This document shows positions 1 to 33,510 of a stretch of 33,510 nt of DNA, piece after piece (the first letter of the stretch is position 1; the number at the start of each line of letters is the position of its first letter). The notes beneath the pieces are model-generated. The model made no database searches, had not been told where the DNA came from, and was given only the letters and a program-made list of their open reading frames with translations. This stretch comes from Bacteroidales bacterium (GTDB lineage Bacteria; Bacteroidota; Bacteroidia; Bacteroidales; UBA7960): assembly GCA_019429365.1 (NCBI GenBank), contig JAHYJD010000031.1:1-33510 (forward strand). The letters run 5' to 3'. The position numbers were made by a program, and so were the translations under genes.

Positions 1-63
1 AAATATATCTTTGTTCAGATAAGAGCCTGTTAGGTAGTTTGATATTGGCATTTTAGCTGTCTT

Positions 64-1077
64 TCAAGCAGCCAGAATAAAATCCTTGCCTTCAACAAAA
101 CCCAGTGCGGAGAAATGCTCGCGTATGGCTTGCCCCACGCCGCGCCGGGCAATGAAGTTGATCAGGAACCAGGGTTGGGGTTGGGTGATTTCGGGTATGC
201 GAATGAAGTTGACCTGGCGGTTGGGGCGTTTCTTCACGTCGGTGAATCCGAAAATTTCTACCCCAAGCTCTTGCAGCATGGCGGCTCTTTTGCGGCCAAT
301 GCGGCTGCTGCCACAAACCACAATCTTTTTCCCGGAAGGGACATTGCGTTTGATCCATTTTGCCAGGTATTCGCATTTTACCTGAAAGAAGGCTTCGCGC
401 GAATAGTTCTCGTGGGTTCGTGTAAGCCGCTCCGAATGGTCGTTCCAGGTCAGCAGGGGCTCAGGAATCTTGTAGAAGCAAACATTCTGATCCATCCACC
501 TGAGCCACAACTCATAATCTTCGGGCACGGGCAGGGTGCTGTAGGGGCCAAACTTCTCTGCAAGCTCCTTGCGGAACATTATGGTGGGATGGGCTATGGG
601 CGACTCGATAAAGCGATACTGAAAATGTTCTTCTGGTGTTATTATGCTGTTTTGCCAGTTTACAAAAATCTCAAAGCCTTCGCTGCCCGGAATGGCTGTT
701 TGAAAGGTGGTTTGTGAGCAAACCACATCAATCGATGGGTTGTTTTCTAAAAAATGGAATTGTTTGACTAACCTTTCGGGATGCGAAATGTCGTCGGCAT
801 CCATGCGGGCAATATATGGCGATTTACAATGCTGTAGTCCGGTGTTCAGGGCATGGGCAATACCTTGTCTTGGCTCGTGCAGCATCTTTATTCTGGGGTC
901 TTTTTCAACCCATTTTTGCGCAATGTTCAGCCCTGTGCTGTTTCCATTATTGCTGATCAGTAGCAGCTGCCAGTGCGGAAAAGTTTGCTGGGTAATGCTT
1001 TCAATGGCCCGGTCAAGCTCAGTTCCTTCCTTGTAAAATGGAAGCAAAATAGTAACCAGGTTTTGTGTTTCAGGCAT
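64..1077 (-). CDS. Family 2 glycosyltransferase with C-terminal Rossmann-like domain
   Basis: Predicted GT-A fold glycosyltransferase of family 2, which moves a sugar from a nucleotide-sugar donor to a glycan or lipid acceptor at the cytoplasmic face of the membrane. From the chosen start the protein is 337 aa. The N-terminus VTILLPFYKEG is the usual nucleotide-binding opening, and RMDADD (residues 91-96) carries the DxD metal site. EDYELWLR near residue 190 is the typical acceptor/catalytic ED motif. The last ~90 residues hold KIVVCGSSRIGRKRA followed by EIFGFTDV, which looks like a small Rossmann-type unit and is less usual for GT2 proteins. An upstream in-frame TTG at 1107 exists, but the -7 box TACCTTTG (1102 to 1095, minus) lies between it and the ATG at 1077, so 1077 was chosen. 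It is divergent from the DksA-like gene. Donor and acceptor cannot be told from sequence. Confidence 0.87.
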   Translation of the reverse strand: MPETQNLVTILLPFYKEGTELDRAIESITQQTFPHWQLLLISNNGNSTGLNIAQKWVEKDPRIKMLHEPRQGIAHALNTGLQHCKSPYIARMDADDISHPERLVKQFHFLENNPSIDVVCSQTTFQTAIPGSEGFEIFVNWQNSIITPEEHFQYRFIESPIAHPTIMFRKELAEKFGPYSTLPVPEDYELWLRWMDQNVCFYKIPEPLLTWNDHSERLTRTHENYSREAFFQVKCEYLAKWIKRNVPSGKKIVVCGSSRIGRKRAAMLQELGVEIFGFTDVKKRPNRQVNFIRIPEITQPQPWFLINFIARRGVGQAIREHFSALGFVEGKDFILAA

Positions 1078-1094
1078 GCATTTCTGTTTGCCTG

Positions 1095-1102
1095 CAAAGG
1101 TA
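1095..1102 (-). promoter_or_regulatory. -7 promoter box (TAnnTTTG) of the glycosyltransferase gene
   Basis: The minus strand reads TACCTTTG, an exact match to the Bacteroidota -7 consensus TAnnTTTG, 17 nt before the ATG at 1077. No good -33 TTTG was found at the right distance. It sits in the same 62-bp gap as the opposing box at 1128-1135, so the two promoters are packed back to back. Confidence 0.6.
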
Positions 1103-1127
1103 ATCAAACCTTTGAGCCGTTTTTTTG

Positions 1128-1135
1128 TATTTTTG
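1128..1135 (+). promoter_or_regulatory. -7 promoter box (TAnnTTTG) of the DksA-like gene
   Basis: TATTTTTG matches TAnnTTTG exactly and ends only 4 nt before the ATG at 1140. With the usual distance from this box to the start site, transcription would begin at or within a base or two of the start codon, which predicts a leaderless or nearly leaderless mRNA. It also rules out the upstream in-frame TTG at 1125, which overlaps the box. Confidence 0.6.
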
Positions 1136-1139
1136 CACC

Positions 1140-1472
1140 ATGAATAAATCGCCGGATAAAACGCAGCTTAAAGCGTTAATTGTTAAAAAGATTGTTCAGG
1201 TTGAGGATCTGATTAAAGAACTCGAAGACCTGACAAGACCCATTGCCCCTGATGTGGCCATAGGCCGTGTGTCGAGAATGGACGCCATAAACAACAAAAG
1301 CGTGAATGAAGCTGCCCTGCGTCAGGCCAGGGATAAACTGCAGGGGCTGCAGCATGCACTCGACAACATCGATAACCCCTCCTTTGGGGTCTGTTCCCGT
1401 TGCGGAACAGAAATTCCCTTGGGCCGAATACTAGTTATGCCCGAAAGCCCAAAATGTATCAGGTGTTCGTAG
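1140..1472 (+). CDS. DksA/TraR-family zinc-finger protein
   Basis: A 110-aa protein of the DksA/TraR C4 zinc-finger group. Members bind the secondary channel of RNA polymerase and tune initiation, often together with (p)ppGpp. Visible features are a helical N-terminal part (about residues 7-75) and a C-terminal zinc knuckle with CSRC at 85-88 and CIRC at 106-109, so four cysteines are present. The GRVSRMDAINN segment (42-52) lies where the coiled-coil tip of DksA would be, but the classic acidic DxxDxA tip is not obvious, so whether it acts like DksA proper is uncertain. The start at 1140 is chosen over a TTG at 1125 because the promoter box covers 1128-1135. It is shorter than E. coli DksA (151 aa), which is normal for this small subfamily. 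Confidence 0.85.
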   Translation: MNKSPDKTQLKALIVKKIVQVEDLIKELEDLTRPIAPDVAIGRVSRMDAINNKSVNEAALRQARDKLQGLQHALDNIDNPSFGVCSRCGTEIPLGRILVMPESPKCIRCS

Positions 1473-1528
1473 ATTTTTCCGGCTATTTCCTTCTGGTATA
1501 AAAGTTTAATTTTCCAGCAGTATTTCTG

Positions 1529-3598
1529 ATGGCTGCAAATCCAATGAAAATGAGTTTAAAAGAAGAAAAAGAATATCTTGGTGTTGTCAAGGAAAAACTA
1601 AAAAATACCCTTTTACTGATTAATGAACGGGTAAAAAGTCAAGCCCGTGAATTGCATGAAACGAAAAAGTACCTGTATGAAAACAAGGCAGGTATGGATC
1701 ATGTGGAAAAGGTGTCGGTGCGACAGTCTGTTACCCAGGGTGCACTCCTCGGCGAAGGGGCGGTTAAGAAAAGGAAACAAATACAAAAACTTCTTGAATC
1801 ACCCTATTTTGGGCGGATCGACTTTTCAGAAAAAGGCCATCATGACAGCATCGCATTGTACATAGGGGTTCATTCCTTTTTTGATGAATCAACGGGCGTA
1901 AACCTGATTCACGATTGGCGGGCTCCCATTTCGAGCATGTTTTATGACTTTGAGCTGGGTGAGGCATTTTACCTTGCCCCAGCCGGCAAGGTGGAGGGAA
2001 GCATTTCGCTGAAGCGGCAATACCGCATCAGGCGCGGGAAGCTGGAGTACATGCTCGAAAACGCTTCCAATGTGTATGATGAATTGCTGCAACAAGAACT
2101 TAGCAGGGCTTCTGATAATAAAATGAAGAATATTGTGGCCACCATTCAGCGTGACCAGAACCCGATTGTGCGAAATGAAACTTCGCGCGTACTGATCATA
2201 CAAGGCGTGGCCGGTTCGGGAAAAACCTCTATTGCCCTTCACCGGATTGCCTTCCTTTTATACCGATTCAAGGATACCATTTCGGCCGACAATATCCTGA
2301 TCATTTCGCCCAACAAGGTTTTTGCCGATTACATTGCCAACGTGCTTCCTGAACTGGGCGAAGAGAAAATTCCGGAAATGGGCATGGAAGAACTGGCTGC
2401 CAAGGTGCTGGAAAATAAATACCAGTTCCAAACCTTTTTTGAACAAGTTGCCTTATTGCTTGAAAAAAATGACAAGGGGCTAAGGGAGCGTATTCAGTTT
2501 AAATCATCAGGCGATTTTTTATCAAAGCTTGAGCAATACCTGGTGCACATCAACAACGAATACTTTGTGCCTGCAGATATTGTGGTGAGCAGAAGCCCGG
2601 TTCCCGCCTGGTTTATTAAGGAGAAATTTGAATCCTTTCACCGATTGCCCATAATGAAAAGGTTTGCTTATATAGCGCAAGCCATTGAAGAGAATATTCG
2701 GTATTATTACAAAAAGGAGGTATCGCTGGCTGAAAGAAAAGAAATTCTTTCGGAAGTCACAAAAATGTTCAGGATCACCAACCTTCGTTTGCTTTATAAG
2801 GATTTTTACGGCTGGTTGGGCAGGCCCGAGTTGCTTAAAATGACCGTCCGGTCAAAGTACGAATATGCTGATGTTTTTCCGTTGGTTTATTTAAAACTGA
2901 GATTAGAAGGCTATCAGGCCTTCGAAAACGTAAAACATCTGCTGGTTGATGAAATGCAGGATTATTCACCTGTGCATTACGCGGTGCTTGCCAGGTTATT
3001 CCCTTGCAACAAAACCATACTGGGCGATGCCAATCAGAAAGTAAGCCTCCTGGGTTCTTCGACAGCAGAGGCCATAAAGGGAGTTTTTCAGGAAGCTGAT
3101 GTGGTGAAATTGCGCCGAAGCTATCGCTCTACTTTCGAAATCACCAGGTTTGCACAGCAAATCCTTCCTGACAGCGACCTGATTGCCATGGAGCGGCATG
3201 GGGAGATGCCTGCTTTGAAAGGGCATCCGGACGAAATGGAAGAAGTCCGGTCTGTCAGTGAGCACATCAAAGAATTCCAAAAGTCCGGTTATCATTCAAT
3301 GGGCCTGATCTGCAAAACACCACAACAGGCCGACTGGCTTTACGAACAACTTAATGGTGCTGCCGGCTCAATAGCCAGAATTACCGATCAAAGTGCTGCC
3401 TATTCCACTGGAATCGTTATCACCACCGTTCATCTTTCAAAGGGGCTGGAATTCGATAAGGTAATCGTTCCCTTTGTTACTTCCCAAAACTACAAAACAG
3501 AACTGGATAAACACTTGCTTTATATTGCCTGCACGCGGGCAATGCACCTGCTCGAACTCAGCTATTCGAAGTCGCCCAGCAAGTTTATTGAAAAATAA
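1529..3598 (+). CDS. helD: HelD-like superfamily 1 (UvrD/Rep-type) helicase
   Basis: A 689-aa SF1 ATPase resembling HelD, the RNA-polymerase-associated motor that frees stalled polymerase, and helicase IV. The N-terminal ~200 residues begin with a long charged helical stretch (8-60), the arm that in HelD reaches into polymerase, followed by the conserved IHDWRAPISSMFYD segment (127-140). Walker A is GVAGSGKTS at 226-234 and motif II is LLVDEMQDY at 471-479. Motif III contains GDANQ (499-503) and motif IV RRSYRST (529-535). Motif V is TTVHLSKGLEFDKV (632-645) and motif VI LLYIACTRA (663-671). All are intact, so an active ATPase is expected. The length is somewhat below the ~775 aa of Bacillus HelD. 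It stands alone, 56 bp after the DksA-like gene and 166 bp before the methyltransferase. A role in repair or defence rather than transcription cannot be excluded. A relic of the same 3' end lies at 18809-18857. Confidence 0.85.
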   Translation: MAANPMKMSLKEEKEYLGVVKEKLKNTLLLINERVKSQARELHETKKYLYENKAGMDHVEKVSVRQSVTQGALLGEGAVKKRKQIQKLLESPYFGRIDFSEKGHHDSIALYIGVHSFFDESTGVNLIHDWRAPISSMFYDFELGEAFYLAPAGKVEGSISLKRQYRIRRGKLEYMLENASNVYDELLQQELSRASDNKMKNIVATIQRDQNPIVRNETSRVLIIQGVAGSGKTSIALHRIAFLLYRFKDTISADNILIISPNKVFADYIANVLPELGEEKIPEMGMEELAAKVLENKYQFQTFFEQVALLLEKNDKGLRERIQFKSSGDFLSKLEQYLVHINNEYFVPADIVVSRSPVPAWFIKEKFESFHRLPIMKRFAYIAQAIEENIRYYYKKEVSLAERKEILSEVTKMFRITNLRLLYKDFYGWLGRPELLKMTVRSKYEYADVFPLVYLKLRLEGYQAFENVKHLLVDEMQDYSPVHYAVLARLFPCNKTILGDANQKVSLLGSSTAEAIKGVFQEADVVKLRRSYRSTFEITRFAQQILPDSDLIAMERHGEMPALKGHPDEMEEVRSVSEHIKEFQKSGYHSMGLICKTPQQADWLYEQLNGAAGSIARITDQSAAYSTGIVITTVHLSKGLEFDKVIVPFVTSQNYKTELDKHLLYIACTRAMHLLELSYSKSPSKFIEK

Positions 3599-3648
3599 TC
3601 TTATTGCTGAATTGCGGTTTTGTTCTGTTTATCAAAAAATATTTTTAC

Positions 3649-3671
3649 TTCATTTATGATATATAAATGAA
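3649..3671. repeat. Perfect inverted repeat upstream of the restriction-modification gene
   Basis: Nine-base arms TTCATTTAT (3649-3657) and ATAAATGAA (3663-3671) are exact reverse complements around the 5-base spacer GATAT. The element lies between helD and the methyltransferase-nuclease gene, about 95 bp before its start and just before AT-rich promoter-like sequence (TTTG at 3675-3678 and TACATTTTG at 3693-3701, one base off the -7 consensus). The symmetry suits a dimeric repressor operator; an RNA hairpin at the end of helD is also possible, although no T-run follows. Confidence 0.45.
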
Positions 3672-3764
3672 AAGTTTGTATTTTGCCCCATGTACATTTT
3701 GTTTACGGAAGCCGCCAATGCTGCTTAATTTAATGTTTGGCCGTTTTTAAATAAAGTTTTTCAA

Positions 3765-6700
3765 ATGACCCCTGTTCAGAAATATTTAAAAAGCGTTGCA
3801 ACAAGGTTTAAGCAAGGTATTTCATCAGAGCATTCTTACCGATCAGATCTTGAGGTATTACTTCGTGAACTTGTGAAAGGGATTTCGGTTACCAACGAAC
3901 CTTCAAAAGTTACGGATTGCGGAAACCCCGATTATATTATTACCAGGAACAATATTCCTGTAGGTTACATAGAGGCCAAAGATATTGGCAAGGACCTCAA
4001 TGGCAAACAATATAAAGAGCAACTTACACGGTACAAAAACGCCCTTGATAATCTGATCGTTACAGATTATATCTGGTTTCAGTTTTTTAATCATGGCAAG
4101 CTCGTAAGCGAGGTGAGAATTGGGCAAAAGCTTGATGAACGAACCATTAAACTTTTGCCTGAGCATTTTGAAGAATTTGAAAACCTCATTCAGAACTTCG
4201 GTCAGTTTAGCGGTCAGACGATCCGGTCTTCCCGTAAATTGGCCGAAATGATGGCGGCAAAAGCCAGGTTACTTCAGCACATACTCGAACAGGCCATTAC
4301 CTCTGATGAGGAAAACCAGGAGAACACCTCATTAAAAGGGCAGTACGAAGCTTTTAAGTCAGTGCTGATTCACGACCTTTCGCCCAAAGACTTTGCCGAT
4401 ATTTATGCACAGACCCTTGCATATGGCATGTTTGCCGCCAGGCTGCACGACCCAACCCTCGACACTTTTACCCGCCAGGAAGCAGCAGAACTGATACCAA
4501 AGTCGAACCCATTTTTGAGAAGGTTGTTTCAGTATGTAGCAGGCTACGACATAGATGAGCGTATCAGATCTACGGTTGACAACCTGGCAGAAGTGTTCCG
4601 TTCAACCAATGTGGAAGAGCTTTTAAAAAGCTTTCAAAAAGACGGGCAGGGTGAAGATCCCATTATTCATTTCTATGAAGACTTTCTGGCTCAATACGAC
4701 CCAAAACTGCGAAAATCGAGGGGCGTATGGTACACCCCCGAGCCAGTGGTAAACTTTATTGTAAGAGCCGTTGACGATATTCTGAAAAGTGAGTTTGATC
4801 TGCCCTTGGGCTTGGCTGACACTTCAACAACCAGAATACAAGTTAATGTTCAGGGCAAAAAAGTTGAAAAGGAAGTGCATAAAGTGCAAATACTTGATCC
4901 TGCTACTGGCACCGGCACCTTCCTGGCCGAAGTAGTGAAACTTGTGCACAAAAAGTTTGAAGGCCAGCAAGGCATCTGGAGTAATTATGTGGAGAACCAC
5001 CTTATACCACGCTTAAACGGGTTTGAACTGCTGATGGCCAGTTATGCCATGGCCCACCTGAAACTTGACCTGCTGCTGACTGAAACGGGTTTTAAACCTA
5101 CCAAAGACCAGCGCTTGCGGGTTTTTCTAACCAACAGCCTTGAAGAATACCACCCTGATACAGGTACCTTGTTTGCAAATTGGGTTAGCTCAGAGGCTAA
5201 TGAGGCCAACTTTATCAAAAGGGATACACCGGTGATGGTGATTATTGGGAACCCACCTTATAGTGGTGAAAGTAAAAATAAAGGCGAATGGATAATGAGC
5301 CTAATGGAAGATTATAAAAAAGAACCAGGAGGGAAAGAAAAACTAAAAGAGCAAAATTCAAAATTTATTAATGACGATTATGTAAAGTTTTTGCGTTTCG
5401 GCCAGCATTTCGTAGAAAAAAACGGAAGTGGAATTTTAGCTTTCATTAATCCTCACGGTTTTTTAGACAATCCAACATATAGGGGAATGCGTTGGCACTT
5501 ATTGAATACATATGATAAAATTTATACATTGGATCTACATGGAAACGCCAAGAAAAAAGAAACGGCGCCTGACGGTTCAGCAGATATAAATGTTTTTGAT
5601 ATAGAACAAGGAGTTTCAATAAATTTTTTTATTAAAACAGGAAAAAAGAAACCAGATGAACTTGGGCAAGTATTCCACTATGACTTATACGGGAAACGTG
5701 ACTTAAAATATGATTTCCTTTCTCACAACAATTTAAAGTCTATAGAGTACCAAAGTTTTACTCCCTTTAGAAACAGCTTTCTATTTAAAAGCATTGATGA
5801 ATCAATGCTCAAAAAATATAATGAAGGTATTAACCCTATAAGCCTTTTCACAGTCAATGTAATGGGTTTTCAAACTCATAGAGATAGCTTTGCTATTGAT
5901 TTTGAAATGAAAAACATAAAATCAAGAGCATTAGATCTTATTGATAAAAAAATTACGAACGAAGAACTTAATAAAAAATACTCTATCAGTGATAATCGAG
6001 ATTGGAAACTTGAAAAAGCAAGAAATGAAATTCAATCTGATAAAAATTGGGAAAGTAAGGCAGTAAAGTGTGGATATAGACCTTTTGATGAAAGACCTTG
6101 CTATTTCAGTTATGTAATGATGGATTATCCAAGAAAGGAATTAATTCAAAATGTTTTAAATAAGGAAAATATTTTATTAGGTATTGGAAGACAAGGTTCG
6201 GCGGTTGGTGATATAGATTGGTGTTTAACAACTGTATCAAAGCACCCCGTAGATGCCAATATTTTTAGACGTGGCGGTGTAAATCTTTTTCCTCTATATT
6301 TATATCCCGATAATTCAGGACAGCAAACAATTGAACATACAACGAAAAAAATACCAAATCTTAATCTCGAAATTGTCAACCTAATTGAAAGCAAGATCGG
6401 CTTAACCTTTACTAGTGAAAAGAAAAGAGAGGAAAAATCTTTTGCTCCAATTGACATTTTGGATTATATCTATGCAGTTTTGCATTCACCTTCTTACCGC
6501 ACAAAATACAAGGATTTTTTAAAAACAGATTTTCCAAAAATTCCTTACCCAAAAGACCCTGAAACATTCTGGCAATTGGTAGCTCTCGGTGAACAACTGC
6601 GGGAAATTCATTTGCTGGAAAGCCCGATGGTAAATAACTTCATAACGCAATACCCGGTGGATGGAAGCAACGAGGTGGAGAAAATCACTTACCAGGATGG

Positions 6701-6917
6701 GAAGGTGTTTATCAACGCCACACAGCATTTTGACCATGTGCCTGAAGTAGCCTGGAGTTTTTACATAGGTGGTTACCAGCCAGCCCAAAAATGGCTAAAA
6801 GACCGCAAGGGCAGGCAGCTCGACTTTAACGACATTCTGCACTACCAGCGGATCATTGTCGCCCTTACTGAAACAGACAGGCTGATGAAGGAGATTGATA
6901 AAGTGGAGATTGAATAG
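3765..6917 (+). CDS. Single-chain restriction-modification enzyme (type ISP-like nuclease plus N6-adenine methyltransferase)
   Basis: A 1050-aa protein combining a nuclease-like N-terminus, a gamma-class N6-adenine DNA methyltransferase and a C-terminal recognition region. Near the N-terminus D56, E70 and K72 (PDYIITR then YIEAK) fit a PD-(D/E)xK nuclease core. A helical linker runs to about residue 320, where RGVWYTPEPVV starts the methyltransferase. Motif I (SAM binding) is DPATGTGTF at 378-386 and the catalytic motif IV is NPPY at 496-499. Residues ~500-925 form the likely target-recognition region, whose DNA is clearly more AT-rich than the rest; the final ~120 residues return to normal composition and read like the type ISP C-terminal segment. 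True type ISP enzymes (about 1570 aa) also carry a helicase domain, and none is visible here. The layout is therefore closer to a type IIG enzyme. No separate S, R or M gene is nearby. Likely role: phage or plasmid restriction. Confidence 0.82.
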   Translation: MTPVQKYLKSVATRFKQGISSEHSYRSDLEVLLRELVKGISVTNEPSKVTDCGNPDYIITRNNIPVGYIEAKDIGKDLNGKQYKEQLTRYKNALDNLIVTDYIWFQFFNHGKLVSEVRIGQKLDERTIKLLPEHFEEFENLIQNFGQFSGQTIRSSRKLAEMMAAKARLLQHILEQAITSDEENQENTSLKGQYEAFKSVLIHDLSPKDFADIYAQTLAYGMFAARLHDPTLDTFTRQEAAELIPKSNPFLRRLFQYVAGYDIDERIRSTVDNLAEVFRSTNVEELLKSFQKDGQGEDPIIHFYEDFLAQYDPKLRKSRGVWYTPEPVVNFIVRAVDDILKSEFDLPLGLADTSTTRIQVNVQGKKVEKEVHKVQILDPATGTGTFLAEVVKLVHKKFEGQQGIWSNYVENHLIPRLNGFELLMASYAMAHLKLDLLLTETGFKPTKDQRLRVFLTNSLEEYHPDTGTLFANWVSSEANEANFIKRDTPVMVIIGNPPYSGESKNKGEWIMSLMEDYKKEPGGKEKLKEQNSKFINDDYVKFLRFGQHFVEKNGSGILAFINPHGFLDNPTYRGMRWHLLNTYDKIYTLDLHGNAKKKETAPDGSADINVFDIEQGVSINFFIKTGKKKPDELGQVFHYDLYGKRDLKYDFLSHNNLKSIEYQSFTPFRNSFLFKSIDESMLKKYNEGINPISLFTVNVMGFQTHRDSFAIDFEMKNIKSRALDLIDKKITNEELNKKYSISDNRDWKLEKARNEIQSDKNWESKAVKCGYRPFDERPCYFSYVMMDYPRKELIQNVLNKENILLGIGRQGSAVGDIDWCLTTVSKHPVDANIFRRGGVNLFPLYLYPDNSGQQTIEHTTKKIPNLNLEIVNLIESKIGLTFTSEKKREEKSFAPIDILDYIYAVLHSPSYRTKYKDFLKTDFPKIPYPKDPETFWQLVALGEQLREIHLLESPMVNNFITQYPVDGSNEVEKITYQDGKVFINATQHFDHVPEVAWSFYIGGYQPAQKWLKDRKGRQLDFNDILHYQRIIVALTETDRLMKEIDKVEIE

Positions 6918-6950
6918 GACTGAGGTTAAGTTATTTTAGAAAAAAATTTA

Positions 6951-6966
6951 TTTACTTATAAGTAAA
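6951..6966. promoter_or_regulatory. Candidate operator: perfect 16-bp palindrome in the toxin-antitoxin promoter
   Basis: TTTACTTATAAGTAAA is its own reverse complement over all 16 bases. It ends 6 bp before the -7 box TAACTTTG (6973-6980) and covers the place where the -33 element should be. An HTH antitoxin dimer bound here would block polymerase, which is how HigA- and other Xre-type antitoxins repress their own operon. The binding itself is inferred. Confidence 0.6.
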
Positions 6967-6972
6967 AAATAA

Positions 6973-6980
6973 TAACTTTG
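6973..6980 (+). promoter_or_regulatory. -7 promoter box (TAnnTTTG) of the toxin-antitoxin-chaperone module
   Basis: TAACTTTG is an exact consensus match, 16 nt before the toxin ATG at 6997. The region in place of a clean -33 box is taken up by the palindrome at 6951-6966. Confidence 0.6.
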
Positions 6981-6996
6981 CAAACCTGGCAAATTG

Positions 6997-7494
6997 ATGA
7001 AGTGCAGACTCGTTAAAATAAACAGATTGAGCGGATATAAGGCTTCTTTGTATTCGGTAGTCATTAACGAAGAAAAAGAGACGCTGCTTGAAAAGTTTAT
7101 TCGGGAAAACAAAAATTCATTTTTAAGTGAAACAAAAGACATTCTAAAGCGTTTAAGAACTATAGGGCATAAGACCGGAGCAAGAAAACAGTTTTTTAAG
7201 GAGTTTGAAGGAAAACCCGGTGATGGTATTTGTGCCCTTTACGACGATCCTGATAGCAAGTTGCGCTTATATTGCATTATTTTCGGTGCGCAGATTTTGG
7301 TAGTGGGAGGAGGTGGCCCCAAACCAAAAAATATTAAAGCCTTGCAGGAAAATCAGAAACTGAAAGATGAAAACTATTTTCTCAGATGGCTTTCAGAACA
7401 AATCACAGAACGTATTAAAGACAAGGAAATAACCTTTGAAAACGATTACCTGGATTTCTCCGGTAATTTAGAGTTTCACGAAAAGGAAGATTAA
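6997..7494 (+). CDS. Putative RelE/HigB-like toxin of a TAC module
   Basis: A 165-aa protein, first in a tight three-gene set. The segment from residue ~50 to 110 (TGARKQFFKEFEGKPGDGI, ALYDDPDSKLRLYCI, then ILVVGGGGPKPKN) has the strand pattern and closing basic loop of the RelE/HigB/ParE fold, whose members usually cleave mRNA in the ribosome. The match is by pattern only and the protein is longer than typical RelE or HigB (about 90-125 aa), with an extra helical C-terminal tail. In-frame TTG (6994) and ATG (6997) are adjacent; ATG was chosen. The antitoxin follows after 4 bp. Local base composition is low in GC (a hand count of 7081-7140 gives 18 of 60), compared with about half in flanking housekeeping genes, which is consistent with horizontal acquisition. 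Toxicity is inferred from context. Confidence 0.6.
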   Translation: MKCRLVKINRLSGYKASLYSVVINEEKETLLEKFIRENKNSFLSETKDILKRLRTIGHKTGARKQFFKEFEGKPGDGICALYDDPDSKLRLYCIIFGAQILVVGGGGPKPKNIKALQENQKLKDENYFLRWLSEQITERIKDKEITFENDYLDFSGNLEFHEKED

Positions 7495-7498
7495 GACG

Positions 7499-7915
7499 AT
7501 GAAGAATTATAGAAGCAATGTGATTGATGAACTTTTGGAAACAATCACCCCTGAAGAACAGGCAAAGACAGACGCTAAAATGCTATTGGCAGCAAAAATT
7601 GCCGATGCAATGAGAAACAAACAGTGGAAGAATAAGGACCTGTTAAAGGCCCTGGGAAAAAACAACCCTTCCATCATTACAAAGTGGTTGTCCGGAACCC
7701 ACAATTTTACGGTAGATACGTTGGTGGAGCTGGAAAACGTCCTTGGAATAAAGCTTATTAATCTCAATGACCAGAAAGAAGAAACAGTATCGAGATATCA
7801 TATTTTAGTTAAAGGCCTGGCTTCAGGCAGCAGGCAGTATCATTCCTTGAATGATTTGATGGTTGCTGAACCGGTAAGCAATTTGTTTTTGAGTTACCCC
7901 ACAGTAAAGGCATGA
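7499..7915 (+). CDS. Xre-type HTH antitoxin with C-terminal extension
   Basis: A 138-aa DNA-binding protein, the expected antitoxin and autorepressor. Residues ~30-88 form a five-helix Xre-type HTH: AAKIADAMRNKQWKNKDLLK, then NNPSIITKWLSGTHNFTVDT as the turn and recognition helix, then LVELENVLGIKL. The first ~28 residues are a helical acidic stretch. After the HTH there is a tail (about 95-138) that includes LVKGLASGSRQYHSL and AEPVSNLFLSY; ordinary HigA antitoxins usually lack so long a tail. In mycobacterial TAC systems the chaperone recognises just such a C-terminal chaperone-addiction segment, so the tail may play that role here. Its stop overlaps the next start (ATGA at 7912-7915), which suggests translational coupling. 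The palindrome at 6951-6966 is its probable operator. Confidence 0.75.
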   Translation: MKNYRSNVIDELLETITPEEQAKTDAKMLLAAKIADAMRNKQWKNKDLLKALGKNNPSIITKWLSGTHNFTVDTLVELENVLGIKLINLNDQKEETVSRYHILVKGLASGSRQYHSLNDLMVAEPVSNLFLSYPTVKA

Positions 7916-8367
7916 TTAAAAAGCGCATGGAAAAGCAGGTAAAGACTATGGAAACAAAAATTAATTTTCAGCTAAAGAATATCGAGCTGATTGAAACTTG
8001 CATCAATTCCCCTCAAAAACAACTGGATGGAAATTCAGTATTTCAGTTTGATATCAATCTTGAACATCGGGTGAGTGTTGACGGGAATAATGTTTTTGTG
8101 ATTTGTTCAATATCAGTATTGAATGACACAAAAGGCCAGGTCTTTGGTAATATTAAAGCAAGTTGTATTTTCGAAGTAAAAGAGCTTTCGCAGTTTTTGG
8201 ATAAGAAAACGAAAAAACACAAACTTCCTGGATCCTTTATTTTAACGCTAAATTCTATCTCCATCTCTACCCTAAGGGGGTTAATGTTCTCCTTTTTCCG
8301 GGGCACCTATTTACATAATGCCGTTTTACCCATTATAGATCCAAAGGATTTTCAAAAGAATTTATAA
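7912..8367 (+). CDS. SecB-like chaperone of the TAC module
   Basis: A 151-aa protein with the strand-rich layout of SecB, the export chaperone. The strongest piece is residues ~113-145: LNSISISTLRGLMFS, then RGTYLHNAVLPIIDPKDF, which corresponds to the SecB C-terminal core (the region before the NLAPVNF segment of E. coli SecB). The first part, INFQLKNIELIETC and FQFDINLEHRV, fits the N-terminal strands. In TAC systems such a chaperone folds and protects the antitoxin and also links it to protein-export stress. Its start overlaps the antitoxin stop by 4 bases; ATG codons at 7927 and 7948 are alternatives, and the one at 7948 begins closest to the conserved part. A free-standing housekeeping SecB is less likely, given the tight linkage to a toxin-antitoxin pair. 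The assignment is by eye. Confidence 0.65.
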   Translation: MIKKRMEKQVKTMETKINFQLKNIELIETCINSPQKQLDGNSVFQFDINLEHRVSVDGNNVFVICSISVLNDTKGQVFGNIKASCIFEVKELSQFLDKKTKKHKLPGSFILTLNSISISTLRGLMFSFFRGTYLHNAVLPIIDPKDFQKNL

Positions 8368-8378
8368 CTAATAAAACT

Positions 8379-8400
8379 TTGATAACTAAATGGTTATCAA
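8379..8400. terminator. Inverted repeat between the TAC module and the convergent DUF6266 gene
   Basis: TTGATAAC (8379-8386) and GTTATCAA (8393-8400) are exact complements around the 6-base loop TAAATG. It lies just after the chaperone stop and before the end of the convergent gene. No T-run follows on the plus strand, but the minus strand continues into AAAGTTTTATT, so it may end transcription of the minus-strand gene. It could instead be a protein-binding site. Confidence 0.4.
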
Positions 8401-8417
8401 TCTGCTGGAAACTCTGT

Positions 8418-9059
8418 TCAATCTAACCCCACCAATTGGCTATCCGAAATATTCTTCAGGTTCTTTTTGTCACCCATGCCTGTGGCATTCAAAAAGGAAA
8501 TAAAAACCAGCATATTTTCTTCTTCCTTTGCGGGTGGCAAGATTAGTGTGGCCGTTCCTTCAGCCCTGGTGGCGGCGTGCAAGTCGTAGTTTGAATCGAT
8601 GGTGGCTGGGTTAAAGGCCAGCAGCATCACCCGGTCATTAGGGGCAAATGGCCTCCGGGGTTCGGGCTCTCCCCAGCTTACAGTGGCAACCTTTCCCTCA
8701 ATATTTAAAGTCAAATCCAAGGCCCCGGCTCTTTCGCCCTTACTTACACACAGCCATGTCAATTCCTCCCGGTTTTCCGCCAGCCGATAGCGTTTCAGGT
8801 TTTCCGACAGGGCCGTATGAAAGGCACTCCGGCCTTCGGCCATGTCCTTAAAACCCAACCGCACAAAGGGCTTTACCTTTTGCATGATCTTCATTACACG
8901 GGCAAAATCGTTTTGCGATTCCTTCAGCGCCCCTTTGGCAGGTTTGCGCTTTACCGATGGCAAGCTCCTGCCTACCGTCTTTCCATACATTTCGTAAAAA
9001 ACCACTTTGCCAATGCGCCCTTTGAACGGGCCCAAAAATCCTTCTTTGGTGTAAGCCAT
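8418..9059 (-). CDS. DUF6266-family protein
   Basis: A 213-aa protein recognised from its opening, YTKEGFLGPFKGRIGKVVFY, then MYGKTVGRSLP and the KGALKESQNDFARV segment; these are hallmarks of the DUF6266 proteins of Bacteroidota. The family has no known function. No signal peptide or membrane segment is visible. The N-terminal third is basic and helical. The C-terminal half (about 100-200) reads as beta strands (LDLTLNIEGKVATVSWGEP, RVMLLAFNPA, GTATLILP, ENMLVFISFL), resembling a small Ig-like or fibronectin-like sandwich. It is preceded by a -7 box at 9099-9092 and by 11-bp direct repeats at 9119-9161. It converges on the TAC module. Confidence 0.75.
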   Translation of the reverse strand: MAYTKEGFLGPFKGRIGKVVFYEMYGKTVGRSLPSVKRKPAKGALKESQNDFARVMKIMQKVKPFVRLGFKDMAEGRSAFHTALSENLKRYRLAENREELTWLCVSKGERAGALDLTLNIEGKVATVSWGEPEPRRPFAPNDRVMLLAFNPATIDSNYDLHAATRAEGTATLILPPAKEEENMLVFISFLNATGMGDKKNLKNISDSQLVGLD

Positions 9060-9091
9060 AACGTTTGATTTAATAGTTACAAAATCCTACT

Positions 9092-9099
9092 CAAATATA
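9092..9099 (-). promoter_or_regulatory. -7 promoter box (TAnnTTTG) of the DUF6266 gene
   Basis: The minus strand reads TATATTTG, an exact consensus match about 32 nt before the ATG at 9059. The direct repeats at 9119-9161 lie just upstream, where an activator or repressor would bind. Confidence 0.5.
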
Positions 9100-9118
9100 A
9101 GCAAATTTTAATTTAAGA

Positions 9119-9161
9119 CGTAGTTAAATCGTAGTTCAATCGTAGTTTAGTCGTATGGCTA
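9119..9161. repeat. Iteron-like 11-bp direct repeats
   Basis: CGTAGTT recurs at 9119, 9130 and 9141, each followed by four AT-rich or variable bases ending in T, giving an exact 11-bp period. A degenerate fourth unit (CGTATGG) starts at 9152. The spacing is close to one DNA helical turn, so bound proteins would line up on one face. They lie 20 bp upstream of the DUF6266 -7 box. The period is not a multiple of three and no gene covers them, so they are not coding repeats. Confidence 0.7.
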
Positions 9162-9283
9162 CGTTTAAACCTTGTGTAAACCACGAATAAAATTAGTGTT
9201 AGATAAATACTTGAAGCGTTCCAAAACAGGTTCAAATGGAATCTGTTGGAAGAACCAGGAACCTTTTTTAAGAAAGGGGCCCG

Positions 9284-10858
9284 CTAAAATTCCGAAGTAA
9301 AATAGAAATTGATTTCAGGATATGCTTCTCTGGCAATTTTTAGCTGCCATTCACTTTCAGCAAGGAACACGGGTCGGTTTTCCTTGTCGAAAGCAATGTT
9401 GTGGCCCCTGGTGGAAGTGAATTTCTTTAGCATTTCGCCATTTTTTGAGGTAAACCAGCAAGCTTTGAAAAGGTTCATGTGGTGGAAGGAGCAAGTGGCC
9501 CCGTATTCATGAAGTAGCCTGAACTGGATGACCTCAAACTGCAATTCACCCACCGTGCCGATAATTTTTGTGTTTCCTGGCTGCTTGATAAACAGCTGGG
9601 CAACTCCTTCGTCGGTAAGCTGCCTGATGCCTTTTTCCAGTTGCTTGGTTTTCATGGGGTCGCGGTTTACCACTTCCTTGAAAATTTCGGGCGAGAAGCT
9701 GGGTATTCCCTGGAATGAAAGGAGCTCGCCTTCGGTAAGGGTGTCGCCAATTTTGAAATTTCCGGTGTCGTAAAGTCCGACCACATCGCCGGGGAAAGCC
9801 TCGTCGATGATGCTTTTGTCGCGGGCCATAAAGCTGGTGGGACTTGGAAACCGCAATTTTTTTCCGAGCCGGGTATGATAGTAAAACTTGTTTCGTTCGA
9901 AGGTGCCCGATACGATCCGGCAAAAGGCGATCCTGTTGCGGTGGTTCGGATCGAGGTTGGCATGGATCTTAAAAATGAATCCTGAGAATTCTTTTTCCGC
10001 CGGTAGGACTTCACGTTGGTCGGTTTGGCGGGGCAGCGGGGCAGGGGCTATGCGGACAAAAGTGTCGAGCAGTTCCTTTACTCCGAAATTATTTATGGCG
10101 CTTCCGAAAAATACGGGGGCAAGGTAGGCTTCCTTGTACAAATCCTCATTAAACGGTTCATAAAGATCTTCAATATATTCCACTTCTTCTATCAGTTTTT
10201 CTGCCGCTTCCTTACCGATGCGTTCCTGCAAGCTTTTATCGGTGAGGTTGTAAACTGTCATGACCTCATCATTAATTTTTGTTTTGCTCGCCGAAAAGAA
10301 CTTAATTTGTTTGTTGAGCAGGTCATAAACGCCCTGAAATTTTTGCCCTATTCCAATGGGCCAGGTAAGCGGACGGGTGTGTATATTCAGCTCTTTTTCA
10401 ATCTCTTCGAGAAGATAGAACGGGTCTTGCCCTTCGCGGTCCAGCTTGTTTATGAAAATGATAACCGGGGTATGCCGCAGCCTGCAAACTTCCATGAGCT
10501 TGCGGGTTTGTTCTTCCACCCCTTTTACACAGTCAATAACCATGATCACGCTGTCAACGGCAGTAAGGGTTCTGTAAGTGTCTTCTGCAAAGTCCTTGTG
10601 GCCGGGGGTGTCGAGAATGTTGATCTTATGCTCGTTGTATTCAAAACCCATCACAGAGGTCGCAACAGAAATGCCACGCTGCTTTTCAATTTCCATGAAA
10701 TCGGAGGTGGCCGTTTTGGTGATCTTGTTGCTCTTTACCGCACCAGCCGTTTGTATGGCGCCCCCGAAAAGCAAAAGCTTTTCAGTAAGCGTGGTTTTTC
10801 CGGCATCTGGGTGACTAATAATGCCAAAAGTTCTTCTTCTTGCTATTTCTTTTCTCAA
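9284..10858 (-). CDS. prfC: Peptide-chain release factor 3
   Basis: A 524-aa translational GTPase that removes RF1 or RF2 from the ribosome after peptide release. The order of motifs is standard: P-loop SHPDAGKTT (15-23), switch region RGISVATS, G3 DTPGHKDF, G4 NKLD. These are followed by domain II and the RF3-specific C-terminal part with [13 protein letters not shown]. Length matches E. coli RF3 (529 aa). The start codon is TTG at 10858: no in-frame ATG lies close upstream, and the family N-terminus ([20 protein letters not shown]) begins exactly here. The nearest consensus -7 box is 168 nt upstream at 11033-11026 (minus), implying a long 5' leader that contains an 8-bp stem-loop and a 20-codon open frame. 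It stands alone, so regulation is probably through this leader. Confidence 0.96.
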
Positions 10859-10940
10859 TGCTAATATCGATAACAGCCTGCTCCGTTTATTCGGCAGACC
10901 AATTTAAAAACCAAATCAGTAATAAAAACGAGGTAAACAA

Positions 10941-10966
10941 CCGGAAAGAGACAGAATGCTTTCCGG
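10941..10966 (-). promoter_or_regulatory. Stem-loop in the prfC leader
   Basis: CCGGAAAG (10941-10948) and CTTTCCGG (10959-10966) are perfect complements around a 10-base loop, with four G-C pairs in the stem. On the minus strand it falls in the long leader of prfC, about 80 nt before the TTG start, inside the short open frame 10978-10916. It may be an attenuator or a translation-control structure; no T-run marks it as a simple terminator. Confidence 0.4.
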
Positions 10967-11025
10967 ATGGAAGTTCATGGTGGGGAAATTCGGAAAAATT
11001 TACCTGGATAATTCATAATAAGGCG

Positions 11026-11033
11026 CAAAGGTA
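11026..11033 (-). promoter_or_regulatory. -7 promoter box (TAnnTTTG) of prfC
   Basis: The minus strand reads TACCTTTG, an exact consensus match. It is the closest exact match upstream of prfC seen by eye and implies a leader of about 160 nt. Confidence 0.45.
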
Positions 11034-11130
11034 GGCGTTTTTTTGAAACGGCTGTTGGCTAACAAAACTTGTTTTTGGAGGGTCAAATATTAAAAATATT
11101 TTCTATGCTGGTTTTAAGTTAATTTATAAA

Positions 11131-11217
11131 GATTCTAAATAGGGCCTTAATCTGTTTCAAAACAACATCCTAATTCATTATTTAGACTGATTCTAAATTA
11201 AATAGGCTTATCTGTTT
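11131..11217. repeat. Pair of imperfect direct repeats upstream of the respiratory operon
   Basis: Both copies start with GATTCTAAAT (11131-11140 and 11189-11198) and end with TCTGTTT (to 11157 and 11217), with a related AGGnCTTA centre; the second copy has a 2-base longer middle. The starts are 58 bp apart and lie upstream of the -7 box at 11251. The second copy also forms an inverted repeat, TTTAG (11181-11185) with CTAAA (11193-11197). They look like paired binding sites for an activator. Confidence 0.5.
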
Positions 11218-11250
11218 GGAATTCAATTTAATAGTCTTAAAATTTAGTTT

Positions 11251-11258
11251 TAATTTTG
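11251..11258 (+). promoter_or_regulatory. -7 promoter box (TAnnTTTG) of the molybdoenzyme operon
   Basis: TAATTTTG is an exact consensus match 65 nt before the ATG at 11324. No good -33 TTTG precedes it at the right distance, which suits an activator-dependent promoter. The inverted repeat GCAAAC/GTTTGC follows at 11263-11290, in the early transcribed region. Confidence 0.5.
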
Positions 11259-11323
11259 TTTGGCAAACGTCAATGTATATAAATGTTTGCATATGTTATT
11301 AGTTTGCTGCTAATCATTTTAAT

Positions 11324-13564
11324 ATGAAGACATCACGCAGGCAATTTATTAAAACTTCATCCCTGTATGCCGGAGGGCTTGCCATGGCGGGCTCAGGGCT
11401 TAAGGCCGCATCGGGTTTGCTGAAAAATCTGGGCGGGAACGTTGAAGGCCTTTCGCGCACCCCAACTTATTGCGAAATCTGTTTCTGGCAGTGTGCGGGT
11501 TGGGTTTACAAGGATGATGACGGCCGAATTCAGAAGATCATTGGCAACGATGATGACCCGCATTGCAACGGACGGCTTTGTCCGCGAGGCACTGGTGGTG
11601 TGGGTATGTACCATGATGAGGATCGCCTGAAGACTCCTCTGATTAGACGAACGGTCGATGGCAAGCAGGTTTTTGAGGAAGCCACTTGGGAGGAAGCCCT
11701 TGATTTCATTGCAGAAAAAATGAAGTCTGTTGCTGCAGAGTTTGGTCCTGAATGCGTAGTGCTGTTTAGCCATGGTTCTGGCGGTGCCCACTTGGGTCAT
11801 ATGCTTAAGGCTTTTGGCTCGCAATCTATCTCTGCCCCATCATTTGCCCAGTGCCGCGGCCCGCGCGAGGTGGCCTTCCTGACCACTTATGGTGATATCG
11901 TTTATTCCCCTGAAAGAACGGATATTCGCGATTCGCGCTGCCTGGTGTTTATTGGTTATCACCTGGGCGAAAACATGCACAACGGGCAGGTTCAGGAAAT
12001 GTCGGACGCCATCGACAAGGGCGCTACCATTATTACGGTTGATCCAAGGTACTCGGTGGCAGCCAGCAAGTCGAAGTACTGGCTACCCATAAAACCTGCC
12101 ACAGACCTGGCACTCCTATTGTCATGGATTCATGTTTTGATTGAGAATGGATGGTACGATAAGGAATACGTGGAGAAGTACACCTTTGGTTTTGAACAGC
12201 TTCGCGAGCACGTAAAGCAATATACTCCAGAGTGGGCTTATGGCATCACTACTATCGATCCGAACGTGATCAGGCGCACTGCCAAGGAAATGTATGATGC
12301 TTCGCCGGCGGTTATTGTGCACCCCGGTCGGCATACCACCTGGTATGGTGATGACACCCAGCGCCTGAGGGCGGTGGCCATCCTGAATGCCATTCTGGGC
12401 TCATGGGGACGACGTGGCGGCTTTTATTTCCCCGAAAGGGTTCAGTTTCCTGAATATCCCACTCCGGCCTATCCGGTACCCAATCGGTTACCTACTGAAG
12501 CCTATGCCGGAAAATATAACCTGGCCAATGAAGTAGTAAGCAATGGCATTTGCGACGCAACCATACCCTCGGTAGATTCGGATTGTAACTTCAAGGTTTG
12601 GCTGGTAAATGGCACAAACCTGATGCTTGCGCTTCCTGATCAGAAAAAAACGCTTCAAGCCATCCAGGCCCTTGAACTGGTTGTGGTGATCGATACCATG
12701 CCGGTAGAAATTACAGGGTATGCCGATGTGGTGCTTCCCGAATGTACTTTCCTCGAACGCTATGATATGGTGAGGGTTTCGCGACACCGCGAACCAACCC
12801 TTGCACTGCGCATGCCTGCGACCGAACCAAAATACCATTCAAAGCCCGGCGACTGGATTGCCAGGGAACTTGGAATTCGACTTGGCCTCGCGGCTTATTT
12901 CCCATGGAAGGACATGGAAGAGCATCTTGACTGGCAGCTGAAGCAAGTGGGTTCTTCCCTGGAGGAAATGAAAAGAATTGGGGTGAAGAAATTCCCCAGG
13001 CAATACGATGACCTTTACCTGCACGAAGGCGAGGACTTTTTCTTCAATACCAATACCGGAAAGATTGAATTGTACTCAACCGATATGGAAGAAGAAGGTT
13101 TTCCGCCATTGCCGGTTTACACCGAACATGAGCAGCCGCCGGAAGGTTTTTATCGCCTGAATTACGGAAGGGCACCCATGCATACTTTCGGGCGAACGGC
13201 CAACAACCCCAACCTTACCGATTTGATGGATGAGAATACCCTTTGGGTGAATCCCAAAGTGGCCAATCTTTGGGGGCTGGAAAACGACCAGTACATCAAG
13301 CTCAGAAACCAGGATGGCATTGTGTCCACATTTTCCATTAAGGTTAGAATAACCGAACGCATTCGCTGGGACAGTGTATACATGGTGCATGGCTTTGGGC
13401 ATGACAATAAAAAACTTTCCCGGGCTCACGGAAGGGGCATTAACGATACCGAGCTAATTACGAATGTTAAAATTGACCCTGTGATGGGAGGTACCGGAAT
13501 GCGAAGCAATTTTGTTACGTTTGTTTTTGAGAACGATAATGCAGGAGAGGAGGTTGAAGCATGA
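11324..13564 (+). CDS. Molybdopterin oxidoreductase catalytic subunit, polysulfide/thiosulfate reductase type (PsrA/PhsA-like)
   Basis: A 746-aa catalytic subunit of the DMSO-reductase superfamily, exported by the Tat pathway. The N-terminus MKTSRRQFIKTSS carries the twin-arginine motif (R5, R6), followed by a hydrophobic stretch. A [4Fe-4S] site is formed by C50, C53, C57 and C86, the CxxCxxxC-x28-C spacing of polysulfide-reductase-type enzymes. C177 in SFAQCRGP sits where PsrA has its molybdenum-ligating cysteine, so a Cys-ligated Mo is predicted. The C-terminal ~120 residues hold the molybdopterin-dinucleotide binding domain. The next gene overlaps by 4 bases (ATGA at 13561-13564). With the ferredoxin and NrfD subunits it makes the usual three-part quinone-linked periplasmic complex. 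The substrate (polysulfide, thiosulfate, tetrathionate, arsenate or other) cannot be proven; the YeeE and rhodanese neighbours point to sulfur. Confidence 0.9.
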   Translation: MKTSRRQFIKTSSLYAGGLAMAGSGLKAASGLLKNLGGNVEGLSRTPTYCEICFWQCAGWVYKDDDGRIQKIIGNDDDPHCNGRLCPRGTGGVGMYHDEDRLKTPLIRRTVDGKQVFEEATWEEALDFIAEKMKSVAAEFGPECVVLFSHGSGGAHLGHMLKAFGSQSISAPSFAQCRGPREVAFLTTYGDIVYSPERTDIRDSRCLVFIGYHLGENMHNGQVQEMSDAIDKGATIITVDPRYSVAASKSKYWLPIKPATDLALLLSWIHVLIENGWYDKEYVEKYTFGFEQLREHVKQYTPEWAYGITTIDPNVIRRTAKEMYDASPAVIVHPGRHTTWYGDDTQRLRAVAILNAILGSWGRRGGFYFPERVQFPEYPTPAYPVPNRLPTEAYAGKYNLANEVVSNGICDATIPSVDSDCNFKVWLVNGTNLMLALPDQKKTLQAIQALELVVVIDTMPVEITGYADVVLPECTFLERYDMVRVSRHREPTLALRMPATEPKYHSKPGDWIARELGIRLGLAAYFPWKDMEEHLDWQLKQVGSSLEEMKRIGVKKFPRQYDDLYLHEGEDFFFNTNTGKIELYSTDMEEEGFPPLPVYTEHEQPPEGFYRLNYGRAPMHTFGRTANNPNLTDLMDENTLWVNPKVANLWGLENDQYIKLRNQDGIVSTFSIKVRITERIRWDSVYMVHGFGHDNKKLSRAHGRGINDTELITNVKIDPVMGGTGMRSNFVTFVFENDNAGEEVEA

Positions 13565-14097
13565 GGTATGCAATGGCTGTAGATACCAAAAAATGTGTGG
13601 GTTGCAGCGACTGTGTGGTTGCCTGCCAGACCGAAAATAATGTGCCCATAGGTTATTGCCGCGACTGGATCGTGGAGGTGACCGATGGCACTTACCCGCA
13701 ACTGGAAATTGAAATCCGTTCGGAGCGTTGCAACCATTGTGAAAATGCACCATGCGTTCGTTGCTGTCCGACAGGTGCCAGTCATTACAGCGATGGAGGT
13801 ACTGTGCTTGTTAAAAAGTACCATTGCATTGGTTGTGGCGCCTGCATTGCTTCCTGTCCTTACGATGCCCGTTTCCCGCATCCCGAAGGCTACGTGGATA
13901 AGTGTACCTTTTGCCTCGACAACAGGGTGAAGAAAGGTATGGACCCGGCCTGCGTGAGTGTTTGCCCAACCAAGTGCCTGTATTTTGGCGACCTGGACGA
14001 TCCGCGCAGTCCCGTTTCCCAGATCCTGAAAAAGAGAAAATACAAAACCCTGATTCCTGAAGCAGGCACAAAACCACATTTGTATTTTCTGATTTAA
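13561..14097 (+). CDS. Four-cluster ferredoxin subunit (PsrB-like)
   Basis: A 178-aa electron-transfer subunit that passes electrons between the molybdenum subunit and the membrane subunit. Four cysteine sets are visible: CVGCSDCVVAC (12-22), CNHCENAPCVRCCP (57-70), CIGCGACIASCP (89-100), and CTFC (115-118) with CVSVCP (131-136) after an 11-residue insert. This gives sixteen ligand positions, enough for four [4Fe-4S] clusters, exactly as in PsrB, PhsB and DmsB. There is no signal peptide; such subunits are carried across the membrane with the Tat-tagged A subunit. It overlaps the A gene by 4 bases, which indicates coupled translation. Confidence 0.92.
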   Translation: MRYAMAVDTKKCVGCSDCVVACQTENNVPIGYCRDWIVEVTDGTYPQLEIEIRSERCNHCENAPCVRCCPTGASHYSDGGTVLVKKYHCIGCGACIASCPYDARFPHPEGYVDKCTFCLDNRVKKGMDPACVSVCPTKCLYFGDLDDPRSPVSQILKKRKYKTLIPEAGTKPHLYFLI

Positions 14098-14141
14098 TAT
14101 ATGTCAGATAGATTCTTTAACGACGAAATTTCTAAATTGAA

Positions 14142-15083
14142 ATGAGAGAGGAAATCATAACCAGCGGGCGCATGAACCCCATGATTGATCCGCAACTGCA
14201 TATCTGGCACTGGCATATCCCCCTGTATCTGTTTCTTGGCGGGCTGGCCGCCGGTATTCTTTTCTTCGCCGCTCTGTACACCATTCTTGGCAAAGAAAAA
14301 GAAAACCCAACAGCGGTAAAAATTGCCCCTTTTATTACACCTATTTTGTTGGTGGTGGGTCTTTTTGCTCTTTTTCTTGACCTGAACCACCAGGCCTATT
14401 TTTGGCGGCTTTACACCACCATCAGGCTCGAATCGCCCATGTCGTGGGGCGCATGGACACTCATGGTGGTTACGCCTATTTCATTCATTTGGTGTGCCCT
14501 GAACATTAAAGAGATCTTTCCACGCTGGGACTGGAAGTTCAAATTTTTGTACGATCTGGATGCTTTTTTCCGCAAACACCTGATCACCATGTCGTGGATT
14601 CTGCTCATCTTTTCCCTTATTCTGGGCATGTACACCGGCATCCTGTTTTCGGCTTTCAACGCCCGTCCGCTGTGGAACACTTCTATCCTGGGGCCTTTGT
14701 TCCTTACTTCAGGCTTGTCTACCGGCGCGGCTGCCATTATTCTGATGAGTAAGTCGCATGAGGAGCGGTTGAGGTTTGCCCGCATTGATATTATGCTGAT
14801 TGGTATTGAAATGTTCCTGATCGTGCATATGTTTATGGGTTTTCTGGCAAGCACACAGGTGCATATCGAGGCGGCCGAGCTTTTTCTTGGCGGTCCATAC
14901 ACCACGCCATTCTGGCTTTTTGTGTTTACTTTGGGTTTGGCAGTTCCTGCCATCCTTGAAGTGCTGGAATTACGAAAATTCAAGGTTCCATTTATGATTG
15001 CACCCATTCTGGTGTTGATGGGCGGGCTGTTGTTCCGTTTTATTATTGCCTATGCCGGACAGGCCAGCCGCTGGCTTTATTAA
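14142..15083 (+). CDS. NrfD/PsrC-type membrane subunit
   Basis: A 313-aa integral membrane protein of the NrfD/PsrC family, which anchors the complex and exchanges electrons with menaquinone. It begins with a short cytoplasmic stretch and the IWHWHIPLYLFLGGLAAGILFF segment typical of the family (about residues 21-42), then has roughly eight or nine hydrophobic segments, including PFITPILLVVGLFALFLDL, WILLIFSLILGMYTGILFS and IMLIGIEMFLIVHMFMGFL. There are no heme ligands of the cytochrome-b kind, as expected. It starts 44 bp after the ferredoxin gene. Together the three genes follow the A-B-C order of polysulfide reductase. Confidence 0.9.
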   Translation: MREEIITSGRMNPMIDPQLHIWHWHIPLYLFLGGLAAGILFFAALYTILGKEKENPTAVKIAPFITPILLVVGLFALFLDLNHQAYFWRLYTTIRLESPMSWGAWTLMVVTPISFIWCALNIKEIFPRWDWKFKFLYDLDAFFRKHLITMSWILLIFSLILGMYTGILFSAFNARPLWNTSILGPLFLTSGLSTGAAAIILMSKSHEERLRFARIDIMLIGIEMFLIVHMFMGFLASTQVHIEAAELFLGGPYTTPFWLFVFTLGLAVPAILEVLELRKFKVPFMIAPILVLMGGLLFRFIIAYAGQASRWLY

Positions 15084-15112
15084 CAAAAAATCAACTTTAA
15101 TCCTAATTTGCC

Positions 15113-15634
15113 ATGAGCGAAATTAAAAAGACAAAGTATATGAATCCTTACCTGGCCGGGGTTTTGCTGGGCCTGGTTGTGCTGTCTGCCAACCTGATCT
15201 CGGGCCGTGGCCTGGGTGCAAGTGGAGCAGTAAAGAGTGCCATTGTGGCTACGGTCGATGTAGTGGCTCCTGCCCACACCGAGTCGTCAGAGTATTATGA
15301 GATGGCTCTTGGAACCCACGGCAACCCATTGAATAACTGGCTGGTTTACCAGGTGCTGGGGGTTTTGGTGGGTGCATTTCTAAGTGGAGTGCTCGCGCGC
15401 AGACTTAAATGGAAAGTTGAACATAGTCCAAAGATCACCTCAAAGACCCGCCTGATGTTTGCCCTGGCCGGAGGGGTGTTGTTTGGCTTTGGCTCTCAGC
15501 TTGGAAGGGGCTGCACCTCTGGCGCTGCCCTCAGCGGAATGGCCGTTTTCTCATTGGGGGGCTTCATTACCATGGCCGCCATTTTCGGCACCGCTTTCGC
15601 CCTGGCCTACTTTTTTCGTAAACTCTGGATTTAA
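15113..15634 (+). CDS. YeeE/YedE family half-protein (thiosulfate-transporter-like), first copy
   Basis: A 173-aa membrane protein of the YeeE/YedE (sulf_transp) family. Full-length YeeE/TsuA takes up thiosulfate and uses conserved cysteines that contact the substrate. This gene encodes half such a protein: about four membrane segments (13-30, 74-95, 112-131, 141-167) and the family signature GSQLGRGCTSGAALSG (127-142), whose only cysteine is C134. The next gene encodes the matching second half, 26 bp away with its own ATG. I read the two as separate subunits that would assemble as a pair. It starts 29 bp after the NrfD gene, so it belongs to the respiratory operon and probably moves the sulfur compound that the complex uses or makes. 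Confidence 0.85.
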   Translation: MSEIKKTKYMNPYLAGVLLGLVVLSANLISGRGLGASGAVKSAIVATVDVVAPAHTESSEYYEMALGTHGNPLNNWLVYQVLGVLVGAFLSGVLARRLKWKVEHSPKITSKTRLMFALAGGVLFGFGSQLGRGCTSGAALSGMAVFSLGGFITMAAIFGTAFALAYFFRKLWI

Positions 15635-15660
15635 TAAGAACCTTTCAAACATTTTATCAT

Positions 15661-16251
15661 ATGGCTCCTTTTGTTGTATACGACATAATATCAGAAAACA
15701 CCAACTTATTGATGGCGTTTTTCATTGGGATAGGCTTCGGTTTTATCCTTGAGCAGGCCGGGTTTTCTTCCAGCCGCAAGCTGGCCGGCGTTTTTTACGG
15801 TTATGATGCGGTAGTTTTGAAGGTATTTTTCACTGCCGCCATCGTGGGCATGCTTGGACTGCTGTTTTTCAGTCTTTTTGGCTGGGTCGATATGAGCGTG
15901 ATTTATGTGAATGAAACCTACCTCTATTCAGCCATTGTGGGAGGGGTAATTATGGGTGCAGGTTTTATTATGGGCGGCTACTGCCCCGGAACCAGCTTTT
16001 GTGCGGCAACCATCGGAAAGATTGATGCCATTGTTTTTATTGGAGGTATGTTTCTGGGCGTCTTTATTTTTGGCGAAGGATATCCGCTCTGGAAGAACCT
16101 TTATATGGCCGAATTCATGGGCTTCCCAAAAATCAGCGAGTTTTTTGGGATTAATGAAGGGATTTTCGTACTTTTAGTAATCGTGGCTGCTGTGCTCATG
16201 TTCTGGGGCGCAGAATGGGCCGAAAAGAAATTTCCCCGCGAAGAATATTAA
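15661..16251 (+). CDS. YeeE/YedE family half-protein (thiosulfate-transporter-like), second copy
   Basis: A 196-aa membrane protein, the partner of the preceding gene. It has about five hydrophobic segments and the second YeeE signature, GGYCPGTSFCAATIGK (105-120), with cysteines C108 and C114. A second family motif is visible early: EQAGFSSSRKLAGVF (31-45). The two proteins together give the three or so conserved cysteines that a full-length transporter has. The direction of transport cannot be deduced. The rhodanese-like gene starts 17 bp downstream, so the sulfur carrier and the transporter are probably made together. Confidence 0.85.
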   Translation: MAPFVVYDIISENTNLLMAFFIGIGFGFILEQAGFSSSRKLAGVFYGYDAVVLKVFFTAAIVGMLGLLFFSLFGWVDMSVIYVNETYLYSAIVGGVIMGAGFIMGGYCPGTSFCAATIGKIDAIVFIGGMFLGVFIFGEGYPLWKNLYMAEFMGFPKISEFFGINEGIFVLLVIVAAVLMFWGAEWAEKKFPREEY

Positions 16252-16268
16252 ACAGAAAAAAAAGAGTC

Positions 16269-16910
16269 ATGAAAAAGTTTCAGTTTACACCGCGTCAGAT
16301 GCTTTCAGTGGTCATCCTGTCACTCGGGATCATTATTGCTGCAGTGCCAAAAGATACCACCACTCCTTATAAACTCAGCGCAGATCAAATTCTTGAAGAA
16401 ATGAAAAGCGGAACCCAATACCTTTATCCTGATCTGATCGCTCAGATGCTGGTGGAGGGGGATCCAACCCTGCAGTTGATCGATGTTCGCCCTCCGGCTG
16501 AGTATGAAAAGTATCACTTGCCCGGGGCTATAAATATTCCATTCGACGAATTGCTTTCATCCGACTACCAGTACCTGCTGAATCAGGACGTGATGATGAA
16601 TGTGCTGTATGCCAATGGCACCACCCGGGCCAACGAAGCCTGGATGCTGATCAGGCAACTTGGTTACGATAACAACTACGTGCTTACCGGAGGTCTGAAT
16701 TACTGGGTCGAAACCATTCTTAATCCGCAGGCGCCTGCAACTAGCAGTCCGGATGACGAATTTGCGCGCTATGATTTCCGCAAGGCTGCCAGTGGTGCAT
16801 TGGGCGGAGGGGCAGTGGCTCCGGTCGAACAAGGAAGTACTGCACCAGCAGCCATTCCCAGGCCCAGACCCCAGCAGAAAAAGCAAGCCGTGCAAGGCGG
16901 TTGTTCCTGA
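16269..16910 (+). CDS. Exported rhodanese-like protein lacking the catalytic cysteine, with C-terminal GGCS tail
   Basis: A 213-aa protein with an N-terminal hydrophobic anchor or signal (about 11-26), then a rhodanese fold: LQLIDVRPPAEYEKYHLPGA (68-87) is the standard first half. The active-site loop, normally CxxGxxR, reads Y114-A-N-G-T-T-R120, so the catalytic cysteine is replaced by tyrosine. After the domain comes a flexible Ala/Pro/Gly/Gln-rich linker (~153-208) ending in QGGCS. C212, second from the end, is the only cysteine in the whole protein. This resembles the swinging GGCGG arm of the sulfur carrier SoxY and suggests a persulfide- or thiosulfonate-carrying role in the periplasm. 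The start at 16269 was chosen because an upstream alternative at 16215 lies inside the YeeE gene and places charged residues before the signal. It is the last gene of the operon. Confidence 0.82.
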   Translation: MKKFQFTPRQMLSVVILSLGIIIAAVPKDTTTPYKLSADQILEEMKSGTQYLYPDLIAQMLVEGDPTLQLIDVRPPAEYEKYHLPGAINIPFDELLSSDYQYLLNQDVMMNVLYANGTTRANEAWMLIRQLGYDNNYVLTGGLNYWVETILNPQAPATSSPDDEFARYDFRKAASGALGGGAVAPVEQGSTAPAAIPRPRPQQKKQAVQGGCS

Positions 16911-16933
16911 TAAACCGTTATTCCTTTTGGGCT

Positions 16934-18691
16934 TTATTTATTTTTGCCTTCCGGCGAAAAGAAGGTATTGTTGGTTTTTTCTAAAATGGTGCTGGCAATT
17001 TCATCAACAGTTTCCACAGAAACATTGAAAACATAAACATCGCCTAAGTTCCATTTTCTGATCACAGGTTTTAACAAGCTTTCCCTTACAATCCATAACT
17101 GGGGGAAGCCACTGTTTTTTATCACAACTTCCAATGCAGGTGCCCAGCCCTGATCGTTAATTTCAAGTGGACCAATCTCATCTATAACAAGAAGATCATT
17201 CTTCTGTTTAAGGCTTTCGAGAATGATTTTCCGGCCAAATTCAATTCCTTTTTCATCGAAATAAAACCGTCCAACCCTGACTTTATTCTTGCCGGGATCA
17301 AATGAGCAAAGTTCTTTCTGAATACTGGTTTGAATGTCTCTTAATAAATAAGCTTCCCGGCTTTGGTCGTTGGTGTTTCCAACCGAAAAAAAACCGGCAG
17401 GGCTTATTCCTCCTTGCTTCAGCTTCTCAACCACTTGCATGGCAAATTTGGTTTTCCCTTCATTAATTTTTCCTGTAAGGACAAATACCATTGGACGATT
17501 TTTGCCCATGAGGGAAAACATTTCGAGCAGCGACTGCGAGCGTTTCAGCATGGCATGGGTCATTTTTCTGAATCCCAGCACCTTTTTCGTTTGCGAAGAA
17601 AATTCTTCCATGATGCCCGGAAGGGCTGCAAAAGAGAGTTCCAGCGATTCGTAAAGGCTCTGCAAACCTCTTGCATAAAGCAGGTTTTTGATCACCGGAT
17701 TTTTCAGTTCAATGCTTATGGCCGTAAACCCGCCAAGCAAGACCAATGCCCGAAGGCTCATTTTTACCCCGATTACCAGGCCTTCGGTATTAAAGGGTTC
17801 GTGCAAGGAAAACCCCTGCCAGAATACCGCAGAAAACAAAATGATAAACCCAAGCTGCAGCCATAATCCTGGCTTTTTTAGGTAGCGCATGTGTTGGCCA
17901 TAACGCCAGTAGGTGAAAAAAAGCCAGAAAAAGGAAAAAATGGCAGAAATTTTCAGGCTTGAATAACTTATTACCAGCATTCCCAAAACCAGCATAAAAA
18001 AAGCTATGAAAAGCAAGGGCAGGGAATGCTGGCGCTTTTTGGAGTGGCTAAACAGGTCGCTTTTTGCCTGGATTGGAACAGGGGAGTTAAGAGCCTCTTT
18101 TTCATGAGTCTTGAGATACCTTTGGCCGGTACCATAGCCAAGAATGCCTGCAATGGCTCCGCTCATAAGGTAAACTGCCGAAAGTATCCACAGCAGATTT
18201 GCAGGAGAAAGACTCTCTATCCGGAGCTGGCGGGTGGCAAAAAGGGTCATGTTTTCAAGTAACCTGACAAAATCCAAGCCATAAAGAATCAGCAGTGTTG
18301 CGGCTTTTTGCAACAGGGCGCTGAAAACAGCCAATGCGCCGCCAATGGCATAGGCCACAGGGTTTTTTCCCGCGAGCCTTATTATCATTTCCAGTATCAG
18401 CGCTTCAGAAAGAATGCCGATCATTGGGCCCAGGATAATGGCGCTTGGCGAAATGGATTTCATCAAAGCGCAGATCAGGCCTGCCCGCCAAATAATCCCG
18501 TTTTCGCGCCAAAGCTGAAAAAAGGAGATAATCAGAAAAACGGTAATAAAAGAAAGGGTAGTGCCGGCCAACGGAATCTTCAGGTTGTGAAGCAAACTGC
18601 CAATAATGATCTCAATGGTGGCCCACAAACTCCCCACCACGGCAGCCTTCAGCCATTTATCCGACAAATGTTTCTGTGGGAATAATTCCAT
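16934..18691 (-). CDS. Membrane protein (ECF-transporter-like) fused to a THEP1-like P-loop NTPase
   Basis: A 585-aa fusion. Residues ~14-190 form about six membrane segments that read like an ECF-type S component. Residues ~220-395 form four more, followed by amphipathic helices (LLYARGLQSLYESLELSFAA, cut at 20; then LPGIMEEFSSQTKK) that recall the coupling helices of EcfT/CbiQ. Residues ~400-575 form a P-loop domain with Walker A GKINEGKTK (407-415), the AGFFSVG segment (432-438) and Walker B LVIDEIGPLE (501-510), the pattern of THEP1-type nucleoside triphosphatases. A transporter with its own energy domain, or a membrane-tethered nucleotide enzyme, both fit. It converges on the sulfur operon with a gap of 23 bp, so supply of molybdate, tungstate or another cofactor part for the molybdoenzyme is a possible role. 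The substrate is unknown. The -7 box at 18734-18727 lies ~35 nt upstream. Confidence 0.68.
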   Translation of the reverse strand: MELFPQKHLSDKWLKAAVVGSLWATIEIIIGSLLHNLKIPLAGTTLSFITVFLIISFFQLWRENGIIWRAGLICALMKSISPSAIILGPMIGILSEALILEMIIRLAGKNPVAYAIGGALAVFSALLQKAATLLILYGLDFVRLLENMTLFATRQLRIESLSPANLLWILSAVYLMSGAIAGILGYGTGQRYLKTHEKEALNSPVPIQAKSDLFSHSKKRQHSLPLLFIAFFMLVLGMLVISYSSLKISAIFSFFWLFFTYWRYGQHMRYLKKPGLWLQLGFIILFSAVFWQGFSLHEPFNTEGLVIGVKMSLRALVLLGGFTAISIELKNPVIKNLLYARGLQSLYESLELSFAALPGIMEEFSSQTKKVLGFRKMTHAMLKRSQSLLEMFSLMGKNRPMVFVLTGKINEGKTKFAMQVVEKLKQGGISPAGFFSVGNTNDQSREAYLLRDIQTSIQKELCSFDPGKNKVRVGRFYFDEKGIEFGRKIILESLKQKNDLLVIDEIGPLEINDQGWAPALEVVIKNSGFPQLWIVRESLLKPVIRKWNLGDVYVFNVSVETVDEIASTILEKTNNTFFSPEGKNK

Positions 18692-18726
18692 GAGGAAAGC
18701 TTAGATAATCCGCGAAATTTAAGTTT

Positions 18727-18734
18727 CAAAGTTA
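18727..18734 (-). promoter_or_regulatory. -7 promoter box (TAnnTTTG) of the membrane-THEP1 fusion gene
   Basis: The minus strand reads TAACTTTG, an exact match, 35 nt before the ATG at 18691. No -33 TTTG was seen at the right distance. Confidence 0.5.
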
Positions 18735-18808
18735 ATCATTTGCATAACATTCCCTGAAGACCGGGCCACGGCAAAATTTCCTTTTAGTTAATTATTCAAA
18801 ATTGGGTT

Positions 18809-18857
18809 ATGCATCAGCTCAAACTCAGCGATTCGAAGTCGCCCAGCAAGTTTATTG
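18809..18857 (+). pseudogene. Relic of a helD 3' end
   Basis: These 49 bases match 3542-3590, the last codons of helD, at 45 positions by hand alignment, and the final 27 bases (18831-18857) are identical. Read in the corresponding frame, the relic gives MHQLKLSDSKSPSKFI, against MHLLELSYSKSPSKFI in the intact protein. Nothing recognisable as helicase precedes it, and an in-frame stop lies seven codons before the ATG. It is too short to act as a protein on its own and lies just upstream of the histidine-kinase promoter. It is either the remains of a lost helD paralogue or a small ectopic copy left by recombination. Confidence 0.72.
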
Positions 18858-18963
18858 CGGGTTTTTCAAATAAGCCTTCCATGTTCAGCCTTGTTTTTGT
18901 CTCTTTCAACTGCAATCTTGTCAGGTTCAGAGTGTTCGAAGAGCTGATTCTGGTTGTAAGTAT

Positions 18964-18971
18964 TACCTTTG
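18964..18971 (+). promoter_or_regulatory. -7 promoter box (TAnnTTTG) of the histidine kinase gene
   Basis: TACCTTTG matches the consensus exactly and ends 4 nt before the ATG at 18976, the same spacing as at the DksA-like gene (1128-1135). The transcript should start at or next to the start codon, so a leaderless message is likely. Confidence 0.6.
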
Positions 18972-18975
18972 CGGC

Positions 18976-20040
18976 ATGTTAAAAACGGACAACCTGATTA
19001 AGCGGCTCTTTCGTCTTTCGTTGTACACCTCCCTGCTTTTGGCAGTGGTGAGCGTGACCCCTTTCTTTTCGCTTCAGAAGGAATTGCCGGCTTCTTTCTA
19101 TATCTTTTTTATTGTAAGCCTTTATCTGACCGTTTTTGTTATCTGGCAAATCAATATTCTGTTGGTTTTCCTTTATGACAAATACAAGGTTAAGCACGAG
19201 TGGCTGTGGTCTCGGTACGTGCTAAGCTCCATACTTAGTGTAATCGTGGCAGGTATACTTGTCCACGGTTTTCATTCCATACCCATGGCCGAAAAGATCA
19301 GGATTGCATCGGACCTGACAGATGCCCAACAAAACGACTGGTATTCCACAATTTTTTCCACTTTCTTCATTAACCTATTTGTGGTGTTTATTCAGGAAGT
19401 AGTGCTGCTGCGCGAAAAGAAGTCGAAAATTGAGCTTGAAAATGCCCGCCTTAAAATTGAAAATGCAGAAGCCATAAACCAGCAGCTAAAGCAGCACATT
19501 CATCCCCACTTTCTTTTTAACTCCATGAGTGTGCTTAAGTCGCTGATCAACAAAAACCCCGGCCTGGCCGAAGAGTACATTATCAGGTTATCGGACTTCC
19601 TTCGTGTTTCAATCTCGTCGAGCGAGGCCAATTTGGTTAAACTCAGTGACGAATACAAGCTTTGCCTTGACTTTCTGGAAATGCAAAAAATTCGCTTCGG
19701 GAGCGCCATTGAGTTTTCTTTCCATATTCCGGAAGATAAGCTCAGCAAAGGATATGTGCCGGGCTTTTCGCTGCAGGTATTGCTCGAAAATGCCATTAAG
19801 CACAATATCCTTACAGAACACTCACCCCTGAAAGTCGATGTGGGTTGTAAAAATGGCTGGTTGTCGGTTACTAACAACAAACAGAAAAAACTATCGGTAG
19901 AGCATTCTACCAAGCTGGGGCTGGCCAATTTGTCGGATCGCTACCGGATCATTTCGGGCAACGACATAAAAGTGGAAGAAACCGAAAGCGAATTTAAGGT
20001 ATTTATTAAAATTCTTTCTGATGAAAGTGTTGATCATTGA
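18976..20040 (+). CDS. LytS/YehU-type sensor histidine kinase
   Basis: A 354-aa membrane sensor kinase that passes phosphate to the LytTR regulator encoded next. Four membrane segments are visible (about 14-31, 40-66, 80-100, 126-145), without a large extracytoplasmic domain, so the signal is probably sensed in or at the membrane. A short coiled coil (about 148-170) leads into the histidine-kinase core: HIHPHFLFNSMSVLKSLI with the phosphorylated H178 in PHFLFN, then the N box LQVLLENAIKHN, and a short ATPase end with GLANLSDRY. The phosphotransfer and ATP-binding layout is that of the LytS/YehU family and not the EnvZ type. The gene overlaps the regulator by 20 bases. Confidence 0.92.
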   Translation: MLKTDNLIKRLFRLSLYTSLLLAVVSVTPFFSLQKELPASFYIFFIVSLYLTVFVIWQINILLVFLYDKYKVKHEWLWSRYVLSSILSVIVAGILVHGFHSIPMAEKIRIASDLTDAQQNDWYSTIFSTFFINLFVVFIQEVVLLREKKSKIELENARLKIENAEAINQQLKQHIHPHFLFNSMSVLKSLINKNPGLAEEYIIRLSDFLRVSISSSEANLVKLSDEYKLCLDFLEMQKIRFGSAIEFSFHIPEDKLSKGYVPGFSLQVLLENAIKHNILTEHSPLKVDVGCKNGWLSVTNNKQKKLSVEHSTKLGLANLSDRYRIISGNDIKVEETESEFKVFIKILSDESVDH

Positions 20041-20779
20041 AGATGAGCTGCATACGGCCAACGACCTGGCTGCCACCATACAAAAGGCAGATTCCGCCAT
20101 AGAAATTGTGGCCATCCTGAAGTCGGTCAGCGAATCGGTTGCCTTTTTTCAGGATAAAAATATGAAGATCGACCTGATCTTTTCCGACATTCAATTGGGC
20201 GATGGTCTTAGCTTTGAAATTTTCAGAAAAGTAAACATTCAATCCCCGGTAATTTTTTGTACGGCTTACGATGAATATGCGCTGAATGCCTTCAAGGTAA
20301 ACAGCATTCATTATATGCTCAAACCGTTTAACATTAAAACAGTAAAGGAAGCCCTGGATAAATTCAGGGATTTAAAAACCAGCATGACGCCCGATGTGCC
20401 CTCGTATCAGGCCCTGATGCGCATGCTTAACGAGCGGAAGAAAAGCACATCGGTGCTTGTTTACCAGGGCGACCGCATTCTGCCTGTTAAACTCGAAGAG
20501 GTGGCTTTGTTTTATGTGAAGGACGATTCCACCCGTATGCTGACTTTCGAAGGGAAGAATTTTGTGTTTAACAAAAGCCTCGAAGAAACCGAGAAGCTGG
20601 CAGGAGAAGACTTTTTCAGGGCCAACCGCCAGTTTTTGATCAACCGCCAGGCCATAAAGGACAGTTCACAGTATTTTGCCCGCAAACTGGCCATAAACCT
20701 CAATGTATCATTTGATGAAAAAATTACGGTGAGTAAAACCAGAGTGGCAGAATTTTTGCGATGGCTGGCCGGCAATTAA
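20021..20779 (+). CDS. LytTR-family response regulator
   Basis: A 252-aa response regulator. The receiver domain (1-120) has the acidic pair E7/D8, the phosphorylated aspartate D56 in IFSDIQLGDG, the threonine/alanine switch in FCTAYDEYAL, and K104 in LKPF. After a linker the LytTR DNA-binding domain covers about 145-250, with VKLEEVALFYVKDDSTRM and FRANRQFLINRQAIKD as its usual landmarks. It is coupled to the kinase by a 20-base overlap. The efflux genes begin 140 bp further on in the same direction, so they are the most likely targets, though the operon promoter at 20859-20866 means that they can also be transcribed alone. Confidence 0.94.
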   Translation: MKVLIIEDELHTANDLAATIQKADSAIEIVAILKSVSESVAFFQDKNMKIDLIFSDIQLGDGLSFEIFRKVNIQSPVIFCTAYDEYALNAFKVNSIHYMLKPFNIKTVKEALDKFRDLKTSMTPDVPSYQALMRMLNERKKSTSVLVYQGDRILPVKLEEVALFYVKDDSTRMLTFEGKNFVFNKSLEETEKLAGEDFFRANRQFLINRQAIKDSSQYFARKLAINLNVSFDEKITVSKTRVAEFLRWLAGN

Positions 20780-20831
20780 TTTGATGCGTAATGTGTATTT
20801 CAACTCCGCCTATGTCCACTTCAACCCCAAT

Positions 20832-20866
20832 TTTGGAAAAAATGAATATCCCGTTGAATAATTTTG
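20832..20866 (+). promoter_or_regulatory. Promoter of the efflux operon
   Basis: The -7 box TAATTTTG (20859-20866) is an exact match. TTTG at 20832-20835 could be the -33 element, although the 23-base spacer is at the long end. The inverted repeat TGATTC (20865-20870) and GAATCA (20884-20889) overlaps the end of the box and the leader and may be a regulator site. The leader before the ATG at 20920 would be about 45-50 nt. Confidence 0.5.
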
Positions 20867-20919
20867 ATTCAGCTTTGTTATATGAATCAGTTTTAATAGA
20901 AAATAATAACACTTATACG

Positions 20920-22212
20920 ATGAAGAAGCCTTTTTTGAATAAGCAACTTGCATTTATCGTGACTTTTCTTGTCTTAGCCCTCCCGGGCTTTGCCCAGGAG
21001 CCCATGCAGTTTAGCCTGGAGGGCGCGCGCCGCCATGCCCTTGAGTATAATAAGACCATGATAAACGCGGGTCTTTCAACCCAGGAAGCACAAGCCCGGC
21101 TTTGGGAAGCCATTGCCAACGGCCTGCCCCAGGTAAGCGCCACCATGGACTACAGCAACTTTTTTGGCTCTAAAGCCTCATTGCCGGGTTTCGAAATCGA
21201 GTTTAACCCTACGAGCAACCTTGGTGTTTCGGTGGGCCAGCTTATTTTTAGCGGCAACTACATAGTGGGTATACAAATGGCCAGGCTTTACCAGGAAGTA
21301 ACCCAGGCCAGCCTCGAAAAAACCGAGCTCGACATTATCCAGCAGGTGTCTCAGGCTTACTACCTGGTACTGATTTCGCAGCAATCGAAAGAGTTGGTAG
21401 ATGGCAACCTGGCCAATATGCGCGACATCCTGGAGAAAACCCGCACCATGGTTTATGCCGGCGTGGCCGACGAACTCGACTACGACCAGCTTGCCGTTCA
21501 GGTATCAATGCTCAATAACACCCTGCGATCGGCCGAGCGCCAGCTGGAACTGGCTTATAATATGCTGCGCGTGCAAATGGGCCTATCGGCCGAAACCCAG
21601 ATTGTGCTTACCGATCAACTCGAAGACATTGCCCTGGGCAGTGATTTTTCGGCCACGCTGGCAAGATCCTTTTCACTGCAAAACAATCCTGATTTCCGGC
21701 TGCTGGAGTTGCAAACCGGACTGGCCGAAAAGCAGGTAAATATGGAAAGGGCCGCTTATCTTCCTAACCTCACTGGCTTTTACAGCTATACTGAAAAACT
21801 GCTGAAACCCGAGCTCGACTTTAACCCAAAGCACGTGATCGGACTTAATATGAATATTCCCATCTTTTCGAGCGGGGTGCGCAGGGCTAAGGTAAACCAG
21901 GCACGCATTAACCTGGAGATGACACAAAACCAACAGGAATTGGTGGCCGATCAGCTCCTGATTCAGGAAAGGCAGCTTCGCTACAACCTAAACAATGCCA
22001 TTGAACAATACGAAAGTGAGGTGGCCAACCTTGAGGTAGCCCGCCGGGTAAACCGCAATATCAGTAATAAATACGGGCAAGGCATGGTCTCCAGCCTCGA
22101 CCTTATTACCGCAAACAGCAACTACCTGCAGGCTGAGGGAAGCTACATCAATTCCATTTTTCAGTTGCTCGAAGCCAGTACCGCCCTCAATAAGCTGCTG
22201 AATAATTTTTAA
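20920..22212 (+). CDS. TolC-family outer membrane channel protein
   Basis: A 430-aa outer-membrane factor that forms the exit duct of a three-part efflux pump. A signal peptide ends near LVLALPGFAQ. Two repeats of long helices follow, each with the short beta pieces that make the barrel, as in TolC and OprM; LEGARRHALEYNKTM opens the first repeat and LFSLQN-like NPDFRLLELQTGLAEKQV the second. The start at 20920 was chosen because it places the signal peptide at the N-terminus and lies downstream of the promoter at 20832-20866; an upstream ATG at 20791-type frame would put 43 residues of no known kind before the signal. It is followed by the adaptor gene after 55 bp. Confidence 0.92.
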   Translation: MKKPFLNKQLAFIVTFLVLALPGFAQEPMQFSLEGARRHALEYNKTMINAGLSTQEAQARLWEAIANGLPQVSATMDYSNFFGSKASLPGFEIEFNPTSNLGVSVGQLIFSGNYIVGIQMARLYQEVTQASLEKTELDIIQQVSQAYYLVLISQQSKELVDGNLANMRDILEKTRTMVYAGVADELDYDQLAVQVSMLNNTLRSAERQLELAYNMLRVQMGLSAETQIVLTDQLEDIALGSDFSATLARSFSLQNNPDFRLLELQTGLAEKQVNMERAAYLPNLTGFYSYTEKLLKPELDFNPKHVIGLNMNIPIFSSGVRRAKVNQARINLEMTQNQQELVADQLLIQERQLRYNLNNAIEQYESEVANLEVARRVNRNISNKYGQGMVSSLDLITANSNYLQAEGSYINSIFQLLEASTALNKLLNNF

Positions 22213-22267
22213 CACCAGAAATTTCAAATTTTAAAAAGACGACTTAACCATATTTAATTTTTCAAAA

Positions 22268-23332
22268 ATGAAAATGAACAGAATTTTAAAGGCCATAATG
22301 ATTGTTCCGTTTGCAGGCGTTTTATTTGCAGGCTGCTCCTCTTCCGGCAGTCAGGGCGAAGCCGCCACCGGACAAGAAGCCGACGAGCGCGTGGAAGTTG
22401 TAAGGGTGCAAGAGCTGTTTTTCGAACAGACCTCGCGAACGGCTACTTATACCGCACACTTACAGGCATTCAGGGAGGTTCACCTCGCTTCTGCCTCGCC
22501 CGGGCGCATCGAACGCATTTTGGTAGAAGCCGGCGACCGCTTTGCCGAAGGCCGCCTGTTGGTAGAAATGGACCAGACCCAATTAAGGCAAGCAGAGATT
22601 CAACTCCAGAGTCTTGAAGTGGATTACCGCAGGCTCGACACCCTGCGCAAGGCAGGAAGCATTCCCGAGCAACAATACGATCAGGTGAAAACCCAATACG
22701 ATCTGGCCAAATCGAACGTACAATTTCTTCGTGAGAATACCAGGCTGCTGGCTCCCTTTTCGGGCGTGGTTTCGGGCAAGTATTTCGAAAACGGCGAAAT
22801 GTTTTCCGGAGCCCCCAACACCCAGGCCGGCAAAGCCGCCATCCTTTCGCTGGTGCAAACCAGCAGGCTCAAAGCCACAGTGAATCTGGCAGAACGTTTT
22901 TATCCTTTTGTAAAAGCAGGGGCGCAGGTTAAGATCACCACCGATGTTTTTCCCGGTGAAGTGTTTACCGGAACGGTTTCGGTGGTCTATCCCACCATTG
23001 ATGCTGCTACCCGTTCGTTTAAAATTGAAATTACCGTTCCCAATGCACAGGAAAAGCTTCGTCCCGGCATGTTTGCCAGGGCCACTCTTGAATTGGGACA
23101 GGCTGAAGTCTTCCTGGTACCGGCACTTTCTATCCTAAAACTTCAGGGTTCCAATGAGCGATACATATTCCTGGAGGAAAACGGCAGGGCCAAAAGGGTA
23201 CCCGTTGAACTGGGCGGCCGCTATGACGATATGGTGGAACTGGTCTCTGATCAGGTTTCACCCGGGGACAGGATCATAATTGCCGGACAGGCCAGACTGG
23301 TCGATGGTGTGCGCGTAAGCGTGCAACAATAA
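22268..23332 (+). CDS. RND efflux periplasmic adaptor (membrane fusion protein), lipoprotein
   Basis: A 354-aa adaptor that links the inner-membrane pump to the outer channel. The signal ends in a lipobox VLFAGC with C23, so it is likely a lipoprotein. After it come a beta-barrel strand, a lipoyl half-motif (VHLASASPGRIERILVEAGD), a helical hairpin (about 100-145), the second lipoyl half (RLLAPFSGVVSGKYFENGEM) and the beta-barrel and membrane-proximal domains (IDAATRSFKIEITVPN). This is the HlyD/AcrA order. Two starts (22268 and 22274) are possible and differ by two residues. The RND gene follows after 45 bp. Confidence 0.93.
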   Translation: MKMNRILKAIMIVPFAGVLFAGCSSSGSQGEAATGQEADERVEVVRVQELFFEQTSRTATYTAHLQAFREVHLASASPGRIERILVEAGDRFAEGRLLVEMDQTQLRQAEIQLQSLEVDYRRLDTLRKAGSIPEQQYDQVKTQYDLAKSNVQFLRENTRLLAPFSGVVSGKYFENGEMFSGAPNTQAGKAAILSLVQTSRLKATVNLAERFYPFVKAGAQVKITTDVFPGEVFTGTVSVVYPTIDAATRSFKIEITVPNAQEKLRPGMFARATLELGQAEVFLVPALSILKLQGSNERYIFLEENGRAKRVPVELGGRYDDMVELVSDQVSPGDRIIIAGQARLVDGVRVSVQQ

Positions 23333-23377
23333 GCATGGGGTTTTTTAACTGTTATTCAGAATTAATTCTTTGTTAAA

Positions 23378-26300
23378 ATGAGTATATACAAAAGTGCAGT
23401 CAACAAGCCAATTACGACACTGATGGTCTTCGTCGGTCTGATCGTAATGGGTATTTATTCGTTGATATACATGCCCGTGGATTTGTTTCCTGAAATGGAC
23501 CCTCCATTTGTTTCGGTTATTACCAGCTACCCGGGTGCCAATGCCAGCGACATTGAGGTAAATATAACACGACCCATGGAGGATGCATTCAACCGCATCG
23601 ACAACCTGAAGGAAATCACTTCTACAAGCAGCGACAACCTTTCCATTATTTTTCTCGAATTTGAATGGGAAACAGACCTGAATGAGGCATCCAGCGAGAT
23701 ACGCGACGCCCTCGATATTCTCTATAATTACCTGCCCGATGGGGTAAGCAGGCCGACCATTTTTAAATTCGACCTGAGCATGATGCCTATTGCCATGTTT
23801 GCCGTAACGGCCAGCGATAGTTATCAGGGTTTGGAGAAGATTCTTGATGAAGTCATCATAAACCCCATAAACCGCATTGATGGCATTGGCTCGGTGATGA
23901 TGATCGGTGCCCCCCAGCGCCGGGTATACGTAGAAGCCGATCCGGTAAAACTCGAGGCATACAACCTGTCTATTGAGCAGATCGGAAATGTGATTCAGGC
24001 AGAAAACTTGAATGTGCCTTCCGGCAGAATTAAGATGGGCCAAATGGATTATCAACTTAGGGTTGAAGGCGAAGTTAGCGAAAGCAGCGAGCTTATGGAC
24101 CTGGTGGTAGGGCACTTCCAGGGCGGCTCTGTTTATCTTAAGGATGTAGCCACGGTTCGCGATACCCTTCGCGATGTGACCCTTGACTCCCGCATCATGG
24201 GAAGCCAGGGTGTGCGCCTAATGGTGATGAAGCAATCGGGAGCCAACACAGTTAAGGTTGCAAACGAAGTTAGGGATGCCATTAATGAGTTAAAAAGTGA
24301 ACTGCCTCCCGATGTGGAAATCATGGAGGTAATGGACTCTTCGGTATTTATCAGGGATTCGGTTAAAAACCTTACGCAAACCATGCTCTGGGCACTTTTT
24401 TTCGTTGTCCTGGTTGTGCTTTTCTTTCTTGGGAAATGGAGGGCAACTTTTATTGTGGTGCTTACTATCCCCATTTCGCTCATCGTTTCGTTTATCTACC
24501 TCTTCATAACGGGTGGCTCGGTTAACATAATTTCGCTGGCTTCGCTATCCATAGCCCTGGGTATGGTGGTTGACGATGCCATTGTGGTGCTTGAAAACAT
24601 CACCAGGCACGTGGAACGTGGTACCAGTCCACGCGAAGCTGCAGTATATGCAACCAACGAAGTGTGGCTCTCGGTAATCATTACCACCCTGGTAATTGTG
24701 GCGGTATTTTTCCCGCTGACCCTGGTAGGCGGTATGACCGGCGTACTGTTTAAGCAGCTCGGATGGATTGTGACCATTACGGTGGTAACCTCCACTGCAG
24801 CAGCCATTACGCTGACTCCAATGCTCTCTTCTAAACTGTTGGGTTTAAAGACCAAACGCTTTGTTTCTGTCGGAACCATTCATGACCGCTTTATTAACCC
24901 TTTTCTCAGTTGGTTTGAAGGATTTTATGAGAAAACCCTGAGGGTGGCTCTAACCCATAAGCTTCTGGTAGTGGTTCTGGCCATTGCTGTTTTTGTGGGT
25001 TCGCTGTTTCTGATGCGCTTTATCAGCACTGAGTTTATTCCAGAATCCGACGAAGGACAACTTTCTGTTGAGGTGGAGTTGACAACCGGCTTGCGGGTTG
25101 AAGAAACCATGAAGGTTGCCATTAAACTGGAAGATATCATTCGCGAACGTTATCCCGAGGTAGACCGCTTTGCGCTTACCGCCGGATCTGACGATCAGGG
25201 TGGTATGGCAGGCCTTTTCGGACAATCCGGCTCAAATATGATCAGCCTTGTAATGCGACTGACACCAACTGATGAGCGGGAACGCGACATTTGGAGTATT
25301 GCTGATGATCTCCGGCGGCAACTGGAACAGGTGCCTGAAATTGTTGAATATACCGTTTCGACCGGAAACAGTGGTGGCTTTGGTGGTTCAACCGTTGATG
25401 TGGAGGTGTTTGGCTATGACTTTGAGTCGACCAGCCGTTTGGCCCGCGAACTCCGGGAAAAGATCGATGCCATTCCAGGCGCTGAAGATGTCAAGATCAG
25501 CCGTAAGGACGACCGGCCAGAGTTGCAGGTGATTCTCGACAGAAAGAAACTTGCCGAAAACGGGCTGAATACCGCTATGGTTTCTGGGGCTCTGCGCAAC
25601 AGGGTAGCTGGGATGACCGCTTCCATTTTCAGGGAAGAAGGCGAAGAATATGAGATCATTGTCAGGTACAGTGAAGAATTTCGCAATACCATATCCGACC
25701 TGGAGGCGTTTACCATTACCAATCCCATGGGTAACAGGGTAAAACTTGGCGAGCTGGGCGAGGTGAAGGAATACTGGAACCCGCCAAACATTCAGCGAAA
25801 AGGCCGTGAAAGGGTGGTAACAGTCTCAGCCGTTCCATCGGGTATTGCACTTGGCGAACTGGCGAAGCAAATCAACAGCATTGTGGCCGAAACCGAAGTG
25901 CCGGCTGGAGTTATGGTAAAAGTGGGCGGCGCCTTTGAAGATATGACAGACTCGTTTATGGACCTTGGTCTCTTGTTGCTCATTAGCCTGATATTGGTTT
26001 TCCTGGTTATGGCTTCGCAGTTCGAATCCTTTATTACGCCCTTTGTCATCATGTTTTCCATTCCTTTCTCCTTCACGGGGGTTATCCTGGCCCTGTTTAT
26101 TACCAACACCACGCTGAGTGTGATTGCTGGATTAGGTGCCGTGCTGCTTATTGGTATTGTAGTCAAAAACGGTATCGTGCTGATTGACTACATCAATTTG
26201 ATGCGCGACCGCGGAAATTCGCTCAACGAAGCAATTGCTGTTTCGGGAAGGCTTCGTCTGCGCCCGGTACTGATGACGGCCTTAACCACCATTCTGGCCA

Positions 26301-26506
26301 TGCTGCCAATGGCACTGAGCAGGGGCGAAGGCTCCGAAATATGGAGCCCCATGGGTATTTCGCTTATTGGTGGTTTGATTTTCTCCACCTTCGTTACCAT
26401 GGTCCTTGTGCCCGTGGTTTATAGCATGGTTTCGCGACGCGGCGAACGCGACAAAATGAAAAAGGTAAGGGAAAAGTTTACTTTTTTAAATGAAGCAAAC
26501 AATTAG
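23378..26506 (+). CDS. RND-family efflux pump, inner-membrane component (HAE1/AcrB-like)
   Basis: A 1042-aa proton-driven pump of the resistance-nodulation-division superfamily. Length and layout match AcrB (1049 aa): one N-terminal membrane helix (about 12-32), a large periplasmic loop, helices 2-6 from about 330, a second periplasmic loop, and the last five helices from ~860. The proton-relay pair is D399 and D400 in GMVVDDAIVV, as in AcrB D407/D408. The second half contains the matching LLIGIVVKNGIVLIDYIN segment. The acidic second-loop start EFIPESDEGQ is characteristic of RND pumps. The HAE1-like sequence suits organic compounds more than metal ions, but the real substrate is unknown. 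It overlaps no other gene; the PII-like gene starts 4 bp after it. Confidence 0.95.
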   Translation: MSIYKSAVNKPITTLMVFVGLIVMGIYSLIYMPVDLFPEMDPPFVSVITSYPGANASDIEVNITRPMEDAFNRIDNLKEITSTSSDNLSIIFLEFEWETDLNEASSEIRDALDILYNYLPDGVSRPTIFKFDLSMMPIAMFAVTASDSYQGLEKILDEVIINPINRIDGIGSVMMIGAPQRRVYVEADPVKLEAYNLSIEQIGNVIQAENLNVPSGRIKMGQMDYQLRVEGEVSESSELMDLVVGHFQGGSVYLKDVATVRDTLRDVTLDSRIMGSQGVRLMVMKQSGANTVKVANEVRDAINELKSELPPDVEIMEVMDSSVFIRDSVKNLTQTMLWALFFVVLVVLFFLGKWRATFIVVLTIPISLIVSFIYLFITGGSVNIISLASLSIALGMVVDDAIVVLENITRHVERGTSPREAAVYATNEVWLSVIITTLVIVAVFFPLTLVGGMTGVLFKQLGWIVTITVVTSTAAAITLTPMLSSKLLGLKTKRFVSVGTIHDRFINPFLSWFEGFYEKTLRVALTHKLLVVVLAIAVFVGSLFLMRFISTEFIPESDEGQLSVEVELTTGLRVEETMKVAIKLEDIIRERYPEVDRFALTAGSDDQGGMAGLFGQSGSNMISLVMRLTPTDERERDIWSIADDLRRQLEQVPEIVEYTVSTGNSGGFGGSTVDVEVFGYDFESTSRLARELREKIDAIPGAEDVKISRKDDRPELQVILDRKKLAENGLNTAMVSGALRNRVAGMTASIFREEGEEYEIIVRYSEEFRNTISDLEAFTITNPMGNRVKLGELGEVKEYWNPPNIQRKGRERVVTVSAVPSGIALGELAKQINSIVAETEVPAGVMVKVGGAFEDMTDSFMDLGLLLLISLILVFLVMASQFESFITPFVIMFSIPFSFTGVILALFITNTTLSVIAGLGAVLLIGIVVKNGIVLIDYINLMRDRGNSLNEAIAVSGRLRLRPVLMTALTTILAMLPMALSRGEGSEIWSPMGISLIGGLIFSTFVTMVLVPVVYSMVSRRGERDKMKKVREKFTFLNEANN

Positions 26507-26510
26507 CAAT

Positions 26511-26804
26511 ATGAAAGCAGTAATGATCATTTTCAACCAGGCCAACAGCGAGAGGGTTGAGTTTATTTTCGACACGCTCGAAATAAGGGGTTATTCATGG
26601 TTGAACGACGTACAAGGCAGAGGCTCTGTGGCCGGTGAGCCACGGAGGGGCACTCACACCTGGCCCGAGCTGAATTCGGCAGCCTTCGTGGTTGTGCCCG
26701 AAGAAAAAGTGGACCCCTTGCTGAAGAGCATTAAGAAACTCGATGAACTGAATGAGGAAATGGGCGTGAGGGCCTTCGTTATGAACGTTGAAAAAACTTA
26801 TTAA
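26511..26804 (+). CDS. Small PII-like protein linked to the RND pump
   Basis: A 97-aa protein. The opening MKAVMIIFNQANSERVEFIF and the LNSAAFVVVPEEKVDPLLKS stretch give the strand-helix-strand pattern of the PII/CutA-like ferredoxin fold, with a mid-protein loop (DVQGRGSVAGEPRRGTHTW, about 32-50) placed like the T-loop of PII. The classic PII T-loop tyrosine and the ATP-binding residues are not clear, so it is PII-like and not a GlnB. The ATG at 26511 was chosen because it begins exactly at the first strand; an alternative at 26490 overlaps the pump gene. It lies between the pump and an LpxA-like gene, with only 4 and 2 bp between them. The probable role is to bind a small ligand or the pump and adjust its activity; this is inferred from context. 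Confidence 0.7.
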   Translation: MKAVMIIFNQANSERVEFIFDTLEIRGYSWLNDVQGRGSVAGEPRRGTHTWPELNSAAFVVVPEEKVDPLLKSIKKLDELNEEMGVRAFVMNVEKTY

Positions 26805-26806
26805 AA

Positions 26807-27637
26807 ATGAGTATTTCTAAACTTGCAGAGATTCATCCTGATGCTGTAATAGGAAAGGATGTAAGTATTGAGGCTTTTGTCAGAATCGATAATGATGTGA
26901 TAATTGGCGAGGGCACATGGATTGGCACCGGAGCAAGCATTTATCCCGGGGCACGCATTGGGAAGAACTGTAAAATATATCCCGGAGCGGTAATAGCTGG
27001 AATTCCTCAGGACCTTAAGTTCAGAGGTGAATATTCCACCGTCGAGATTGGCGATTACACCTCGGTGAGGGAATATGTCACCATTAGTCGTGGAACGGCC
27101 AGCAAGGGCGTTACCCGTGTGGGAAGTCATACTTTGTTAATGGCATATGCACACGTTGGGCACGACTCGGAAGTGGGTAACTATTGCGTATTAGCCAATG
27201 GTGTGCAGATTGCCGGCGAGGTGGTGATTGACGACTGGGTAGTGATAGGAGGCCTTAGTGCGGTGCACCAGTTTTGCCGTGTAGGTGCCCATGCCATGGT
27301 TTCGGGCATGACCGGTATTTTGTCCGACGTTGCGCCCTACACCAAAGTGTTTGGCGTGCCGGCCCATTATGTGGGAGTAAATGCCATCGGCCTCAAACGG
27401 CGAGGTTTTACCAATGACCAGATTCACCGCATACAGGATGTGTACCGGGTTGTTTATCAGGGGGGCATGAACGTTTCCCAGGCCCTGGAATATCTCGAGA
27501 TGAACCTGCCCAATTCTGACGAAAAGGAGTTTATTAGCAGCTTTATACGCAACTCAGAGCGCGGTATCATAAAAACCGTTGGTGCAAATGAAGCTGTTCC
27601 AGAGGTAAACTCCAAATTCAGGAAGTTTACAAAATAG
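26807..27637 (+). CDS. lpxA: LpxA-like acyl-ACP--UDP-N-acetylglucosamine O-acyltransferase
   Basis: A 276-aa left-handed beta-helix acyltransferase. LpxA starts lipid A synthesis by moving a hydroxyacyl chain from acyl-carrier protein to UDP-GlcNAc. The hexapeptide repeats cover about 8-165. The catalytic histidine corresponds to H119 in AHVGHDSEVGN, and VVIGGLSAVHQFCRVG (145-160) is also conserved in LpxA. The C-terminal helices (about 190-250: GLKRRGFTNDQIHRIQDVYR) are the usual LpxA ending. Length is close to E. coli LpxA (262 aa). It starts 2 bp after the PII-like gene and is therefore likely co-transcribed with the efflux genes, not with lpxC or lpxD, which are the usual partners. It may be a second copy with a special role; the rest of the genome is needed to tell. 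Confidence 0.88.
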   Translation: MSISKLAEIHPDAVIGKDVSIEAFVRIDNDVIIGEGTWIGTGASIYPGARIGKNCKIYPGAVIAGIPQDLKFRGEYSTVEIGDYTSVREYVTISRGTASKGVTRVGSHTLLMAYAHVGHDSEVGNYCVLANGVQIAGEVVIDDWVVIGGLSAVHQFCRVGAHAMVSGMTGILSDVAPYTKVFGVPAHYVGVNAIGLKRRGFTNDQIHRIQDVYRVVYQGGMNVSQALEYLEMNLPNSDEKEFISSFIRNSERGIIKTVGANEAVPEVNSKFRKFTK

Positions 27638-27661
27638 CTACTTCCCACGGAAATCCTTTTG

Positions 27662-30019
27662 CTAAAACGGCCAGAAAATGGGCAGCAGCAGGAATACCAG
27701 TGCCATTACAACCAGCGAAAGCGGAAGCCCAAGTTTGATGTAATCGGTGAATTTATAACCACCGGGGCCCATTACCAGCAAATTGGCCGGGTGAGAAATG
27801 GGGCTTAGAAAACTTCCGGCTGCAGCAATGGAAATGGCCATCATCAGGCTGTGGGGCGATATGCTGAAACTTTCGGCTGCCTGCAGTACCACAGGCGACA
27901 TGATAACCACCAGTGCTGCGGGAGGTATGGCAAGCGTAGCCACGATGGTGAGCACGTACAGCCCAGCCATTACGCCCCAAGGCCCGAACCGCCCCACCGT
28001 TTCAACCACTCCCTGTGCCAGCAGCGCAGCAGCACCGGTTTGATGCATGGCTGCACCCAATGGGAGTAAACCTGCAATCAAAAAAACGGAGCGCCATTCA
28101 ATGGCTCGGTAAGCTTCTTCCATTTTGAGACAACCTGTAAGAACCATTAATGCAATGCCTATCACCGCCATTATGGCTAACGGAATAAATCCCAGAAGCA
28201 CCGGCACCAATATGCCAATCATAACCAAAGTGGCCGTGAGGGCCTTGTGGGTGCGCAGGGGTTGCGACATGGTATCTGTAAGCAAAATGAAATCAGGCTC
28301 GCTCCCGATAAGTTCCAGTTTTTCGCGTTTGCCATAAAGCAACAAGGCTTCGCCAAAGCGCAAAGGCAGGTTGTGAAGGTTGGTGCGGTAGGCGCGACCT
28401 TCCCGCCAAATGGCCAGAACCGTCAGTCCGTATTTTTTTCTGAAATTGATGTCTCTTAATGTTTTTCCTGCAAGCAAGGATCGGGGCGCCAGCACAACCT
28501 CCGCCATAAGAACATCAGGCGTTTCGAGGCTTTGTGCAGCCGGGGTGTGTTCTTCAGAGATTTCAATATCCATGAGTCTTTGAAGCAAAGAAAGATCTTT
28601 TATGCTGCCTTGCACCAGCAGGCGGTCGCCCGGTAAAAACTTTTCCCCAGGTTTGGGCATAAGGAGTTGCTGCCCCTCCCTGATAATTCCCAGCACCGTC
28701 AGGCCAAATGCTTCGCCAAGCTGGGTTTCGGCAATGGCCTTGTCGAAGAGCTCCGCATCTTCGTTGATTTCCATTATGAAGAGTGCGTCATGCAGGTGGT
28801 ATTTTCCTGTTATTTCGCTGGTTTTGAGTTTATTCAAAGCTTCAATGTGTCCTGCTTTTTCAAGCACTTCCATATCTTCAGCAGGTCCGTGCAGCAATAA
28901 AAAATCGCCCGCCTGAATTTCTTCTTTCTTAAGTTGATTTCCAAGGATCAGGGCTTCTCTTTTCAGGGCAATAATGTTTACCCTAATTTGTTTCTGAAGG
29001 CTTTGGCTTGATGCACACTGCCCAATAATCGGTGAGTTTTCTGCAACCACTGCTTCAAAAAAGTCGAGATCGGCCAGGTTGATGCTTGCGGGGTCGATGC
29101 CTGTCTGTTCAGGAAGCATAATTTTCCAATCTTTCAGTGCTTTAATGGCGTCGAGCCTTCCCTGTACAAAAAGCTTGTCATTGGCCCGCAGAAGGGTGTC
29201 TGGTCCGGGATCAAGTATGGTTCCACCCCCGTGTCTTTTCACCGAAAGCACGTTAATTCCAAGTGCAGCACGCAAACGGCTTTCAGCAAGGGTTTTTCCG
29301 GTCAGCTCAGATTCTTCTCCGATTTTCATCATGAAGGTTCGGCCTTCCAGTTCGTAAGATGTTGAAAGTGTCTTTTCCCCGCCAAGGGGCCCGTTTTGTG
29401 CCACATCCTTTTTGGGCAGCAAGTGCCTGCCAATAAAAGCAATAAAAAGGATGCCGCCAAGCATTGCACCCATGCCCACAGGTGTAAAATCGAACAATTG
29501 AAAGGGTTCAAGCCCTGCATCCTGCAAAGCAAAACTCACGAGCAGGTTTGGCGGAGTTCCTATGAGTGTGGTAAGGCCGCCCAGCAGGCATCCATATGCC
29601 AGAGGCATGAGCAGGCGCGAAGGCGGCCTTTGGGTTGAGCGCGCAATGTCCATTACTACTGGAAGCATCAGCACAGCCACCCCGATATTGTTCATTACCG
29701 CTGAGAGCAGACCCGAAGTGAGCATAATGACTATGATCATCCTTGGCTCGTTATTTCCGGCCATTTTAAGCACCTGCCGGCCTATTATGCGAGCCACACC
29801 GGTTTGCGAAAGGGCAGCACTTAAAATAAACATGGCCCAGACAGTGACCACCGCAGGATTGCTGAAACCCGAAAGGGCTTCGGCAGGGCTAACCAGGCCG
29901 GTTAGCGCCAGGCTGCCCAAAACCAGCAAAGCCACTATGTCCATGCGAATCCAGCCACTGAAGAAAAAAGTTAGGGCTGTGATAATGATTAAGAAAACAA
30001 GGATAATGTCAAGAGTCAT
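27662..30019 (-). CDS. SLC13-type transporter with four RCK_C (TrkA-C) domains
   Basis: A 785-aa membrane protein of the SLC13/ArsB-like (ion transporter superfamily) type. The first membrane block covers about residues 1-200 and contains the hairpin signature IGTPPNLLV. The second, from about 595 to the end, contains the matching SPISHPANLLVMGPGGYKF. Between them lies a ~390-residue cytoplasmic insert with four RCK_C-like units (near 220-300, 310-395, 400-485 and 495-580), each ending in a strand such as DKLFVQGRLDAI or DRLLVQGSIKDL. Members carry sulfate or dicarboxylates, among other anions. The ORF could begin at a TTG at 30025, but the ATG at 30019 is used. The gene converges on the lpxA gene and is divergent from the next one. 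The substrate could be sulfate, dicarboxylate or another anion. Confidence 0.88.
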   Translation of the reverse strand: MTLDIILVFLIIITALTFFFSGWIRMDIVALLVLGSLALTGLVSPAEALSGFSNPAVVTVWAMFILSAALSQTGVARIIGRQVLKMAGNNEPRMIIVIMLTSGLLSAVMNNIGVAVLMLPVVMDIARSTQRPPSRLLMPLAYGCLLGGLTTLIGTPPNLLVSFALQDAGLEPFQLFDFTPVGMGAMLGGILFIAFIGRHLLPKKDVAQNGPLGGEKTLSTSYELEGRTFMMKIGEESELTGKTLAESRLRAALGINVLSVKRHGGGTILDPGPDTLLRANDKLFVQGRLDAIKALKDWKIMLPEQTGIDPASINLADLDFFEAVVAENSPIIGQCASSQSLQKQIRVNIIALKREALILGNQLKKEEIQAGDFLLLHGPAEDMEVLEKAGHIEALNKLKTSEITGKYHLHDALFIMEINEDAELFDKAIAETQLGEAFGLTVLGIIREGQQLLMPKPGEKFLPGDRLLVQGSIKDLSLLQRLMDIEISEEHTPAAQSLETPDVLMAEVVLAPRSLLAGKTLRDINFRKKYGLTVLAIWREGRAYRTNLHNLPLRFGEALLLYGKREKLELIGSEPDFILLTDTMSQPLRTHKALTATLVMIGILVPVLLGFIPLAIMAVIGIALMVLTGCLKMEEAYRAIEWRSVFLIAGLLPLGAAMHQTGAAALLAQGVVETVGRFGPWGVMAGLYVLTIVATLAIPPAALVVIMSPVVLQAAESFSISPHSLMMAISIAAAGSFLSPISHPANLLVMGPGGYKFTDYIKLGLPLSLVVMALVFLLLPIFWPF

Positions 30020-30178
30020 AATCAACTTATTTCTCGTGGCGGGTAAAGTTACTTGATATTCGGCAAATTTGTTAAATTAGTGGTTGAAAAGCCTGATTTC
30101 GAAATGCAATTTTTTCTTTAAATATTGATGTTTTGCATAAGTCACATTTCAAACTATAAATTTAATCAGAGGAAGCGT

Positions 30179-31117
30179 ATGAAAGCAATGGTAATTAATC
30201 AGTTTGGAGGTCCGGAGCAGCTTGCTATGCAAGAAGTTGCCATGCCTTCGCCAGGGTCAGGTCAGGTGTTAATTCGTATCCATGCTGCCGGTTTAAATCC
30301 GGTCGATTACAAAATTCGCAATGGATCGATGAAACTTATTACTGGAAGAAAATTTCCACGCATTTTGGGTCAGGATATTGCCGGTGTGGTTGAACAGGCA
30401 GGGAAGAACTCAAAATTCAGGCCGGGTGATAGGGTGTATGGTATGCTTGGCTATCAGGGCGGGGGATATGCTGAGTTTTTGGCAGTGAATGAAAGCCAGC
30501 TGGCACCGATTCCCGAACACTTAAGTATGGCAGAAGCTGCCGTAACTCCTTTGGGGGCGCTTACTTCCTACCAGTCCTTCAAAATTGCCGGTGGGTTAAA
30601 AGCCGGGTCCAGGGTGCTGATAAATGGGGCCTCGGGCGGGGTTGGAACGTTTGCCGTGCAGATTGCAAAAGCCCTGGGCGCGCATGTTACCGCAGTGTGC
30701 AGTGCACGAAATGTGGAGTTTGTAAGAAGTCTTGGCGCTGACCGGATAATAGATTACACAACCGAAGACTTCACCAATCTTGAACCGGAATTCAATATTG
30801 TTTTTGATGCGGTGGCAAAAAGCTCTTTCCAGAAAAGCAAGAAGATACTGGTAAAAGACGGAGCGTTTATTTCCACGCTGCCACTGCATGGATTGTTTTT
30901 TTACCAGTTTACCAACTTCCTTCGCAGCCAAAAAGCCTATTTCAGTGCCATAAAACCAAAAGGTGAAGATCTAATGGTGATTTCCGATTTCATTTCAAAA
31001 GGGTTGGTAAAAGTCCATATTGAGAAAACCTTTCCGCTGGAACAGGCCGCCCGTGCCCATGAGCTGATTGAAACCGAAAGGGTAAGGGGAAAACTTGTAC
31101 TGGAAGTTATTTCCTGA
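30179..31117 (+). CDS. Zinc-independent MDR oxidoreductase (quinone-oxidoreductase-like)
   Basis: A 312-aa NAD(P)H-dependent enzyme of the medium-chain dehydrogenase/reductase superfamily. An N-terminal GroES-like domain (1-110, with HAAGLNPVDYKIR) precedes a Rossmann domain with the nucleotide motif GASGGVGTFAVQIAKALGA. Zinc ligands of alcohol dehydrogenases are missing, as in quinone oxidoreductase (Qor) and related enone reductases. It likely reduces quinones or alpha,beta-unsaturated carbonyls in detoxification. The ATG at 30179 was chosen over 30125 because the N-terminus MKAMVINQFGG is the family start and it is preceded by GAGGAAGCG, a rare Shine-Dalgarno-like stretch here. It stands alone. 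Confidence 0.9.
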   Translation: MKAMVINQFGGPEQLAMQEVAMPSPGSGQVLIRIHAAGLNPVDYKIRNGSMKLITGRKFPRILGQDIAGVVEQAGKNSKFRPGDRVYGMLGYQGGGYAEFLAVNESQLAPIPEHLSMAEAAVTPLGALTSYQSFKIAGGLKAGSRVLINGASGGVGTFAVQIAKALGAHVTAVCSARNVEFVRSLGADRIIDYTTEDFTNLEPEFNIVFDAVAKSSFQKSKKILVKDGAFISTLPLHGLFFYQFTNFLRSQKAYFSAIKPKGEDLMVISDFISKGLVKVHIEKTFPLEQAARAHELIETERVRGKLVLEVIS

Positions 31118-31158
31118 AAAGGTCTGTGTCTCAGGGTGTATTGCCTTGTAGGTGACCC

Positions 31159-31173
31159 AAAGGAGGTTCCTTT
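31159..31173 (+). terminator. Weak stem-loop after the MDR gene
   Basis: AAAGGA (31159-31164) and TCCTTT (31168-31173) are complementary around a 3-base loop, 42 bp after the MDR stop. The stem is short and no long T-run follows, so it is at best a weak terminator or a binding site. Confidence 0.25.
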
Positions 31174-31280
31174 ATCCTGGTTTTGTGATGATTTGACACA
31201 ATATAGTCGTACCTTTATATGGTAATGCCATAGTGAAATTGCGTTTTCAGGCGATGCTAAAGCAATACCCGGCTTGGATT

Positions 31281-32378
31281 ATGGAAACAGTGGTCAAATT
31301 TGCACAAAACAAGGATCTTGACTTTAAAAAGACTTTGCATAGTCGGGTCAATGCCTATTTTACAAGTACCGGGCTTTCGAAAAATCACAACCCCGCCATG
31401 CTGTTTAAAACGGTGTTTATGCTGGCGCTTTACATCATTCCATTTGTATTAATCCTCAGTTTAAATATCCCTTTTTGGCTGGTAATGATTCTTTTTCTGA
31501 TCATGGGTGTGGGTATTGCCGGTATTGGCATGTCGGTAATGCACGATGGCAACCATTTTGGCTATTCTAAAAATCACCGGGTTAACAGAATTGTTGGATT
31601 AACCATGAACCTGTTGGGCGCTGATGCCTATAATTGGAAAATAAAGCACAATAAATTGCATCATGTGTTTACCAACATTTATGGCAAAGATGAGGACATT
31701 AACAGCAGGGTTATTCTTAGGTTTGCCTTCAGGTCTCCCCTTAAAAAATACCATAAGTACCAGTATTTGTATGCGTGGTTTTTCTATGCTTTAATGAGTT
31801 TGTCGATGATGTTTGGCGACATTTCCAAACGGATTAGCAATCGCAAAAGGGGATTGACAAATCTTTCATTGTCTGCATTTCGACGGTCAATGTTCTGGCT
31901 TATTGTTTCAAAAGTTTTATATTTTGGGATCATTATTGGCTTACCCGTTTTTCTGACTGACCTATTATGGTGGCAGGTTTTGTTGGGATTTCTGGTAATG
32001 CACCTGGTGGCCGGTACCATTATGAGTGTGGTTTTTCAAATGGCCCACGTGGTGGAAGGCCCGGCCCAAGCAATTCCTGATGAACAAGGTAGGATTAACG
32101 ACTCTCTGATAGTGCACCAGTTGAAATCAACGGCCGATTTTTCAAAGGGCAATAAAATTCTTTCATGGTATGTCGGTGGGCTTAATTACCAGGTAGAACA
32201 CCACCTGTACCCGAAAATCTGTCATGTGCATTATCCGGCCATTTCCAAAATTGTGGAAGCCACGACCCGGGAGTTCAACATACCGTATTACGTATATGAT
32301 TCCTTCTGGGATGCCCTGCACGCCCATATCACGACCCTAAAAAGGCTTGGGAGAGAAACCAACACAGTTTTAGTATAG
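31281..32378 (+). CDS. Membrane fatty acid desaturase (acyl-CoA/acyl-lipid type)
   Basis: A 365-aa di-iron membrane desaturase that uses oxygen to insert a double bond into an acyl chain. The three histidine boxes are intact: MHDGNHFGYS (HxxxH), HNKLHHVFTN (HxxHH) and QVEHHLYPKI (QxxHH). The third is of the front-end/QxxHH type. Four membrane segments surround them. The open frame reaches back to a GTG at 31233 and an ATG at 31254, but family members begin with METVVKFAQNK-like sequence right before RVNAYF, so the ATG at 31281 is preferred and gives the usual length. It needs an electron donor (ferredoxin or cytochrome b5-like), which is not encoded nearby. Oxygen dependence shows that the organism meets oxygen at least sometimes. 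A TACCTTTA box at 31210-31217 is a near match to the -7 consensus. Confidence 0.91.
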   Translation: METVVKFAQNKDLDFKKTLHSRVNAYFTSTGLSKNHNPAMLFKTVFMLALYIIPFVLILSLNIPFWLVMILFLIMGVGIAGIGMSVMHDGNHFGYSKNHRVNRIVGLTMNLLGADAYNWKIKHNKLHHVFTNIYGKDEDINSRVILRFAFRSPLKKYHKYQYLYAWFFYALMSLSMMFGDISKRISNRKRGLTNLSLSAFRRSMFWLIVSKVLYFGIIIGLPVFLTDLLWWQVLLGFLVMHLVAGTIMSVVFQMAHVVEGPAQAIPDEQGRINDSLIVHQLKSTADFSKGNKILSWYVGGLNYQVEHHLYPKICHVHYPAISKIVEATTREFNIPYYVYDSFWDALHAHITTLKRLGRETNTVLV

Positions 32379-32384
32379 AGGTGG

Positions 32385-32418
32385 AAAAAGGGTGGGGGAA
32401 CATTCCTCCACCCTTTTT
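32385..32418. terminator. Bidirectional intrinsic terminator between the desaturase and T9SS genes
   Basis: AAAAAGGGTGG (32385-32395) pairs exactly with CCACCCTTTTT (32408-32418), and the inner bases GGAA (32397-32400) and TTCC (32403-32406) extend the stem. A-run and T-run flanks on each side make it work in either direction, and it sits 7 bp after the desaturase stop and 31 bp after the end of the convergent T9SS gene. It is the clearest terminator in the window. Confidence 0.88.
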
Positions 32419-32448
32419 AAAAAATTGTCAACCAGATGCCTGCAGCTT

Positions 32449-33510
32449 CTAATGAATAATAGAAATCCGTTTGGCAATAATTCCTGTCTTGGTTTCAACC
32501 TGGATAATGTATAGCCCTTCCTTAAGCTGGCTAATGTCAATAACCACGGTTTTTTCACGCAGAATTTCCTGGTCGAAGGCAAGTTGACCCACCAGATTGA
32601 AAAGTGCAACCCGTTTTATGAATGCTGCTTCGATGGTTAGTTCGTTTTTTGCCGGGTTGGGATAAATCAGCAGTTGCTGTTGACTTAAATCAGGACCAAC
32701 TCCCACCGTAGTAATATCAATGCAATCGGAGATGGCTGTGCAGCTTTGCCAGGTGACCTCCACGGCATAGGAGCCATTTTCGGTAGCGGTAAAGCTTTGG
32801 TTGGTTTCGCCGGTTATGGGTGCGTTATTGTTGTTGCAATCGATCCACTGATAAGATGCGCCAGCCTGGTTTGCCGTAATAGTCAGGCTATTCACGCTCA
32901 CAGAGTTGTCCACTGTTATTACTGAAAGCGTCAATACTACCGTGGAGTCGCATCCATGTATGGAGGCGAAGACTTCCGTGTATTCACCGGGCATGGTAAG
33001 TTCTTGTGCGCCAAAGTCATAGGTGTCGCCGTTGCAGATGGTCATCGCATCGGTATTGTTAACCACCGGGAAAACCGTAACCATAACACTTTCTGCAGCT
33101 TCCGCTGAACACCCAAATTCATTGGTGACTACTACCGAGTATTCACCTGTTGTCGCGGCATTTATTCCGTAAGTGGTTCCGCCCCCGGTCCATTGATAGG
33201 TTGTGTAAACGTCAGGAACTGACAGATAAACAGTTTGTCCATCGCAGACCTCAGTAGGGCCTTCCGCTGTTATGACAGGCGGATCGGGCAGGGGATGGAT
33301 GACGATTTCGTGGATGACAGAGGCACTACAGCCGCTGGGATTGAAGATTTCGAGTTTCACCTGATAGGTTCCGGCCTCGGCAAAGGTATGGGTTATGTTC
33401 CCGACGGTGGTATAGTCAACGTTGCCGTCATTTCCGATATCCCATTCATAAGTGGCGCCATTTTCCACGCTTTCGGAGAGGTCGGTAAAGATTACCTCTG
33501 TATTTGCACA
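32449..33510 (-). CDS. T9SS-exported PKD/Ig-repeat protein, C-terminal part (runs off the window)
   Basis: Partial: the frame stays open to base 33510, so at least 353 C-terminal residues are present and the N-terminus lies outside. The GTG at 33468 is an internal codon and not a start, since the frame continues 14 codons upstream to the edge. In order there are a PKD domain (about 1-78, with YEWDIGNDG and THTFAEAGTYQVKL), an Ig-like/PKD-like repeat (80-150, YQWTGGGTTYGI), a SprB-like repeat (CNGDTYDFGA, then HGCDSTVVLTL), a further YQWIDCNNN repeat, and finally the type A sorting domain: LLIYPNPAKNELTIEA, then LKEGLYIIQVETKTGIIAKR. This end directs export through the outer membrane by the type IX system. 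Most likely a surface adhesin or a large secreted protein. Confidence 0.9.
   Translation of the reverse strand, partial: CANTEVIFTDLSESVENGATYEWDIGNDGNVDYTTVGNITHTFAEAGTYQVKLEIFNPSGCSASVIHEIVIHPLPDPPVITAEGPTEVCDGQTVYLSVPDVYTTYQWTGGGTTYGINAATTGEYSVVVTNEFGCSAEAAESVMVTVFPVVNNTDAMTICNGDTYDFGAQELTMPGEYTEVFASIHGCDSTVVLTLSVITVDNSVSVNSLTITANQAGASYQWIDCNNNNAPITGETNQSFTATENGSYAVEVTWQSCTAISDCIDITTVGVGPDLSQQQLLIYPNPAKNELTIEAAFIKRVALFNLVGQLAFDQEILREKTVVIDISQLKEGLYIIQVETKTGIIAKRISIIH

Follow-up and report, generated by a model that had tools for sequence, protein, structure and literature searches.

A YeeE-linked rhodanese without an active-loop cysteine bears a conserved C-terminal Gly-Cys arm and is a candidate sulfur carrier in Bacteroidota

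In a 33,510-nucleotide stretch of DNA from a Bacteroidales bacterium (GenBank assembly GCA_019429365.1, contig JAHYJD010000031.1; hereafter the window) we identify a rhodanese-like protein that lacks the catalytic cysteine of its fold and bears its only cysteine at the end of an arm predicted to be flexible. The gene stands next to those of a PsrABC-type reductase and a split YeeE transporter, and the Gly-Cys end of the arm is kept in all 122 distinct homologues that come first after such a split YeeE pair. We consider it probable that the protein is a membrane-tethered dead rhodanese whose cysteine arm carries zero-valent sulfur between the reductase and the YeeE pair.

Results

Translation of the gene agrees with the initial annotation, which had described a GGCS end, a single cysteine in 213 residues and a loop without cysteine: the product terminates in KKQAVQGGCS, its one cysteine is C212 and its loop reads LYANGTTR (Table 1). 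The protein matches PF00581 over residues 64-148 with an E-value of 1.2e-16 (61.4 bits against a cut-off of 22.2), and no further Pfam domain was found in it at E 0.01. Its AlphaFold2 model (mean pLDDT 83.3) matches solved rhodaneses in Foldseek and VIA-align comparisons, the best with a Z of 15.0 and an rmsd of 1.9 over 100 aligned residues, placing the protein in the rhodanese family with a fold that, as modelled, is that of an ordinary rhodanese. An Ala/Pro/Gly/Gln-rich linker of about 55 residues had also been described. In the model it is flexible only in part: residues from about 181 to 213 are disordered, with pLDDT below 50 over most of them, but residues 162-178 form a helix.

The canonical rhodanese loop is CxxGxR. 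The active-loop cysteine of a catalytic rhodanese or thiosulfate sulfurtransferase is absent from the window protein, which has Ala115 instead. In the L020/L046 locus the loop of the second paralog, YCNNGILANQVW, and that of the first, YSNGTTLATEAW, are of equal length, and for this reason the catalytic-cysteine place in the window protein is most likely A115, after Y114, and not Y114 itself. The earlier conclusion of a loop without catalytic cysteine stands, while its register was off by one residue. Among 122 distinct first paralogs, 103 have Ser at this place.

Table 1 Features of the window protein and of the genes upstream of it, with the evidence for each.
Feature	Position	Strand	Evidence
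PsrA/PhsA-like molybdopterin subunit, twin-arginine-like signal SRRQFIK	11324..13564	+	Pfam; NCBIfam PhsA; signal by eye
PsrB-like iron-sulfur subunit	13561..14097	+	Fer4_11 and related models
PsrC/NrfD-like membrane subunit	14142..15083	+	PF03916, E 1.2e-44
YeeE C-terminal half (PmpA-like), Cys in GRGCTSG	15113..15634	+	PF04143 positions 173-309
YeeE N-terminal half (PmpB-like), Cys in GGYCPGT	15661..16251	+	PF04143 positions 11-157; profile of relatives aligned to StYeeE
Tailed rhodanese-like protein, 213 aa	16269..16910	+	Translation; PF00581; AlphaFold2 model
N-terminal membrane anchor, residues 8-24 (predicted)	16290..16340	+	Model helix 8-24; hydropathy and charge survey of homologues
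Rhodanese domain, residues 64-148	16458..16712	+	Pfam match
Loop YANGTTR, residues 114-120, Ala115 most likely at the catalytic-Cys place	16608..16628	+	Translation; alignment of 241 homologues
Disordered arm (predicted), residues 181-213, basic near its end	16809..16907	+	pLDDT; conservation profile by distance from Cys
Terminal GGCS with the only cysteine, C212	16896..16907	+	Conservation in 122 distinct first paralogs

The rhodanese gene lies downstream of psrA-psrB-psrC and the two YeeE halves, all in the same direction. This placement, already noted in the window, holds beyond it: a PsrABC match is present in the loci of 103 of the 122 split-locus first paralogs, and the gene order psrA-psrB-psrC-yeeE-yeeE-rhodanese was found again in distant members of the phylum. 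The PsrA-like subunit matches NCBIfam PhsA with E 3.5e-136, a match below that model's cut-off, and the C-terminal and N-terminal YeeE halves are those named PmpA and PmpB in excerpts of PMC11582611. In a second arrangement, a multiheme cytochrome (PF11783) and a cytochrome b561 are followed by YeeE and then by a YeeE-rhodanese fusion. We take PF11783 to be the octaheme tetrathionate reductase family. One or both of these cytochromes replace PsrABC in 36 of 49 fusion loci, showing that PsrABC is not the sole partner of tailed rhodaneses. Neither PsrABC nor the cytochromes were found in 19 of the 122 first-paralog loci and 12 of the 49 fusion loci, many of them short, and for these a reductase link is not proven.

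Facing the operon on the reverse strand of the window (16934-18691) is a gene for a 585-aa protein with a membrane part and an NTPase_1 domain. Among 130 tailed split loci, many of which are short, relatives of its NTPase part were seen in 11 and of its membrane part in 14. By eye, a MerR-like regulator gene lies near the operon in 10 loci (L180, L184, L191, L197, L211, L217, L269, L270, L272 and L278), and apparent molybdenum-cofactor synthesis genes lie near a psr-yeeE-rhodanese operon in L270 (2425-6635).

Homologues were gathered in several ways. At E 1e-10, 70 of 147 relatives had a homologue, and the loci of those 70 were taken; at E 1e-12, 71 of 395 genomes of the phylum had one, and 30 of those loci, the stronger matches, were read, the weaker ones, some with internal stops, being left out. 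Before counting, we removed ORFs cut off by a contig end as well as duplicates sharing the same last 150 residues (293 to 286). With the named loci fetched by YeeE included, this gave a pooled set of 286 rhodanese-type ORFs made up of 192 single-domain proteins, 49 YeeE fusions and 45 two-domain rhodaneses. We scored a tail as a C-terminus of GC plus zero or one residue, and took as first paralog the first complete rhodanese after the split YeeE pair. All counts come from sequences that share ancestry and do not represent independent events. The rhodanese search model contains tailed sequences, including their tail columns, and may favour tailed ones. A fetch with YeeE is independent of the tail, and its 80 named loci therefore provide a cleaner test; they are the best 80 of 556 relatives, that is, the closest YeeE relatives, and belong to Bacteroidota and 'Candidatus Neomarinimicrobiota', all metagenome-assembled. 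In a plasmid collection 14 records matched distantly, each below 80% query coverage.

The tail is present in all 122 distinct first paralogs of split loci. By protein type, it occurs in 179 of 192 single-domain rhodaneses, 47 of 49 YeeE-rhodanese fusions and 33 of 45 two-domain rhodaneses; by position, in 31 of 32 separate rhodaneses of fusion loci, 21 of 32 second paralogs and 5 of 6 unplaced sequences. When loci were fetched by YeeE alone, all 76 uncut loci among the best 80 of 556 relatives bore it (75 first rhodaneses and 1 fusion), leaving out L143, L171, L174 and L210, which are cut before the rhodanese end. The same 80 loci hold 16 further, tail-less ORFs, namely 9 second paralogs, 6 two-domain rhodaneses and 1 full-length YeeE caught by mistake. 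Each of the 30 loci read from the 395-genome search likewise contains an ORF ending in GC plus zero or one residue. As a background, this end occurs in 11 of 2902 other ORFs of at least 100 aa in the fetched loci, a set that is not dereplicated and includes non-genes, and in 0 of 686 PsrABC, YeeE and cytochrome ORFs, also not dereplicated. The two tail-less fusions, L036 and L043, are seemingly near-identical, and the tail-less ORF of L092 looks like an unrelated rhodanese picked up by the search.

These 122 first paralogs and 76 loci bear out the expectation that the tail cysteine is conserved. Two patterns had been named as contrary to it, close homologues with a loop cysteine and no tail, and a tail that is not kept; neither was found for the YeeE-adjacent protein among the 122 first paralogs, of which 100 have exactly one cysteine. 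Several control rhodaneses away from YeeE pairs combine a Cys loop with a tail-less end, among them an MBL-rhodanese fusion and a 430-aa protein, both from the window's own genome. The control set covers part of the matches, includes some non-rhodanese ORFs and was read with a loop pattern that misses loops, and we give no count for it; its exceptions are the L258 protein described below, L256, ending ECGC, L260, ending SGCC, and a two-domain rhodanese in L223, ending AGC.

Some individual cases deserve mention in their own right. A TrhO-like rhodanese (by eye) in L258 (1567-2664) has no YeeE link and ends NGGCE, and a similar one in L262 is without that end. The window's own genome has 9 rhodanese domain matches. 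In it, a YeeE-like gene lies near an MBL-rhodanese fusion (L251, G000:C138:36000-41500, positions 1276-3863) whose loop contains Cys (ICSSGNRSS) and which ends without GGC; it contrasts naturally with the YeeE-rhodanese pair of the window. A rhodanese-thioredoxin fusion of the same genome (by eye; L249, 6727-7458), with a signal-like N-terminus and the loop YCNTGYRS, is a possible partner. We also searched this genome for GGC, zero or one residue and a stop, TAG stops left out (49 + 34 matches, one place occurring in both; 60 of the 83 readable). Those 60 matches gave, besides the window gene, 4 ORFs, each inside a longer overlapping ORF, and a general C-terminal tag in this genome was rejected.

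Read backwards from the cysteine, the 122 first paralogs have C in 122, G in 122 and then G in 108, E in 13 and D in 1, so the positions of G211 and C212 in the window protein are invariant and that of G210 is the one shared by G, E and D. Lys stands at -6 in 100 and at -7 in 102 of the 122, while positions -9 to -25 are variable except for a Pro at -15 in 68. The conserved features of the arm end are only the G, the G/E/D place, the C and the Lys cluster, and the arm varies elsewhere. Over the last 16 residues, net charge averages +4.5 in first and +3.3 in second paralogs of split loci, +0.6 in fusions, and -1.0 both in separate rhodaneses of fusion loci and in two-domain rhodaneses. A basic arm is no defining feature of the tail.

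Tails from one locus match each other. Over the 7 residues that precede GC, 116 within-locus tailed pairs share 3.75 residues on average, compared with 2.35 (sd 0.09) when same-class partners were swapped among loci, and none of 2000 shuffles reached the observed agreement; in this comparison the relatedness of loci is uncorrected and same-locus pairs are not independent. The type of ending (Cys last, or one following residue) agrees in 99% of within-locus pairs and in 79% of shuffled ones, and the excess of agreement disappears 20-30 residues upstream. At agreeing residues the third codon base is identical in 393 of 783 cases (50%); the codon usage of the two genes of each pair predicts 43% (720 residues), which argues against recent gene conversion as the main cause of the matching tails. 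The tails of L095 are identical over 12 compared residues and share third bases at 3 of the 12. Those of L078 and L114 have the look of recent copying, and older copying followed by synonymous drift could account for part of the matching.

The initial annotation raised the question of whether a loop without cysteine and a C-terminal tail are always found in the same protein. The loop cysteine is indeed absent in 121 of the 122 first paralogs and present in 1. None of the 49 fusions and none of the 32 separate rhodaneses of fusion loci has Cys at the loop position. Among the 32 second paralogs it was counted in 3, all of them with the tail, or in 4 if the misregistered L140 row is included. On the other hand, at least one Cys loop was detected by a rough pattern in 31 of 33 tailed two-domain rhodaneses, and all 11 tail-less second paralogs (of 32) have a loop without Cys. 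With these two groups, a strict coupling is not supported. As judged from the alignments, tail and loop-cysteine loss are separable and the tail is a module on several proteins of the locus; because Cys-loop two-domain rhodaneses and second paralogs bear it, it is not simply a result of the loss of the loop cysteine. One tailed rhodanese (L140, 11393-11965, ending SGGC) has a CKKGDR loop. It is separate from the YeeE pair of its locus, and a multiheme cytochrome and cytochrome b561 lie upstream of it; the same record holds a psr-yeeE-tailed-rhodanese operon.

Extracytoplasmic signals are found on several of these proteins. Of the 45 two-domain rhodaneses, 38 match a lipobox pattern and 28 have both lipobox and tail; among the 7 outside the pattern, several have what by eye resembles a lipobox or have no start. 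Of the 32 second paralogs, 5 match the pattern, 4 of them with the GC tail. Around the N-terminal helix, 89 of 154 first paralogs have a higher net charge on the stretch before it than on the stretch behind it, and 34 have a lower one. Given the lipoboxes, the anchors and this charge asymmetry, the tails are predicted to be, most likely, periplasmic.

C293, C91 and C22 of StYeeE make up a cysteine relay through the membrane (excerpts of PMC11073785). By profile count against StYeeE, the C91-equivalent cysteine is present in all 176 distinct YeeE N-halves and the conserved pore cysteine of the C-half in all 167 distinct ones. The column of C22 has Cys in 0 of 176 N-halves and holds Ser in 155, Gly in 14, Thr in 4, Asn in 1 and a gap in 2. 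Split YeeE pairs have in general one conserved cysteine per half (excerpts of PMC11582611), and the loss of the C22 equivalent is therefore not specific to tailed loci. According to excerpts of PMC10812762, the split YedE1E2 imports zero-valent sulfur and needs both cysteines, whereas full-length YedE3 did not accelerate polysulfide uptake. TusA (PF01206) has no match in the window protein and none in its genome at E 0.01, with a control that was positive in 11 of 14 genomes; SoxY (PF13501) likewise has none in the genome at E 0.01, with a weak control in which 1 of 14 genomes matched and none over the cut-off. We considered the tail cysteine as a replacement of YeeE C22 and rejected this in its simple form: C22 is cytoplasmic (excerpts of PMC11073785) and the tails are predicted to be periplasmic. 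A model of a YeeE-rhodanese fusion (L217; mean pLDDT 54.2, pTM 0.28) is too poor to place the arm.

Discussion

In the carrier role that we regard as probable for the window protein, a flexible arm, basic in this arrangement, would extend a Gly-Gly-Cys end from a catalytically dead and membrane-tethered rhodanese domain. The terminal thiol, lying in the periplasm, would most likely bind zero-valent sulfur in the form of a persulfide or perhaps a thiosulfonate, and the arm would swing it between a respiratory sulfur reductase and the mouth of the split YeeE transporter. The reductase partner would be PsrABC here and the multiheme cytochrome with cytochrome b561 in most fusion loci; in loci that have one, a Cys-loop two-domain rhodanese could serve to charge the arms or discharge them. 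We infer a persulfide held by the arm between reductase and transporter because both handle reduced sulfur, and the sulfur cargo of the thiol, its species, the direction of flow and the dock of the arm are all put forward in this conditional sense.

A wider reading, which we hold as possible rather than probable, is that interchangeable Gly-Gly-Cys and Glu-Gly-Cys arms make up a shared periplasmic sulfur-carrier system with a common dock at the split YeeE pore or at the reductase. The dead rhodanese, the YeeE-rhodanese fusion and the two-domain Cys-loop rhodanese would then carry the same co-evolving tail. If this is true, a YeeE-type transporter that has no cytoplasmic third Cys would be served on its periplasmic face by a cysteine relay of shared arms, in a genome without a detectable TusA-type partner.

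The matching of same-locus tails, where linkers do not match, would also suit a docking or assembly tag that joins the rhodanese domains of a locus to a common partner, the YeeE pair or the reductase, its cysteine acting as a disulfide lock and carrying no sulfur. Recent copying mostly fails to explain the match, and the 100 of 122 first paralogs with no second Cys mean that any disulfide would be interchain. We nevertheless think a docking tag unlikely: docking has no need of an invariant Gly-Cys end, and the neighbours are sulfur-chemistry genes. More doubtful is a cysteine that works as a redox or metal sensor or ligand, the arm binding copper, zinc or heme iron or signalling the presence of sulfide or oxidant to the complex. 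By general chemistry, an exposed thiol on its own would react with metals and oxidants, but His, Met and a second Cys are absent from the three commonest residues at the 25 positions before the Cys, and rhodanese is the only Pfam domain of the protein.

C-terminal tags with conserved cysteines do exist, MYXO-CTERM being an example, and the motif studied here is strictly terminal and common to several proteins of one locus. A processing or sorting signal leading to lipid attachment or cleavage is nonetheless very improbable in our view, for no hydrophobic segment accompanies the motif, its carriers are already anchored by a hydrophobic segment or a lipobox, and the genome-wide search for GGC plus zero or one residue and a TAA or TGA stop gave, among the 60 of 83 matches that were read, only the window gene as a convincing protein end. 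As for an ordinary rhodanese with a chance or decaying tail, rhodanese domains are common and the window genome has further ones (9 domain matches); this is by far the least credible account, contradicted by a tail kept in 122 of 122 distinct first paralogs with the stop zero or one residue past the Cys.

The tail bears on how periplasmic zero-valent sulfur is held and passed to respiratory reductases and YeeE-type transporters. A conserved Cys arm beside the transporter, or fused to it, makes sulfur handover testable by one point mutation. A YeeE-linked rhodanese ending GGC or EGC also offers a signature for sulfur-metabolising Bacteroidota, with examples from Neomarinimicrobiota; since the 80 named records (best 80 of 556) are all metagenome-assembled, such sequence signatures are much of what can be known.

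Sud belongs to the rhodaneses, has a single loop cysteine and feeds PsrABC. In Wolinella succinogenes it is a periplasmic polysulfide-sulfur transferase, with up to ten sulfur atoms bound under experimental conditions (excerpts of PMC3397948). The window protein is likewise a periplasmic rhodanese linked to Psr, its location being predicted, but it has no loop Cys, is membrane-tethered and bears its thiol on a C-terminal arm, and its operon adds a YeeE pair. SoxY carries periplasmic sulfur on a swinging arm, at the cysteine of its C-terminal GGCGG (excerpts of PMC6067878 and PMC5336275). The window protein shares a Cys on a flexible, Gly-rich C-terminal arm (GGCS, with predicted disorder); it differs in that PF13501 does not match it and in its motif, GGCS with Lys before it. 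LbpA of the Hdr-like pathway binds lipoate and has a Cys near its C-terminus, often beside glycines, which its authors likened to SoxY; it is compared with GcvH, and no rhodanese domain is described for it in the excerpts of PMC6067878, whereas the window protein is a rhodanese.

Other parallels come from the transporter side. YeeD/TsuB is a TusA-like partner that supplies a 'fourth cysteine' to the YeeE relay on the cytoplasmic face, at C22 (excerpts of PMC11073785). It has in common with the present system a partner-protein cysteine serving YeeE; here, in contrast, none of 176 N-halves has the third YeeE Cys, the genome search for TusA gave nothing at E 0.01, and the predicted place of the partner thiol is the periplasmic side. 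The two membrane genes adjoining the window rhodanese are halves of the split YeeE/YedE1E2 (PmpAB) kind, for which the excerpts of PMC10812762 and PMC11582611 mention no partner of the tailed rhodanese type. The SoxY cysteine was suggested, not shown, to present sulfur to SoxT, which is related to YeeE (excerpts of PMC11582611). In the open-licence literature of PubMed Central, titles and abstract openings among the matches listed held no tailed, cysteine-less rhodanese, which is weak evidence of absence. The window protein fails the loop Cys of Sud and the SoxY domain of SoxY and is a member of neither; what it resembles is a Sud-like role combined with a SoxY-like design.
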